A stretch of DNA of 64,000 bases from Planctomycetaceae bacterium (GTDB lineage Bacteria; Planctomycetota; UBA1135; GCA-002686595): the NCBI GenBank assembly GCA_011525785.1, contig WYBT01000021.1:124001-188000 (forward strand), in the 5' to 3' direction. The position numbers and the translations under genes were made by a program. Below are positions 1-64,000 of this stretch, piece by piece. The notes under the pieces are model-generated. The model was given only the letters and a program-made list of their open reading frames with translations. It was not told the DNA's origin and searched no databases. The first letter of the stretch is position 1, and each line of letters opens with the position of its first letter.

Positions 1-1437
1 CACGCCGCGCCCCTGCGCATCGACGACCCTGCCGCTGATCTGCTTGCCCGGCGCCGCGACGATGCGCACTTCGTGCTCTTCGATCTCGCTGCGCACGTCG
101 ACCAGGCCCATGGCCGCGACGAGCCGCGGGCCGCCGTCGTGCGTCGGCGTTGGCTCGAGGCCCACGGCCCACCGATCGACGTCGAGCCCCTCGAACAGGA
201 ACTCGCCCTGGGCGTTCGCTCGAACGCTCGCGTCGCTCGATCCGCTGATCAACGCACGCACGCCGTGCGTGGCGCGATACAAGTGCAATTGCGCGAGCGG
301 CACGCCGCGGCCCTCGCTGTCGACCACGACCCCGCGCAGCCGCGCGCCGAGGTCGAGGCGCACGTCGACGCTCGTCTCGACGCCCGGTGAGAGCACCACC
401 GTCTCGTTCAAGGTCTTGGTGCGGCTGCCGTGGGTCACTCGCACACGCAGTGGCACGTGCGACGGCATCCGTGCGAAGCGTGCGACGCCCTCGCGACTTG
501 CGTTGTGCGACCAGCGCCCGGGCGAACTCTTTCCAACCTCGCTCTGCTCGGCGCGGTCCGCGAGCAAGACCTCGACACTGCCCTGCGCAGGCTCGCCGGG
601 CCGTTCGAACACGTTCACCACCAGCGACGCTTCGCGGCCGAGCGCCAGGACGAAGGCCGTGGCTTCGCTCTCGTGGCCGGCGGTGAGCTCGACGTCCATG
701 GGCAGGTAGTCGGGCGCCGCCACGCGGATCTTCTTCTCGAGCCAGGTGCGCGCGCGCACGGTGAACAGGCCGCGCTTGTCGGACTCGAGCGAGGGTTCGA
801 CCTCGCGCTCGACGCGCACGAGCGCGCCCGCGAGCGGGAGCTGCGTGTCGGCGGCGATGACACGGCCCACGAAGACCAAGTCGGGCTCGGTCGGCACGCG
901 CAGCTCGAGCTCTGCCGTCGCTCCGGCCGGAAGGGGAGCGACGTTGAGCGCGCCGCCAGCTTCGAGGCCCCACGCGTCGAGCGAGCGCAAGGTGTGATCC
1001 GTTCCGGCTTCGACGTAGAGAGTCGCGCGCCCCGCCGCGTCGCTCAGCGCGGACTCGCCCGGCTGCGCGGTCGCGCCCTTGCCGGGGCGGCCTTCCCATT
1101 TCGGCGCCGTGCCCTTCAACGCCGCGACGCGATGCTGGTTCGCCCCGTGCCCGGTCTCGCGCGAGACGACGCGCACGTCGAGGCGCGCGAGCGTTGCGGC
1201 CCAGGCTTCGGGCTCGGGCGGAGGCGCCAACGGGATCTCGACGCGAGCTTCGTTCGCGCCGGGCGTCGGGTCGAGCGTCGCCGGCGCTGTGAGTTCGACC
1301 TCGGGCTGCGCCGGTTCCTTCGCGAGCGCGGCGTTCGGTGTCGCCGTCGCGCTCGAAGTGCTTTCAGGTTCGCCCGCGAGCAGCCACACGAGCACGGCCG
1401 CGGCCACCAGGGCGCTGACGAACAGGACGAGCTTCAT
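1..1437 (-). CDS. Secreted carboxypeptidase-regulatory-like domain protein, C-terminus cut by window edge
   Basis: An open frame of 479 codons runs from an ATG at 1437 to the window edge with no stop, so the C-terminus lies outside. The N-terminus is a signal peptide or membrane anchor (MKLVLFVSALVAAAVLVWLL) followed by a Pro/Ala/Glu-rich linker. The rest shows repeated beta-sandwich modules of the carboxypeptidase regulatory-like type, with recurring patterns such as GRVIAADTQLPLAGALV, RLRGVVVDSEGRGVPLAQL and SGRVVDAQGRGV. This is the hallmark of secreted Ig-like or transthyretin-like repeats that do not themselves carry a peptidase site. It is transcribed divergently from the next gene, with about 100 bp between them. 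The protein at 57739-60306 has the same design. The exact function is unknown; a structural or ligand-binding cell-surface role is an inference. Confidence 0.8.
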   Translation of the reverse strand, partial: MKLVLFVSALVAAAVLVWLLAGEPESTSSATATPNAALAKEPAQPEVELTAPATLDPTPGANEARVEIPLAPPPEPEAWAATLARLDVRVVSRETGHGANQHRVAALKGTAPKWEGRPGKGATAQPGESALSDAAGRATLYVEAGTDHTLRSLDAWGLEAGGALNVAPLPAGATAELELRVPTEPDLVFVGRVIAADTQLPLAGALVRVEREVEPSLESDKRGLFTVRARTWLEKKIRVAAPDYLPMDVELTAGHESEATAFVLALGREASLVVNVFERPGEPAQGSVEVLLADRAEQSEVGKSSPGRWSHNASREGVARFARMPSHVPLRVRVTHGSRTKTLNETVVLSPGVETSVDVRLDLGARLRGVVVDSEGRGVPLAQLHLYRATHGVRALISGSSDASVRANAQGEFLFEGLDVDRWAVGLEPTPTHDGGPRLVAAMGLVDVRSEIEEHEVRIVAAPGKQISGRVVDAQGRGV

Positions 1438-1538
1438 GCGAGGGATTCACGCCAGGGGATGAGAGAGCGTAGCCCGCTCCGCACGGATCCCGCCAGCGCG
1501 CGAGACCGGGCCGCGCGCGGGGGCTACGCTGCGCCGCC

Positions 1539-3605
1539 TTGAAGTCCAATTCAAAGAGCACCCAAGCCAACGCTGCTGCGCCGCTCGAGGCCGGACTGGC
1601 GCGTCCGTTCGCGATCATCGCGGTAGTGGCGCTCGCGCTGCGCGTGCTTTACCTCGCGCAGGCCTCCAGCACGCCACTGTTCGCTCTGCCGATCATGGAC
1701 GGCGCGGCGTACCGCGAATGGGCCGCGCGCATCGCGGCCGGCGACTGGATCGGCAGCGAGGTCTTCTACCAGGCGCCGCTGTATCCGTACTTCCTGGCGC
1801 TGATCCAGTTCGTTTTCGGCGACGGACTTGGCCCCGTGCGCGCGGTGCAAGCGCTGCTCGGCTCGCTCTCGTGCGGCTTGCTGTTCCTCGCCGCGCGCTG
1901 GTTCTTCTCGCGCCGCGTCGGCTGGATCGCGGGCCTGGGGCTGGCGCTGTATCCGCCGGCGATCTTCTTCGACGGCCAGATCCAGAAGGCGTCGCTCGGC
2001 GGAGTGCTCGTCACGGCGCTGCTCGCGTTGCTCGCGCGCGCGCGGCACGCCTCGAGTCCCAAGCTGTGGCTCGCCGCAGGTGCGACGCTCGGCGCGCTGA
2101 TGGCGACGCGCGAGGAGACGTTGCTCCTCGTTCCGGTGTTGCTCGCTGCGTGCTGGGCGTACAGCAGGGCTCGCTCGCAAGCGCCAGCGAGCCTTGCAGC
2201 GACGCTCGGCGGCCTAGCGCTCGTCCTCGCGCCGATCGCCGCGCGCAACGCGCACGTCGGCGGCGAGTTCGTGCTCACGACCTCGCAGGCCGGCTCGAAC
2301 TTCTTCATCGGCAATCACGAGGGCGCGAGCGGCGTGTACGAGCCGCTGCTCCCCGGCCGCAGCAGCACTCCGCTCGAGCGCATCGACGCGCGCCAGCTCG
2401 CGGAGCAGGGCGCCGGCCGACAGCTGAGCGCCTCCGAGGTCTCGAGCTACTGGTTCGGCAAGTCGTTCGAGTGGATCACGGCCGAGCCGCTCGAATGGCT
2501 CGCGCTACTGGCGCGCAAGTTCGCGCTCGCGCTGAACGCGTACGAGATCCCCGACTACGAGGACCAGGGCTACTACGCCGAGCATTCGTGGCTGCTGCGC
2601 GGACTCGGCGCTGTGCTGCACTTCGGCCTGATCGCGCCGCTCGCGGCCGCCGGACTGCTGTTGAGCTGGTCGCGCCGGCGCGAGCTCGCCGTGCTGCACG
2701 CGTTCATCGTCGCACTGCTCGCGGGCCTCGTGTTGTTCTACGTGTTCGGCCGCTACCGCTATCCGCTCGCTCCGCCAGCGTTGATCCTCGCGGCGGCCGC
2801 GTTGGCGCTCGGCCACGAGCATTGGCTGGCGAACGAGCGCCGCAAGCTCGCGCCCGCGCTCCTCGCCGCGCTCGCACTCGGCGTGCTCTCGAACTGGCCG
2901 CTGATCGACCGGCGCGCGCAGCTCGCGATGTCGCTGTCGAACGTCGGTGCGGCGCTGATCGACGCGGGGCGCGGCGCCGAGGCGGTGGGGGACCTGCAGC
3001 GCTCGGTCGAGCTCGCCGACGACCCCGACACGCGCGCGAACTTGAGCGTGGCGCTGCTGGCGGCGAAACAGCCGCGCGAGGCGCTCGTGCACGCGCGTCG
3101 CGCGAGCGAGCAACGTCCCGACGATCCGGTGCTGCTGCGGCGCTTGAGCGCGGCGCAGCTCGCCAGCGGCGACGAGCGCGCGGCGATCGAGACGCTCAAG
3201 GCCGCGATCCAGCGTCGTCCGAGCGAAGTCGAGAGCTGGGAAGCGCTGGTGGCGGTGTTCGTCAACCGCGGCGACTGGATGCGCGCCGTCGAGACCGCCC
3301 GCAGCACCCTGCGCACCAACCCCGAGTCGCTCGCGGCCGGCCTGCAGCTCGTGTGGCTGCTCTCGGTCGCCGAGGACCCGGCGCAGCGCGCTCCCGCGGA
3401 GGCAGTGCAGCTCGCGCAGGGGCTCGAGGTGCGCACGCGCGGTGAAGACGTGCGCGTGCTCGAGATGCACGGCGTCGCGCTCGCGAGCGCGGGCCGCCGC
3501 GACGAGGCTCAGGTCAAGTTCGAACAAGCCGCGCAGCGCGCGCTGGCGCTGGGCTCGCGCGATCTCGCCGATCGGATCCGCGCGAGCGCTGCTGCGATGC
3601 GCTGA
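1539..3605 (+). CDS. GT39-like membrane glycosyltransferase fused to TPR domain
   Basis: The 688-residue protein has about ten hydrophobic segments in residues 20-460, then a soluble TPR-like tail of about 220 residues. Near the N-terminus, after the first membrane segment, comes MDGAAYREWAARI and then YQAPLYPYFLALI. This matches the first periplasmic loop of the GT39/ArnT/RgtA-type family, where an Asp is the expected catalytic residue. These enzymes transfer a sugar from a polyprenyl-phosphate donor to an acceptor outside the membrane. The tail has TPR-style helices (for example ANLSVALLAAKQPREALVHARRA). The start is a TTG, because no ATG or GTG precedes the first membrane helix; the start is less certain than the frame. 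The SIR2-like gene begins 12 nt downstream, so the two may be co-transcribed. Donor and acceptor cannot be told from the sequence. Confidence 0.8.
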   Translation: MKSNSKSTQANAAAPLEAGLARPFAIIAVVALALRVLYLAQASSTPLFALPIMDGAAYREWAARIAAGDWIGSEVFYQAPLYPYFLALIQFVFGDGLGPVRAVQALLGSLSCGLLFLAARWFFSRRVGWIAGLGLALYPPAIFFDGQIQKASLGGVLVTALLALLARARHASSPKLWLAAGATLGALMATREETLLLVPVLLAACWAYSRARSQAPASLAATLGGLALVLAPIAARNAHVGGEFVLTTSQAGSNFFIGNHEGASGVYEPLLPGRSSTPLERIDARQLAEQGAGRQLSASEVSSYWFGKSFEWITAEPLEWLALLARKFALALNAYEIPDYEDQGYYAEHSWLLRGLGAVLHFGLIAPLAAAGLLLSWSRRRELAVLHAFIVALLAGLVLFYVFGRYRYPLAPPALILAAAALALGHEHWLANERRKLAPALLAALALGVLSNWPLIDRRAQLAMSLSNVGAALIDAGRGAEAVGDLQRSVELADDPDTRANLSVALLAAKQPREALVHARRASEQRPDDPVLLRRLSAAQLASGDERAAIETLKAAIQRRPSEVESWEALVAVFVNRGDWMRAVETARSTLRTNPESLAAGLQLVWLLSVAEDPAQRAPAEAVQLAQGLEVRTRGEDVRVLEMHGVALASAGRRDEAQVKFEQAAQRALALGSRDLADRIRASAAAMR

Positions 3606-3617
3606 GGTCGCACATCG

Positions 3618-5348
3618 ATGCCGCTGAGCTTCCAACATCTGCTCCCCCGACTCGTGGCGGCCTACGAGCGCGGTCGGCTCACGCCGTTCATCGGCAGCGG
3701 TCTGAGCATGCCCGTCGCGGGCTCGTGGTCGGGCCTGATCAAAGGCCTCGAGCAAGCCGCCGGCCTCGAGTCGTCCACGCTCGAAGCGGACAACAAGCCC
3801 GAGGCCCTCGTGCGGCGCGCGAACAAGGCGACGCGCAAGCTGCGCCTCGCGGACGAAGAGCGCTTCTACCGCGTCGTGCGCGGCTTGATGGGCTCGCGTG
3901 AGGCCGATCCGCCGCCGCAGACGCTCGCGCTCGCCAAGCTCTGGTGGCCGCTGGTGCTCACCACCAACTACGACAACCTGTTCGCGATCGCGCACCGCCG
4001 CGCGCACGGCAAGGACGCTGAAGGCGGCGAGCGGCCGCTGCAGGTGCTCGGCCGCAGCCCGATCGACTGCCAGCACGTGCTCTCGTCGCTCTCGAGCCCC
4101 AGCCACGCGATTTTGTGGGCTCTGCAGGGTTTTCTGCGCGCGCCGAACAGCTCGCGGCTCGCGCGCGGCGACGAGGAGCGCCCGCACGAGGTCGTGATCG
4201 GCCACCAGGAGTACCGCGCGGTCGCCAATCGCGAGCCGCACTTCCGGCGCGCCTTCGCCGAAGTCTTCCGCAGCCGCTCGCTGTTCTTCCTCGGCTCCGG
4301 ATTGAGCGAGTCGTACCTGCTCGATCTGTTCGGCGAGGTGCTCGAGATCTACGGGCCGAGCGCGCGGCCGAACTACGCGCTGATGAAGAAGGGCGAGGTC
4401 GACCCCGACTTCATGCTCGCGCGCTTCCACACCGAGGTGTGCGAGTACGACGACCACGCCGAGCTGCCCAAGCTGCTCGATCAGCTCGCGGAGGCCGTGG
4501 CCGAGCGCGCGTGTCGTCAGGTGCGTTGGAGCTTCGCCGTCCACGCGCCGCGCGCGGAGGCGCTCGCGACGCCGCGCGAGGACTTCACCGTGGTGCGCGG
4601 GAACCTGCGCGTTCCCGAAGCGGACGAGTGCCTAGTCGTGAGCGGCGGCGAGCGCAACGGCCAGCTGCACTTCGGTCCGCAGGCTGCGGCCGTGCTCAGC
4701 CAGCTCGGCCTGCGCACCGGCCTTCGCCCCGCGCGGGTCGAGCGCCCGTTCACGCGCCTCTCGAGCGCTCCGCTCGTGCTCGCGGCCGTCGCGGTCGAAG
4801 CGAGCGGCCCGCGCGACCTGCGCAACGTGTTCAGCGCCTGCGAGACGCTGTTCGGCCTTGTCGAACAGGTTGAGCCCAAGATCCGCCGCGTCGTGATGCA
4901 GCAGATCTACTCCGGCAAGCGCTCGCTGTTCCCCGACCGGCTCGCGCTGGCGCAGATCGCGCGCGCCTTCGGCTACTGGAAACGCGTGCAGCCGCAGTCG
5001 CGCTTCGAACTCGAGCTGCACACCTGGAAGCCCACGATCTACCAGGAGCTCGCCAGCGGCCGCCTCGATCTGATCGAGATGCTCTCGAGCGATGACATCC
5101 GCTTCTGGGCCGAGATCGTCGAGCAGGACGGCGCCGTCGAACGCCGCCTGTTCCACGAGGAGCCGAGCTTCGAGATCCGCGCGCTGCTCGAACGCCTCGA
5201 AGTCCCCGCCGACGGCTGGACGCTCGAAGTCTCGCCCGCGCCGAGCCCCGAGCTCGAACTCCGCCCCGCGCGCGAGTGCCTCGACGACAGCCTGATCGAG
5301 CTGGGCGTGGTGCCCGGCAGCTCGATCGTGCTGCGGCGCGCGGAATAG
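3618..5348 (+). CDS. SIR2-like protein with possible macro-like middle and ubiquitin-like C-terminal domain
   Basis: The 576-residue protein has no signal peptide and is predicted cytoplasmic. Residues 1-290 look like a SIR2-type NAD-binding domain: TPFIGSGLS (22-30), LTTNYDN (114-120), VVIGHQEYR (192-200) and LFFLGSGLSE (222-231). Where related proteins usually have a Leu-His-Gly active-site motif, this one reads ILWALQGFL (165-173), so the usual catalytic His appears to be Gln. Residues 318-480 have an alternating strand/helix pattern (ECLVVSGG, PLVLAAVAV, IRRVVMQQI, FELELHTW) that could be a macro-like fold; this is weak. Residues 495-576 fit a ubiquitin-like beta-grasp: two strands, a helix (EIRALLERLEVP), then DDSLIELGVVPGSSIVLRR. 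SIR2 domains often act as NADases in bacterial defence, but no TIR, Argonaute or HerA partner is adjacent. Function unknown. Confidence 0.8.
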   Translation: MPLSFQHLLPRLVAAYERGRLTPFIGSGLSMPVAGSWSGLIKGLEQAAGLESSTLEADNKPEALVRRANKATRKLRLADEERFYRVVRGLMGSREADPPPQTLALAKLWWPLVLTTNYDNLFAIAHRRAHGKDAEGGERPLQVLGRSPIDCQHVLSSLSSPSHAILWALQGFLRAPNSSRLARGDEERPHEVVIGHQEYRAVANREPHFRRAFAEVFRSRSLFFLGSGLSESYLLDLFGEVLEIYGPSARPNYALMKKGEVDPDFMLARFHTEVCEYDDHAELPKLLDQLAEAVAERACRQVRWSFAVHAPRAEALATPREDFTVVRGNLRVPEADECLVVSGGERNGQLHFGPQAAAVLSQLGLRTGLRPARVERPFTRLSSAPLVLAAVAVEASGPRDLRNVFSACETLFGLVEQVEPKIRRVVMQQIYSGKRSLFPDRLALAQIARAFGYWKRVQPQSRFELELHTWKPTIYQELASGRLDLIEMLSSDDIRFWAEIVEQDGAVERRLFHEEPSFEIRALLERLEVPADGWTLEVSPAPSPELELRPARECLDDSLIELGVVPGSSIVLRRAE

Positions 5349-5437
5349 TCCACGCTGCGCCCGAGTTCTCGAATTCCCGTGGCGGCCGGGTGGTCACGTC
5401 CGGAGCGCGGCTTCGTTCCATGCGCTGGAGAACCCCC

Positions 5438-7213
5438 ATGCGCAAACCGCAGTCCGTCGCTACAGCGCTTCTCACCCTGCTCGCTCCCCCGGCCGCGTTC
5501 GCGCAGATCACCACGCGCGTGAGCGTCGACAGCCTCGGCGCGCAGGCCAACCAGACCACCGGCCCGACGATGATCTCGGGCAACGGTCGCTATGTGGCGT
5601 TTGCTAGCAACGCCACCAACCTGGTCGCGGGCGACACCAACGGCGTGACGGACGTGTTCGTCCACGACCGGCAGCTCGCGACCACCGAGCGCGTGAGCGT
5701 CTCGACCGCCGGCGTGCAGGGCAACTTCCAGAGCGGCTTCAGCGGCAACCCCGCGTTCATGGAGACGCTGCCGGCCGGCCTGTCGATCTCGTCCGACGGC
5801 CGCTTCGTCGTGTTCGAGAGCTTCGCGAACAACCTCGTCGCGGGCGACAGCAACGCGCGCACCGACGTGTTCTTGCGCGATCGCCAGCTCGGGACGACCG
5901 AACGCGTCAGCCTCACGGCCGGCAACGCGCAGTGCGGCGGCGACTGCTGGCGTCCGAGCGTGAGCGACGACGGCCGCTTCATCACGTTCCAGTCCGGCGA
6001 CAACTCGATCGTCGCGGGCGACGTCACGGGCTTCGACGTCTTCGTGCGCGATCGAACGCTCGGCACGACGTTCAAAGTGAGCCTTGGAACCGGCGGGACC
6101 CAGGGCAACAACGACTCCGAGGTGCAGGGCGGCCCGGGCGCGATCTCGAACGACGGCCGCTACGTCGTGTTCCGTTCGCTGAGCAGCAACTTCGTCGCGG
6201 GGGACACGAACGGACGCTGGGACACGTTCGTGTACGACCGCACGCTGCTCGTCACGACGCGTGCGAGCGTCAGCGCCGCCGGTGCGCAAGGAAACGACAA
6301 CGCGCAAGGCGCGTGCATCTCGGCCGACGGCCGCTACGTCGCGTTCACGAGCTCGGCCACCAACCTGGTCGCGGGCGACGTCAACGGGTTCAACGATGTC
6401 TTCGTGCGCGACCTCGTCGCGGGCACGACGGTCTGCGCGAGTCTCGACTCCTCCGGCGCGCCGGCCCTGAGCAGCAACAACTCCGATCCGTACATCTCGC
6501 AGAGCGGGCGCTTCGTGAGCTTCGCCAGCTCGGCGACCACGTTGGTCCCAGGCGATACCAACGGCCGCCGAGATGTGTTCGTGCGCGACCTCGCGACGAA
6601 TTCGATCCGTTGCGCGAGCCGCTCCTCAGCCGGCGCCTTCGGCAGCCAGGACAGCTACGCCGGCTCGTTCTCGAACGACGGTCGCTACGTCGCGTTCTGG
6701 AGCCTGTCGTCGAACCTCGTCGCCGGCGACACCAACGCGCGCTGGGACGCGTTCGTGAACGACCGCGGCCCGAACAACTTCGTCGTCTACTGCACGGCCG
6801 GGACCTCGACCAACGGCTGCACGGCGCTCATGAGCGCTGTCGGCGCGCCGAGCGCGACGGCCGGCGCGGGCTTCACGCTCACCGCGAGCTCCGTCGAAGG
6901 GCAGAAGCAGGGCCTGATGTTCTACGGCGTCGACAACTCGGGCTTCGCGCCCGCGCCGTGGGGAGCGAGCTCCTCGTACCTGTGCGTGAAGCCTCCCACG
7001 CAGCGCTCAGCCCCGGGCAGCTCGGGCGGCGTCGCGGGCTCGTGCAATGGCGTGCTCACGCTGGACTGGAACACCTTCGCCGCGACGCCGGGCGTGCTCG
7101 GCGCGCCGTTCGCCGCGGGCGACCACGTGTTCGCGCAGGCCTGGTACCGCGACCCGTCGAGCGCGAAGACGACAGCGATGTCGGACGCGCTCGAGTTCGT
7201 CGTCGAGCCGTAG
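5438..7213 (+). CDS. Secreted PD40-type beta-propeller protein with shared C-terminal domain
   Basis: The 591-residue protein has a signal peptide ending near AAFAQ. The body contains about seven repeats of the form ISSDGRFVVFESFANNLVAGD followed by DVFLRDRQLGTTERVS. This is the WD40-like/TolB (PD40) propeller signature. The last 141 residues (from 6788) carry the domain shared by seven proteins of this window: YCTAGTSTNGC, VEGQKQGLMFYG, LCVKPPTQR, SCNG, WYRDP and ALEFVVEP at the end. The start at 5438 was chosen because GGAG lies 9 nt upstream and the signal peptide begins there; an in-frame ATG at 5420 is possible. The open frame continues further upstream into the SIR2-like gene, but that part is not signal-peptide-like. 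It is probably exported; its ligand is unknown. Confidence 0.85.
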   Translation: MRKPQSVATALLTLLAPPAAFAQITTRVSVDSLGAQANQTTGPTMISGNGRYVAFASNATNLVAGDTNGVTDVFVHDRQLATTERVSVSTAGVQGNFQSGFSGNPAFMETLPAGLSISSDGRFVVFESFANNLVAGDSNARTDVFLRDRQLGTTERVSLTAGNAQCGGDCWRPSVSDDGRFITFQSGDNSIVAGDVTGFDVFVRDRTLGTTFKVSLGTGGTQGNNDSEVQGGPGAISNDGRYVVFRSLSSNFVAGDTNGRWDTFVYDRTLLVTTRASVSAAGAQGNDNAQGACISADGRYVAFTSSATNLVAGDVNGFNDVFVRDLVAGTTVCASLDSSGAPALSSNNSDPYISQSGRFVSFASSATTLVPGDTNGRRDVFVRDLATNSIRCASRSSAGAFGSQDSYAGSFSNDGRYVAFWSLSSNLVAGDTNARWDAFVNDRGPNNFVVYCTAGTSTNGCTALMSAVGAPSATAGAGFTLTASSVEGQKQGLMFYGVDNSGFAPAPWGASSSYLCVKPPTQRSAPGSSGGVAGSCNGVLTLDWNTFAATPGVLGAPFAAGDHVFAQAWYRDPSSAKTTAMSDALEFVVEP

Positions 7214-7244
7214 TCGCCGGCCGGCGCTGCCGGGAGAGCGCGGA

Positions 7245-10200
7245 CTAGTTGCCGCGCGCGCCTTCGCCGAGCAGGTAGGCCACGAGGTCGAGCACTTCGT
7301 CGCGCTCGAGCACGTCGATCAGCCCCGAGGGCATGCGCGAGAGTGGGTGCGGGCGGCGCGCCGCGATCTCGTCGCGCTTGAACTCGAGCAGGTCCTCCTG
7401 CGGCGGCAGGCGGCGCAGCTTGAGCACGCCGTCGGCGTCGCCTTCGATGCGCCCGACGAACAGGTCGCCGTCGCGCGTGAGGATCTCGGTGTCCTGGTAC
7501 TGATCGGAGATCGTCGCGGACGGGGTCAGCAGCGCGTCGAGCAGGTCCGAGCGCGAGAAGCGCGAGCCCGCGCCCGTCAGGTCGGGGCCGGTGGCGCCGC
7601 CCGCGCCGTCGAAGCGGTGGCATTCGGCGCAGCGCGCTTTGACGAAGGCCGTGCGGCCGCGCGCGAGATCGCGGTCGCGCAGCGGCTCGCGCAGCAGCGG
7701 AGCGAGCTCTTCGCGCGTCCAAGCCCGCACGAACTTCGCGGCGGGAGCGCTCGCCGCGACGGTCGTCGAAGCGGGGCGCTCGAGTTCGGCGGCCAGCGCG
7801 GCGCGTTCAGCGTCGCTGAAGCCCGCGACGAAATCGGCGCGGATGCGCTGGACGTACTTCTCGAGGCTGTAGCCGCCCTTGAAGCTGCGCGCCTCGACGT
7901 CGAAGAACGCGAGCATCTGCCGGCGCTGCTCGAGCGTCCAGCCCTCGCGCAGCGTGCGCAGGCAGTACGCGGACCACAGCTTCTCCTCCTGGGTTTTCGC
8001 CTTGGCGAGCGCGGCGAGCGCGGGCGCGATCACGCGTGAATCGCCCAAGTGCGCGAGCAGTTGCACGAGCTCGCGATCGGTGCGCTCCATGCTGTACGGG
8101 AACAGCTCGATCAGGCGCTCGCGCCACTTCGCGCGCGTTGCTTCGTCAACTTCTAAGCGCAGCAGCGCGAGGCCCATGACGCGCAGCGTGTCGAGGCGGT
8201 AGCCCTCGCCGACGTTCTCGAGCGGCAGCTCGTCGATGCGGCGCAGGACTAGCGCGCTCGTCGCTTGCGGAGCGGCGCGAAGCGCGCACGAGAGCACCGT
8301 GGCGAGGTTGAAGCGATCTTGGAAGTTCGCGGCGAGCTCCGCGAGGGTCTCGGGGCTCGCGCGCTCGATCGCAGCGCGCAGCGAGGCGAGCGAGGCGTCG
8401 CTGAGCCGCGTGCGCGTCAGTCGCTTGCCCAAGTCCGCCGCAGTCGGCGCGGGCGCCGCGGGGTCGAGCAACTTGCGGATCTCGACGCGATCCTCCGCAT
8501 CGAAGTCGAAGCTCTGGCCCCGTCCGCTCGCGCGCTGTTCGGGCTGAGTCGCCGGCGCCCAGCGAACGCGGTACAGCCCCGACTGCGTGCGTCGCCCGCC
8601 GGTCGTGATGTACATCGCTCCATCCGCCGCGAAGCACAGGTCGGTCACGGGGAAGGGCTTTCCCGAGAGGAACGTCTCGAACTGATCGCCCCGCACCGCG
8701 TAGACCTTGCCGTAGGCCCAATCGGCGGCGAAGAACGCACGCTTGTACTTGGCGTCGAAGCCCGACTTCGTCGCGAAGGCCACGCCCGTCGGCGAGGCGA
8801 GTCCGATGTCGCACGTCGCAGGCATCGAGTCGACGTAGTAGCTCGGCCACTTGCCCGAGCCGTGGCGCCAACCGAAGTCCGCGCCGGGCGGCACGTGGCA
8901 CACGCGCGCAGGCCGGTACCACGGCAGACCCACGTCCCACTCCATGTCGGAGTCGAAGGTGTACAGCTCGCCGCGCTCGTCGAAGGCGATGTCGTACGCG
9001 TTGCGGAAGCCCCCGGCCCACAGCTCCCAATGCTTCGCGTTCTCGTCGGTGCGCACGATCCAGCCGCCGGGCGCGAGGATTCCGACCGCGTGCCCGTTGG
9101 GATCGTCGAGGCGCGGCGTGAGCAGGTCCTCGGCCCAGGCGCGCGTCATCCACGACGCGTCGACCGGCTCTGGGAGCTTGGTGTGGTTGCCGCCGACGAT
9201 CCACAGCTTCTGGTCGGGGCCGAGCACGACCGCGTGCGGCCCGTGTTCGCCACTGCCTTCGAAGGCGCGCAGCTGCTCGACGCTGTCGAGCATGTCGTCG
9301 CCGTTCGTGTCGCGGCAGCGGTAGAGGCCCGGCTCGTGCGACTTGCTCTCCGCGACGACCGCGTAGAGCGAATCGAAGGCCCAGCACAGTCCGTGCGCCG
9401 AGCCGAGCTCGACGGCGACGCGTTCGACCTTGGTCGCATCGCTCGAGCCGACCGCAGGCGCGGTCACGCGGTACAGCGCGCCGTACTGGTCGCTCACGTA
9501 GAAGCGGCCCTTGGCGTCCTCGCACAGCACGACCCACGAGCCCTGCTCGCCCTTGGGCACCGAGTAGAGCAGTTCGGCCACGAAGCCTTCGGGCAGCTCG
9601 AGCTCGCTGGCGGCCAGCGCGGACTCCTCGCTCGGAGTCGGCGCGCTCTCGCCGCGCATCGCCGGCCCCATGGAGTGCCAGGGCTCGATGCCGACGGGTC
9701 CGAGCACGTGCGGCGCGCCAGCGCGACTCGCAGCGAATTCAGCGGCGGTCCACGTGTCGAACGCGCCGCCGTCGACGGCGTGGGCGCTCCAGCTCGCGTC
9801 GGTGACGAGTCGCAGCAAGCGCTGCTCGCCCGCGTCGAGCACGAGCTCGACCCACGCGCCCGCTGCGTTCGATCCGTTCCAGGCCAGCGCCGTGACAGTG
9901 TTCGCGCCCGAGCGCACCAGCGCCGTGACATCGACCTCGCGCGGTCGGAACCACTCGTCGACCGCGAGCGCCGGCGCGCCGTTGACGAACACGCGCAGTC
10001 GGTTGTCGGCGGTCGCGCGCAACGTGGCGCGCGTCGCGGCGCGCGGCAGCTCGAAGTGCCGTTCGAACGCGACGGCCTCGCCTTCGCGAGGCTGCGGGCC
10101 GGACCACAGCCACTGCGGAGTCGCAGCGCCCGGTCCAGGGCCGCTCACTTCGCGCGCGGGGCTCGCTTGCGGGGCGAAGAAGCGCTCGAGCGGCTCGTTG

Positions 10201-10910
10201 GACGCCGTTACGTGCGTCAGCTTCAAGCTGCGCACCTCGATCGTCATCGGCGGGCCGGCGTGGAGCTGGAGCGCGAGCTTGCCGCGCGGCTGGAAGCGCT
10301 GCTCGTCGAGGTCGAGCACCTCGACCGTGCGCACGCCGTTGAGCGTGAGTTCGACTCGCGGCCCGACGGCGCGCACGTGGTAGCGATTCCACTCGCCCTT
10401 GCGCGCTGCGCTGTCGAGCTGCGCGCTGTCGCCGAAGCTCGCTTTGCGCGCGCCGCTGGCCTCGAGCTGCACGCGCTCGCCGCGCCGCGCGACGACGCCG
10501 CGGCCGTCCTGCTCGTACAGGCATCCGCTCCAGTTCGGCCCGTCTTCGATGTCGGCCTGGAAGCCCGCGACCTGCCACTGCGCGCTCTCGCGGCTGCGGA
10601 ACTGCAGTCCAGAGTTGCCGCCGCTGATGCGGTACTCGAGCTCGACTTCGAAGTCGCCGACCTCGCCGCCGCGCCAGATCAAGTACGTGGTCGTGTCGCA
10701 CGGCGTCTGCGCGCTCGAGCGGCCGACGAGCACGCCGTTCTCGACGCTCCAGTAGCGCGGATCGCCGTCCCAGCTCGCCAGCGCGCGCTCGTCGATCAGC
10801 TCGAGCGCTGAAGCGTGCGTCGCCGTCTGGGGCTGCGCGCCGCCGGGCTCGTCGCTGCGGCAAGTGGAGAGGAGGAAGACGAGCAGGGCGGCGATGGGGG
10901 CGTGGCGCAT
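7245..10910 (-). CDS. DUF1080 / beta-propeller / HEAT / cytochrome c lipoprotein (PVC-type heme-binding protein)
   Basis: The 1221-residue protein starts with a lipoprotein signal (LLVFLLSTC, Cys 17). In order it has a DUF1080 domain (3-keto-disaccharide hydrolase/LamG-like, about residues 35-240), a galactose-binding-like jelly roll with FVNGAPALAVDEW (about 270-400), a soluble-dehydrogenase-like propeller with DSDMEWDVGLPWYRP and DFGWRHG (about 450-790), HEAT-like helices (about 830-1020), and a C-terminal cytochrome c domain with heme motif CAECH (1094-1098). This architecture is typical of Planctomycetes and Verrucomicrobia, where such proteins are thought to oxidise or degrade carbohydrates in the periplasm. 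The frame is open 173 codons further upstream, but that part is low-complexity and overlaps the divergent gene at 11014, so the lipoprotein Met was chosen. Substrate unknown. Confidence 0.88.
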   Translation of the reverse strand: MRHAPIAALLVFLLSTCRSDEPGGAQPQTATHASALELIDERALASWDGDPRYWSVENGVLVGRSSAQTPCDTTTYLIWRGGEVGDFEVELEYRISGGNSGLQFRSRESAQWQVAGFQADIEDGPNWSGCLYEQDGRGVVARRGERVQLEASGARKASFGDSAQLDSAARKGEWNRYHVRAVGPRVELTLNGVRTVEVLDLDEQRFQPRGKLALQLHAGPPMTIEVRSLKLTHVTASNEPLERFFAPQASPAREVSGPGPGAATPQWLWSGPQPREGEAVAFERHFELPRAATRATLRATADNRLRVFVNGAPALAVDEWFRPREVDVTALVRSGANTVTALAWNGSNAAGAWVELVLDAGEQRLLRLVTDASWSAHAVDGGAFDTWTAAEFAASRAGAPHVLGPVGIEPWHSMGPAMRGESAPTPSEESALAASELELPEGFVAELLYSVPKGEQGSWVVLCEDAKGRFYVSDQYGALYRVTAPAVGSSDATKVERVAVELGSAHGLCWAFDSLYAVVAESKSHEPGLYRCRDTNGDDMLDSVEQLRAFEGSGEHGPHAVVLGPDQKLWIVGGNHTKLPEPVDASWMTRAWAEDLLTPRLDDPNGHAVGILAPGGWIVRTDENAKHWELWAGGFRNAYDIAFDERGELYTFDSDMEWDVGLPWYRPARVCHVPPGADFGWRHGSGKWPSYYVDSMPATCDIGLASPTGVAFATKSGFDAKYKRAFFAADWAYGKVYAVRGDQFETFLSGKPFPVTDLCFAADGAMYITTGGRRTQSGLYRVRWAPATQPEQRASGRGQSFDFDAEDRVEIRKLLDPAAPAPTAADLGKRLTRTRLSDASLASLRAAIERASPETLAELAANFQDRFNLATVLSCALRAAPQATSALVLRRIDELPLENVGEGYRLDTLRVMGLALLRLEVDEATRAKWRERLIELFPYSMERTDRELVQLLAHLGDSRVIAPALAALAKAKTQEEKLWSAYCLRTLREGWTLEQRRQMLAFFDVEARSFKGGYSLEKYVQRIRADFVAGFSDAERAALAAELERPASTTVAASAPAAKFVRAWTREELAPLLREPLRDRDLARGRTAFVKARCAECHRFDGAGGATGPDLTGAGSRFSRSDLLDALLTPSATISDQYQDTEILTRDGDLFVGRIEGDADGVLKLRRLPPQEDLLEFKRDEIAARRPHPLSRMPSGLIDVLERDEVLDLVAYLLGEGARGN

Positions 10911-11013
10911 GGGGCGAAGAGGGTGCGGGCCCCGCATGCTAGCCACGGCTCTGCGGGCCGCCGGTGCGAGAGGGGGGATTCTCGCGCGCCGCGCGCGGTG
11001 GATACTCGGGCGC

Positions 11014-12126
11014 ATGAAGTCGACCTGGATCACCGTGGGCGCCGCGCTGGCCCTGGCTCTCGCGAGCGCTCGACAGGAGCCCACCGCCAGTCCCGAACTG
11101 CTCGCCGGCGAGTACCGCACGTTCGCGGAGCTCGAAATTCGCCGCGGATTCAAGGGCTCCGTGCACCGCGAGCCGAGCGAGGGCGAGTTGCGCGAGGCGT
11201 TGCACCTGTTCGAGCAGCGCGCGCTCGAGCTGCCGGCCGCGGTGGCGCGCGAGCTGGGCGAGCGCGAGCAGCGCAACCTCGAGGCGCGCGCGGACCTCGA
11301 GACCGGCGGGCCGCTCGCGATGCTGAAGAACCTCGCCGGCGGAGGAGGCGGCGCGCTCGTCGACCTCGTGGCGAGCCGAGACGCGCTGGCGGCGCTGTTC
11401 GTGCGCACGCAGCCCGCCACGCGCGTCACGGCTTCGACGAGCGCCGAGGTGCGCGCAGCGCTCGCTCCGGGCGCGACGATCCAACTGCCCGCTGGCGCCT
11501 ACGCCTTCGACAACCTGCTCGACCTCGAGCCGGCGTTTCCGCCCGAAGTCTCGCTCGTCGGCGCGGGGCGCGAACGCACCTTGATCGTGCTCGACGCTCC
11601 GCTCGCCTCGCGCGGCCCGCTCGAGGACTTCCGTCTCGCGCACTGCACGGTGCTGGTGCGCGGCAAGCAGCTCTTCCGCCAGGAGTTCGCCGCGACGGTC
11701 GAGCTCGACGACGTGCGCGTGATCGGCTTCGACAACGGCGTGCAGTCCGGCGCCGCGCTGCTCGAGTTCCGCGGCGGCGTGGCGCTCTCGGCGCGCTCGT
11801 GCGCGTTCCTGGGCGGCTACGGCGAACTGCCCGGCGGCGCCATCGCGCTCGCCACGCCGAACACGGCGCTCCTGGCGCACTTCGAGGCCTGCGAGTTCGA
11901 CCTGCACTCGCTCGGACTCTCGCGCCTCGCGCGCGGCGTGAGCGTGACCTTCCTCGACTGCACGCTCTCGCGCATCTTCGACAGCCCGATCAAGGAGACC
12001 GAGTCGTGGCTCGGCGTGCGCTTCGAAGGCGGCTCGCTGCAGCGCATTCCAGCCTCCGCGCGCCCCAAGTCGCCGCGCGCTGTCGAGGAACTCTTCCCCG
12101 GCTGGCGCGAGCGGCTCTCGCGCTGA
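11014..12126 (+). CDS. Secreted right-handed beta-helix-like protein
   Basis: The 370-residue protein has a short signal peptide (MKSTWITVGAALALALASA). Residues about 25-130 are helical and charged. From about residue 140 the sequence looks like the start of a pectate-lyase-type beta-helix: VRAALAPGATIQLPAGAYAF, then VSLVGAGRERTLIVLD. Coils with LDDVRVIGFDNGVQSGAALLEF, SARSCAFLGGYG, FEACEFDLHSL and TFLDCTLSRI follow. Such proteins bind or cleave polysaccharides, but no catalytic residues could be assigned. The ATG at 11014 was chosen for the signal peptide; the open frame reaches upstream to 10864 without coding character. It is divergent from the DUF1080/cytochrome gene, with about 100 bp between them that could hold both promoters. 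Confidence 0.75.
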   Translation: MKSTWITVGAALALALASARQEPTASPELLAGEYRTFAELEIRRGFKGSVHREPSEGELREALHLFEQRALELPAAVARELGEREQRNLEARADLETGGPLAMLKNLAGGGGGALVDLVASRDALAALFVRTQPATRVTASTSAEVRAALAPGATIQLPAGAYAFDNLLDLEPAFPPEVSLVGAGRERTLIVLDAPLASRGPLEDFRLAHCTVLVRGKQLFRQEFAATVELDDVRVIGFDNGVQSGAALLEFRGGVALSARSCAFLGGYGELPGGAIALATPNTALLAHFEACEFDLHSLGLSRLARGVSVTFLDCTLSRIFDSPIKETESWLGVRFEGGSLQRIPASARPKSPRAVEELFPGWRERLSR

Positions 12127-12197
12127 ACTCGTACTGCAGCGCGCTCTGCGCTCGTCGGACTCGCGTCGCCACTGCTCCGGGCGCGCGTCGCCCGCGA

Positions 12198-12569
12198 TCA
12201 GTTGATCGGCGCGAGCACCAGGCGCCCGTAGGCGATGAAGGCCATCACGAGGCCGAGCACGCCGCTCATCACGATCTGCGGGATCTCGCGGTGCTGCACA
12301 TGCACCCACACGAACACCAAGCTCTCGAGGGCGAGCGCCGCGGCGGCCCAGGCGCTCAGGCGCGGATGCCAGCGCAGCGCGGCCGGCACGATCAGCCCGA
12401 CCACGCACACCAGTTCGAGCACTCCCAACGCCGTCCACACCGACTTGGGCAGTGCGTTGAACGAGGGCACGTCCTGCGACACCTTGTCGAACAGGAACAC
12501 CTTCATCACGCCCGACGCGCCGTACACGAGCGCGGCGAGGATCTGCAGGACCCACAAGGTGGAGTTCAT
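12198..12569 (-). CDS. DoxX-like small membrane protein
   Basis: The 123-residue protein is almost wholly hydrophobic, with four likely membrane helices: WVLQILAALVYGASGVMKVF, VWTALGVLELVCVVGLIVPA, LSAWAAAALALESLVFVWVH and IVMSGVLGLVMAFIAYGRLV. The order and the short loops fit the DoxX-like family (PF13564 type), whose biochemical role is poorly known. Its ATG overlaps the stop of the upstream DUF1801 gene by 4 nt (ATGA), so the two are very probably translationally coupled. Family assignment is from pattern only. Confidence 0.8.
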   Translation of the reverse strand: MNSTLWVLQILAALVYGASGVMKVFLFDKVSQDVPSFNALPKSVWTALGVLELVCVVGLIVPAALRWHPRLSAWAAAALALESLVFVWVHVQHREIPQIVMSGVLGLVMAFIAYGRLVLAPIN

Positions 12570-13117
12570 TGAGTGCGTGCTCGCGTTTTCTGGTTGCCGG
12601 GACGGCTCTTCGAACGCGGCTTGGGGGCGCGCTCGACCCGCGCATCGCGCGCGGCGAGGTAGCTCGCGACGAAGCGCTCTGCGGGCACGCGCCGGATCAA
12701 CTCCCCGAGCACGTCGAGCGCCAAGTCCTCCGCGCGCTTGAAGCGGATGCAGCACTTGCCCATGTCGAGCTTCTTGCCGCTCTTCTTCCACGCGTCGACG
12801 AACCAGCGGTACAGCTCGCTGTCCTGGTCCTGATGCTTCACGTCCGCGGGCACGACCAGCGGCACGTACACCGAGCAGTAGTTCTTCTGCGAGGCCAGCC
12901 CCGCGAACGGCAGCGCTTGCGCGGGGTCGCAGTGGTACCCGGCGGGAAACACGCGGTGCGGGACGACCCAGCAGATCATCCCGTAGCTCATGCCCTCCTC
13001 GTAGCCGTCGCGGTCGAGGTTGTCGTTGATGGCCGCGCGCACCGCCTCGAGCGCGACGCGTCGTTCCGCGGGAAGCGACTTCAGATAGGCCGCGACGGTC
13101 GGTGCTTGGCTTTGCAT
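12566..13117 (-). CDS. DUF1801 (YdhG-like) family protein
   Basis: The 183-residue cytoplasmic protein has the DUF1801 pattern: an N-terminal helix with TVAAYLKSLPAERR, then IKYG-like MSYGMICWVVP, PFAGLASQKNYCSVYV, and KKLDMGKCCIRFKRAEDL before a C-terminal helix. DUF1801 proteins are small alpha/beta proteins related to the YjbR/CyaY-like fold; no enzymatic role is established. The C-terminal 25 residues are basic and Arg/Lys/Pro rich (APKPRSKSRPGNQKTRARTQ), which may be a nucleic-acid-contacting tail (inference). It is the first gene of a two-gene unit with the overlapping DoxX-like gene. Confidence 0.82.
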   Translation of the reverse strand: MQSQAPTVAAYLKSLPAERRVALEAVRAAINDNLDRDGYEEGMSYGMICWVVPHRVFPAGYHCDPAQALPFAGLASQKNYCSVYVPLVVPADVKHQDQDSELYRWFVDAWKKSGKKLDMGKCCIRFKRAEDLALDVLGELIRRVPAERFVASYLAARDARVERAPKPRSKSRPGNQKTRARTQ

Positions 13118-13226
13118 GACGGGGTGCGATCTCGGTCGGGCGCGGGCTGCGCTGTCGCAACCCGCGCGAGGATATCCCGAGAGACTCAGCTCGCGCCGTC
13201 AGCTCCGTGGCGCGCGCGCCGTGCGG

Positions 13227-14456
13227 TCACGGCACGTACGTCATCTCGACAGCGTCCGAGAGGTTGGTGGTCTTCGAGGCCGGCGGGTCACGGAACCAGG
13301 CCTGCGCAAACACCTTGTCGCCGGGCGACCAGGGATTGCCGAGCGAGCCGGGGTTCGCGGCCTGGAAGGCGTTCCAGTCGAGCGTGAAGGCCCCGTTGCA
13401 CGCGCTCGCGGTTCCGCCCGAGCTCTGCGCGAGCGAGCGCTGCGTCGGAGTCTTGACGCACAGGAAGCTGTTGCTCGTCGCCGACCACGGTTGGATCAGC
13501 GCGCCGGCGACGCTGTAGAAGATCAGGCCCGACTTCTGGCCTTCGACGTTGGCGACCGAGATCACGCACGGGTTGGCCGCGCTGACGCTGGGTTGGTTGC
13601 TCGCGGCGATCGCCGGGACGCAGCCGTTCGACGTGGTGCCCGCGGTGCAGTAGACCAGCGGCGAGGACGGCGCGAACAGCGACGGCGCGAAGCCGGCCCC
13701 GGAGAAGGTTTCGCTGAACGGCGAGGGTGAGAGGAGCGTGGCCGCGTCGTACGCGCCCAGCGCGATGTCCCACGAGTAGAGGACCTGACCCGCGTCATCG
13801 CCGACGAGCCAGACCTTGCCGCCGATGACTTCACAGCCGTCGATGTCGGTCTGACCCGCGGGATAGGCCGAGAGCTTGGTGATCGTGCCCGCGACGATGT
13901 CGACCTCGAACAGGCCGCCGCCCACGCCAGCCGGCGCGACGTCGCTGCACATGTAGAACTTGCCGCTGGTCGGGTCGTAGCCCAGGCCGCCCCAGTCGTA
14001 GGTCGTGACGCCGGGGTTGAAGACCGGCGTCACCAGCGGCGGCGTCACCGACACGTCGATCGTGTAGATGCCTTCGGGATTCGTCGCGGAGTTCGTGTTG
14101 CGGCCGCCCCAGAGGCGACCGGCGGTAGTCGGGTCGGAGGCGAGGCTCGCGAACAGGATCGCCGCGCCGTCGACGGTCGAGATCGGGTTGCCGAGGTTCG
14201 TCGTGCTCGGGCCCGAGCCGTAGCTCCACACGTGCATCGGCGTGCCGTCGTTGCAGTAGATCTTGCCGTTGAGGTCGTCGCAGGCGAGTCCCCAGACGTC
14301 GGTGTCGTTCCACAGCGGCGTGGAGGAGTTGGTGGCGAGGTCGATGTGCCAGGCGCACACGTTGCCCGTGCCCGCGTCGACGCCGACGATGAGCTGCGCG
14401 TGAGCGCCCGATGCCAGTGCGCTGAGCGCGAGGGCTGAAAAGAGAGTGTTCTTCAT
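13227..14456 (-). CDS. Secreted propeller-like protein with shared C-terminal domain
   Basis: The 409-residue protein has a clear signal peptide (MKNTLFSALALSALASGAHA). The middle resembles a six-bladed propeller of the SMP-30/NHL type (LIVGVDAGTGNVCAWHIDLA, GLACDDLNGKIYCND, DWGGLGYDPTSGKFYMCS). The last 142 residues (13227-13652) are a canonical copy of the shared C-terminal domain: YCTAGTTSNGC, VEGQKSGLIFYS, LCVKTPTQR, ACNG, WFRDP and AVEMTYVP. The open frame runs 208 codons further upstream across the uracil-DNA glycosylase gene, but that part is a shadow. A paralogous propeller with a more diverged C-terminal domain lies at 29499-30668. It is probably an exported, surface-attached protein of unknown ligand. 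Confidence 0.85.
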   Translation of the reverse strand: MKNTLFSALALSALASGAHAQLIVGVDAGTGNVCAWHIDLATNSSTPLWNDTDVWGLACDDLNGKIYCNDGTPMHVWSYGSGPSTTNLGNPISTVDGAAILFASLASDPTTAGRLWGGRNTNSATNPEGIYTIDVSVTPPLVTPVFNPGVTTYDWGGLGYDPTSGKFYMCSDVAPAGVGGGLFEVDIVAGTITKLSAYPAGQTDIDGCEVIGGKVWLVGDDAGQVLYSWDIALGAYDAATLLSPSPFSETFSGAGFAPSLFAPSSPLVYCTAGTTSNGCVPAIAASNQPSVSAANPCVISVANVEGQKSGLIFYSVAGALIQPWSATSNSFLCVKTPTQRSLAQSSGGTASACNGAFTLDWNAFQAANPGSLGNPWSPGDKVFAQAWFRDPPASKTTNLSDAVEMTYVP

Positions 14457-14527
14457 GGACGTGGAGTCTCGTTGTTGTTGGCGCCCGCGCGCCGGCCGTG
14501 CGCGGCGGAGGTGACCGCCATGGTGAC

Positions 14528-15127
14528 TCAAGCGCCGAAACCCGTGGGCCGTTCCAGCACGCTTCTTACTTGTTCGCGCAACTGCGGAACGAGTTCGCGC
14601 TCGAACCACGGATTGCGGCGCAGCCACAGCAGGTTGCGTGGACTGGGATGCGGCAGCGGGAACAGCGCGGGCGCGTGCTCGCGCCAGCCGCGGACGATGT
14701 CCGTGACGCTGCGTTTCGCCGCGCGCAGGTGGTAAGCGTGCGCGTAGCGCCCGATCACGAGCGTGAGTTCGACGCGGCGGAGCTGGCTGAGCAGCCTCTC
14801 GCGCCACGCTGCGGCGCACTCTGGCCGCGGGGGCAGATCGCCGCCCGCGCCCGTGCCGGGATAGCAGAACCCCATCGGCGCGAGCGCGATGGCGCGCTCG
14901 TCGTAGAACTCCTCGCGCGTGACGCCCATCCAATCGCGAAGGCGCTCGCCGCTGGGGTCGTTGAAGGGCACGCCGGTCTCGTGGACGCGGCGGCCGGGCG
15001 CCTGCCCGACGATCAGAATGCGTGCGCTGAGGCTGGCGCGCACGACGGGCCGCGGTCCCAGCGGCAAATGCTCCGCGCACAGCGTGCAGGCGCGGATCTC
15101 GCGCAGGAGCGCAGCGAGCGAGGTCAT
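14528..15127 (-). CDS. Uracil-DNA glycosylase family protein
   Basis: The 199-residue protein matches the uracil-DNA glycosylase superfamily. It begins with a short helix carrying CTLC (14-17). Then come the first active-site motif ILIVGQAPGRRVHETGVPF (38-55), GERLRDWMGV, APMGFCYPG and the second motif PLPHPSPRN (158-166), where the His contacts the uracil or its phosphate. In this family the enzyme cuts uracil out of DNA to start base-excision repair. The two N-terminal cysteines alone do not make a full four-Cys iron-sulfur site. The ATG at 15127 was chosen because it is the last Met before the conserved region and clears repeat copy A, which lies 22 nt upstream. Confidence 0.85.
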   Translation of the reverse strand: MTSLAALLREIRACTLCAEHLPLGPRPVVRASLSARILIVGQAPGRRVHETGVPFNDPSGERLRDWMGVTREEFYDERAIALAPMGFCYPGTGAGGDLPPRPECAAAWRERLLSQLRRVELTLVIGRYAHAYHLRAAKRSVTDIVRGWREHAPALFPLPHPSPRNLLWLRRNPWFERELVPQLREQVRSVLERPTGFGA

Positions 15128-15148
15128 CCTCGCGATGCTACGCCGCAG

Positions 15149-15253
15149 TTGGTTGTACGACGCCAGAGCAATCTGTCCCACGCCGCGCGAAGCAACGGGC
15201 GCTCCGAACGCAACGGCGGCGTGGGACAGATTGCTCTGGCACCGTACAACCAA
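15149..15253. repeat. 105-bp palindromic repeat, copy A
   Basis: This is a near-perfect inverted repeat. The 38-nt arms (15149-15186 and 15216-15253) pair at 36 of 38 positions around a 29-nt centre. The outer ends read TTGGTTGTAC and GTACAACCAA, and each arm carries CAGAGCAATCTGTCCCACGC in one orientation. It matches copies B (26778-26882) and C (57622-57726) at full length, with A inverted relative to them. It sits 19 nt downstream of the stop of the DEAD-box gene (15273) and 22 nt upstream of the glycosylase start. It could act as a transcription-end or mRNA-stabilising hairpin, or be a non-autonomous mobile element. Confidence 0.95.
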
Positions 15254-15272
15254 ACGGTGCTGCGAGGGTCGG

Positions 15273-16763
15273 TCAGAGGCCGGCGCCGAAGTCGTCGGCG
15301 TGGCGCTCGCGCGGCTGCGCGGCCGGGCGCGGCGCGGAGTTGGTCGCGCCGACCGGGGCGAACTGGCGCGGGCGTGCAGGAGCGTGGCGACGCTCGGGCG
15401 CAGGCTGCGAATGCGAGTCGCGACGCGGCGCGGGCCGAGAAGTGCGTTCAGGGCGCGAAGTGCGCTCGGGCCGCGAATGAACGCCGCGCGAGTGCGGACT
15501 GCGCTCGTGAGTGCTCCGCTCGGGGGCCGGTTGGCGCGGACTGCGGGCTTCGCGCTGCGCGGATTCGCGCTCCGCGGGCGCCGCATCGCGCGAACGAGGC
15601 GGCGGCGTCGAACGCGGCGGCGGGCCCGAACGCGCGCCGGCGGCGCGGCCCAGCACTTCGATCGAGCGCTTGGTGAGCTTCTCGATGTCGCGCAGGAACT
15701 CGCGTTCCTCGTCGTCGCACAGCGAGATCGCCAGCCCGCTCGCGCCCGCGCGGCCGGTGCGGCCGATGCGGTGCACGTAGGTCTCGGGCACGTTGGGCAG
15801 CTCGTAGTTCACGACGTGCGTGATGTCGTCGATGTCGATGCCGCGCGCGGCGATGTCGGTCGCGACCAGCACGCGCAAGCGGCCGTCGCGGAAGCCGTCG
15901 AGCGTGCGCTCGCGGTTGTTCTGCGACTTGTTGCCGTGGATCGCCTGCGAGGCCACGCCGTCCTGGTTCAAGCGCTTGGCGACGCGGTCGGCGCCGCGCT
16001 TGGTGCGCGTGAACACGATCGCGCGCCCGACGCTGGGGTCGCGCAGCAGATTCGTCAGCGCGGCCGGCTTCTCGGTGCGCGAGAGGAACATCACGCGCTG
16101 CGTCACGAGCTCGACCGTCGAGGCCGGCGGCGTGACCATGACCTTCACGGGCGAAGTCAGGATCGTGTCGGCGAGCTTGGAGATCTCCGGCGGCATCGTG
16201 GCCGAGAAGAACAGCGTCTGACGCTTGCGCGGGACCGCCGCGAGGATGCGCTTGACGTCGGGCAAGAAGCCCAGGTCGAGCATGTGGTCGGCCTCGTCGA
16301 GCACCAGCGTCTCGATTTGATCGAGGCGCACATGGCCCTGGCCCATCAGGTCGACCAGGCGACCGGGGCAGGCCACCAGGACGTCGACGCCGCGCTCGAG
16401 CGCGCGGACCTGCGGCGCCTGGCCGACGCCGCCGTAGATCACCGTGACGCTCAGGCGCAGGTGCGCGCCGTAGGTTTCGAAGCTCTCGGCGACTTGCGCG
16501 GCGAGTTCGCGCGTCGGGGTCAGCACCAGCACGCGCGGGCGGCGCGGCGTGGGCTTGCGCGGGGCAGCGGCGAGGCGCTGCAGGATCGGGAGCGAAAAAG
16601 CGGCCGTTTTGCCGGTGCCCGTCTTGGCGCAACCGAGCAGGTCGCGGCCTTCGAGCAGGTGGGGGATGGCCTGGAGTTGGATCGGGGTCGGAGTCGTGTA
16701 GCCGGCGTCGCGAACCGCACGTTGGAGCGGCTCGATCAGCGCGAGCTGTTGAAAACTGGTCAT
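15273..16763 (-). CDS. DEAD-box RNA helicase (RhlE-like)
   Basis: The 496-residue protein has the complete helicase core: Q motif [10 protein letters not shown] (25-34), motif I AKTGTGKT (46-53), PTRELAAQ (83-90), motif II DEAD (156-159), SAT (187-189), then [12 protein letters not shown] and [10 protein letters not shown]. The ATPase drives local unwinding of RNA duplexes, in RNA decay or ribosome assembly. The C-terminal 110 residues are a disordered basic tail rich in Arg, Pro, Ser and His with repeated SRPERT motifs, as expected for RNA-binding tails of the RhlE group. The ATG at 16763 directly precedes the conserved [14 protein letters not shown]; the longer open frame upstream lacks coding character. 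Copy A follows the stop. A second, different DEAD-box gene lies at 23865. Confidence 0.92.
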
Positions 16764-17214
16764 GAACAGAGAGCATCCGGCGCCGCAGGGCGGCGCGGTG
16801 GTCGCTCGCCCGCGGCGGGGAGAGCGTGATCGTGGTTTGCCCCCCGAGTGGCGCAGCAATGCGCTCCCGCAGGGCATCTCGAGCGCGGACAGCAGCGCGT
16901 CGCCGTAGCGTCGCGCCCCTGGGCGGCTGGGGGTTCCTCCGTCTGAACGATTCTCAGTGGAACGATGCGCGGGCTCTGGCGACCCCAGTGGTCGCCCTTC
17001 ATCAGCCTTCGTCTCGCCTGCCGCGCGGAGGAACGCACAGCGGGGCTGGTATCGACCAAAGAGGTCGTCAGCACCCAATCCGAGGCGCGGAGCTTAGCAC
17101 GTGCGGCCCGGATTGGAAACGAGCGCGCCCCGCCAGCAGCTCGAGTGGCCGCTGGCGGGGCGCCGTGGGGAAGCTTCGGTCCGGGGCGGTCCGCTCGCCT
17201 CGGACAGCACTCGA
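16764..17214. other. Intergenic region, no gene recognised
   Basis: This 451-bp stretch lies upstream of the DEAD-box gene and downstream of the secreted Cys-rich gene, both on the minus strand. The overlapping open frames inside it are extensions or shadows without recognisable domains. It contains one clear hairpin (17125-17163). The remaining part could be a long 5' leader of the helicase gene, as is common for cold-induced helicases, but no specific regulatory motif was seen. Confidence 0.55.
17125..17163 (-). terminator. GC-rich hairpin downstream of the secreted Cys-rich gene
   Basis: Arms 17125-17137 and 17151-17163 form a perfect 13-bp stem (GCGCCCCGCCAGC with its complement) around a 13-nt loop. 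It lies about 50 nt past the stop at 17215 in the minus direction. On the minus strand only a short TTT follows the stem after a few bases, so it is a weak match to an intrinsic terminator. Confidence 0.45.
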
Positions 17215-18432
17215 TCAGGGCAAGTTGAAGTTGAGGATCGAGTTGGTCACGTGCGGGGCCCCGATGCGGCGGGCGGGGTTGCTCGGCGACGTGTTGCAGC
17301 TTCCCAGGTCTTCGAACTGGCGACCGAGCGCGAGTCCGGCGGCGTCGAAGGCCGGGAATCCGCCGATCGTCTCAGGCCCTTCGTACCACTCGATCGTGCC
17401 GGCGCCGGTGCAGCCGTTCTGCAGGCGCAGTTCGCCGAAGTCGAACAGCAGGTGCTCGACGCCGGGGAAGGCGTTGGCGTTGGTCCAGATGCCGATGCGC
17501 TTCTGCGTGAAGCGGCCGGTCGGGCTGTTGGTCACCGCGCTGCCGCACTGGCTCTGGGCCGACACGAAGGTGTCGATGTTCTGCGCGCCGGCCGTGGCCG
17601 GGCCGCACAGGCAGTACTGGTTGTTCGCGACGAAGTTGCCGAGCGCCTGCTCACGGTAGGTGCAGATCGCGGGGGCCGCGGCCCAGTTGTTCCAGCGCAT
17701 CGAGCCGCTCGTGATCGGGCCGTCGCTGATCAGCGTCTGGTTGGGGGCGACGACGAAGCCGGCGGCGGGGCCGACGATCGAGAACGACTTGCCCGGGTCG
17801 AAGCCGCCGGCCGGCGCGGGGCGAGCGGAGATCGGCGAGTGGTGCACGGCGTCGCACTCGTGGTTCAGCGACCAGGCCACGCTCCAGGTGTTGGTGGCGC
17901 AGTTCAGCGCGTAGTCGATGTGGCCCGAGAAGTACACGCGCGAGTACTGGTTCAGCGAGGCCGGGCGCTCGCAGTTGTTGTTGGGGACGTTGTTGGTCGG
18001 CACCAGGTCGCCGTTGATGATGAAGCGCCAGACCGTCAGCGGCGCAGTGCCGGCCGCGTTCGACTCGAACCAAGTGCGCGAGTACGTGGCGCGCACTCCG
18101 CCCGTCCAGTGCAGGAGGCCCGTGCCGCAGTCCTTGAGCTGGTAGCGGATGTTGTATTCGCCGCACACCAGCGCGCCGGCCTGCGCGACCGGCTTGGGCT
18201 TGCCGATCGACACGCAGAAGGGCCGCTGCAGCGCGGGCGCGCAGTTGTCGAAGCAGATCCAGAGGCCCTGCTGGGACATGGCCGGGAAGCTCGGCAGGTT
18301 GACCGCCGTCGGCGCGCAGCAGGGGCCGCCGTCGAGGTTGTCGGGCAGTCCGCACTGAGCCTGGGCGTCGGCGGAGAAGGCGCTGGCGGCGAGGCCGAGC
18401 GCGAGGGCAAAGCGGGTGACGGTGGCAAACAT
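17215..18432 (-). CDS. Secreted Cys-rich protein of unknown function
   Basis: The 405-residue protein has a signal peptide (MFATVTRFALALGLAASAFSADAQA). The mature part begins with a Cys-rich stretch (CGLPDNLDGGPCCAPTAVNL) and holds more than a dozen cysteines in total, suggesting disulfide bonds outside the cytoplasm. It has many Asn, Trp and aromatic residues and ends NSILNFNLP. It does not carry the shared YC/NGC domain and I do not recognise a family. The ATG at 18432 was chosen for the signal peptide; the same frame stays open far upstream through the kinase region, which is a shadow. It is divergent from the ECF sigma gene, with 206 bp between starts. Confidence 0.75.
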   Translation of the reverse strand: MFATVTRFALALGLAASAFSADAQAQCGLPDNLDGGPCCAPTAVNLPSFPAMSQQGLWICFDNCAPALQRPFCVSIGKPKPVAQAGALVCGEYNIRYQLKDCGTGLLHWTGGVRATYSRTWFESNAAGTAPLTVWRFIINGDLVPTNNVPNNNCERPASLNQYSRVYFSGHIDYALNCATNTWSVAWSLNHECDAVHHSPISARPAPAGGFDPGKSFSIVGPAAGFVVAPNQTLISDGPITSGSMRWNNWAAAPAICTYREQALGNFVANNQYCLCGPATAGAQNIDTFVSAQSQCGSAVTNSPTGRFTQKRIGIWTNANAFPGVEHLLFDFGELRLQNGCTGAGTIEWYEGPETIGGFPAFDAAGLALGRQFEDLGSCNTSPSNPARRIGAPHVTNSILNFNLP

Positions 18433-18638
18433 GGCAGGAGTTCCGGAGGGATTCGGACGGGAATGGTGATCGTTGGAAGCGCCAGGAGCGGCGACGCAGA
18501 CCAACTGGCGGCGCGGCCGCCCGTTTGGACAGGTTTCTCGCCGCTCGTGTGGGGAATTCGTCCCAACCGGGCGGCGCAGGCCGTTCCGAGCGCCCCGCGC
18601 CCTTGCCGGCCGGCCGCCACAGCGCAGAATCAAGACCC

Positions 18639-19214
18639 ATGGACCCCGCCCGCCGCGACGCGACGGTCTCCCTGCGCGAACTCGCCGCCGGCGACGCGCG
18701 CGCGGGCGACGAGCTGTTCGGCCTGGTCTACGCCGAGCTGCGCTCGCTCGCGGGCAGCTACCTGCGCGGCGGGGGCCCGCAGACGCTGCAGCCCACGGCG
18801 CTCGTGCACGAGGCCTACCTGCGCATGATCGATTCCGACGGCGGGTCGGGCTGGTCGAGCCGCGCGCACTTCGTGGGCGTCGCTGCCAAGGCCATGCGCA
18901 GCGTGCTGGTGGACCACGTGCGCGCCAAGCGGGCGCACAAGCGCGGCGGAGAGCTGGCGCGCGTGCCGCTCGACGAACTGGTGGAGCAACTGGAGCAGTC
19001 GGGCTCCGACCTGGTGTCGCTGGACGACGCGCTCTCGGCGCTCGCGGATCTCGATCCACAGCTCGCCAAGCTCGTGGAACTGCGCTTCTTCGGCGGGCTG
19101 TCGATCGACGAGACGGCCAAGGTGCTCGGCGTGTCGACCGCGACCGTCGAGCGCTCCTGGCGCACGGCGCGCCTGTGGCTGCGCGCGCGACTGGGCGAGG
19201 GCGCGCTGAGCTGA
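18639..19214 (+). CDS. ECF-type RNA polymerase sigma factor (planctomycete type)
   Basis: The 191-residue protein has sigma region 2 (ELFGLVYAELRSLAGSYLRG, then LQPTALVHEAYLRM and MRSVLVDHVRAKRAHKRGG) and region 4 with a helix-turn-helix (LVELRFFGGLSIDETAKVLGVSTATVERSW). The wording of both regions fits the short ECF group common in Planctomycetes and Acidobacteria, which is often encoded beside a Ser/Thr kinase. It directs RNA polymerase to its own promoter set. The ATG at 18639 is used; the frame is open to 18525 but that part lacks family similarity. The gene is convergent with the kinase-SUMF1 gene, with 27 bp between stops. No anti-sigma factor is adjacent, so control by phosphorylation is a reasonable inference. 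Confidence 0.9.
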   Translation: MDPARRDATVSLRELAAGDARAGDELFGLVYAELRSLAGSYLRGGGPQTLQPTALVHEAYLRMIDSDGGSGWSSRAHFVGVAAKAMRSVLVDHVRAKRAHKRGGELARVPLDELVEQLEQSGSDLVSLDDALSALADLDPQLAKLVELRFFGGLSIDETAKVLGVSTATVERSWRTARLWLRARLGEGALS

Positions 19215-19241
19215 GCAGCGTTGCGCTCGGCGCCGTACGAC

Positions 19242-21839
19242 TCAGCGCTCGATCGCCTTGACCGGCCGCAGGCCGATCTGCGGCGCCGCGATCTCCGGGC
19301 TCATCATCACGCGCTTGGCGCAGCGCAGGTCCGAGGCCCGGTTGCTGAATCCGCCGCCGCGCAACGGCCGGTTGAGCACGTAGCCGCTCGTGCGGCGACC
19401 GTCGCCCGGCTGCGCGGGCTTGGAGTAGTCGCCGAACACGTCGTCGCACCATTCGCCCACGTTGCCGAGCACGTCGTACAGCCCGAAGGCGTTGGCGCGA
19501 TAGCTGCCGACCGGCGCGTGGAACGCGAAGCCGTCGTCGAGTTCGGGCCAGTCGCTGATCTCGAGCCAGTCCTGACCGTGTTTGGCGGCCTGGCTGTCGG
19601 CGAGGTTCGCCGCGCCGCGCAGCGAGTCGCGCTCGGGGCCTGTCCACCACGCGCTGCGCGTCCCGGCGCGCGCCAGGTACTCCCACTGGGCTTCGGTGGG
19701 GAAGGCCAGGTTCGCGCGCCGCAGCCAGGCCGCGCCGACGTCCCAGTTGACGTTCTCGACGGGGTGCGCCGGCGTCGCGGGAACGCCGCGCGGCTCGTCG
19801 CGCTCGCGCGAGAGCACGGCCGGATTCGCGCCGGTGAGCGCCGCGTACTGGCCCTGCGTGAGCTCGAACTTCGAGGCGAAGAAGGCGTCGAGCGCGACGC
19901 GGTGTACGGGACCCTCTTCGGGTGAATGGCCGGGCTCGTCGGGCGGCGAGCCCATCTCGAATTCGCCGCCGGGCAGCAGCACGAGCACCAGCGACGAATC
20001 CTCGAGCACCTTGAAGCCGCCGCGTTCGTCGGGGACCGGCCGCGCGCCGCTCTGCGGGTGCCAGAACTCCCACAGGCCGCTCACTTCGTTCAGGCCCAGG
20101 GGCAACAGGCCGCGCTGCGCCGGCAGTTCGAGCCCGCGGTAGATCGGCAGCCGAGCGATCTCGTCGCGCGCCTCGAGCCACGCGCGCGCCGCCGCCGGGC
20201 TGTCGAGCGTCAGCTCGTCGACGCCTTCGGCGAACTCGAGGCGCGCGCGCATCTCGCGCAGGGTTCCGATCACGCGCGACTCGCCGTCGAGCAACGCCAG
20301 CCCGCCGAGCAGCTTGGAGAGCACCTCGTGCTCCCAGGCCTCCGCGGCCGTGTCGAACTTCCACTCGCCATCGACCTCGCGCCCCAGCGCGCGCACCTGC
20401 GCCAGCCGGGCTTCGTGCAGCGGCCGGCGCGCGAGCAGTGCTTCCGCCTGCCGCACCCAGCGCGCCATGTTCGGCGCGTGCTCGCGCGTCGCCGGCCAGT
20501 AGCGATCCACGTCCTGCCCCAGCGAGAGCAGGATGTGCACGTCCGACAGGCGCGTGACCTGTTCGGCGCGCTCGCGTGCGATCCACCACAGGCGACTCGA
20601 CACGATCAGGCCGGCGAGCAGCGCCGCCAGTCCCAGCGCGCCGGTGATGGCGAGCGCGCGATGGCGCTGAACGAGCTTGCGCGTCCGGTACAGCAGGCTG
20701 TCGCCGCGCGCGAGCACGGGCCAATCGGCGAGGTGGCGCTCGATGTCCTCCGCGAGGTGGCCTGCGGACGCGTAGCGACGCGCGGGCTCCTTGTGCAGCG
20801 CCTTGAGCACGATGCCGTCGAGATCGCCGCGCAGTCGCCGGCGCGCAAGTTCGGGCCGCGTGGCGCCCGAGCGCGAGGGATCGATCGCGTCGACCGCTTC
20901 GCTCGGCGGCTTGGGCGTCTGCTCGGCGATGCGCCGCGCGAGCTCGTGGAACGACGTGGTCTCGACCTCGTGCGGGCGCTTGCCGGTGAGCAGCTCGTAC
21001 AGCACCACGCCCAGCGAGTACACGTCGCTCGCGGTCGTCACCGGCTCGCCGCGCACTTGCTCGGGGCTCGCGTAGGCCGGCGTGAGCGCGTGCGCGCCGG
21101 TCTGGGTCGCAGTGCGATCGAAATCCTCGTCGAGCACCTTGGCCAGGCCGAAATCGAGCAGTTTGGGCTCGCCCTGCGCGTTGACGAGGATGTTGCCGGG
21201 CTTGAGGTCGCGGTGCACGACCAGGTGCTGGTGCGCGTACTGCACGGCCGCGCACACCTTGACGAACAGCTCGAGGCGCTCGCGGATCGAGAGGCGCTGC
21301 TCGTCGCACCAGCGGTCGATCGGCGCGCCCTCGACGTACTCCATCGCGATGTACGGCAGGCCCTCGTCGGTCACGCCGCCGTCGACCAGGTGCGCCACGC
21401 CCGGGTGTTCGAGCTGGGCGAGCACCTGGCGCTCGCGCCGGAAACGCTCGACCAGTTGCGGGCTGTCGACGCCCAGGCGCAGCAGCTTGACCGCCGCGCG
21501 CTGCTCGAAGTGCCCGTCGGCGCGCACCGCGAGGTACACCGCGCCCATGCCGCCCGCGCCGATCTTGCGCTCGAGCCGCCACGCGCCGACGCGCTCGCCG
21601 ACGCGCGCGGAGTCGTGCGGGCGCAACTCGCGCGCGGCAGCCGCGAAGCTCGCGGGCGGCTCGAGGTAGTCGCCCAGCTCGTCGTCCTGCGCGAGCAGCG
21701 CCAGCACATCCGCCGCCAGCGCCGCGTCGCCCGCTGCGCGCTCGCGCACGAAGCTCTCGCGGCGCGCGGGCGGCTCGAGCTGCGCGGCCTCGAGCAGCTC
21801 GCGCAGCTTCTGCCAGCGTTCGCGTTGGGCGGTGTCCAT
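19242..21839 (-). CDS. Ser/Thr protein kinase with transmembrane helix and SUMF1-like domain
   Basis: The 865-residue protein has an N-terminal helical region (1-80), a Hanks-type kinase domain with glycine loop GAGGMGAVY (94-102), Lys 118, HRDLKPGN (209-216), DFG (229-231) and SPE (258-260), one membrane helix at about 393-414, a helical stretch, and a formylglycine-generating-enzyme-like domain at about 620-862 (GGEFEMGSPPDEPGHSPEEGP, GNVGEWC, RPLRGGGFSNRASDLRCAKR). The two active-site cysteines of true formylglycine-generating enzymes are not present in that last motif, so the domain is probably a sensor or binding module. The kinase faces the cytoplasm and the SUMF1-like domain the outside. 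It is convergent with the ECF sigma gene, a known planctomycete pairing, suggesting sigma-factor phosphorylation (inference). Confidence 0.92.
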   Translation of the reverse strand: MDTAQRERWQKLRELLEAAQLEPPARRESFVRERAAGDAALAADVLALLAQDDELGDYLEPPASFAAAARELRPHDSARVGERVGAWRLERKIGAGGMGAVYLAVRADGHFEQRAAVKLLRLGVDSPQLVERFRRERQVLAQLEHPGVAHLVDGGVTDEGLPYIAMEYVEGAPIDRWCDEQRLSIRERLELFVKVCAAVQYAHQHLVVHRDLKPGNILVNAQGEPKLLDFGLAKVLDEDFDRTATQTGAHALTPAYASPEQVRGEPVTTASDVYSLGVVLYELLTGKRPHEVETTSFHELARRIAEQTPKPPSEAVDAIDPSRSGATRPELARRRLRGDLDGIVLKALHKEPARRYASAGHLAEDIERHLADWPVLARGDSLLYRTRKLVQRHRALAITGALGLAALLAGLIVSSRLWWIARERAEQVTRLSDVHILLSLGQDVDRYWPATREHAPNMARWVRQAEALLARRPLHEARLAQVRALGREVDGEWKFDTAAEAWEHEVLSKLLGGLALLDGESRVIGTLREMRARLEFAEGVDELTLDSPAAARAWLEARDEIARLPIYRGLELPAQRGLLPLGLNEVSGLWEFWHPQSGARPVPDERGGFKVLEDSSLVLVLLPGGEFEMGSPPDEPGHSPEEGPVHRVALDAFFASKFELTQGQYAALTGANPAVLSRERDEPRGVPATPAHPVENVNWDVGAAWLRRANLAFPTEAQWEYLARAGTRSAWWTGPERDSLRGAANLADSQAAKHGQDWLEISDWPELDDGFAFHAPVGSYRANAFGLYDVLGNVGEWCDDVFGDYSKPAQPGDGRRTSGYVLNRPLRGGGFSNRASDLRCAKRVMMSPEIAAPQIGLRPVKAIER

Positions 21840-21876
21840 GTCCGGCGGGCTCGCGCCTCGCAGGTTAGCTCGGCGC

Positions 21877-22437
21877 TCAGCGCGCCGCCGCCGGCGGAAG
21901 CGGCTCGGGAACCTTGTTCGAAACCGCGGGGATGCTCTGCAGGTACGCGAACACGTTGCGCAGGTCCTCGTCGGTGAGCGTGGCGACGAACTGCACCGGC
22001 ATGGGCGGCAGGATCGGACGCCCGCGGCCCAGGTGGCGACCGCTGCGGATCGTGGCGATGAAGTCCTCGGCGGTCCACGCGCCCAGGCCGGTCTCCTTGT
22101 CCGGCGTGAGGTTCGCCGTGAAGCTCACGCCCCACGGGCCGGACCAGGCGGTCATGGTGTTCGAAGCCGCGGCCATCCAGCCCTCGGGCAGCTTCGGCGC
22201 TGGCGGCGCGGCGACGTCGGACGGGTGGCCCGAGAGCATGCGCGAGAAGTCCGGCTCGGGGCCGTTCGGGCCCATGGCCCAGGGCGTGTGGCAGTCGTTG
22301 CAGCTGCCGAACTTGACGAGGTACTCGCCGCGCGCGACGTCGGGCTTGGGTGCGCTGGCGGCGCGCGAGCGCTCGAACGAGAAGGCCGCGACGGCCACGG
22401 CGGCGAGGGCCAGAACGGACAGGCTCTTGATCAACAT
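21877..22437 (-). CDS. Exported monoheme cytochrome c
   Basis: The 186-residue protein has an N-terminal signal or anchor (MLIKSLSVLALAAVAVAAFS) and one heme-binding motif, CNDCH (46-50). Further conserved features are GEYLVKFGSCNDC, GVSFTANLTPDKETGLGAWT and ILPPMPVQFVATLTDEDLRNVFAYLQS. These match c-type cytochromes found as electron-transfer subunits or partners of periplasmic dehydrogenases; the probable axial Met lies in the PPMP segment. It lies 50 nt downstream of the diheme cytochrome gene on the same strand, so the two are probably one operon working in the same electron chain outside the cytoplasmic membrane. Confidence 0.85.
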   Translation of the reverse strand: MLIKSLSVLALAAVAVAAFSFERSRAASAPKPDVARGEYLVKFGSCNDCHTPWAMGPNGPEPDFSRMLSGHPSDVAAPPAPKLPEGWMAAASNTMTAWSGPWGVSFTANLTPDKETGLGAWTAEDFIATIRSGRHLGRGRPILPPMPVQFVATLTDEDLRNVFAYLQSIPAVSNKVPEPLPPAAAR

Positions 22438-22487
22438 GGTCAGGCTCCGAGGTTGGAGGTGGTGGAAGTAGCGGGGAGTCGAGCGCC

Positions 22488-23690
22488 TCAGCGGCGCGCG
22501 GTTCGGTGGGCTGCGAGTGCGGGCGCGGCGGGGTCCGCGGCGATCCACTCGCGCAGGAGCTCGAGCGCTGCCTCGTCGACTTTCGCGCTGCCGAGCGCGG
22601 GCATGGCGAGCAGCGGATCGCGCGTCGACATGCGCTGGATCAGCAAGCTCTCGTGCGGCGCGCCCGGTGCGATGCGAAGTTCGGGCGTGTTCGCGGAGCG
22701 ATAGCGCGCCGGTGCGCCGACGGCGGTGCTCGCGACGCGCGAGCCGTGCTCGAGCGAGTAGGCGAGGTCGAGTCCGAGCTGCGCCAGCGGCCCGCTCGAG
22801 TTGTGGCAGCCGCCGCAGTTGCCGTGCAGGTAGCCGAGCGCTGCGCGTTCCTGCGGCGAGCGCGCGGCGATGCGCGGCAGGCGCGCGCTGAGCGTGTCGG
22901 GCAGGTTGCGAACCAGGCCGCGCGAGATCAGGTCGTCGAGGTCGATGAGCTCGGGCGACGGGGCCTGTGCATGCGGCGCGAGTGGATCGCGATCTCCCGA
23001 CAGTTGGAGGCCGGAAAATCCCAGCACGGGCGTCGCCGAGGCCGCGTGGCAGGCGAGACAGTCCATGCGTCCGGGAATGTCGTGGCGCGCGCCGCCGTCG
23101 AGGAGGTAGGCGTTCCGCAGGCCGTACTCGGGCGCGAGCGTCGCCTGACTCTCCTCGGGGCTCCACACGTAGGTCGCGTAGAGCCACTCGCCGTCGGCGC
23201 CGAGCTCCATGTAGCGCGTCTCGACGCGGCGTTCGAAGGCGAACTCCTTCCACAGCTTCGTGCCGACCGGAAAGCGCCAGGCGTCGGCGTCGCTCGCGTC
23301 GATCGACTCGCCCGGCGGCAGCCAGATCCAGCGGCGCTTCGCCGCGCCGTCGGTCCACAGCGGGTACTGCGGCGCGAACTCGAAGGCGTCCGCGCGCACC
23401 GTCAGGCTCGCCGCATCGGAGTACAGCCCCGTCTCGGCCAGTGTGGCGGGCGCGCGCAGCGGCGCGGGGGCGCTGGCGGACTCTGCTCGCGACTCGTCGC
23501 CGGCGAGGTGCGGCGCACGCAGCGCGATCCAGGCCGGCGTTCCGAGCGTGACGATCGCTGCGGCGAGCGCAGCGGCGATGCGAGCTGTTTCCGCGGCGGC
23601 AGCGGGGCCTGCGGGGCGGCTCTCAGCGCGGGCTGCGTGGCTGACGCTCTGGCTGGCGCTGCGCGCCTCGATCGAGTTGTGGTCGTGCAT
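22488..23690 (-). CDS. SO2930-type diheme c-type cytochrome
   Basis: The 400-residue protein has an N-terminal membrane segment (about 37-57) and then the conserved block LAETGLYSDAASLTVRADAF, APQYPLWTDGAAKRRWIWLP and FPVGTKLWKEFAF, the pattern of the SO2930/HNE_0200 family. Two heme motifs are present, CLACH (211-215) and CGGCH (292-296). The family is periplasmic and often encoded with a partner of unknown function; its redox partner is not established. The ATG at 23690 was chosen because GGAGG lies 7 nt before it; a GTG eight codons earlier is possible. The monoheme cytochrome follows 50 nt downstream. Confidence 0.85.
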   Translation of the reverse strand: MHDHNSIEARSASQSVSHAARAESRPAGPAAAAETARIAAALAAAIVTLGTPAWIALRAPHLAGDESRAESASAPAPLRAPATLAETGLYSDAASLTVRADAFEFAPQYPLWTDGAAKRRWIWLPPGESIDASDADAWRFPVGTKLWKEFAFERRVETRYMELGADGEWLYATYVWSPEESQATLAPEYGLRNAYLLDGGARHDIPGRMDCLACHAASATPVLGFSGLQLSGDRDPLAPHAQAPSPELIDLDDLISRGLVRNLPDTLSARLPRIAARSPQERAALGYLHGNCGGCHNSSGPLAQLGLDLAYSLEHGSRVASTAVGAPARYRSANTPELRIAPGAPHESLLIQRMSTRDPLLAMPALGSAKVDEAALELLREWIAADPAAPALAAHRTARR

Positions 23691-23864
23691 GGCTCGGCCT
23701 CCGTGCCCGTACACGCAGGAGCGCCGCCCGCTCCATCAGCAAAAAGTCGCCGAAAACGCGCATCCCAGTCCGCCAGCGCGGCTTGCGCGCGCCGCCGGGG
23801 CCGCCGGCGTGGCCCTGCACGGCCGCTTCATGCGACACTGCGCAGTTCGCACGCCTGCCACGAG

Positions 23865-25700
23865 ATGTCCATGACCGATACGCCGCCTCAATCCGCCTTC
23901 GCCGCCCTCGGCCTCGCTCCCCAGCTCCTCAGCGCGCTCAGCACGCTCGGCTACGAGGAGCCCACGCCCATCCAGCGCGAGGCCATTCCGCTGCTCTTGG
24001 GAGGTCGCGACCTGCTCGGGCAAGCGGCGACCGGCACGGGCAAGACCGCGGCCTTCGCGCTGCCGCTGCTGCAACGCGTGGCGTCGATCGAGCCCAAGCC
24101 CAACCACCCGCTGGCGCTGGTGCTCGTGCCGACGCGCGAGCTGGCGATGCAGGTCGCCGAGGCGGTGCACAAGTACGGCAAGGAGCAGCGCGTCTACGTG
24201 CTGCCGATCTACGGAGGCCAATCCTTCGGCCAGCAGCTGCGCGCGCTCGACCGCGGCGTGTCGGTCGTGGTCGCGACGCCCGGCCGCGCGCTCGACCACC
24301 TCGAGCGCAAGACGCTGGTCCTCGACGACTTGAAGGTGGTCGTGCTCGACGAGGCCGACGAGATGCTCGACATGGGCTTCGCCGAAGACCTCGAGGCGAT
24401 TCTCGAGCGCACGCCCAAGGAGAAGCAGACCGCGCTGTTCTCGGCCACGCTGCCGCCGCGCATCCTCGACATCGCCGAGCGCGTGCTCTCGAACCCCGCG
24501 CGCATCTCGATCGAGCGCGAACGGCCGGCCGAGGGCGAGCTGCCGCGCGTGAAGCAGGTCGCGTACGTCGTGCGCCGCCAGCAGAAGGCCGCGGCGCTGG
24601 CGCGCGTGCTCGACATCGAGACGCCGACCTCGGCCATCGTGTTCTGCCGCACGCGCATCGAGGTCGACGAGCTCACCGAAGCGATGAACGCGCACGGCTA
24701 CCGCGCCGAAGCGCTGCACGGCGGCTTCAGCCAGGACCACCGCGACCGCGTGATGAAGCGCTTCCGCGGCGAGAAGGCCGACCTGTTGATCGCCACCGAC
24801 GTCGCCGCGCGCGGCCTCGACATCCAGCACGTCAGCCACGTCGTGAACTTCGACGTGCCCTCCGAGCCCGAGTCCTACGTGCACCGCATCGGCCGCACGG
24901 GCCGCGCGGGCCGCGACGGCGTCGCCATCACCTTCGTCGAGCCGCGCGAGCACCGCTTGCTGCGCAACATCCAGCGCGCGACGGGCCTGACCATCGAGGT
25001 CGCGACGATCCCCACGGTCGAGGACCTGCGCCGCCAGCGCCTGGCGGTGACCAAGGCCAACCTGCGCGAGGCGCTCATCGCTGGCGAGCTCGATTCGTTC
25101 CGTCCGGTGATCGAGGAGCTCTCGGCCGAGTCCGATCCGCTCGACGTCGCCGCCGCGGCGCTCAAGCTGTTCCACGAAGCGTCGCGGCGCGAGTCGAGTG
25201 CGCGCGCCGAGGAGGAGGACCTCACGGTCGAGTTCCCGCAGGGTCGCGACTCGCGCGGGCCGCGCGATTTCCGCGAGGGACGTGGAGGCTTCGATCGCGG
25301 GCCGCGCGGCGGCGGCTTCGAGCGAGGTCCGCGAGAGGGCTTCGACAGCGGCCCGCGCGAAGGTTTCGACAGCGGTCCCCGCGACGCAGACCGTGGCCCG
25401 CGCGACGGCGACCGAGGTCCGCGCCGCGATGCGCCGCGCCGCGGCCGTCGGCCCGAGTGGGACACCGCGCGCCTGTTCGTCGGCGTCGGCCGCCTCGACG
25501 GCCTGCGCCCCGGCGACCTCGTGGGTGCGATCGCCAACGAAACCGGCCTGCCCGGCCACGCCATCGGCGCGATCGAGATCGCCGATCGCTTCGCTCTCGT
25601 CGAAGTGCCCGCCGAGGTCGCGAACACCGTGATCGACGCCTTGCGCGGCACCAAGATCCGCGGCCGCCGCCCGAACGTGCGCTTCGACCGCGAGACCTGA
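23865..25700 (+). CDS. DEAD-box RNA helicase of the CsdA/DeaD type
   Basis: The 611-residue protein has motif I AATGTGKT (54-61), PTRELAMQ (89-96), DEAD (162-165), SAT (193-195), ATDVAARGLDIQ and [10 protein letters not shown]. After the core comes a charged segment. Then follows a low-complexity Arg/Gly/Asp repeat with GPREGFDSGPREGFDSGPRD-type units (about 25255-25450). The last 75 residues form a DbpA-like RNA-binding domain (LFVGVGRLDGLRPGDLVGAI, IRGRRPNVRF). This order fits DeaD/CsdA proteins, which help ribosome assembly and RNA decay, especially in the cold. The start is the ATG at 23865 or the one six bases later; the longer open frame upstream is a shadow of the cytochrome gene. A half-copy of the palindromic repeat lies 14 nt past the stop. 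Confidence 0.92.
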   Translation: MSMTDTPPQSAFAALGLAPQLLSALSTLGYEEPTPIQREAIPLLLGGRDLLGQAATGTGKTAAFALPLLQRVASIEPKPNHPLALVLVPTRELAMQVAEAVHKYGKEQRVYVLPIYGGQSFGQQLRALDRGVSVVVATPGRALDHLERKTLVLDDLKVVVLDEADEMLDMGFAEDLEAILERTPKEKQTALFSATLPPRILDIAERVLSNPARISIERERPAEGELPRVKQVAYVVRRQQKAAALARVLDIETPTSAIVFCRTRIEVDELTEAMNAHGYRAEALHGGFSQDHRDRVMKRFRGEKADLLIATDVAARGLDIQHVSHVVNFDVPSEPESYVHRIGRTGRAGRDGVAITFVEPREHRLLRNIQRATGLTIEVATIPTVEDLRRQRLAVTKANLREALIAGELDSFRPVIEELSAESDPLDVAAAALKLFHEASRRESSARAEEEDLTVEFPQGRDSRGPRDFREGRGGFDRGPRGGGFERGPREGFDSGPREGFDSGPRDADRGPRDGDRGPRRDAPRRGRRPEWDTARLFVGVGRLDGLRPGDLVGAIANETGLPGHAIGAIEIADRFALVEVPAEVANTVIDALRGTKIRGRRPNVRFDRET

Positions 25701-25714
25701 TACGCGGCCAAGCT

Positions 25715-25726
25715 CCGTACAACCAA
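25715..25726. repeat. Half-site of the 105-bp palindromic repeat
   Basis: CCGTACAACCAA here is identical to the outer 12 nt of the right arm of copies A, B and C. No opposite arm follows. It lies 14 nt downstream of a DEAD-box gene, the same setting as copy A. It may be the remnant of a deleted copy; a chance match of 12 nt in 64 kb is unlikely but possible. Confidence 0.5.
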
Positions 25727-25766
25727 CGACTACTCGCGGAGCGCATTCTCGGGACGAGGCGACACA

Positions 25767-26642
25767 CTAGTTGTCTCTCTGCGCGCGGAGCTCGACCGAA
25801 CATCCGAGCGCGTTGAGCTCTGCTAGCTCGTCCACCCCGTCGCCGTCGAGGTCGCCGAGCCGCACCGTGGACGTATTCTCAGGATCACGCCAAGTCGCGT
25901 CCGAGACGACCGCGCCCGTGGCGCCCGAAATGAGCTTCGGGCCATCGAGCCAGGTGATGAAGTCGCGAGTACCGTCGCCGTCGCGATCACCGGTGACCGT
26001 GATTGCCCGCGGATCGTCGGGTGTGTGCACCAAATAGAGCCGCTCTCCCGTTCGTGTCGAGTGGGCGGCAATCACGTTCGCGCCCATCCAACTCGAACCG
26101 ATCAGGAGGTCGCCGATGTCGTCGCCGTCGAGATCATCCGTGACGGCCAGCAGCCTCCCGAACGTTGCACGCGTGACCTCCACAGCCGACTGCAGGAATG
26201 CCCCGTTCATTCCGCTGACGATCCACACGCCGTACGGCGGCTCGTTTCCGTCCAGCGGAGTCCAGGAGGGATCTGCGACCGCGAAGTCGCGCAGACCGTC
26301 GCCGTCGACATCGCCGAGCGTCAGGACGGCATGCCCGAACGAGCAGCCGACACTCCCTCGGTGCCCCGGGCACCACACTTCGTAGTGAACTCTGCCGCTG
26401 GTCGGGCAGACCACAACCACCCCTTTCGCGCCGACCCCGTTCCCCGCGCCGCCGACCGCAAGCTCGCGGACGCCGTCGCCGTCCAGGTCATCGAGAGCCG
26501 CGACCGACGTGGCGCCCGGAATATCCAATCCACAGGGCCAGGCTTTTGCGTCCTTCACGCCGCCGAGATCCGTGCGCGGAAGTTCAACCGCTCGGCACGC
26601 TGCGAGAGCAAATAACACGGCGAACGTCGGGATCCGCTGCAT
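25767..26642 (-). CDS. FG-GAP repeat lipoprotein
   Basis: The 291-residue protein begins with a lipoprotein signal (MQRIPTFAVLFALAAC, Cys 16). It contains about six FG-GAP/VCBS-type calcium-binding repeats, recognisable by DLDGDGVRELAVGG, DVDGDGLRDFAVAD, DLDGDDIGDLLIGS, DRDGDGTRDFITW and DLDGDGVDELAEL. Such repeats fold as an integrin-alpha-like propeller and bind Ca2+. The protein is probably attached to a membrane on the outer side; its ligand is unknown. It lacks the shared C-terminal domain, consistent with lipid anchoring instead. By eye its base composition is slightly less GC-rich than that of its neighbours. Copy B of the repeat lies 135 nt upstream. Confidence 0.8.
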   Translation of the reverse strand: MQRIPTFAVLFALAACRAVELPRTDLGGVKDAKAWPCGLDIPGATSVAALDDLDGDGVRELAVGGAGNGVGAKGVVVVCPTSGRVHYEVWCPGHRGSVGCSFGHAVLTLGDVDGDGLRDFAVADPSWTPLDGNEPPYGVWIVSGMNGAFLQSAVEVTRATFGRLLAVTDDLDGDDIGDLLIGSSWMGANVIAAHSTRTGERLYLVHTPDDPRAITVTGDRDGDGTRDFITWLDGPKLISGATGAVVSDATWRDPENTSTVRLGDLDGDGVDELAELNALGCSVELRAQRDN

Positions 26643-26777
26643 GTGCCCGACGCTACTTCGGATCGAGCACTCGCGACAGCCGCCGCGGAGCCATCGAACG
26701 CGCGCGCGGAGCGAGCAGCGTCGCGCCAGTGCGCCGCACCGGGGGCGAAGCGTCGAACGGAGCCCGGGCAAAGCGGG

Positions 26778-26882
26778 TTGGTTGTACGGTGCCAGAGCAA
26801 TCTGTCCCACGCCGCTGCTGCGTTCGGGAAGCCCGTTGCGTTGCGCGGCGCGGGACAGATTGCTCTGGCACCGTACAACCAA
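26778..26882. repeat. 105-bp palindromic repeat, copy B
   Basis: Arms 26778-26815 and 26845-26882 (38 nt each) pair at 37 of 38 positions around a 29-nt centre containing GCGTTCGGGAAGCCCGTTGC. The outer ends are TTGGTTGTAC and GTACAACCAA. From position 4 the left arm is identical to that of copy C. It lies 10 nt past the stop of the minus-strand gene that ends at 26893 and upstream of the FG-GAP lipoprotein gene. No target-site duplication is visible at its ends. Confidence 0.95.
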
Positions 26883-26892
26883 CGCTGCTCGC

Positions 26893-27870
26893 TCAACGCG
26901 CCTTCGACGTCGCGCTGAACGAGCTCTTGCAGGCGAAGTTCATCGTCTGCTCGTAGGCGGTGTCGGTTCCGCTGCCGTCGCGCACGCGCACGGTGCGCAC
27001 GCGCATCACGCCTTCGCTGGTGTAGTCGAGCGAGTGCAGCACGCCATGCGTGGCGTTCCACACCAGCTCGCCCTCGACCGAGCACTCGTAGTCGGTGCGC
27101 TCGTCGGCCTCGCCGCTGGCGACGGGCACGTTGACCAGTTCGGTGCGGCGCTCGCCGAAGGTCTCGAAGTCGCCCTCCAGCCGCACGACGCACAGGCGCA
27201 GGCCGTCCTGCTCGCGCTCTTCGACGCGCTCGAGCCGCCACATGCCCTTCGAGTTGGCGAGCAGCACCTCGGGCGAGGCGCCGACGCGCTGTTCGTCGTC
27301 GCCGTAGTCGAAGGCAATGCCGGCCAGGCGCGCATCGAACGGGTTGAGCACAGCGATGTCGGCGTCCCACTTCTCATCGCCGTCTGCCGGCAGCAGCTCG
27401 GTGAAATCCCAGTCGAGCGCAAGCGCCGCGAGCGCCGCCTCCGAGGCCTCGCCCTTCTCGAGCTTGCGCGGCCCATCGCCTTCGAACGCGACGGTGCACT
27501 CGCCGAGCGAAGGCTGGCCCGTGCGCTCGCCGCTCGAAGCGTCGCTCTCGCCGTTGACGCTGACGCGCGTGTCGATGCTGCCGCTGGGCGCGCGGTACTC
27601 GCGCCGCAGCTTCGCGGGCCGGCCATCGCGGACTTCGCGGAGCTCGTCGCGCGCCTCGACGCTCGCGCGGGTCGTCACCGCGATCTCGAGCTGCGGCAGG
27701 TACTGCGAAGGCACGTCGCGGCCGTTCATGACCACGTTCCAGTCGCTCAGGCTCATCTGGAACGCGCCCTCGAGCCGGCGTTCGAGCGCGAGGCCCTCGC
27801 TGGGCGCGTAGCGCAGCGGGTCGGCGGCGGGGACGAGCAGGCAGGCGGCGGCGAGGAGCAGGGTGCGCAT
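26893..27870 (-). CDS. Secreted protein of unknown function
   Basis: The 325-residue protein has a signal peptide (MRTLLLAAACLLVPAADP). The mature part is acidic and mostly beta-strand-like, with LRYAPSEGLALERRLEGAFQM near the start and VWNATHGVLHSLDYTSEGVMRVRTV near the end. The overall look resembles secreted planctomycete proteins of the DUF6263 kind, but I cannot confirm the family. No catalytic motif, repeat or anchor was seen. It is transcribed away from the sulfatase gene, with 103 bp between the two starts that could hold a shared promoter region. Repeat copy B follows its stop. Confidence 0.7.
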   Translation of the reverse strand: MRTLLLAAACLLVPAADPLRYAPSEGLALERRLEGAFQMSLSDWNVVMNGRDVPSQYLPQLEIAVTTRASVEARDELREVRDGRPAKLRREYRAPSGSIDTRVSVNGESDASSGERTGQPSLGECTVAFEGDGPRKLEKGEASEAALAALALDWDFTELLPADGDEKWDADIAVLNPFDARLAGIAFDYGDDEQRVGASPEVLLANSKGMWRLERVEEREQDGLRLCVVRLEGDFETFGERRTELVNVPVASGEADERTDYECSVEGELVWNATHGVLHSLDYTSEGVMRVRTVRVRDGSGTDTAYEQTMNFACKSSFSATSKAR

Positions 27871-27973
27871 GGGTCGATTGCGGTGGTTGGGGCTGCGCGC
27901 GGTCGTGCGCGCGCCGTCTGGGTGCCGCGCCGCGGTCGGATCCTTCGCGGAAAATCGCTAGGTTCCGCGGGCC

Positions 27974-29410
27974 ATGCGAACTCTCGCGCTGTGGGCCGTG
28001 CTCGCGACCGCCGGCTGCGTTGCTCCGCCGCCCGAATCGGGCGCCGCGCGCGCCCCGCGCAGGCCCAACATCGTCCTGATCGTCGCGGACGACCTCGGCT
28101 ACGGCGAGCTGGGCTGCTACGGGCAGCAGAAGATCCGCACGCCGCGAATCGACCAGCTCGCCGCAGAGGGCGTGCGCTTCACGCAGTTCTACGCCGGCGC
28201 CCCGGTGTGCGCGCCGTCGCGCTGTGTGCTGCTCACGGGTAAGCACAACGGGCACGGAGCGGTGCGAGACAACGCCGAGGTCAAGCCCGAGGGTCAGATG
28301 GCCCTGCCCGCGGAGGAGGTCACGCTCGCCGAGCGCTTGCGCGAGGTCGGCTATCGGACCGGCGTGTTCGGCAAGTGGGGGCTGGGTGCGCCGGGCAGCG
28401 AAGGCGCGCCCAACGCGCAGGGCTTCGACGAGTTCTTCGGCTACCTGTGCCAGCGCGAGGCGCACAACTTCTATCCCGACCACCTGTGGCGCAACGCAGA
28501 GCGCGTCGAGCTCGCGGGCAACTCGCGCGGGCTCACGGGCGCCCAGTACTCGCACGACCTGATCGTCGATGCGGCGCTGTCGTTCGTGCGCGAGCACGCG
28601 GACGAGCCGTTCTTGCTCTACGTGCCGTTCACGATCCCGCACCTCGCGCTGCAAGTGCCCGAGGACTCGCTCGCCGAGTACCGCGGCCTATGGAACGACC
28701 CGCCCTACGACGGAACGAAGGGCTACCTGCCGCATCCGACGCCGCGCGCGGCCTACGCGGCGATGGTGACGCGCATGGACCGCGACGTGGGGCGCATCGT
28801 CGACCTGCTCGCGCAGCTCGAGCTCGCGGACGACACGCTGATCCTGTTCACCAGCGACAACGGCCCGACCTACGACCGGCTCGGCGGCTCCGACTCGGAG
28901 TTCTTCGCCAGCGCCGCGGGTTTGCGCGGACTCAAGGGCAGCGTGTACGAGGGCGGCCTGCGCGTGCCGCTCGTCGCGCGCGGATTCGGCGTGACGCCGC
29001 GCGGCGCGAGCGTCGACGAGCCCGCTGCGTTTTGGGATCTGCATCCGACCTTGTGCGAAGTCGCGGGCGCGCCCGTGGATGCGCAGCTCGACGGCGTGAG
29101 CCTGCGCCAAGTGTTCAACGGCCGCGCGGGGCCGGGCGAGCGCGAGCTGTACTGGGAGCTGCCGAGCTACGCCGGCGGGCAACAGGCGCTGCGGCGCGGC
29201 GACTGGAAGGCCGTGCGGCGCAACACGAAGAAGGCCGAGTCGAGAGTCGAGCTGTACGACCTAGCGAGCGATCCGGGCGAGTCGCGCGACCTCGCGAGCG
29301 AGCGGCCTGAGCTCGCTGCGGAGCTCCTGCGCGCGATGGCGAGCGCGCATCGGCCTCACCCGCGCTTTCCGCTGTTCCCCGAGGAAGCCGCGAGTCCCGC
29401 GGCGAAGTGA
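27974..29410 (+). CDS. Sulfatase, lipoprotein
   Basis: The 478-residue protein is a type I sulfatase. It has a lipoprotein-like signal (LATAGC, Cys 15), the metal-binding start NIVLIVADDLGYGELGCYG (Asp 39, Asp 40), and the CxPxR signature CAPSR with Cys 79, which must be converted to formylglycine. The rest of the active site is recognisable: LTGKHNGH, GVFGKWGLG, and the second metal site LFTSDNGP. It hydrolyses sulfate esters, in this phylum usually on algal polysaccharides or glycosaminoglycans; the exact substrate cannot be read. The only SUMF1-like domain in the window (kinase at 19242) lacks the catalytic cysteines, so the maturation enzyme must lie elsewhere. Confidence 0.92.
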   Translation: MRTLALWAVLATAGCVAPPPESGAARAPRRPNIVLIVADDLGYGELGCYGQQKIRTPRIDQLAAEGVRFTQFYAGAPVCAPSRCVLLTGKHNGHGAVRDNAEVKPEGQMALPAEEVTLAERLREVGYRTGVFGKWGLGAPGSEGAPNAQGFDEFFGYLCQREAHNFYPDHLWRNAERVELAGNSRGLTGAQYSHDLIVDAALSFVREHADEPFLLYVPFTIPHLALQVPEDSLAEYRGLWNDPPYDGTKGYLPHPTPRAAYAAMVTRMDRDVGRIVDLLAQLELADDTLILFTSDNGPTYDRLGGSDSEFFASAAGLRGLKGSVYEGGLRVPLVARGFGVTPRGASVDEPAAFWDLHPTLCEVAGAPVDAQLDGVSLRQVFNGRAGPGERELYWELPSYAGGQQALRRGDWKAVRRNTKKAESRVELYDLASDPGESRDLASERPELAAELLRAMASAHRPHPRFPLFPEEAASPAAK

Positions 29411-29498
29411 CCGGCCGCCGGCGTCGCTCTAGTCCGCCCCCGACGCGCCCGCGGAACGCGCGCGTTCGGCCTCGACCCGTCGCCAGATCGACATCTCC

Positions 29499-30668
29499 AT
29501 GAATCGCAACGCAGCCCGTATCGCGTCACTGACCCTGCTCCTCGCGTCTTGGACAGCCACTGCCAGCGCTCAGCTGCTCGTCGGAGTCCAGAGCAACGCC
29601 GCCAACACCTTCAACGCCGCCGTCTGGCACATCGACGTCACGACGGGGGAGCGCACGATGCTCTTCCCCGGCGGTGCGAGCGCGATCGCGGTCGATGACG
29701 CCGGCGGCCGCGTGTTCGTGGCCAACGCTGCTCAGCTCTCGCTGTGGAGCTACGGCAGCGGCCAGACGGCTACGGCGCTGGGATCCGTGCAGCGCGCAAG
29801 TGGCGGCGCGCTCAACATCACCGGCATGGCCTTCGGCGGCGGGCGGCTGTTCGCCACCACGACCGCCAGCAACCTGCCGACGGCGCAGTGGTTGTTCGAG
29901 ATCGACCTCTCGACGCTCGTCGCGACGCCGCTGCCGACGACGCAGGGCCTCTCGTGGATCGAAGCGGTGTCGTTCGACGCGACGAGCGGGCTGTTCTATC
30001 TGCAGCACGACGACGGCGACATCTACACGATGGACATCCTCGGCGGCGGCTCGCCGCAGATCGTCGCCGACATCGGCTTCGGCCCGGACGGCGGCGCGCT
30101 GGGCGCGAACGGGCGCTACTACGTGACCTACGACAACGCCGGACCGTTCTCGATCTTCGATCTGACGACGAACACCTACACCGGCAGCTCGATCTGGAGT
30201 CCGTACTTCAACGGCCTCGACGCTGCGGGCGCGGACTGGGCGCCGAACTTCAACGCGGCCCCTGGGCCGCGCGTCTACTGCCAGCCGTCGCCGAACGCTG
30301 TCAACCATCTGCGCACGCTGCACGCCGGTACGCCGAGCGCGAGCGCGGGCTCGGGCTTCACCATCACTCACACGCAAGTCCCGAACAACTCGCGCGTGCA
30401 GCCGCACTTCTCGCTCAGCGGCCCGGCGAGCGCTCCGTTCCTCGGCGGCTTGCGCTGCGTGCGCGTCCCGGTGTTCCGCATGCCGCAGAGCACGGGCGTG
30501 AGCGGCACACACGTGCTCGACTTCAACGCGTACATCGCGAGCGGCGCGAATCCCGGCCTGGTCGCGGGTCAGACCGTGTGGTTCCAACTCGCCACGCAGA
30601 CGCCCGCGGGCGCCGCGAACGACACCTTCACGCTCTCCGCGGGCCTGCGCTTCACCATCGCTCCGTAA
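29499..30668 (+). CDS. Secreted propeller-like protein with diverged shared C-terminal domain
   Basis: The 389-residue protein has a signal peptide (MNRNAARIASLTLLLASWTATASA). Its N-terminal half is a paralogue of the protein at 13227-14456: AQLLVGVQ... and VWHIDVTTGE here, AQLIVGVD... and AWHIDLATN there. The C-terminal 130 residues (from 30276) align with the shared domain but have changed: YCQPSPNAVNH replaces YCTAGTSTNGC, so the second Cys is lost. LRCVRVPVFR, HVLDFNAYIASGANPGLVAG and a final GLRFTIAP keep the framework. It shows that this domain tolerates large changes while staying at the C-terminus. Function unknown. Confidence 0.82.
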   Translation: MNRNAARIASLTLLLASWTATASAQLLVGVQSNAANTFNAAVWHIDVTTGERTMLFPGGASAIAVDDAGGRVFVANAAQLSLWSYGSGQTATALGSVQRASGGALNITGMAFGGGRLFATTTASNLPTAQWLFEIDLSTLVATPLPTTQGLSWIEAVSFDATSGLFYLQHDDGDIYTMDILGGGSPQIVADIGFGPDGGALGANGRYYVTYDNAGPFSIFDLTTNTYTGSSIWSPYFNGLDAAGADWAPNFNAAPGPRVYCQPSPNAVNHLRTLHAGTPSASAGSGFTITHTQVPNNSRVQPHFSLSGPASAPFLGGLRCVRVPVFRMPQSTGVSGTHVLDFNAYIASGANPGLVAGQTVWFQLATQTPAGAANDTFTLSAGLRFTIAP

Positions 30669-30694
30669 CACGCCAGCGCTACGATCGGCGCGGC

Positions 30695-31447
30695 ATGCTC
30701 AAGCTCGCCGCGCTCCTCGTGGTGCTGTACCTCGCGCTGTGCGCCGGGGCGTTCGTGATGCAGCGCTCGCTGCTCTACTTCCCGCAGCCGCGCGGCGCCG
30801 CGACCGGGGCCACGGCGATCTCGCTGCCGGTCGACGGCGCTGAGGTCGTGGTGACAGCGCGCGTGTTGAGCGGCGCTCCGGCGGTGCTGTACTTCGGCGG
30901 CAACGCGGAAGACGTCGCGGGCAGCCTGCCCGACCTCGCGCAGGCCTTCCCCGAGCACGCGCTGTACCTGATGCACTACCGCGGCTACGGCGGGAGCACC
31001 GGTGAGCCCGCGGAGACCGACCTCGTCGCCGACGCGCAGAAGCTCTTCGAGCGCGTCAGCGCCGAACACCCGTCGATCGTCGTCGTTGGGCGCAGTCTGG
31101 GCAGCGCCGTCGCGGTGCGCGTCGCGAGCGCGAATCCGATCGCGCGCCTGGTGCTCGTCACGCCCTTCGACAGCATCGAGGAGCTCGCGGCGCACCACTA
31201 CCCGTTCCTGCCCGTGCGCCTGATGTTGCACGACAAGTTCGAGTCGTGGCGCCACGCGCCGGCCGTGCGCGCGCCGACGCTCGTGATCGCCGCCGAGCAC
31301 GACGAAGTGGTCCCGCGCGAGCGAACCGAGTCGCTCTTGGCCTTCTTCCGCGAAGGCGTGGTGCGCTTCGAGGTGCTCGACGGCGAGGGCCACAACACCG
31401 TGCAGTCGAACGCGCGCTACTGCGCGTTGCTGGCCGGCGCGGAGTGA
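30695..31447 (+). CDS. Membrane-anchored alpha/beta hydrolase
   Basis: The 250-residue protein has an N-terminal membrane helix (LAALLVVLYLALCAGAFVM) followed by the alpha/beta-hydrolase core. Visible parts are AVLYFGGNAED (oxyanion region), HYRGYGGSTG, the nucleophile elbow GRSLGS (Ser 134), the acid Asp 203 in EHDEVVP, and His 233 in EGHN. It belongs with the BEM46/ABHD13-like group, whose substrates (esters or amides) are mostly unknown. Its start is 26 nt after the preceding propeller gene, so the two may be co-transcribed. The ATG at 30695 directly precedes the membrane helix. Confidence 0.88.
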   Translation: MLKLAALLVVLYLALCAGAFVMQRSLLYFPQPRGAATGATAISLPVDGAEVVVTARVLSGAPAVLYFGGNAEDVAGSLPDLAQAFPEHALYLMHYRGYGGSTGEPAETDLVADAQKLFERVSAEHPSIVVVGRSLGSAVAVRVASANPIARLVLVTPFDSIEELAAHHYPFLPVRLMLHDKFESWRHAPAVRAPTLVIAAEHDEVVPRERTESLLAFFREGVVRFEVLDGEGHNTVQSNARYCALLAGAE

Positions 31448-31495
31448 GATGGCGAGTCGGTTGTCGGCGCGTGAAATCGACCCGCGGATCGGGTG

Positions 31496-34400
31496 TCACG
31501 AACGCGCCGGGTCGGCGGGCCGGACCGCTTGCGACGCGGCGCTCGTCCAGGCTCGCAGGCTGGCGAGTGTCGCAGCGAGCGGGTCGCGCTTGTCGAGCGC
31601 CGGCGCCGCATCGTCGCGCTCGCGTCGCAGCGCGCTGACCGCCTCCGGAAGTGCGAACTGCTCGCCCGAGAAGCGCGAGACGAAACGGCCGCCGCGCACT
31701 TCGCCGCGCAGCTCCATCAGGCGCAGCGCACGCGCGAGCTCGCGCCAGGGCGTCGGAGCGCGCTCGCGTTCGAGCACGGCGCGGAACACGACGCCGTAGC
31801 GGCGCAATAGCACGCGTGCGAGCGACTCGATGTGCTCCTGCGCGGGCGCAGCGGCCGGCTCGACGGCGCTCCAGCGGCCCGCGGCGAGCGCGGTGTCGCG
31901 CCGACGGTGCACGGGACGCAGCAGGTGGCGCGCGGAGGCGAAGCTGTCGGCGCTGGCGCGGCCGAGCGCGACGAGCTCGCCCAGGCCGCGCTCCACGTCG
32001 GCGGGAAGCTGTCGCGTCGTGCGCACGAGGTCGTCGGCGAAGCTCGCGCCGCGCTGTTCGAGCTGTGCGAGCACCGCGCGCGCCGGCCACGACGGTTCGA
32101 GCGACGGATCGCTGAACGCGAGGCGGCTCCACAGCTCGGACTCCTCGCGCGGGAAGAACGCGATCGGCGTCGAGCGCAGCGCACTGCGGCCCGCGCCCCA
32201 CAGTCGCCGCCACGCAACTCGCCCTGACGCGCCGAGCTGGTCGAGCCACTCGGGCCGGTACTTGGCGACGCGCGCGGGGAAGATGTGCTTCTCCCAGGCG
32301 CCGAGCGGCGCTTCGACGCCGGCGAGCTGGCGCACGACCTCGAGCACGCCCGCGGGACCTTCGAGGCGCGCTTGCGCGTCCACGTGCTGCCACGCGCACA
32401 GGAAACGCTCGAAATGCGCCGGGCCGACGGCGGCGATCGCGCGCCGCAGGCTGTCGAGCGCGTAGCTCTGCACACGCGTGAGCAAGCGGCGTTCGCACCA
32501 CCCGGCGCGACCCTCGAAGTGCACGCGCAGCACGAAGCCCTGCGACTCCAGCGCGCGGAGCAGGCCCTCGTCAGCGTCGGGGTGATCGTCGTGGATCGGT
32601 CCGAGCGCCTCGAGTCGCCCGCGCAACACGCTGAGCGGCTCGCGCGACGCCTCGGCGGCGAACCAGCGGCCCTCAATGAGCTCCACACGACCTTGCGCGA
32701 GCAGCTGCGCGAGCCACGCGTCCCACTGCGGCGCCTCGCCCTCGCGCACGAAGCCCATCCACGCGAGCGCCTCGTGCAGTTCCTCCGCATCGCGCGGATC
32801 GGGCCAGGCCTCCTCGCGCACGCGTGCGATCGCGGCCGGGTCGAGCTGGCCGAGCTCCGCCGCGCGCGCCGGATCGAGCAAGCGCCGCTGACGCACCGCT
32901 TGCGTGCGGCGCTCCTCGAGCGGCGCATCGTCGAGGAACCCATACGGCCGCACCGCGAGCACAGAGCGCGCGAGCACCGAGGGCGTCGCGAGGTCCACCG
33001 CGCGGTGCTCGATCGCGCCGGTGCGCAGGCCTTGAACGAGCTCGACGAAGCCGTCGACGTCGAGCGCTTGATGCAGACAGTCGTCGAGCGTCTGACCCAC
33101 GAGCGGATGCTCGCGGGGGATCTCGAGATCGCCCGGCGGCAGGTTCTCGCCGCAGGCGACGACGTTCGGAAAAGCCGCCGCGAGCAGATCGTCGGCGCGC
33201 ATGCGCAGCAGCGGCGCTGGCGTGCGCTTGCCGGCCTTGAAGCGCTCGACACACAGCGAACGCGCCGCGTTCCAGCGCCAGCGCGCCTCGAACAGCGGCG
33301 AGGCCAGCAGCGCTTGCTCCAGCACGCCGCGCGCCGTGCGTTCGTGGAGGAAGCGCACGACGCTGTCGAGCTCGAAGCTGTGCTGCGGCCCGAGCGAGAG
33401 CGCGATCGCGTCTTCGTTCGCTGCAGCTTGGAGCTCGAAGCCGAAGTGGCGACAGAAGCGCTTGCGCAGCGCCAGGCCGAAGGCGCGGTTGACGCGGCTG
33501 CCGAAGGGCGCGTGGAGCACGAGCTGCATGCCGCCCGAGTCGTCGAAGAAGCGCTCGATCACGACGCAGCGCAGCGTGGGCAACGCGCCGAGCACGGCGT
33601 GCGCCTCTTCGAGGTAGCGCGCGATCTCGTCGGCGATCTGCGGCGAAACTCCGCACTCGCGCTCGAGCCAGGCGCGCTCGCGGCCGTGCTCGCGGACGCG
33701 CGAGACGGCGGCCGAGAACTCCGCGCTGCGCGAGGGCGCTTCGCCGAACCAGAACGGCATCGACGGCGGCGTTCCGGCGGCGTCGGCGACGCGCAGGGCC
33801 CCCGACTCGATCTTCAGGATGCGCCACGACGTCGCGCCGAGCTGGAACACGTCGCCGGTGACCGACTCGATCGCGAAGTCCTCGTCGACCGAGCCGATGA
33901 ACACGCCCTCGGGCTCGGCCAGCACGCGGTACTGCGTCGAGTCGGGGATCGCGCCGCCGCAGGTCACGGCCGTCAAGCGCGCGCGCCGCGTGCCGCGCAG
34001 GAACCCGCGCACGCCGTCTCGATGCAAGAGCGCACCGCGCCCTTGGGTGTGCAGCGCCACCGCAGCGTCGAAGTCCGCTCGTTCGAGCGCGCGATACGGC
34101 CACGCGCGGCGGAAGCGCTCGAACAGCTCCGGCTCGCTCCAGGTCTGCGACGCGCTCTCGGCCACGATCTGCTGCGCGAGGATGTCGAGCGCGGGCCGCG
34201 GCTGCGGCGTGCGGTCCAGCTCGCCGCGGCGCACGGCGCCGACCAGGGCGGCCGCCTCGACCAGCTCATCGCGCGTCAGCGGGAACAGCACGCCGACCGG
34301 AGTGCGCCCGACGCCGTGGCCGGAGCGGCCGACGCGCTGCAGGAGCGACGCGATCGAGCGCGGCACGCCGAGCTGCACGACGAGATCGACTTCTCCGATG

Positions 34401-35380
34401 TCGATGCCCAACTCGAGCGAGGCCGTGGCCACCAGCAGCTTGAGTTCGCCGCGCTTGAGCCGCTGTTCGGCCGCGAGGCGGCGCTCGCGCGAGAGGCTCG
34501 AGTGGTGGCAGCCGACGCGCTCCTCGCCGAGCAGCTTGGCGAGCTCCACGGTCGTGCGCTCGGCCAGCTTGCGCGTCGTGACGAACACCAGCGTCGTGCG
34601 CGCGCTCGCGCTCAGCTCTGCGATGCGGCGGTGGATCTCGCTCGCGGTCTCGTGCGAGCAGACCGTCTCGAGCGGCGAGGGCGGGATCTCGACGCGCAAG
34701 TCGAGCGCGCGCGCGTGACCTTCGTCCACCAGCTCGACGGAGCGTCCCGCGCCGACCAGGAAGCGGCCCACGTCTTCGATCGGGCGCTGCGTCGCCGACA
34801 GGCCGATGCGCTGCAGCGAACCGCACAGCGCTTCGAGCCGCTCGAGCGAGAGCGCCAGGTGCGCCGCGCGCTTGTCGCCGAGCAGCGCGTGGATCTCGTC
34901 GACGATCGCCAGGCGCGCGCTGGCGAGCATCGCGCGGCCCGATTCGCTGGTGAGCAGGATGTAGAGGCTCTCGGGCGTCGTCACCAGCACGTGCGGAGGC
35001 GTGCGCTTCATCGCCGCGCGCTCCGCCGCCGGCGTGTCGCCCGTGCGGACGAGCACGCGCACTTCGGGAAGCGTCGGGTCGAGCTCTCGCAGCCGTTGTA
35101 GCGGCGCGAGCAGGTTCTTCTGCACGTCGTTCGAGAGCGCCTTGAGCGGCGAGACGTACACCACGCGCGTCGTGTCCGGCAGCGCCGCGCCCTCGCGCAA
35201 CAGGCCGTCGAGCGCCGAGAGGAACGCCGCGAGCGTCTTGCCCGAGCCCGTGGGCGCCGCGATCAACGTGTGCGCGCCGCGTCGGATCAGTGGCCAGGCT
35301 CGCGACTGGGCGGCGGTGGGCGCGCCGACTTCGCGCTCGAACCAGCTTGCAACGACCGGCAGGAAGCCTTCGAGCGCCAT
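31496..35380 (-). CDS. lhr: Lhr-type superfamily 2 ATP-dependent helicase
   Basis: The 1294-residue protein shows Walker A APTGSGKT (42-49), YVSPLKAL, TTPESLYILL, motif II DEIH (161-164), SAT (195-197), ATASLELGIDIG and motif VI QRVGRSGH (348-355). The large C-terminal part (WH-beta-sheet and DUF4175-like regions) matches large helicase-related proteins, which unwind DNA and RNA:DNA duplexes in repair. The length is between that of Lhr-core (about 900) and full Lhr (about 1500). The ATG at 35380 was chosen because the conserved SWFEREVGAPTAAQ starts just after it; the open frame reaches 37000 only as a shadow of the esterase and Rsm22-like genes. No metallophosphoesterase or ligase partner is adjacent. 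Confidence 0.92.
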   Translation of the reverse strand: MALEGFLPVVASWFEREVGAPTAAQSRAWPLIRRGAHTLIAAPTGSGKTLAAFLSALDGLLREGAALPDTTRVVYVSPLKALSNDVQKNLLAPLQRLRELDPTLPEVRVLVRTGDTPAAERAAMKRTPPHVLVTTPESLYILLTSESGRAMLASARLAIVDEIHALLGDKRAAHLALSLERLEALCGSLQRIGLSATQRPIEDVGRFLVGAGRSVELVDEGHARALDLRVEIPPSPLETVCSHETASEIHRRIAELSASARTTLVFVTTRKLAERTTVELAKLLGEERVGCHHSSLSRERRLAAEQRLKRGELKLLVATASLELGIDIGEVDLVVQLGVPRSIASLLQRVGRSGHGVGRTPVGVLFPLTRDELVEAAALVGAVRRGELDRTPQPRPALDILAQQIVAESASQTWSEPELFERFRRAWPYRALERADFDAAVALHTQGRGALLHRDGVRGFLRGTRRARLTAVTCGGAIPDSTQYRVLAEPEGVFIGSVDEDFAIESVTGDVFQLGATSWRILKIESGALRVADAAGTPPSMPFWFGEAPSRSAEFSAAVSRVREHGRERAWLERECGVSPQIADEIARYLEEAHAVLGALPTLRCVVIERFFDDSGGMQLVLHAPFGSRVNRAFGLALRKRFCRHFGFELQAAANEDAIALSLGPQHSFELDSVVRFLHERTARGVLEQALLASPLFEARWRWNAARSLCVERFKAGKRTPAPLLRMRADDLLAAAFPNVVACGENLPPGDLEIPREHPLVGQTLDDCLHQALDVDGFVELVQGLRTGAIEHRAVDLATPSVLARSVLAVRPYGFLDDAPLEERRTQAVRQRRLLDPARAAELGQLDPAAIARVREEAWPDPRDAEELHEALAWMGFVREGEAPQWDAWLAQLLAQGRVELIEGRWFAAEASREPLSVLRGRLEALGPIHDDHPDADEGLLRALESQGFVLRVHFEGRAGWCERRLLTRVQSYALDSLRRAIAAVGPAHFERFLCAWQHVDAQARLEGPAGVLEVVRQLAGVEAPLGAWEKHIFPARVAKYRPEWLDQLGASGRVAWRRLWGAGRSALRSTPIAFFPREESELWSRLAFSDPSLEPSWPARAVLAQLEQRGASFADDLVRTTRQLPADVERGLGELVALGRASADSFASARHLLRPVHRRRDTALAAGRWSAVEPAAAPAQEHIESLARVLLRRYGVVFRAVLERERAPTPWRELARALRLMELRGEVRGGRFVSRFSGEQFALPEAVSALRRERDDAAPALDKRDPLAATLASLRAWTSAASQAVRPADPARS

Positions 35381-35452
35381 CGACGCATTGTAGAGAGCCC
35401 CGCGAACACCGGCATTGCCGCGGCCGCGTGAGTGCAATAGAACCCACGTGCG

Positions 35453-36913
35453 ATGATCGCTCCTGCCGCCACTGTCCTGACGTTCCTCATGCCGCAAACA
35501 GCTCCGACGGCGCTCGAGCTCGCGCCGCTGTTCCAGTCGCACATGGTGCTGCAGCGCGAGACGCACGCTCCGATCTGGGGCCGCGGAGAGCCCGGCAGCA
35601 CGGTGACGATCGAAGGCAGTTGGTCCGCGGACGCGCGCGCCAGCGTGCGCGTCGACGAGCGCGGCGAATGGATCGCGCGCCTGGAGACGCCGGCGGCTGG
35701 CGGTCCGCATCACGTGGTCGTGCGCGGCGAGCGCGAGATCGTGCTCGAGGACGTGCTCATCGGCGAAGTGTGGCTGTGCTCGGGTCAGTCCAACATGGAG
35801 TGGACCGTCGGCCCCGGCCCGCTGGGCGGCGTGCTCGACGCGCAGAAGGAGATCGCGAGCGCACGAACGCCGCGCATCCGGCACTTCAACACGCCCAACA
35901 ACGTGGCGCACACCGAACAGCGCGTGTGCGGCGGCGAGTGGAGCGTGTGCTCGCCCGAGACGGTCGCCCGCTTCAGCGCTGTCGCCTACTTCTTCGCGCG
36001 CGAGCTCGAGCGCGAGCTCGACCTGCCCGTGGGGTTGATCAACTCGACCTGGAGCGGCACTCCGATCCAAAGTTGGATGGAGGCCTCGGTCGCGGCGCAG
36101 TTCCCCTCGAGCGCTGCGTCGCTCGAACTCGTGGCGCGCCTGCGCGCAGAGGCGCCCGAGCTGAACGCCGCGCAACGCGCGGGCCAGGATCCGCGCCTGG
36201 GCCCGGGCTCGGCGACCGTGCTGTTCAACGCGATGGTCGCGCCGCACGCGCCTTACGCGCTGCGCGGCTTCCTGTGGTACCAGGGCGAGTCCGACCGCGA
36301 GCGCGCCGCGAGCTACGACGCGATGCAGATCGCGCTGATCGAGAGCTGGCGCAAGCGTTTCGCGGCCCCCGATGCGCCCTTCTACTACGTGCAGATCGCG
36401 CCCTTCGCCTATCCGGACGACCGCGGCGAGACGGGCGCGCTGCGCGAGGCGCAACGGCGCGTGCTGCGCGCGCCGAACACCGGCATGGCCGTGACGCTCG
36501 ACGTCGGCGATCCGGTGGACATCCATCCGCGCAACAAGCAGGACGTCGGCAAGCGGCTCGCGCGACTGGCGCTCAAGCGCACGTACTTGCGCAGCGATGT
36601 CGTCGCGAGCGGTCCGCTCGTGCGCGAGGCCGTGCGCGACGGCGAGCGCGTGCGCGTGAGTTTCGACGAAATCGGACCCGGGCTGATCTCTGCGGCGGAT
36701 CATCTCGAAGGGTTCGAACTCGTCGACGCCGCCGGCGCCGTTGTGCGCGCGCGCGCCGAGATCGAAGGCGAGAGTGTCGTGCTGTGGAGCCCGTCGTGCC
36801 CGCGGCCGGCGCTCGTGCGCTACGGCTATGGCGCGGCGATGCAGCCCGTGCTGTTCAACAAGGCCTGGCTGCCGGCGGCGGCCTTCTGCGTGGAAGTGAA
36901 GGGCGCCAAGTGA
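35453..36913 (+). CDS. Sialate O-acetylesterase (SGNH hydrolase)
   Basis: The 486-residue protein has the sialate O-acetylesterase layout: an N-terminal beta domain beginning LELAPLFQSHMVLQRE, the catalytic Ser in CSGQSNMEW (Ser 113), GLINSTWSGTPIQSWM, FLWYQGESD, and the Asp/His pair in DIHPRNKQD (Asp 356, His 358). Such enzymes remove acetyl groups from sialic acids or other sugars, usually outside the cytoplasm; in Planctomycetes they are often part of polysaccharide use. The first 20 residues are a weak signal peptide. The stop overlaps the GTG start of the Rsm22-like gene (GTGA), indicating translational coupling of two functionally unrelated genes. Confidence 0.88.
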   Translation: MIAPAATVLTFLMPQTAPTALELAPLFQSHMVLQRETHAPIWGRGEPGSTVTIEGSWSADARASVRVDERGEWIARLETPAAGGPHHVVVRGEREIVLEDVLIGEVWLCSGQSNMEWTVGPGPLGGVLDAQKEIASARTPRIRHFNTPNNVAHTEQRVCGGEWSVCSPETVARFSAVAYFFARELERELDLPVGLINSTWSGTPIQSWMEASVAAQFPSSAASLELVARLRAEAPELNAAQRAGQDPRLGPGSATVLFNAMVAPHAPYALRGFLWYQGESDRERAASYDAMQIALIESWRKRFAAPDAPFYYVQIAPFAYPDDRGETGALREAQRRVLRAPNTGMAVTLDVGDPVDIHPRNKQDVGKRLARLALKRTYLRSDVVASGPLVREAVRDGERVRVSFDEIGPGLISAADHLEGFELVDAAGAVVRARAEIEGESVVLWSPSCPRPALVRYGYGAAMQPVLFNKAWLPAAAFCVEVKGAK

Positions 36914-37899
36914 GCGCGTTCTCGCGAGTCGATTGGGAGCGCCTGCGCGAGCTGCGCGAGGGCTTTCTCGCGGCCCAATCGCGCGTTCAACCGGCCGCAA
37001 GCGCGGACTACTTCCGCAGCGCGCGCGATGTCGAGCTCTACGACGCCACCTTCGCGCGCCGCATCGAGTGGAAGTGGGCCGCGGCGCTGCGCGAGGTGGA
37101 GCTGCGCGCGCGCGAGTTCGCGCCCAAGAGCGTGCTCGACTGGGCCTGCGGAACCGGCGCCGCCGTTCGTGCGCTGCTCTCGAGTCCCGTCGGCGCGCGC
37201 GTCGAGCGCGTCACGCTCTTCGAGCGCTCTTCGCTCGCGCGCGAGCACGCGCGGCGCTCGCTGCTCGCGCTGCGGCCTGGACTCGAGGTGCGGATCGCTA
37301 AGTCGCCTGCGGACTGCGAGGCGGAGCTCGCGCTCTCTAGTCACGTGCTCGACGAGCTCGACGAGCGCGCCGAAGCCGAGCTCGAGGCCACGCTGCGCCG
37401 CTGCACGGCCGCGATCCTGCTCGAGTCGGGCGCGCGAGCGACCTCGCGGCGTTTGGGCCGCCTGCGGGCGCGCCTGGTGGGCGAGTTCGACGTGCTCGCG
37501 CCCTGCACCCACCGCGGCGAATGCGGCGCGCTGGCAGATCCAGAGCAGTGGTGCCACCTCTTCGCGCGCCCGCCGGGCGAGGTCTTCCAGGACGCGCTGT
37601 GGTCGGAGTTCTCGCGCGAGCTCGAGATCGACCTGCGCTCGCTCTCGTACTCGTTCGTGGCGCTCACGCGCGCTCCACAGCCCCGTGACGCGACGCTCGC
37701 GCGCATTCTCGGCCGCCCGCGGCTGCTCAAGGGGCGCGCGCTGCTCGACGCGTGCTCGGCCGAGGGCCTCGCGACGCTCACCCTGCTCCAGCGCGAGGAT
37801 CGCCAGCTCTTCAAGTCGCTCGAGCAGCCCTCGAACGAGCCGCGCGTTTGGCGTTTCGAGCGCGACGGCGCGCGAATCCTCAGCCCGCGACCGCAGTAG
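36910..37899 (+). CDS. Rsm22-like ribosome-associated methyltransferase-fold protein
   Basis: The 329-residue protein starts at a GTG that overlaps the previous stop. It has a SAM-dependent methyltransferase fold with SVLDWACGTGAAVRALL as motif I and SSHVLDELDERAEAEL in the position of the post-II helix. The Cys-rich segment PCTHRGECGALADPEQWCHLF follows the Rsm22/METTL17 pattern, in which cysteines bind an iron-sulfur cluster. Mitochondrial Rsm22 helps assemble the small ribosomal subunit; the bacterial proteins are poorly studied. The assignment rests on the Cys/WCH pattern and length, and catalytic methyl transfer is not assured. Overlap with the esterase gene makes expression dependent on that gene. 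Confidence 0.75.
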   Translation: MSAFSRVDWERLRELREGFLAAQSRVQPAASADYFRSARDVELYDATFARRIEWKWAAALREVELRAREFAPKSVLDWACGTGAAVRALLSSPVGARVERVTLFERSSLAREHARRSLLALRPGLEVRIAKSPADCEAELALSSHVLDELDERAEAELEATLRRCTAAILLESGARATSRRLGRLRARLVGEFDVLAPCTHRGECGALADPEQWCHLFARPPGEVFQDALWSEFSRELEIDLRSLSYSFVALTRAPQPRDATLARILGRPRLLKGRALLDACSAEGLATLTLLQREDRQLFKSLEQPSNEPRVWRFERDGARILSPRPQ

Positions 37900-37998
37900 C
37901 GCCGCGCGCGCCGATCCTCACGGCTTGAACGTGACCTCGAGCGCCGAACGGACGAGCTTGCGCGCTACCTTGATCGCGCAGTCACTCGCCCACGATCC

Positions 37999-39144
37999 AT
38001 GCACAAGGACTTCATCGCCCTCGCGCGCCAGCGCCCGGTGTTCGACGCCCACGCCGATTCGCTGCAGCTCGCGCTCGATCTGGGGCGTGACCTCGGCGAG
38101 AGCGGCGCGGGCCACCTCGACCTCGTGCGCGGCAAGTCGGGCGGCCTGGGCGCGCTGGTGTTCGTGTCGTGGTGCGACCCGCGCTTCATCGACGAGGCGC
38201 AGCACGGCGCGCGCGAGCGCACGCGGCTCTTGCTGCGCGAGTTCCACCGGCTGGCGCAGCGCCATCCCGCTCAGGTGCGCTTCGCCGGCAACGCGCGCGA
38301 ACTTGCGGCGGCGCGTGCGGCCGATCAGCTCGCTGGGATTCCCGGCATCGAGGGCGGGCACTCGATCGAGAACTCGCTCGACGAGTTGCAGTGGTTCTTC
38401 GAGCGCGGCATTCGCGTGATGACGCTGGTGTGGAACAACCACTTGCGTTGGATCCGCTCGTGCCAGCCCGACGCCGGCGCGGACGTGCCCGCGGGCTTGA
38501 ACGAATTCGGGCGCAGCGTCGTGCGCTCGATGAACGAGCTCGGGATGGTCGTCGATCTCTCGCACGCCGGCCGCCAGTCGTTCTTCGACGCGCTCGAGGC
38601 GAGCTCCAAGCCCGTGATCGCGAGCCATTCGGGCTGCATGGCGGTCAACGAGCACCAGCGCAACCTCGACGACGAGCAACTGCGCGCGCTGGCAGGCAAT
38701 GGCGGCGTCGTGGGCATCGTGTTCTGCACGCCGTTCCTCGACGCGGCGGCGCGCGCTGAAGACAGCCGCGTGCGCGAGAGCGCCGAGTACAAAGCGCTCG
38801 GCAGCGCGCCCGACACGGCGACCTTCCTCGCGCAGAGCGAGCTGCTGCAGGCGCGCGCCGCGCCGCTGCCGCTCGAGCGCGTGCTCGACCACGTGTGCCA
38901 CGCGGTCGAGATCGCAGGCATCGATCACGTCGGCATCGGCTCGGACTACGACGGCATCCAGCGCACGCCGCAGGGCCTCGAGGACGCGAGCTGCTACATG
39001 AACCTCGCGCGCGGTCTGCGCCAGCGCGGCTTCACTGACGAGGAGCTCGTCAAAGTGCTCGGCGGCAACTTCGAGCGCGTGTACGCGGCGGTCACCGGCG
39101 CCGGCACGGCTGCCGCGAGCGCCGCGCTGGTCCCGCTCGACTGA
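37999..39144 (+). CDS. Membrane dipeptidase family protein (peptidase M19)
   Basis: The 381-residue protein has the renal-dipeptidase metal site: DAHAD near the start (His 18, Asp 20), the bridging Glu in GIEGGHS, His in DLSHAG and in ASHSG, and Asp in GIGSDYDG. The TIM-barrel family uses two zinc ions to cut dipeptides, including those with D-residues. There is no signal peptide in the chosen start, so this member is probably cytoplasmic. The ATG at 37999 precedes the barrel by about 14 residues, the usual distance. After its stop at 39144 the gene-poor region begins. Confidence 0.9.
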   Translation: MHKDFIALARQRPVFDAHADSLQLALDLGRDLGESGAGHLDLVRGKSGGLGALVFVSWCDPRFIDEAQHGARERTRLLLREFHRLAQRHPAQVRFAGNARELAAARAADQLAGIPGIEGGHSIENSLDELQWFFERGIRVMTLVWNNHLRWIRSCQPDAGADVPAGLNEFGRSVVRSMNELGMVVDLSHAGRQSFFDALEASSKPVIASHSGCMAVNEHQRNLDDEQLRALAGNGGVVGIVFCTPFLDAAARAEDSRVRESAEYKALGSAPDTATFLAQSELLQARAAPLPLERVLDHVCHAVEIAGIDHVGIGSDYDGIQRTPQGLEDASCYMNLARGLRQRGFTDEELVKVLGGNFERVYAAVTGAGTAAASAALVPLD

Positions 39145-40263
39145 GCCGAGCTGCGCGCGCGAATTCTCGTGCTCGGACGCGACCGGTAGCGGTGCGCTGC
39201 GCCGCGAGAGATCGCGCAGGGAGCGCGTCACTGGCCGTCAGGCTTCGGACGGGACGGACCGAGGCTGAATTCGAAGCGAACGACCTCCAGCGGCGGCGGT
39301 CGTCCTGGGTACGCGAGAGCGGCGAGACGACGATCGACGCGGGGCGTGCTCGTTCGGTCGGTTGGCCGAACTCGCGCGACGGATCACGATCCTCGTCGAT
39401 CGCTGCCCGCGGGTGGATCACCACGACCTGGCCACCGTGGGCGGGGAAGCAAAGGGCCACTCGCCAAGCGCTCCGGCGCGGAACGAGTCCTGACGGTTCT
39501 ATGAGCACATTCGGTCGAAGCACATGGCGTGCGAGAACGGCGTCCGAGCAAGCTTCGTAGCGCCGCCGCTGCAGCGCTCGCGGAAGCACTTGATCGAGGC
39601 TCGAGGACCGGTTGTCTTGTGCAAGCCACCGTGCTGGTCGCCGACGTCTAGTCGAGCGGCGATCTGAGCGCGTGCTCGTCGCCCAAGCCGCTTGGCAGCC
39701 TCTGCAAGCAGATGAACTGCGCGACCTGGGGCGGCTCGACTGAGCGCGAGCGGCGTTGGAAGCGCGCTTGCAACGAGACCTGGCGCACGAACAGGTTTTG
39801 ATTCGGCCGAGCTCCACCTGCCAGTCGGTGCGCATGCGCAAGGCCATGCTCGCTGGCAAGGTGGAGCGCGCATCGACGCTGCTCGATCCCAAGGCCAGGG
39901 CGCTCGTGCGTCTCGAAGACGCCCACGGCGCCGCGACCGAGACCGGTCTCGAGCTTGCGGCGGTGCGCGCGACTCAAGCGGAATTGCGCATCGCGGAGCA
40001 GCCGGTGGCGGCGGGGCGTCCGAGGTCATGGGCCGGGAGTGATGGGCCGGAAGTGATCGCATGAGACGGCGAGCGCCGGAGTTCGCGCGTCCTCCGCTTG
40101 GTCGTTCACCTCGCGCGGGGGGCCCGACGCGCGTTCGCTCGACGCGCGATCGAGCGGCGGGACAGCGCTGGAAAGCGAGCGAGGCCAGCCGCAGCGAAGC
40201 GACTGGCCTCACGGACGACGTGCGCACTTCCACGTCAACGCAGAGTCGAGCGCTGCGATGAAC
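39145..40263. other. Gene-poor region, no convincing gene
   Basis: This 1.1-kb stretch holds only short frames of 60-245 codons on both strands that overlap each other and show no domain, signal peptide or good start. One plus-strand frame (39756-40064) is Glu/Arg/Ala rich and helical (LAHEQVLIRPSS, ERASTLLDPKARALVRLED) and could be a remnant of a helical-hairpin protein, but this is too weak to annotate as a gene. A tandem 14-bp duplication lies at 40028-40055. Confidence 0.5.
40028..40055. repeat. Tandem 14-bp duplication
   Basis: ATGGGCCGGGAGTG (40028-40041) is followed directly by ATGGGCCGGAAGTG, with one mismatch. It lies in DNA without a recognised gene and looks like a local slippage product. 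Confidence 0.6.
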
Positions 40264-41970
40264 TCACGGCCCGACGAGCAACTCCATCGCGTTCGAGAGA
40301 TTGCTGCCCCGCGGGGCGCTGCCGTCGCGGAACCACGCCTGCACGTTCAGACTGGCGCCGGCGATGACCGGAGTGCCGCCGATGACAGGGTTGGTGACCA
40401 GGTACGCGTTCAAGTCGAAAGCGAACGCGCCGTCGCAGGCGCCGGCAGTCCCGCCGGAGTTCCCGAATGCGGCGCGTTGGATGGGCGCGCGCACGCACAC
40501 GGAGCTCGAGCTCGTCGAACTCCAGGGAATGCCCGTGCTCCCGTTGGCGCCGATGAACATCACCGTGCTCCTGCCGGCGTCCATGCCCGAGACTTGGACC
40601 ACGAAGGGTTGTGCGTTGCTCGCGCTTGGGGCGCCGGTGGACGACAACAGCGCCGAGCAGCCGTTCGTCGAGATGCCCGCGGTGCAGTACGTCTCCGGAC
40701 CTGTTCGCGACTGGTTGAGCAACAGGTCGAGCCTGTTGAGGGCGCTGCTGGCCGCCACGAGATCGGTCCGTCCGTCGCCATTGAGGTCGCCGGCGAGGAC
40801 GTCGACAGGCAAGGAACCGACGCGATAACGCTTCGCAGCAGCGAAGCTCCCTTGGGCTCTGCCCGGCAGGACCACGACGGCGGGACGCGACTCGTCGAAG
40901 CTCGCTACCGCCAAGTCGAGGAGGCCGTCGACGTCGAGGTCGCTTGCGGTCAGCGCGCTTGCGGACCCGCCGATCGGGTACGAACTGACCGACCACAGCG
41001 CCCCGGGGCCGGCGTTGATCGCGACCGACACGTCGTTCGAGTCCCTGTTGACGGAAGCGAAGTCGAGGCGACCGTCCGAGTTGAAGTCGCCGAGCACGAC
41101 TTCGGGCGGCCGCGAGCCGACGGGCAGCGCGAAGGCGAACGCAAGCCCGCCCGCGCCGTCGCCGCGGAGCACGAAGACATCGTCCGAGCCTTCGCACGCG
41201 AGCGCCACGTCCAGGTTGCCATCGCCGTCGTCGTTCAGATCCGCTGCCGCGATCGAACGGGGTCCGAAGCCGGCGCCGAACGTGATCGCGCTCGCGAAGC
41301 CGCCCGCGCCGTTGCCGAGCAACACCGAAACGTCGTTGGAGCCGAGGTTCGCGACCGCGAGATCCAACGCTCCGTCGGAGTTGAAGTCCGCGAGGGCCAG
41401 TGCGTGAGGCGTCTGGCCGGCGGCGAAGTTCACCGGCGCGCCGAACGCGCCGCCCCCCAGGCCGCGCAACACCGACGCATCGTTCGAACCGGAGTTGGCC
41501 GTCACCAAGTCAGGGATTCCGTCGGCGTCGACATCGCCGATCGCGACGGCGCGCGGGGCGACACCGGTCGGGTAGCTCGTCACCGTGTAGGACCACCCCG
41601 AGCCGTTGTTCTCCGCCACCGAGACGCTGTTCGATCGCGCGTCGGCGGTGACCAGGTCAGCCAGGCCGTCGCCGTTCACATCTCCAGCGGCGAGTCCCGC
41701 TGGAGTCGCTCCGACGGAGTAGGAAACCGGATCCCAGAAGCGGCCCGAGCCGCGGCTGATCTGGACGGTGATGCTGTTCGACTCTGCGTTGGCGCTCGCG
41801 AGGTCGGGTCGTCCGTCGCGATTGACGTCCGCGACCTCGACGGCGCTGGGGGCGACGCCGGACTCCAGCAAGGGCTCGAGGAAGAGCGGTGTATTGGACT
41901 GGGCGCGCGTCGATGGCGCGAGCAGGCATGGGCTAGCGAGGATGCAGAAGAGGAGCTTCGCGTTTGCCAT
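40264..41970 (-). CDS. Secreted FG-GAP/VCBS repeat protein with shared C-terminal domain
   Basis: The 568-residue protein has a signal peptide (MANAKLLFCILASPCLLAPSTRA). About seven FG-GAP/VCBS repeats follow (DVNRDGRPDLASAN, DVNGDGLADLVTAD, DVDADGIPDLVTAN, DFNSDGALDLAVAN and others), which fold as a Ca2+-binding propeller. The last 142 residues (40264-40689) are a canonical shared C-terminal domain: YCTAGISTNGC, STVMFIGANG, VCVRAPIQR, ACDG, WFRDG and AMELLVGP. An AAGGGA ribosome-binding site lies 6 nt before the ATG at 41970; the longer open frame to 42939 has no coding character. It is probably surface-attached; ligand unknown. Confidence 0.87.
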   Translation of the reverse strand: MANAKLLFCILASPCLLAPSTRAQSNTPLFLEPLLESGVAPSAVEVADVNRDGRPDLASANAESNSITVQISRGSGRFWDPVSYSVGATPAGLAAGDVNGDGLADLVTADARSNSVSVAENNGSGWSYTVTSYPTGVAPRAVAIGDVDADGIPDLVTANSGSNDASVLRGLGGGAFGAPVNFAAGQTPHALALADFNSDGALDLAVANLGSNDVSVLLGNGAGGFASAITFGAGFGPRSIAAADLNDDGDGNLDVALACEGSDDVFVLRGDGAGGLAFAFALPVGSRPPEVVLGDFNSDGRLDFASVNRDSNDVSVAINAGPGALWSVSSYPIGGSASALTASDLDVDGLLDLAVASFDESRPAVVVLPGRAQGSFAAAKRYRVGSLPVDVLAGDLNGDGRTDLVAASSALNRLDLLLNQSRTGPETYCTAGISTNGCSALLSSTGAPSASNAQPFVVQVSGMDAGRSTVMFIGANGSTGIPWSSTSSSSVCVRAPIQRAAFGNSGGTAGACDGAFAFDLNAYLVTNPVIGGTPVIAGASLNVQAWFRDGSAPRGSNLSNAMELLVGP

Positions 41971-43300
41971 GAAGAGTCCCTTCCCAGTCTGACGAGGAAG
42001 TGAGACTCGACCTCGTTCGTCGAACCGCGACGGGCCACTGGCTGTAGCCGACGTGCGCGAACCAAGCGTCGAGTTGAGCTGTGCCTCAGCTCGCCGTGCG
42101 AATCGTCCGTTGAAGTGCGCTGGCCGTTGCGCTGGATCCCAGAGACGGAACCGCCGCCGCGTTCTGCCACTCTTCGCGAACCTTGCGACGACGTGCTCGC
42201 GCAAGTGGTCCGCTCGGAAACCGGGTGACGCGCACCACGGTTGATAGCTGCGGTCGCAACGCGCGGCTACGGATCTTCCTGCACGAAACGCCCATGTTCG
42301 GCTCCGCACATCCGAGCGGTCCGAACCCCATTCGAACCAAGCTCCCGACAGCGCCTGCCACACCGCCTGCGAGAGTGCGTACGTCATCTCCCTGCGGGTG
42401 CTTCGCGAGCGCTCGCGAGGTCGCAAGCCCGAACGCTCGGGCTGCTCGATCCACTCCGGCGGCGCCGCTTCGCCCGAGCCGCCGTGCGCGTGACACGCCG
42501 GACCACGCCTGTCGGTTGAGGTCCACCGAACTCGCGTCGACGGACCGCCCGTCCCGCGTGCAGTGTCGACGCCCGTTCGTCTTGGCTGCTCGGATGAGAG
42601 GTTCGGCCCCCACGCGAGGTCGAGCTTGCGCGACCTCAGTGCTGCGAAGGTGGTGTCGACGACGCCCCGATGAGTCCTTCGAGCACCTCGGTCCAAGTCG
42701 ACTCGCCCTTGACCTGGCGATCCAGACAACGACTGCGGACGTCGCCCAGTTCGTGAACTCGCATCGCGCGGCGGATCGCGCGCTGTCGGCCAGCGAGTGC
42801 GACGACGCGGAACAGGGCTGCGCGCGGCGCATTGCGCTCGATCCGCGCAAGGCGAATGAGGCCTACCGGCGCGCGTGCTTCGATGCGCGTCGCTGTTCGC
42901 CGAGCCGGGCCGCTCGACGTTGTGCGTCAAGCAGTGCACGAACGGCGTGTGTGTGCCGTCACTTCGGCCTTCGCCGGGCCGAACTTGGGGATCGAATGTG
43001 GCGACGAGCCACGCGCGTCGCTCGCTCTCCAGCGACTCTGCGCGCGCAAATGGGTTGAAGCACGCGTCTGCGAGCGACGATTCAGCCGTCCCGTGATCCC
43101 CGTCGCGCGGGATTTCATCTCAACTCTGAACGCGCTGCGTCGGGAGGCCGCCGCAGCGCGGATCTCAGCGCGACGTCCACGCCACGCGCGCGCGAGTTGA
43201 CAGATTGCGTCATTCGCGTAGGCTCGACATCACTCAGCAGGCTGGCTTCATTCAGCGAGGGTGGACCGCTCGGTGACCTCTGCTGCTGGAGGTACTCGCA
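41971..43300. other. Gene-poor region, no convincing gene
   Basis: This 1.33-kb stretch separates two divergent secreted-protein genes. Overlapping frames of up to 290 codons exist on both strands, but their amino-acid make-up (Arg, Ala, Ser, Pro) is that of random GC-rich frames, and none has a signal peptide, domain or ribosome-binding site. A promoter-like sequence lies near its right end (43197-43224). Decayed genes are possible but could not be demonstrated. Confidence 0.5.
43197..43224 (+). promoter_or_regulatory. Possible sigma-70-type promoter for the HAF-repeat gene
   Basis: TTGACA (43197-43202) is a perfect -35 box; a 16-bp spacer leads to TAGGCT (43219-43224), a fair -10 box. It lies in a gene-free stretch 77 nt before the ATG at 43301. 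GGAGG at 43288-43292 is the matching ribosome-binding site. Confidence 0.4.
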
Positions 43301-44803
43301 ATGAACAAGATGGATGCGCCGCTCTCGGCGCTCGGGCGGTTTCGGGGATGGACAACACACTTGTTGGCCGCGGCGACGCTTGTCGCGGGCCGACCTCTCG
43401 TCGCGCAGAACGCGATGCTCGAACTCCCACCACACCCAACCCTGCTGAACGCTCGCGCGACCGACGTCTCGGACGACGGTCAGCGCATCGTCGGTGACGC
43501 GGGACCGACCGGAGGGGGCCTGTACCTCGCGGTCGAGTGGTCTGGGGCGAGCACGATCGCTTCCATGGGACTGCCCTCCGGGACCAGTCCACTCGCCTTG
43601 GCGCGCAGCGCCAACGCGTTTTGCGGGAGCCGGCCGAGTTGGTCCGGCTTCCGCGTGCTCAACGGGTCCACGGCCATGTTCGCGGGGATCGGAGAGGCGA
43701 TCTCCGACGACGGCCAGACGGTGGTCGGCGTCCGCCTCGCGTCGGGCGCCGGCGGTTACAGCGCGTTTCGTTGGACGGCCAGCGGAGGGCTGGTGGTGCT
43801 CGACTCGCTGATCGGCGCTCCAGTCGGTTCCTGGGACGTAGCAGCGGCTCAGGCCGTCTCCGGTGACGGCTCCATCGTTTCGGGAGTCATCTACCACGAT
43901 GGCAACTCGTTCACCGACGCGTTCCGCTACGACGTAACGTCCGGTGTCGTTCAACGTCTCAACCCGACGGGGTCTGCTTCGGCGGGGGCCATGTCGCGGG
44001 ACGGCAGCGTGATCTTCGGAGACGTGAACAACTCAGGGGTGTTCCGGTGGAGCGCGTCGAGTGGCTTTCAGAACCTCGGCGCCCCGACTGGGGCGGCGTT
44101 CATCCAGGTCATCGAAACCTCCGACGATGGCAGCGTGGTCGTCGGTCATTTGCGACCCTCCGGGTCGAACAACTTTCAACCCTTCCGTTGGTCCGTCAGC
44201 ACGGGATTCCAGGTGCACACGGTGGCGGCGAACGCCACGGTGAGCGGCATGTCCCCCAACGGCGCATTCGTCGTCGGCCAGATTGTGTATCCCCAAATGG
44301 CCGCGCGCGGCTTCGTGTGGGGACCGGACCTCAACGCGAACGGCGTGATCGACGGCTACGAATCTCCGTTTTGCCAGCTTCCGACGACCTACTGCACGAG
44401 CAAAGTCAATTCGCAGTTCTGCACGCCAGCGATCGACGTCTCCGGGCCGGCCTCCGCGTCCGGCGGGAGCACGTGTCTGGTCACCGCGTCGAACATGCTC
44501 AACAACCGCGCCGGGCTGCTGCTCTACAGCTACCAGGCGAGCGCCACGAGCTTCCAGGGCGGCTACCTGTGCGTCGCCGCACCGCGGCGCAGGACGCCAG
44601 TTCAGGTCTCGGGCGGATCGCCGACCGGCTCGGATTGTTCCGGGACCTACACCTTCGACTTCACGGCTCACATCACGAGCGGCGTCGATCCGCAGTTGCA
44701 GGTCGTGGGTCAGAGCTTCGCGTGCCAGTACTGGGCGCGCGATCCGCAGGACCCGTGGGGCTCGAGCCTCACCGACGCTATCCAGGGCGTCGTCTGCCAG
44801 TAA
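43301..44803 (+). CDS. Secreted HAF-repeat protein with diverged shared C-terminal domain
   Basis: The 500-residue protein has an N-terminal signal segment (residues 15-36, ending LVAQ). The body has about six HAF-type propeller repeats of the kind ISDDGQTVVGVRLASGAGGYSAFRWT, VSGDGSIVSGV, MSRDGSVIFGD and SDDGSVVVGH, each followed by an FRW or FRY strand. These occur in secreted autotransporter-like and surface proteins. The last 138 residues (from 44390) are a diverged shared domain with all four Cys kept: YCTSKVNSQFC, NNRAGLLLYSYQ, LCVAAPRRR, CSGTYTFDF and YWARDP, ending IQGVVCQ with one more Cys. GGAGG lies 8 nt before the start. Function unknown. Confidence 0.85.
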   Translation: MNKMDAPLSALGRFRGWTTHLLAAATLVAGRPLVAQNAMLELPPHPTLLNARATDVSDDGQRIVGDAGPTGGGLYLAVEWSGASTIASMGLPSGTSPLALARSANAFCGSRPSWSGFRVLNGSTAMFAGIGEAISDDGQTVVGVRLASGAGGYSAFRWTASGGLVVLDSLIGAPVGSWDVAAAQAVSGDGSIVSGVIYHDGNSFTDAFRYDVTSGVVQRLNPTGSASAGAMSRDGSVIFGDVNNSGVFRWSASSGFQNLGAPTGAAFIQVIETSDDGSVVVGHLRPSGSNNFQPFRWSVSTGFQVHTVAANATVSGMSPNGAFVVGQIVYPQMAARGFVWGPDLNANGVIDGYESPFCQLPTTYCTSKVNSQFCTPAIDVSGPASASGGSTCLVTASNMLNNRAGLLLYSYQASATSFQGGYLCVAAPRRRTPVQVSGGSPTGSDCSGTYTFDFTAHITSGVDPQLQVVGQSFACQYWARDPQDPWGSSLTDAIQGVVCQ

Positions 44804-45427
44804 CGAGCCGCGAGACCTGTCGCGAGTCGTTTCGTCGAGGTGAACGTCCGAGGCGCGGCGCTCCAGGTGCTGGAGTGTCCAAGGTGCATGTGCGCCGACG
44901 TTTCGGACCTTCGAAGCGCGAGCGCGCGCCGTTGCGGTCTGGGCGCGCATTTGCTGCCGACGCGCGGCTTCGCGTCTCGCCACAGGTGGTCGAATGCGAG
45001 CCCTCGCGGTCGTAGACCTGATCCGATTCATAGGTGACGCGCATCCCGCGCTCGGAAAGGCCGAGCACTCCGCCGTCGCCGATTCCGCGCTCTACGGCCC
45101 CCGATGTCCTTCGTGCTCGCCGCGTGCGGTGGCTCGAAGGACACTCCAATTCGTGCTGACGTCGCCCGTAGTCAGTGCTTGCACCGCCGCATCAGCACCC
45201 AGCGCGGCATGCTCGACGACGCGCTCGAAGCGGGCGAGCATCGTCGGGGATAGCCGTCTCGGAGCCCGCTCTGGGCTTGCTCTGGGTTTGCGGCGGTCCG
45301 GGCAGCGAGTTCGGGCCCGAATCCACTCTTTCCGTAACGCAGGCCTCAGTGGCGCGGATTGCAGACGTCACGGCGGCCAGCGCGGCTCGGCGCCGTGTCC
45401 GCCATCTCCTACACGCCAGAGGCTCCC
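44804..45427. other. Gene-poor region with 10-bp inverted repeat
   Basis: The 624-bp gap between two plus-strand secreted-protein genes has no convincing gene. A perfect 10-bp inverted repeat, TGGAGTGTCC at 44871-44880 and its complement at 45139-45148, brackets 258 bp of DNA. The short frames inside (for example minus strand 44778-45149) show no domain. The AGAGG at 45418-45422 is the probable ribosome-binding site of the next gene. Confidence 0.5.
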
Positions 45428-46558
45428 TTGAATCGCACCCCGTCCACCGTCCGTCGCTGCGCCCTGCAGCTCAGCGCGCTCGCGTTCCTCAGCTCCGCTC
45501 CGCTGCTCGCCCAGCTGCATCTGGGCTCGTGGACGCTGGTCGACCCGTACAACCGGTGGACGACGGTCAACCCGAACGCGACCACGTGCAGCATGGAGGA
45601 GACCGCCTCCAGCAGCACTGTCGGTCCAGGCTGGGTGGTGAGCCCCTTCACGCTGCCGAGCACGGCCAGCTTCTCCGTGACCGTGCGCCCGACGAACAAC
45701 GGGGACGACGATCTGATCGGCGTCGCCTTCAGCTATCAAGCGAGCACGCAGCACGTGCTGCTCGACTGGAAGCGTGCGACGCAGAGCTTCAACTGGGGCG
45801 ACCCGACGGCGATCAACGACGACGTGGCCGAGGCCGGGCTCAAGGTGAAGAAGATCGCCGGCTCGTTCACGCGCGACGGACTGTGGGGCGGCACGGACGG
45901 GCTGGGCGTGTCGACGCTCGCAGGACCGGTCGGAACTGGATGGGTCGGCAACGTGTCGTACGTGCTCCAATTCGACATCACGCCCGGGCGCGTTGTGATC
46001 CGGCGCGACGGCGTGCAGATCTTCGACGTGCTCGATCCGGCCATCGGCGCCGGCCGCATCGCCTTCTACTCGTTCAGCCAGGACGCCGTCGCGTTCTCGA
46101 ACGTGTCGATCGCGCCGGCGGGCCCGCTCGTGTACTGCACGGCTGGAACCTCGACCAACGGCTGCGTCCCGGCGATCGGCGCCAGCGGAACGCCGAGCCT
46201 CGCCGCGAACTCGGGCTACACGCTGAGCGTGAGCAGCCTCGAGGGCCAGAAGCAGGGCCTCTTCTTCTACGGCGTGGGCGGCGCGGCGATCTCGCCCTGG
46301 GCGCCCGCGAGCTCGAGCTTCCTGTGCGTGAAGTCGCCGACCCAGCGCCTCTCTGCGCTGAACTCGGGCGGCGTGGCCGGACAGTGCAACGGCAGCTTCG
46401 CGCAGGACTGGCTCGCCTACCTCGCCGCGAACCCGCTGACGCTCGGCGCGCCGTTCGCGCCCGGCACGCCGGTCAACGCGCAGGCTTGGTACCGCGATCC
46501 GGCTGCGGCCAAGACCACCAACCTGAGCAACGCGCTCGAGTTCGTGCTCGTGCCATGA
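45428..46558 (+). CDS. Secreted thrombospondin-C-terminal-like lectin-fold protein with shared C-terminal domain
   Basis: The 376-residue protein starts at a TTG that has AGAGG 5 nt upstream and opens a proper signal peptide (NRTPSTVRRCALQLSALAFL, ending LLAQ); an upstream start in the same frame at 45359 is less likely. The middle domain has DDDLIGVAFSYQASTQHVLLD and WKRATQSFNWG, which is like the thrombospondin C-terminal jelly-roll lectin fold, plus ITPGRVVIRRDGVQIFDVLD and GRIAFYSFSQDAVAFSNV. The last 141 residues (46133-46558) are a canonical shared domain: YCTAGTSTNGC, LEGQKQGLFFYG, LCVKSPTQR, CNG, WYRDP and ALEFVLVP. It may bind glycans or Ca2+ at the cell surface (inference). Confidence 0.84.
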   Translation: MNRTPSTVRRCALQLSALAFLSSAPLLAQLHLGSWTLVDPYNRWTTVNPNATTCSMEETASSSTVGPGWVVSPFTLPSTASFSVTVRPTNNGDDDLIGVAFSYQASTQHVLLDWKRATQSFNWGDPTAINDDVAEAGLKVKKIAGSFTRDGLWGGTDGLGVSTLAGPVGTGWVGNVSYVLQFDITPGRVVIRRDGVQIFDVLDPAIGAGRIAFYSFSQDAVAFSNVSIAPAGPLVYCTAGTSTNGCVPAIGASGTPSLAANSGYTLSVSSLEGQKQGLFFYGVGGAAISPWAPASSSFLCVKSPTQRLSALNSGGVAGQCNGSFAQDWLAYLAANPLTLGAPFAPGTPVNAQAWYRDPAAAKTTNLSNALEFVLVP

Positions 46559-46709
46559 TCGCGGAGAAGCGGCGGCGCGCTCAGCTTCGAGCTTCAACGG
46601 CCTGATCCAGGTCGGCGCGGCGCCGCGCTGGCCCCGCTCGCTCGAGTTGAGCCGCGCAGTGGTTGCCTCGGCGCGGCGCAGCGGTAGCCCGCCGCGGAGG
46701 TTGACTCGA

Positions 46710-47318
46710 ATGGACACTCGAATCGTGCTGGCGGCGCTCGTGGGCGGCGCGTGCGCTGCGGCGGGCGCGGGAGTCGTGACCGTGTTGCGAGCGGAGTCCG
46801 TCGCGACGCCTGCGCAGCGCGAAAGCGCCGCTGCACCCGCGCCTGCGCCGGCTGCGGCGGCGGGAGTGGGGCGGGGAGAGCTCGACGCGCTCGTGGCCGA
46901 GTTGCGCAGCCTGCGCGACGAGCTCGCCACCAGGCGCGTCGCGGTGACGGACGCCGAGTCCGCGCCGCCGCCGAGCACCTTGCACGGCGAACTGCGCGAG
47001 CTGCGCGCCCTGCTCGAGCGCCGGGCCGGCGCCGCGCCGTCTCCAGAGCTCGATCTGAGCTCGAAGGGGCCGCGTCGCGCGGAGTTGTTCGTGCGCTCGA
47101 GCGAGCCCGAGCCTGAGACCGACGACAACGAACGACTCTCCAAGCTCTATCGCCTGTGGTCGCCGCAACGCGTGCTCGACGAGTTTGGAGCGCCCGATCG
47201 AGTCGACACCAACGATGGGGCGATGTGCTGGATCTACTCCGAGAGCGACGGCGCGATCGCGACGTGCTTCGACTTCGCCGACGGGTACACGGTCGACGTT
47301 TGGGTGGGCGACGACTGA
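46710..47318 (+). CDS. Membrane-anchored coiled-coil protein with BamE-like C-terminal module
   Basis: The 202-residue protein has an N-terminal membrane anchor (MDTRIVLAALVGGACAAAGA), an Ala/Pro linker, a coiled-coil-like helix with LDALVAELRSLRDELATR and LHGELRELRALLERR, and a C-terminal module: LYRLWSPQRVLDEFGAPDRV, MCWIYSESDGAIATCFDFADG and YTVDVWVG. The last block resembles the SmpA/OmlA (BamE) pattern, where a Gly-x-Pro turn precedes a W-x-Y strand, but identity is uncertain. GGAGG lies 10 nt before the ATG at 46710. The superoxide dismutase gene starts 86 nt downstream. Confidence 0.65.
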   Translation: MDTRIVLAALVGGACAAAGAGVVTVLRAESVATPAQRESAAAPAPAPAAAAGVGRGELDALVAELRSLRDELATRRVAVTDAESAPPPSTLHGELRELRALLERRAGAAPSPELDLSSKGPRRAELFVRSSEPEPETDDNERLSKLYRLWSPQRVLDEFGAPDRVDTNDGAMCWIYSESDGAIATCFDFADGYTVDVWVGDD

Positions 47319-47339
47319 AAAGCCCGGCGACGGACTGGA

Positions 47340-47367
47340 TTGGATCGGGCCGGGGCTTACGTAAACT
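47340..47367 (+). promoter_or_regulatory. Possible promoter region of the superoxide dismutase gene
   Basis: TTGGAT (47340-47345), a 16-bp spacer and TAAACT (47362-47367) make a poor-to-fair sigma-70-like promoter. The palindrome TTACGTAA (47357-47364) overlaps the -10 box, as an operator would. It is about 40 nt before the GTG start; AAGGAG at 47391-47396 is the ribosome-binding site. Confidence 0.25.
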
Positions 47368-47404
47368 GCCGGCTCGCTTCCGTCCCTTCGAAGGAGCACG
47401 TTCC

Positions 47405-48190
47405 GTGACTCACCAACAAGCGTCCAGTCCCCAGCCCGGCCCCAGTCGACGCGATGTCGTCGTCGGCGCGGCGCTCGGCGCCGGACTCGCCGCCATGGGC
47501 TGTTCGAGCACCTCGAGCAGCCCTGCGGCCGCCTCGAACACCAACCCACCCCAACCTCCTCAACCGACCCCGACCATCATGACCACGCAAGCCGCCCCGC
47601 ACGTCCTGCCCGCTCTGCCGTACGCCGACACCGCGCTCGAGCCGGTGATGAGCGCGAAGACCTTCAGCTTCCACTACGCCAAGCATCACAAGGCGTACGT
47701 CGACAACCTGAACAACCTGATCAAGGACAACGCCGAGCTGTCCTCGATGTCGCTCGAGGCGCTGATCAAGAAGGTCGCGGGCGACAGCTCGAAGGCCGGC
47801 GTGTTCAACAACGCCGCGCAGGTGTGGAACCACACCTTCTTCTGGCACTCGATGCGTCCGGGCGGCGGCGGCGCGCCCAAGGGCCGCATCCTCGACAAGA
47901 TCAACGCCTCGTTCGGCGACTTCGAGAAGTTCAAGACGGCCTTCAGCGACGCTGCGAAGACGCAGTTCGGCTCGGGCTGGGCCTGGCTGATCGAAGACGG
48001 CGGCAAGCTGGCCGTGGTCAAGACGCCCAACGCCGAGACGCCGATGGCGCAGGGCAAGAAGTGCCTGCTCACGATCGACGTGTGGGAGCACGCCTACTAC
48101 CTCGACTTCCAGAACAAGCGCCCCGACTACGTCGCGGCCTTCCTCGAGAAGCTCGTCAACTGGGAATTCGCCGAGAAGAACCTGGGCTGA
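47405..48190 (+). CDS. sodB: Exported Fe-type superoxide dismutase with Tat/lipoprotein leader
   Basis: The 261-residue protein is an Fe/Mn superoxide dismutase of about 195 residues preceded by a 60-residue leader. The core closely follows Fe-type enzymes: LPALPYADTALEPVMSAKT, the first metal His in FHYAKHHKAYV (His 90), VFNNAAQVWNHTFFW (Gln and His 143), GSGWAWL, and Asp/His in DVWEHAYY. The leader has SRRDVV then a hydrophobic stretch and MGC (Cys 33), i.e. a twin-arginine signal with a lipobox, and a Pro/Thr linker. The enzyme is therefore probably exported and lipid-anchored, acting on superoxide outside the cytoplasm. The GTG start has AAGGAG 8 nt upstream. An internal ATG at residue 59 could make a cytoplasmic form; this is speculative. 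Confidence 0.93.
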   Translation: MTHQQASSPQPGPSRRDVVVGAALGAGLAAMGCSSTSSSPAAASNTNPPQPPQPTPTIMTTQAAPHVLPALPYADTALEPVMSAKTFSFHYAKHHKAYVDNLNNLIKDNAELSSMSLEALIKKVAGDSSKAGVFNNAAQVWNHTFFWHSMRPGGGGAPKGRILDKINASFGDFEKFKTAFSDAAKTQFGSGWAWLIEDGGKLAVVKTPNAETPMAQGKKCLLTIDVWEHAYYLDFQNKRPDYVAAFLEKLVNWEFAEKNLG

Positions 48191-48384
48191 GCCCGTTCGA
48201 GCACGCAGCACTGCGCCGGGCGTCGCACGTCGAACTCGACGGGCGGCGCCCGGTGCGCTTGTCCGGGAGCGCGCACACAACGCTCACCTGCGCGTCCGCC
48301 CCAGCTCTCGAGCGCTGGAGTACGATCGGCCCGTCGTCTGCTCCGCGTCACCTGCGTCCGCACCGCTCTGGAGAGCCGCCGTCG

Positions 48385-50145
48385 ATGAGCTGCGCCCGTC
48401 TCGCCGTTGTCGTCGCCTGTTCCGCCGTGTTCTCGAGCGCCACTGCGCGCGCGCAGAGCATCGCCGACCTCACCGGACTGACCGCGCTGCGCGCGCGACT
48501 GGGTTCGACGCTCGCGCCGACCGGCGCCGGAGTGCGCGTGGGGCAGGTCGAGGCCTCTGCGCCCGGCTACCTGCCCGATCCCTCGCACCCGGAGTTCGCG
48601 GGCAAGGCCTTCAACGCCTTCAGCGGCCTGTCGGGCGCCAGCGGACACGCCACGGCAGTGGGGCAGTACTACTACGGCTCGGCGACCGGCGTCGCGCCCG
48701 GACCGGTCGACGTCGATTGCTACGAGGCGGGCAATTGGCTCTCGAACGGCTTCATCAACGGCAGCGGCCCCACGCCGCCGCTCACGGCGCTGTTCAAGGT
48801 GCTGAACAACTCCTGGATCGGCGCGGGCGGCAGCGCGGCCAACATCCAGATGCGCAAGCTCGACTTCGCGATCGAGAGCCAGGGGCTGGTGGTCGCCTCG
48901 GGTGTGAACAACGGCGCGGGAGCGCTCGACGTTCCGCTGCTGAGCCACGCCTTCAACGGCCTCGCGGTCGGTCGCAGCGATGGCCAGCACCGCGCCGGCC
49001 CGACGCTCTCCGGCTTCGATCGCCCCGGCCGCATGAAGCCCGAGATGGTCGCGCCGGCTGGCGCCACGAGCTTCGCCACGCCGCTGGTCGCCGGCGGCGC
49101 GACGCTGCTCGTCGAAACGGCGCGCACGTGGCCGTCGCTCTCGGGCAACGCGAACGCGCAGCGGCCCGAAGTGATCAAGGCCGCGCTCATGGCGGGCGCG
49201 GAGCACCGCTCCGGCTGGTCGAATGGTGCGCCGACGAGCGGTCCGGCGCGCGGCGAGACGACCACGCCGCTCGACCCGCTGTGGGGCGCGGACGAGCTCG
49301 ACGTCAACCACGCGCACTGGATCCTCACCGGCGGCGAGCAGCCCAGCGCACCGAGCGCGGCCGCGGCCCTGCCCGTCGCGCACGCCGGTTGGGAGCGCGT
49401 GCTCACCAGCTCGAACACCAGCCGCTACTGGCGCTTCGAAGTCGAGCGCGCCAAGCCCTTCGTGTCGATCGTCGCCACCTGGAACCGCCAGACCGCGACC
49501 AACTTCGGCAGCTTCAGCCGGCCCGAGTTCGACCTCGAGCTGTGGTCGATCGACGGTTCGGGCGCGCTCACCTCGCTGATCGGCGACAGCGGCCTGGCGG
49601 CTTTCACGGGCGGCAACGTGCGCAGCGCGAGCGCGGTCGACAACGTCGAGCACCTCTACATCACCGGCCTGCAGCCGGGCGCGTACGTGCTCGAGCTGCG
49701 CCGCACGAGCGACGCACTGGCGGCCTGGAACGTCGCGGTCGCGTGGGAGCTGCGCTGCGCCGATCCGCTCGCATACGGCACGGGCAAGCTCACCTCGCTC
49801 GGCCAGGAAGCGCGCCTGGGCTTCGAGGGCTTCGCGAGCCACGAGCAGGACGATTTCGAGCTGCGCGTCACGCAGGCGGTTCCCAACGTCGCCGGCGTGG
49901 CGTTCTGGGGACTCGCGCAGGCCTCGGCGCCGTTCCAGGGCGGCGTGAAGTGGGTCGCATCGCCGACGCAGCGCATGGGCGTCGTGCAAACCGACGCGAG
50001 CGGCGCGGTGTCGATCGCCGTGCCGATCGACGCGGGCATGGTGGGGCAGACGCGCTACTACCAGTTCTGGTTCCGCGACCCGTCGCACCCCGACGGCACG
50101 ACGGTCGGGCTCACCAACGGCCTCTCGGTCTCGTTCTGCCGCTGA
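48385..50145 (+). CDS. Secreted subtilase-like (S8) protein with altered catalytic Asp and diverged shared C-terminal domain
   Basis: The 586-residue protein has a signal peptide (MSCARLAVVVACSAVFSSATARA). The S8 framework is visible: GAGVRVGQVEASAPG at the usual Asp strand but with Glu, SGHATAVGQYYYGS with the His, FKVLNNSWIG and VVASGVNNGAGA near the oxyanion site, and GATSFATPLVAGG with the Ser. The Asp-to-Glu change may lower or abolish proteolysis. After a beta-sandwich domain (RYWRFEVERAKPFVSIVATW) the last 130 residues (about 49751-50145) are a diverged shared domain: ELRCADPLAYG, FWGLAQASAPFQGGVKWVAS, PTQR and FWFRDPSH. Only the first and a final Cys remain. It is convergent with the DUF1570 gene, with the two stops directly abutting. 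Confidence 0.8.
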   Translation: MSCARLAVVVACSAVFSSATARAQSIADLTGLTALRARLGSTLAPTGAGVRVGQVEASAPGYLPDPSHPEFAGKAFNAFSGLSGASGHATAVGQYYYGSATGVAPGPVDVDCYEAGNWLSNGFINGSGPTPPLTALFKVLNNSWIGAGGSAANIQMRKLDFAIESQGLVVASGVNNGAGALDVPLLSHAFNGLAVGRSDGQHRAGPTLSGFDRPGRMKPEMVAPAGATSFATPLVAGGATLLVETARTWPSLSGNANAQRPEVIKAALMAGAEHRSGWSNGAPTSGPARGETTTPLDPLWGADELDVNHAHWILTGGEQPSAPSAAAALPVAHAGWERVLTSSNTSRYWRFEVERAKPFVSIVATWNRQTATNFGSFSRPEFDLELWSIDGSGALTSLIGDSGLAAFTGGNVRSASAVDNVEHLYITGLQPGAYVLELRRTSDALAAWNVAVAWELRCADPLAYGTGKLTSLGQEARLGFEGFASHEQDDFELRVTQAVPNVAGVAFWGLAQASAPFQGGVKWVASPTQRMGVVQTDASGAVSIAVPIDAGMVGQTRYYQFWFRDPSHPDGTTVGLTNGLSVSFCR

Positions 50146-51360
50146 TCAGCCTTCGTTCGCGACGTACTCGCGCCAGGCGGACTCGAGTTCCTTCTCCTTC
50201 ACGACCATCGCGTCCTTGAAGGCCGTCATCGACGACTTGCCGGCGTAGGCGCGGCGGAAGAAGTCGAAGAAGCGCACGCGCTGCTCGTCGCCGCCGCCGT
50301 GCAGGCAAAAGTGCACGAGCGTGTAGGACTGCGCGTACTTGAGCGCGGCGTTGGAGCTCGCCGCGAAGTCGCCGTGGTCGAAGGCCAGCACGCGCGAAAG
50401 GTCGAACGACTTGTCGGCCGTGCGGTGGCGCGCGAAGTGCTCGCGGTTGGGCTTGCCCTTGGAGTACGCGGCGCGCGAGCAGATGCCCTCGCGACAGGCT
50501 GCCATGTACTCGGCGAGGCCCTCGTCGAGCCACGCGGGCACGGCGCCGAGCGAGGCCTTGGTGTTGGCCGAGGTGTTGAACAGCAGTTGGTGCGTGGCTT
50601 CGTGGACCAGTGCGCCGAGGTCGAGGCCGTCCTGCGCGCTCACGTGGAGCACGTTGGCCTGCGGCTCGAAGTAGGCCTTGCGCCCGGTCAACTCGGGATA
50701 CTCCGCGCTGCGTGCGTACACGTTGGCCTTCATGGCCTGCGAAGGCTCGTACAGCGGCAATTCCTCGGCGAACCAGCCGAAAAACGCGCGGTAGCACAGC
50801 TCGAGCTCGATCGCGCACGCCACGGCGTCGCGCAGCGGCAGGTTGCAGCGCAGCGCGAAGTGCGTGGTGTCGAGCTCCCAGGCGGCGCCCCAGTCGAGGT
50901 TGCGCTCGAAGCGCTTGGCGAAGGCCTCGCGCTTGGCGCCGTCGCGCACGTACCACGCTTCGCCGCGCTTCTCGTGGCCAGCGAGTGCGTGCAGCGCTTC
51001 GTCGAGCGGCGCCAGCGTCAGTCCGTAGAGCGCGAACACCCGCGCCTCGCGCTCGAGGCCGGCGGTCTTGCACTGCGCTGCGAGCTCGCGCACGGCGCGC
51101 GTGTCGGCCGGACTCAGTCGCTCCCACACCGTCAGCGCTTCGGCGAGCTTGCGCGCCGCCGAGGAGACGGAGGCGACGTCGTTCACGTCGATGCGCCGCT
51201 CGTTCGTGCCGACGCGCACGACGAGTTCGCGCGACGTGTCGCGCACCACGCGGCCCTCGACGCGTTTGCCGTCCTTGAGCGTGACGAGATCGCCGGCCAG
51301 CGCCGGGAGGCTCAGCAGCACTGCGCTCAGGGCGCGCAAGGCGCTCGTTCTCCAATGCAT
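50146..51360 (-). CDS. Secreted DUF1570 zinc-metallopeptidase-like protein
   Basis: The 404-residue protein has a signal peptide ([20 protein letters not shown]). Residues 22-65 ([27 protein letters not shown]) look like the small beta domain common in planctomycete secreted proteins. The DUF1570 part has [12 protein letters not shown], i.e. HExxH, with a downstream DEGLAEYM supplying a possible third ligand. This is the gluzincin-like layout expected for zinc proteases, though activity of the family is not well documented. The ATG at 51360 was chosen for the signal peptide; the frame is open to 51666 without coding character. The chemoreceptor gene starts 213 nt away in the other direction. 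Confidence 0.83.
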
Positions 51361-51572
51361 CCGAGCGGTGCGCCACTTCGAAGCGGGCGCGAACGGGTGT
51401 GCGAGCAGGTTCACGGGGAAGTGGGCGGGCCGGCCGGGCAGCGAGTCCCGACCCGGGGAGTGTCGTCGAGCGCTCGCGGGCCCGCAAGGCGGCGTGTCCC
51501 AACCCTGGGCTCGCGCTCGAGCGCTCACGCACGTCGCGCCCCGCTTGCGTCGATCTTCACCTGCGAATCGCC

Positions 51573-52994
51573 ATGGGCACACTCTCGGACTCGTACCGCA
51601 TTCAAGACGCCAACCTCGAGCTGCGCCGGCGCTTCCTGCGCTTCGGGCCGCGCGATGTCGCTGCACTCGCCCGGCTGGCGCCCTGGGCGCGGAGCGTCGC
51701 CGCCGATCTGGGGCGCGAGTTCTACGACGTCCAGTTCGCCTTCCCGCCCGCGCGCAAGTTCTTCCAGGAGCACGCGGCGCGCACGGGTGTCGCGCTCGAT
51801 GTCTTGCGCCAGGCCCTCGAGCGAGCCCAGGCGGGCTACTTCGTGCAGATCTTCGAAGAGGCCGAGCGCGGCGGCGACTTCGGCGTCGAGTACTTCGAGC
51901 GACGGCTGGCCGTGGGCAAGCTGCACAACGTGATCGACCTGCCGCTCAAGTGGTACTTGGGCAGCTACACGCTCTACTTCGATCTCGTCCGCGCGCGCCT
52001 GCGGAGCTCATTCCCGCTGCGCCCATGGCTGCGCGCCCGCGCCGAGCGAGCGGTGTTCACTGTGATGAACTACGACTCGCAGGCCGTGTGCGACGCGTTC
52101 TTCTACGACTACCTGCAGTCGATCGGCCTGGACCTCTCGCACGTCGACGTCGCGAGCGCCCAGGAGGATCTGTCCGAGCACTACGCAGAGCTCAAGTCCG
52201 TCGTGCGCGGCGCGCTCAGCGAATCGGTGTCCACCGGACGCGATGTCGCCGCTTCGAGCCAGGAGCTGTCCGGCGCTGCGGAGGCGCTCTCGAGCAGCAC
52301 CCAGCGCCAGGCCTCGGCCCTCGAGGAGACCTCGGCCACCTTGACGCAGCTCACGCGCACCGTCGCCGAGAACAGCGCCAAGGCCGCGCGGGTCAACGCG
52401 CTCACCACGGGCGGGGACGGTCAGGCCAGCGAGGCCAGCCTGGTGCAGGTGATGGACAGCGTCGCGGAGCGCTCCAAGCGCATCGCCAGCATCATCTCGC
52501 TGATCGACGACATCGCCTTCCAGACCAACCTGCTGGCGCTGAACGCGGCCGTCGAGGCGGCGCGCGCCGGCGAGCAGGGCCGCGGCTTCGCCGTTGTCGC
52601 GGAGGAAGTTCGCGGGCTGGCGCTGCGCTCGGCGCAGTCCGCCAAGGAGATCAAGTCGCTGATCGAGGACGCGGTCGCGCGGGTCGATCGGGGCGTTCAG
52701 TGCGTGCGCGACGTGGCCTCGCTGGTGAGCGACGTAGCCTCGGCCTCGCAGGCGCAGGCAGCGGCCATCGCCGAAGTCAGCGCCACTGTGAGCGGCATGG
52801 ACAGGACCACACAGAGCGCCGCGGCGCAGTCTGAAGAGCTCTCCGCCACCGCGGTGTCGCTGGCGAAGGCGGCGCAGCGGCTCGAGCAGGCGCTCTCGGG
52901 CTTCCAAGGCGCGACGCAGACGGGCGCGGCCAGCGCCGCACCGAATCCGACGCGGGCTGGGGCTCGGCGCCGGCCCGCTTTCGCGGCCGCGTGA
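51573..52994 (+). CDS. Globin-coupled methyl-accepting chemoreceptor (HemAT-like)
   Basis: The 473-residue protein has no membrane segment. Residues 1-180 form a protoglobin domain: the proximal His is in [18 protein letters not shown] (His 118), the same pattern as HemAT-type oxygen sensors, with [15 protein letters not shown] before it. Residues 200-450 are a methyl-accepting signalling domain with the highly conserved hairpin tip [20 protein letters not shown] and [17 protein letters not shown]. It should sense O2 through heme and drive a CheA/CheW array. No che genes and no CheR-binding tail are present here, so its partners must be elsewhere. The ATG at 51573 starts the globin fold directly. 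Confidence 0.9.
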
Positions 52995-53198
52995 GGTCGA
53001 CGGAGCGGCCCGGGGCGCTCACGGAGTGAGACCTGGTCGTCCGCGCGCGGCGCGGCGTCGTCGCGAGCGTTGGCGCAGTTGCTCTGACACGCGCTTTGCG
53101 CAGCGAGCTGCAACCTGGCGCCGGGCGGCGCAGTCCACTTGCCCAGCGCGAGGCGGACGGTCCGCTCTCGCGATCGCACCCTGGGCGAGGGAGAGGCC

Positions 53199-53897
53199 GT
53201 GCAGTTCGACTTCAGCCGCATCGACGACATCGATTCGTTCATCTCGATTCCCGAAGGCCGGTACGCGTGCCGCGTGGCGGAGGTGCGCGAGGGCGTCTCG
53301 CGCGATGGAAGTCCGCGCTGGAGCCTGCGGCTGGAAGTCGCGGCGGGCGACTACGCCGGGCGGACCGCCGGCTGGGACAGCGTGACGTGGAGCGAGCGCG
53401 GCATCCGGCGCGTGAAGCACGTGCTCGAGGCGCTGGGCCTGGACGTCAGCGGACAGGTCGAAATCGTGCCGGCCGACCTGCTGGGGCGCGAAGTGCTCGC
53501 CACGTTCCAGTCCGAAGAGCGCGAGGACGCCTTCACCGGCCGGCGGGTGTTGCGCCTTCGCGTGCCCTACGCGGGCTACCAGCCTTTCGACCCGCGCACG
53601 TTCGGGGCGAGCGCGTTTGGCGCGACCCAGTCCGACGCGCACTCGTCGGGCGTGCATTCGTCCGATGCGCGCGGCCTCGCTTCGCACGCCGCCGGCAACG
53701 GGCGCGGGCCGGGCGCCGGTCCAAACGCGGGGCCGAGCGCCGGAAATGGGCACGGCTCGCCGCGCGAGCATGCGCGGGACGCCGGCGCGGGGCCGAACCA
53801 CGTCACAGCGCGTGAAGCGACGGCCGGTGCTGGCCACGGCGGGCGCGACGCCGACGAGCGCAGCCCCGCCGGCTTCGACGAGGAGTTCGAGGACTGA
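53199..53897 (+). CDS. DUF669-like protein with disordered Gly/Ala-rich tail
   Basis: The 232-residue protein begins at a GTG with GAGGGAG 5 nt upstream; a TTG 20 codons earlier is the alternative. Residues 1-135 (FSRIDDIDSFISIPEGRYAC, GSPRWSLRLEVAAGDYAGRT, RVKHVLEALGLDV, LLGREVLATFQSE) follow the DUF669 pattern, a family of phage-type proteins thought to bind single-stranded DNA. The remaining 95 residues are low complexity (Gly, Ala, His, Asn, Pro, Ser) and end in the acidic GFDEEFED, a tail like that of single-stranded-DNA-binding proteins. It precedes the cytidine deaminase and DNA ligase genes. A role in DNA metabolism is inferred from the family and neighbours. Confidence 0.65.
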   Translation: MQFDFSRIDDIDSFISIPEGRYACRVAEVREGVSRDGSPRWSLRLEVAAGDYAGRTAGWDSVTWSERGIRRVKHVLEALGLDVSGQVEIVPADLLGREVLATFQSEEREDAFTGRRVLRLRVPYAGYQPFDPRTFGASAFGATQSDAHSSGVHSSDARGLASHAAGNGRGPGAGPNAGPSAGNGHGSPREHARDAGAGPNHVTAREATAGAGHGGRDADERSPAGFDEEFED

Positions 53898-54165
53898 CCT
53901 CAGCGGGGCCGCCGCTGATCCGGGCGCGCGTCGAAGCGCTCTGGGCGCCGCTTGCGAGCCGCGATTCACGGGCGCATCGGCCAACGCGCCGGCGCCTCCC
54001 GCGGCATTCGGCCGCGCTGCGACGCTGGTTGGGTCGCGACGGGCTCGAAGCGCAACACGGTCGTCTCCGCGCGGCCGGTGCGTCGACCTGGGCCGGCGCG
54101 CTGGATCCGAGCGCGCGATTGACGCCCGTGCGCCCGGGGCGAGACCATGCGCGAACTCCAACGCC

Positions 54166-56788
<2,623 letters not shown>

Positions 56789-56859
56789 CGGTTCGGGCAC
56801 GCCCGTGCGTGGGCGACGCCGCGCGCGACGCGATCGATTACCGTAGGGGCCTCACCGAC

Positions 56860-57606
56860 ATGTCGAGCGAACCGCAAGAGCAATCCAATCGGCCCGACCC
56901 GGCGCGCGACGAAGTGCCGGCCGCTGGCGGCGCCTTCGCGCTGCCCGAGGGCTTCGAGAACGACGAGACGGCGCAACTGGTGCGGCGCGCGCAGGAGGGC
57001 GACGCCCAGGCGCTCAACGACCTGTTCACGCGCTACCACACGCTGATGGTCGAGGTGGCGCGCCGCCGCCTGGGGCCGCGCCTGCGGCTCAAGGAGGAGC
57101 CCGACGACCTTGCGCAGACGACCTTCCGCGAGGCCACGCGCGACTTCAAGCGCTACGAGTACCGCGGCGAGCAGTCGCTCCTGAAGTGGCTGATCCAGAT
57201 CCTGCAGAACAAGATCCGCGACAAGGCGGAGTACTACTCGGCCTCCAAGCGCGACACCTCGCTCGAGACCACGCTCGAGCCGACCTCGAACACCGACGGC
57301 GACCTGCTGCCGGGCCTGGACATGATCGCCAGCGACGAACTCTCGGTGACGCGCACGGTCTCGCGCGGCGAGCGCTTCGAACACCTGCGCCGCGGCCTCG
57401 AGCAACTCAACCCCGAGTACCGCCAGGCGATCACGATGGTCTTCTTCCAGGGCCTGTCGCTGCGCGAAGCGGGCCAGCGCCTGGGCGGCCGGAGCGAAGA
57501 CGCGCTGCGGATGATGCTGCGCCGCGCTGAGGCCAAACTGGCCGACATCCTGCGCACCAACGTCGGCCGCGACTACGGCGACGCCTCGCAGTCGTCGCCG
57601 TTCTGA
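56860..57606 (+). CDS. ECF-type sigma factor
   Basis: The 248-residue protein has sigma region 2 (AQLVRRAQEGDAQALNDLFT, DDLAQTTFREATRDF, GEQSLLKWLIQILQNKIRD) and region 4 (LNPEYRQAITMVFFQGLSLR, EAGQRLGGRSEDALRMMLRR). It is longer than the sigma factor at 18639 because of an N-terminal 40-residue extension and a linker rich in Thr, Ser and Asp. It belongs to a different ECF group and has no kinase or anti-sigma gene next to it. It follows ligA after 71 nt. Repeat copy C lies just past its stop and shields it from the convergent gene at 57739. Confidence 0.88.
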   Translation: MSSEPQEQSNRPDPARDEVPAAGGAFALPEGFENDETAQLVRRAQEGDAQALNDLFTRYHTLMVEVARRRLGPRLRLKEEPDDLAQTTFREATRDFKRYEYRGEQSLLKWLIQILQNKIRDKAEYYSASKRDTSLETTLEPTSNTDGDLLPGLDMIASDELSVTRTVSRGERFEHLRRGLEQLNPEYRQAITMVFFQGLSLREAGQRLGGRSEDALRMMLRRAEAKLADILRTNVGRDYGDASQSSPF

Positions 57607-57621
57607 CAGTACCGCTCAGCG

Positions 57622-57726
57622 CGAGTTGTACGGTGCCAGAGCAATCTGTCCCACGCCGCCGTAGCGTTCGGGACGTCCGTTGCGTTGCGCGGCGTGGGAC
57701 AGATTGCTCTGGCACCGTACAACCAA
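57622..57726. repeat. 105-bp palindromic repeat, copy C
   Basis: Arms 57622-57659 and 57689-57726 (38 nt each) pair at 35 of 38 positions around a 29-nt centre containing GCGTTCGGGACGTCCGTTGC. Only the outermost three bases of the left arm differ from the consensus. It occupies most of the 132-bp gap between two convergent genes (stops at 57606 and 57739), where a hairpin could end transcription from both sides. It is in the same orientation as copy B. Confidence 0.95.
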
Positions 57727-57738
57727 CTTGGCCGGCGG

Positions 57739-60306
57739 TCAGCGCGGAGGGAGCCGCACGCGAGTGGTCTCGTTCAGCGCCGCGCGCGAGGGAGACACGA
57801 CCAAGCGCTGGGGCCCGAACACCGACACTTCGATCTGAGGCCAGTCGGCTTGCGGCAGTTCGCGCAAGTCGCGGAGAGGGCGCTGCGCGGATGCACACAC
57901 GCCCAGCGCAACGCGCATCGCGCCCACGCTCTTCGCCTGCAGGCGACAGACCCCGTTCGCATCGAAAGCTCGATAGTCGAAGCTCACAGGCGCGCTCGTC
58001 AGCGGCGCGAGCGCGGCGCAGTAGCTCTGACCCTCCGGCAGCGGAGCCGCATCGGCGGCGAGCACGATCTCGATCCACGGCGCGGGCTGGAGGACGACAT
58101 GCAGGTCGCCGCGCACGGCTTCGAAGCGCCCATCGAGGCAGTCTTGGCTCTGTACGCGCAGGTCGAAGGGCGCGAGCGCCGCGGGCACGAGCAACGTCGA
58201 CGTCGCGCGCGTGAAGGACCACGCGGGCACGGAGTCCGGGCTGCGCGGGTGGTCACGGAGTGAGAAGCCGAACCAGCGCTCGTCCGAGCCGGACACGCTC
58301 GCGCTGATCACGATCGGCTGGATCAGCGCGCGCACGTCGAAGCGTCCGGCGTCGGCGCTGGGATGCGCTTCGTCGAGCTGTGCGACGGATGGAACGCGCG
58401 CCAGCTCGCGGGGCCCGGCGCCGACCAGCTCGGCCGCGACGACGAAGTCCCACACCCCCGCGGGCACGTTGTCGAGCTCGACCGCGCCCTTGCGACGCGC
58501 CGCGAACTCGCGCGCCTCCATGTCGTCGAACGGCGCGCCGCTCGGAGTCAGCGCCAGCAGCAGGTCCACGGCGCACTCGCGCCCCGGCGGCAGGCTCGCG
58601 ATCTCGAGCTGCACTCGGCCGCCCCACTGCAGCGCAAGCCGGACCTCGCGCGCGCCAGCGACGACCTTCGCGACGCGGCTCGCGCGTCCTTCCGCGGACG
58701 CTTGCAGCGCGACGAGCGACTCGTCGAGCGCGAACTGCAGCTCGAAACGCCCCGCCGCGTCCGTGTGCGCCTCGAACGGCAGGCGGGGCTTCGGATCGCC
58801 GGCGTCGCTGTCGTCGACGAGCGCCACGCGCGCGCCCGCGACCGGCTGGCCGCGCCAGTCGATCACCAAGCCGCTGGCGAGCAGCTCGACGGGATGCAGC
58901 ACGATCTCGCCCAGGTCCTCACTTTCGCTCAGCGCCTGCACCTGCGCGCGTCCAGCCGCCACCTCGCGACCCTGGCCATCGAGCGACACGAACGTCAGCA
59001 CGCGCGCGTCCTCGCGCGGCGGAAGCTCCGGCGCTTCGATGCACAAGCGCCCGTCCGCGTCCGGCGTCAGCGTGAGTTCGCGGCGTTGTCCGAGCACTTG
59101 CGAGCCCTCGTTCGCGCGCGCGACGAGAGCACCGCGCCAGGGCTGGCCCTGCTCGTCGATCACGCGCGCAGTCCAGCTCGCAGCGCCGCTCTCCTCGGCG
59201 CGCACCACGACGCGCTCGCCCGGCTGCGTGGGCCCCTTGAACTTCAGCTTGCTCTCGAACAGACCGTGCACGAGCGTCGCCTCGAACTCCTCGCCGAGCG
59301 CGACGTGCTCGAACAGCACGCTCCCGCCAACCGCCGCGACGAGCGGCGTGCTCGAGCCGGTCGGCCAGCGCTCGAAGCCCGACCGCGGGCGGCTGGACTT
59401 CGTCGAACGCAGGATCGCGCGCACCGCTGAAGCGCCGCTCGCGTCCGCGCGCTCGCCGAGCACGAGCTCGACGCTGCCGTACGGCGCGAGCGTGAACTCC
59501 AGCGGAGCGCTCGGCGGCCGTTGGAGCGTCACGAACTTGGATGGCGGGTCGGTCGCCGCAACGCCCAGTTGTGCGTGCCATGCTCCGCCGGGTCGCGACA
59601 GCAACGCGCCTGCGTGGCGCAGCGTGGCGCGCCCGGCGCTGTCGGTTCGCTGCTCGACGTAGTCGCTCGAAACCGTCAACACGCGCCGGAGCACCACCGG
59701 CACGCCGGCAGCCGGCCGCCCATCGCTCTCGCGCACGAGCACCTCGACGTCGAAGTCGCGCACGAGTTTGATCTCCAACGGCTCGCTCGTATCGGCCTCG
59801 CCGACATTCCACCCGATGCGGCCGTCGGCCGCGCGCGCGATCGCGATGACGAAGCCCGCGCGTTGGCGGAACCGGGCGGCGCCGGACGAATCGCAGACGC
59901 GAGTTTCGTCGGCCTGTGCGAGGCGGCGCTCGAGGCTCGCGAAGTCGAATCCGGCCGCGGGATCGAAGGTGGCGCCGCGCGCGGTGTGCGCGAAGAGCCA
60001 GACCTTTGCGCCGGCAGATGCTGCGCGGCGGTCGCCGGTCACGCGGACCGTGAGGTTCGCCTCGACCTCTGCGCTCGCCTCGACTTCCGTTGGCGTGCGC
60101 GCCGCGTGTTCGAGGGTGAACACCGACGGGCTCTGCGCAGCGTTCTCAGCGCGCGCCGCGCTGTCGGTCGAAGCGCTGGCGTCGACGTGGCGCGCGGGCG
60201 AGTGGGGCGGCGCGAGAGCCGGCGCGGTCTCCGCGTCGAAGGCGAACCACAAGCCCGCCAGCAGCGCAGTGGCCGCGACCAAGGTCCACGCCAGCGTTCG
60301 TCGCAT
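57739..60306 (-). CDS. Secreted carboxypeptidase-regulatory-like repeat protein
   Basis: The 855-residue protein has a signal or anchor (MRRTLAWTLVAATALLAGLW) and an Ala/Ser/Pro linker. Repeated beta-sandwich modules follow, of the carboxypeptidase-regulatory type, with motifs such as VEVLVRESDGRPAAGVPVVL, VIDEQGQPWRGALVARANEG and LVIDWRGQPVAGARVALVDD, each followed by a TDAAGRFEL-like strand. No peptidase residues are present. It is a paralogue in design of the protein cut by the left window edge. It is preceded by the toroid-repeat gene 52 nt upstream on the same strand and ends against repeat copy C. Function unknown; extracellular scaffold or ligand binding is an inference. Confidence 0.82.
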   Translation of the reverse strand: MRRTLAWTLVAATALLAGLWFAFDAETAPALAPPHSPARHVDASASTDSAARAENAAQSPSVFTLEHAARTPTEVEASAEVEANLTVRVTGDRRAASAGAKVWLFAHTARGATFDPAAGFDFASLERRLAQADETRVCDSSGAARFRQRAGFVIAIARAADGRIGWNVGEADTSEPLEIKLVRDFDVEVLVRESDGRPAAGVPVVLRRVLTVSSDYVEQRTDSAGRATLRHAGALLSRPGGAWHAQLGVAATDPPSKFVTLQRPPSAPLEFTLAPYGSVELVLGERADASGASAVRAILRSTKSSRPRSGFERWPTGSSTPLVAAVGGSVLFEHVALGEEFEATLVHGLFESKLKFKGPTQPGERVVVRAEESGAASWTARVIDEQGQPWRGALVARANEGSQVLGQRRELTLTPDADGRLCIEAPELPPREDARVLTFVSLDGQGREVAAGRAQVQALSESEDLGEIVLHPVELLASGLVIDWRGQPVAGARVALVDDSDAGDPKPRLPFEAHTDAAGRFELQFALDESLVALQASAEGRASRVAKVVAGAREVRLALQWGGRVQLEIASLPPGRECAVDLLLALTPSGAPFDDMEAREFAARRKGAVELDNVPAGVWDFVVAAELVGAGPRELARVPSVAQLDEAHPSADAGRFDVRALIQPIVISASVSGSDERWFGFSLRDHPRSPDSVPAWSFTRATSTLLVPAALAPFDLRVQSQDCLDGRFEAVRGDLHVVLQPAPWIEIVLAADAAPLPEGQSYCAALAPLTSAPVSFDYRAFDANGVCRLQAKSVGAMRVALGVCASAQRPLRDLRELPQADWPQIEVSVFGPQRLVVSPSRAALNETTRVRLPPR

Positions 60307-60358
60307 TCCACCAACCCTAGCGCGTATCGAGCGCTCGGCTACGGCCGCAGCTCGAGCG

Positions 60359-62497
60359 CTACTTCTTCGTCGGGGCCGTCGCGATCGCGACCGAGTCATC
60401 GACCTCGGCCAGCAACGCCAGCGCGCCCATCGCTGTCGCGTACACGCGGCCGCCGCTGAAGCCCCACGGGTCGCAGGCGGCGTCCCACGAGCCCTTGGCG
60501 TGGCCATCCTTGCGCTGTCCAGCGGCGAGCGCCGCGCGCAGCGCCTGGAACCAGGCCTTGGAGTACGGCTCGCCGACTCCGTGCAGCGCGAGCGAGCCGT
60601 AGTACCAGCCGTAGAAATCGACGCCCGCTTCGGCGGAGGGCGCGACAGCCCAGGTCGGCGGCTTGCGCGCGATGAGCTCGGCGTGTCGCGCAACCAGCGT
60701 GCTCGTCTCGGCGTTCTGCCCCAGCAGCAGTCGCACCAGCAGTCCCGCGCCGGTCAAGCACTCGCCGCGCTGCGCGTTGAACTGATCGTTGATCTTGTTC
60801 ACGCGCGCCGAAATCGAGCCTGGGTTGGCGTAGCCCACGCGCGCGGTGGAGACGTCCGTCATCGCGTCGATGAAGCGCAGCGCGCCGACGCCCGCGGCCT
60901 CGTCGACCGCGATGCCAGCGCGCTCGGCCGCGCACAGCGCGCGCACCATCCAGGCTGTCACCGAAGTGTCGCTCTCGCCGGTCGGCGAGAGTTCGTAGCG
61001 CCAGCCCGAGTTCGCGTTGCGCGCCGCGAGGATCGTTGCGACCGCGCGTTGCAGCGCGCCAGCGAGCTCGTCGCTCGGCTGCGCGTGCTGGGCGTGTGCG
61101 AGGGCGATCGTCGCAGCGGCATGCGAATAGATGAATCCCGCGCCGACGCGCGGACCGATCAGGCCGGTCTCAGCGCTCTGCTGGCCGATCAGCCAGAACA
61201 CGCCGCGCTGAACGGCTTCAGCGTAGGGACCTTGAGCCGCGTCGCTGCCGCCGGCGATGAGCGCCTCCAGCGCGAGCGCGGTGACTCCGACGTCGTGGCT
61301 CTCCTCGCCGACGTCGCCGCAGGCCTGCGCGGCAGCCACGCCGTGGGCCTCACAGGCGCTGGGAAAGCCGCGCGAACTCCAGCGTCCGTCGGCGAGCTGA
61401 TGCTCGGCGAGCCACGCCAAGGCGCCGTCGACCAGCGCCTGACTCTCGCGCTGCAGCGCGGGCGCGCGGCTCTTCTTCGCGCTGTTCGCCGCGCCGCCCT
61501 TGGCGACCTTGGGCCGACTGCGCTCGGACTCGAGCGCGGCCTCGGCGGCGCCGAGTTCCGCCCAATGACGCTCGAGGCTCGCGGCCTCGTCCGGCGAGGG
61601 CGCTGCGTTGCGTGCTCGAGCGAGCCAGTGTCGAGCGCGTGCGAGGCCTGCGAGCTTTGCGCGCGGCTTGCCGAGCTGCTCGTCAACGAACTGCGACCAG
61701 CTCCGCGAGAGTCCGATGCAGCCTGCGGCGTCGCTCGGCGCTGCGCTGTCGAGTGCGGCGATCGCCTTGAACGCTTCGAGGTGGCTCTGCGCGAGGTGCG
61801 CGAGTCCGCGTTCGAAGTCGCGCCGCTCGAAGCAGTAGTAGTAGCCCGCGTAGTGATTCGCTTCAGGGTCCTGCGGACTCGTCTCGAGCTTGGCGAGCCA
61901 CTCGCGCATGGTCTTGAAGGCGCGCACGTCGTCGGTCCACAGCGACTCGTACAAGGGCAAGCTGTCGGCGTCGTCGCGCGCGAACTTGCGCAGCTTGACG
62001 TCGTCGAGCAGCTCGAGCGCCGACTCGAAGTCTTCCAGGTCGATGCTGCGCCGCGCGAACTCGAGTGCGCGCGCCAGCACCAGCTTGATCTTGCTGCCCG
62101 AAGCGTTGCGCGCGAGGCCCTTGAAGGCTTCCACGTGACGGGCCGCGGAATCGAGCGCGAAAACGCCCTCGAGCTTGTCGAGCGACTCGAGCGCAAGCTC
62201 GACCTCTGCTCCGTCCACGGCGCAGCGCCACGCAAGCTCGAGCGCCACGAACTGCGCGTCGCTGCCAGCCGTAGCGGCCTTGGCCTCGTCGAGCAGCCGT
62301 CGCGCGAGCTTCGCGCTGGCCGACTTCGAAAGACCCGCAGGATCGGCGACGCCCACGCGCTCGAGCAGCTTGCGGCGCTCGAGTTCGACCGTCTCGCTCG
62401 AGGGCGGCGGGATCTTGTCCTCCGATCTCGACGCAGCGGCGGCGCACAACACAGCGCTCGCCACCAAACTCAACCCAATCGCGGTCAGCCAACGCAT
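60359..62497 (-). CDS. Secreted prenyltransferase/squalene-cyclase-like toroid protein
   Basis: The 712-residue protein has a signal peptide (MRWLTAIGLSLVASAVLCAA). The first 330 residues are helical and TPR-like with many Leu/Ala/Asp (LALESLDKLEGVFALDSAAR, EANHYAGYYYCFERRDFERG). Residues about 350-700 have the alpha/alpha-toroid pattern of prenyltransferases and squalene cyclases: ALAWLAEHQLADGRWSSRGF, VGVTALALEALIAGG, GVFWLIGQQ, SVTAWMVRALCAAERAGI, FYGWYYGSLAL and GRVYATAMGALALLAEV. Planctomycetes have many such secreted proteins; the cyclase Asp motif is not recognised, so catalysis is unlikely. It probably shares an operon with the gene downstream of it at 57739. Confidence 0.78.
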   Translation of the reverse strand: MRWLTAIGLSLVASAVLCAAAASRSEDKIPPPSSETVELERRKLLERVGVADPAGLSKSASAKLARRLLDEAKAATAGSDAQFVALELAWRCAVDGAEVELALESLDKLEGVFALDSAARHVEAFKGLARNASGSKIKLVLARALEFARRSIDLEDFESALELLDDVKLRKFARDDADSLPLYESLWTDDVRAFKTMREWLAKLETSPQDPEANHYAGYYYCFERRDFERGLAHLAQSHLEAFKAIAALDSAAPSDAAGCIGLSRSWSQFVDEQLGKPRAKLAGLARARHWLARARNAAPSPDEAASLERHWAELGAAEAALESERSRPKVAKGGAANSAKKSRAPALQRESQALVDGALAWLAEHQLADGRWSSRGFPSACEAHGVAAAQACGDVGEESHDVGVTALALEALIAGGSDAAQGPYAEAVQRGVFWLIGQQSAETGLIGPRVGAGFIYSHAAATIALAHAQHAQPSDELAGALQRAVATILAARNANSGWRYELSPTGESDTSVTAWMVRALCAAERAGIAVDEAAGVGALRFIDAMTDVSTARVGYANPGSISARVNKINDQFNAQRGECLTGAGLLVRLLLGQNAETSTLVARHAELIARKPPTWAVAPSAEAGVDFYGWYYGSLALHGVGEPYSKAWFQALRAALAAGQRKDGHAKGSWDAACDPWGFSGGRVYATAMGALALLAEVDDSVAIATAPTKK

Positions 62498-62610
62498 TCG
62501 AGGTCCCTCCTTCGCGCCCGCGGCCGGAACGAACTGTCGCCAGAACCCCTGTGGAGCTCTGAAACTCTCCCGGCGGGCCGCGCCCCGTTATAGCAGGTCG
62601 AGGGAACGCG

Positions 62611-63714
62611 TCACTTCGCAGCGGTGCGCGCCGCTTCGATCAGTTCTTCGATCACGCGCTCGACCTCGCGCTGCGGGGCCGCGCCGAGGTAGCGCTTGCG
62701 CACCACGCCTTGATGGTCGATCACGAGCACGGTGGGGTAGCCGCGCACGCGGTACTGGCGCGAAATCGCGTTGTCCTTGCCGCCGGCGAAGGCGTTGCGC
62801 CAAGTCACGTTGCGTGCCTTGCACTGCTCGAGGAAACGCTGGCGGTCGTCGTCGGTGTTGACGCCGATCACCGCGAAGGGCGCGTCCTTGAAGCGCTCGG
62901 AGAGCGTGCGCACGTGCGGTAGCGACGCCACGCACGGTCCACACCAAAAGCCCCAGAAGTCGAGCAGCACGACCTTGCCGCGGTAGTCGGAGAGCTTGAA
63001 GGCTACGCCGTCGCCGTCGACCGCATCGAAGTCGGGCGCCGTGCCGCCGACTTCGACCGCTTGCGCGTTGGCCCGCGCCGCCAGCTCGCCCGCCGCGCGC
63101 GTGCCCGGGAAGTCCTTGGTGATGCGAGCCCGCAGCTCCACCGCGCGCGCCTGTTCCTCCGCAGTCGACTTCGAGCTGTCGAGGCGCCGCGCGAGCTCGA
63201 ACCAGGCCGAGGCGCTGACCTCCTTGTTCTTGGACTTGTTCGCGAGTTCCTCGATCCGCGCGCGGACGAACTCCTCGTCGAACCACGGACGCTGGCGCGC
63301 GAGCATCGCCACGACTTCGCTGGCGGCCCAGGGCGCGTCGGCGTGCTCGGCGAGCAGCTTCTCGATCCACTCGCGCTTCTTCGCGACGACTTCCTCGCGC
63401 ACCTCGAGCTTGTCGGCGATGGCTTCGCACATCCACACCAGCCCGCGTGCATCGCCGGCCGTGACAAGTGCCTCGACGCGCGGCCAAAACTCGTGCACAG
63501 GCTTTAGCGCCTGATGCGCTGCGCGGGCTTCGTCGGTCTTGAGCGCGCGTTCGGCGAGCAACCAACGGTTCTTGGCCGTGCCGTAGTCCTTGACGAGCGT
63601 GAGGAACGCGTCCGCAGGCTGTTGAGCTGCGGGCGCCGGCGCCTGTTGCTGGGTCTGCGGCGCTTGCGGCGTGGACTGGAGCGGGAGTGCGAAGAGGAGT
63701 GCGGAGATCAACAT
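62611..63714 (-). CDS. TlpA-like secreted thioredoxin-fold protein
   Basis: The 367-residue protein has a short signal peptide (MLISALLFALPL), a Gln/Pro/Ala linker, a helical region of about 180 residues with TPR-like spacing, and a C-terminal TlpA/ResA thioredoxin domain: GGTAPDFDAVDGDGVAFKLS, DYRGKVVLLDFWGFWCGPC (active-site CGPC), FAVIGVNTDDDRQRFLEQ and GYPTVLVIDHQGVVRKRYLG. It should reduce or exchange disulfides outside the cytoplasm, for instance in cytochrome c maturation or for the many Cys-containing secreted proteins here (inference). The ATG at 63714 gives the signal peptide. Confidence 0.88.
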   Translation of the reverse strand: MLISALLFALPLQSTPQAPQTQQQAPAPAAQQPADAFLTLVKDYGTAKNRWLLAERALKTDEARAAHQALKPVHEFWPRVEALVTAGDARGLVWMCEAIADKLEVREEVVAKKREWIEKLLAEHADAPWAASEVVAMLARQRPWFDEEFVRARIEELANKSKNKEVSASAWFELARRLDSSKSTAEEQARAVELRARITKDFPGTRAAGELAARANAQAVEVGGTAPDFDAVDGDGVAFKLSDYRGKVVLLDFWGFWCGPCVASLPHVRTLSERFKDAPFAVIGVNTDDDRQRFLEQCKARNVTWRNAFAGGKDNAISRQYRVRGYPTVLVIDHQGVVRKRYLGAAPQREVERVIEELIEAARTAAK

Positions 63715-63804
63715 GGTGGTGCAGGCCCGCGGGGCGGGGCTTGCGTCCGATCGTACGGTCTGCGCTCGGATTCGAGCGAGTTCGACACGCGCGCGCGTAC
63801 AGAC

Positions 63805-64000
63805 TCACTCGTCGCGGTCGCGCAAGATCGCGCCGCAGCGCCGGAAGTGCGCCGCCTGCTGTTCGTCGTAGATCGCGCCGCGCAGGTCGACCAGATAGAA
63901 GTCCGTTTCTTCGACTTTGGCGCCCCACAGCTTCACGCGCTGCAGATTCGCGGTGCGCACTTCCTCTGGCGCGCGGTGGGGGTTGTCGAAGAACTCGTCG
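63805..64000 (-). CDS. C-terminal end of a probable pentapeptide-repeat protein, cut by window edge
   Basis: An open frame of 64 codons enters from the right edge and stops with TGA at 63805. The visible part reads ANLQRVKLWGAKVEETDFYL then VDLRGAIYDEQQAAHFRRCG and ends ILRDRDE. The A(N/D)LxxxxL-type spacing (NLQRV, KLWGA, TDFYL, DLRGA) is that of pentapeptide repeats, which form a right-handed quadrilateral beta-helix. The DLRGAIYD...HFRRCGAIL ending is like the C-terminal cap of such proteins. With only 64 residues the call is tentative. It lies 90 nt upstream of the TlpA-like gene, on the same strand. Confidence 0.55.
   Translation of the reverse strand, partial: DEFFDNPHRAPEEVRTANLQRVKLWGAKVEETDFYLVDLRGAIYDEQQAAHFRRCGAILRDRDE

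Follow-up and report, generated by a model that had tools for sequence, protein, structure and literature searches.

We found that the gene at positions 3618-5348 on the forward strand of the window (the whole 64,000-nucleotide stretch of Planctomycetaceae DNA analysed here) encodes a 576-aa protein, predicted to be a stand-alone SIR2_2 protein with three domains in a fixed order. These are a sirtuin-like SIR2_2 domain (residues 1-290; 3618-4487), a macro-like domain (residues ~300-484; 4515-5069) and a ubiquitin-like beta-grasp domain without a C-terminal Gly-Gly (residues 490-576; 5085-5345), all on the forward strand. The reading frame runs from an ATG start to a TAG stop and represents a real gene, as a full-length copy with 77% identity is present in the same genus and homologues are present in six phyla. 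Domains were assigned by structure prediction combined with fold or profile comparison; the AlphaFold model of the whole protein, built from an alignment of 18 homologues, has pLDDT 85.1 and pTM 0.86. Among these 18 family members, SIR2_2 is the sole domain recognised by Pfam, with nothing significant for the middle or the tail, and NCBIfam likewise has no model for these two parts. With about even confidence, we read the fusion as an NAD+/ADP-ribose-responsive, probably defence-type, one-gene stress or immune switch that has a variant active site and uses its ubiquitin-like domain as a non-conjugated dock.

SIR2-type bacterial proteins often destroy NAD+ to stop viruses. In the window protein the SIR2_2 model (PF13289; 3e-15) scores 57 bits versus a gathering cut-off of 24.5, and the same model matches all 18 family members. 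The NAD-binding motifs are intact (G26xG28xS30 and T116-N117-Y-D119), and their residues G26, G28, S30, N117 and D119 (GxGxS/TTNxD) are invariant in 18 of 18 members; R146, D150, C151, R210 and E215 are also invariant across the family. The nearest solved structures by Foldseek are KomC, ThsA, DSR2 and Avs5, and the nearest by sequence are human FAM118B (2e-15), KomC and ThsA; nearly all of these relatives are NAD-processing immunity proteins. Of the 18 members, 17 match the PADLOC model LmuA and 16 the model ThsA, in each case via the SIR2 part.

The middle of the protein is predicted to be a degenerate macro-like fold, as the sequence-only reading had supposed. When residues ~300-484 were compared with an alignment of macro domains from related genomes, hhalign recovered 153 collinear columns with a score of 28.4 (P = 0.0016), whereas 40 block-shuffled controls scored no higher than 20.3 and reversed controls no higher than 12.5. 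A profile of the middle picks up the PARP14 macrodomain at E = 0.0055 and, with a weaker match, TTHA0132 at E = 0.16, and the full model searched against BFVD finds viral ADP-ribose hydrolases and ubiquitins. Pfam Macro (PF01661) matched none of the 18 members at E<1. Further matches of the middle domain to engineered repeats were discarded as repeat artefacts. In the hhalign alignment to macro domains, conservation is lost at the NAAN and glycine-rich ligand loops; binding of a ligand by this domain is therefore a guess.

The sequence-only reading missed a change in the catalytic motif of the SIR2 domain. At 4125-4130 (forward strand), Q170-G171 stands in place of the canonical His-Gly (HG) in the family alignment. 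QG is found in 17 of the 18 aligned members, and the glutamine recurs in another five copies from Myxococcota (four of them intact, one broken), so that 21 of 22 intact copies carry it; a single member (L015) has HG. Two residues before the glutamine, the usual K, H or Y is replaced by A or C. Other SIR2_2 proteins in genomes of the same order have HG in 25 of 25 cases. A genome of the same family also encodes a 702-aa SIR2 protein with HG (L003:1438-3822), directly downstream of which lies a frame that resembles, by eye, a MoxR-type ATPase.

What this substitution means for activity can be weighed against published mutants and variants. ThsA loses activity in both N112A and H152A, the latter also losing the oligomer (PMC7272460), and histidine mutants of FAM118 are inactive (PMC12700824). 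PaAvs5 naturally carries NG, reported as a new form of a motif that had been regarded as absolutely conserved, and is active (PMC12931631); loss of the histidine therefore need not mean loss of activity. The PaAvs5 N153Q mutant gives no protection (PMC12931631), and this, together with the inactivity of ThsA H152A, implies that a glutamine may mean no NADase. QG may thus mark an inactive enzyme retained for its binding, or else a further functional form of the motif.

We consider it possible, though we hold the idea tentatively, that the SIR2 domain is a non-hydrolysing NAD+ or ADP-ribose sensor, in which QG binds without catalysis and the protein serves as a scaffold whose ubiquitin-like domain signals to a partner encoded elsewhere. 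This would agree with the near-constant QG beside invariant NAD-binding motifs, with the altered residue two positions before it, with the failure of glutamine at this site in PaAvs5 and with the presence of two nucleotide-type folds in one chain; however, one member retains HG, the NG variant shows that the histidine is not obligatory, and the invariant polar residues R146, D150, C151, R210 and E215 could mean a rebuilt active site. More doubtful is a reading of the fusion as a one-gene immunity protein of a new kind: the ubiquitin-like domain would serve a SIR2 effector as its trigger or its docking module, and QG would work with rebuilt NAD+ chemistry.

Homologues with the three-part order, which the sequence-only reading had proposed to seek in other genomes, were found: 22 intact proteins share it, and they come from six phyla (Planctomycetota, Myxococcota, Pseudomonadota, Acidobacteriota, Melainabacteria and Binatota), in each of which they are infrequent. 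As the first-look filter scores few candidates per genome, the genome counts are lower bounds: at least about three of 294 Planctomycetota genomes, at least seven of 195 Myxococcota genomes (one copy being interrupted), and at least one of 396 and one of 398 genomes in the phyla to which the Acidobacteriota and Bradyrhizobium carriers belong, the single match in each of these last two sets being the known carrier itself. Each of ten carriers checked has one copy, and two planctomycete MAGs have two. In one Myxococcota genome (G467), the SIR2 half and the macro/ubiquitin-like half are separated by ~5.6 kb, apparently through an insertion (L108:7823-14864). The family tree has two large branches, each of which mixes phyla, and phyla do not form clades; several forks are weak and branches are long, and the topology is consistent with horizontal transfer. 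Phages, plasmids and viral contigs were considered as vehicles of spread and set aside, as searches of phage, plasmid and IMG/VR collections yielded no match to the fusion protein.

Neighbouring genes, called with crude, home-made gene callers, gave a mixed picture with respect to the defence genes that the sequence-only reading had proposed to look for. An all-against-all comparison of 242 neighbouring ORFs revealed no recurrent neighbour beyond the synteny of near relatives; this rules out an obligate operon partner, and the fusion gene is therefore a one-gene unit. Immunity-type neighbours are present at three of ~20 loci. In a Devosia MAG (L021:557-11413), a caspase-domain gene, a gene for a 2039-aa CHAT/DUF7379 protein, the SIR2-macro-Ubl gene and lmuC stand in a row with a putative transposase remnant, recognised by eye, between them; the row looks like a defence island. 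In Bradyrhizobium (L016), a patatin gene, a second SIR2 fragment and probable STALD fragments lie near the fusion gene; the latter are two overlapping ORF fragments 1.2 kb downstream of it (L016:12950-13659) that read, by eye, like a frameshifted or broken STALD/SLOG (ThsA-type) gene. PADLOC ThsA matches among the neighbours fit these fragments by eye and are not taken as strong evidence. In the Melainabacteria carrier (L017), a TPR gene, caspase-like by eye, lies 46 bp upstream of the fusion gene.

Most other copies adjoin housekeeping genes, for example topA and dprA, phosphatidylserine decarboxylase and TatD. Upstream of the window copy is a gene for a PMT_2 glycosyltransferase with TPRs (1539-3605, forward strand), which is outside the family and whose stop codon falls 12 bp before the SIR2 start; in this genus the glycosyltransferase and SIR2 genes are 12 bp apart or overlap by 4, and the coupling is confined to the genus. 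Such surroundings would suit a housekeeping protein that has no part in phage defence and regulates NAD+ or ADP-ribose metabolism, its ubiquitin-like domain serving for assembly. We judge this improbable: family members occur in only two of 61 related genomes, and a housekeeping role fits poorly with so low and patchy a frequency and with the lack of a family member in nearly all relatives. For the stress or immune reading, the immunity role of the relatives, the patchy spread, the mixed-phylum tree and some immunity-type neighbourhoods count in its favour, whereas the location of most copies among ordinary genes, the lack of a recurring partner and the absence of matches in the phage, plasmid and IMG/VR collections count against it.

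The nearest TIR match lies ~17 kb upstream of the window copy, and no TIR gene adjoins it. The source genome (G000) also encodes another SIR2_2 protein, with HG, and has nine TIR_2 matches; it is thus well stocked with conflict domains of the NAD type, for example at C19:294467-294841 and C14:110358-110741. Separately, a C-terminal module of ~142 aa recurs in several otherwise unlike secreted-type proteins, both in the window (6785-7210, 13230-13655, 30273-30665, 40267-40689, 44390-44794 and 46130-46555) and at another locus (L013:8522-8947). The module starts VYCTAGT.xNGC, contains LCVK.PTQR and VFAQAW.RDP, and resembles a domain for sorting or anchoring that these proteins share.

The tail is, on the evidence of structure prediction, a genuine ubiquitin-like beta-grasp domain, which bears out the central claim of the sequence-only reading; that reading had placed the feature at 5070-5348, corresponding to residues 485-576, and the folded domain is slightly shorter. 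Predicted alone, the tail has pLDDT 95.2. Its AlphaFold model has strands at 494-501 and 507-514, a helix at 520-527, a strand at 534-539, short helical turns at ~551-554 and ~559-562 and a strand at 569-574; this is the element order of ubiquitin, with a fourth strand that is weak and barely formed. All 50 PDB matches listed by Foldseek are ubiquitin-like or engineered ubiquitin domains; a different fold, which would have refuted the sequence-only reading, is absent among them. The best is the HOIL-1 UBL (E = 5.6e-5, TM 0.65); others are the tubulin cofactor UBL, Ddi2 UBL, SUMO, UBX (FAF1) and archaeal (Caldiarchaeum) ubiquitin. A sequence profile of the tail searched against the PDB gives as its top four matches three HOIL-1 UBL sequences (E = 0.014-0.018) and a redesigned ubiquitin (0.026); these E-values are marginal, and a competing fold is absent among the matches.

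All 22 intact homologues, including those with only ~30% identity over the full length, keep the tail, and its omega of 0.33 against the sister-species copy indicates purifying selection in this one species pair (0.22 for the SIR2 part and 0.36 for the macro-like part). As it is both retained and under purifying selection, the tail is not a chance product; that it is a low-complexity or chance fold rather than a ubiquitin-like domain is scarcely credible, since the marginal sequence E-values (0.014-0.026) and the lack of a Pfam match stand against a pLDDT of 95, uniformly ubiquitin-like folds among the 50 matches listed, and conservation under selection in the 22 homologues. A C-terminal Gly-Gly is found in none of the 22 copies, which rules out a conjugatable tag, as had been expected. 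The tail is likewise excluded as a mobile domain of other proteins: its profile, searched in 61 related genomes, matched this family alone.

Comparison with known systems places the fusion near, and apart from, several immunity proteins. Like ThsA of Thoeris (SIR2-SLOG; PADLOC ThsA model matching 16 of 18 members, Foldseek E ~1e-12), it begins with a SIR2_2 domain of the NADase type, behind which comes a regulatory domain of the nucleotide type; unlike ThsA, it has a macro-like domain in place of SLOG, an additional ubiquitin-like domain and QG for HG, and no ThsB or TIR gene recurs beside it among the matches listed. Membership of Thoeris, or a SIR2-SLOG architecture, was rejected, the PADLOC ThsA match of the window protein being confined to SIR2 residues 184-262. 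A macro-domain ThsA of Thoeris (PMC11204291) also has a macro-type domain in an immunity effector; it differs in effector type from SIR2-SLOG ThsA, and what it has in common with the fusion is the idea of a macro sensor alone. Avs5 (AVAST type 5) resembles the fusion in its SIR2 domain, a Foldseek structural match, and its NG is the only described natural HG variant that we found (PMC12931631); the fusion has neither a STAND ATPase nor a sensor repeat region, and its glutamine is inactive at the corresponding site of PaAvs5. DSR1 and DSR2 are likewise one-gene SIR2 proteins (Foldseek E ~1e-10 to DSR2), but DSR2 is ~1000 aa long with a different, much longer C-terminal part and HG, and matches to Dsr1 models are weak, in two to three of 18 members (NCBIfam, 3 of 18; PADLOC). 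Among solved structures, the vertebrate SIR2_2 proteins FAM118A/B (PMC12700824) come closest in sequence (E = 2e-15), but they keep the catalytic histidine (H206) and are without a macro or ubiquitin-like domain. The UBL of HOIL-1L is the best match to the tail by both sequence profile and fold; it belongs to a eukaryotic ubiquitin ligase and is ~15% identical, so the kinship is one of fold only.

Returning to the fusion as an NAD+/ADP-ribose-responsive switch, we infer the following course of action. Because conjugation by the Gly-Gly route is impossible, the ubiquitin-like tail would dock onto a partner or trigger protein. The macro-like domain, which would hold the regulatory place of SLOG in ThsA, may bind an ADP-ribose-type ligand. 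Docking would cause the QG-variant SIR2 domain to start NAD+ processing, or an NAD+-dependent assembly, and either could lead to cell arrest. That the protein is an NAD+-linked conflict or stress effector has a likelihood of roughly one half, and that it actively cleaves NAD+, somewhat less than one half; its function would probably be one of defence.

The sequence-only reading had known of no fusion of this kind, and we found no description of a SIR2-Ubl or SIR2-macro-Ubl protein in the open-access literature searched; SIR2_2 proteins with a Macro domain are already listed in the tree legend of Extended Data Fig. 2 of PMC12700824. The fusion adds a SIR2 architecture for which Pfam and NCBIfam have models of the SIR2 part alone, and it links a ubiquitin-type fold with a bacterial effector of the NAD type. 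It also offers naturally occurring QG forms of a motif that was regarded as absolutely conserved before NG was reported in Avs5. It makes testable both the need for the histidine in SIR2 NADase activity and the triggering of bacterial SIR2 proteins through a ubiquitin-like dock, and its sparse occurrence in six phyla hints at a stress or immune protein of a new design.
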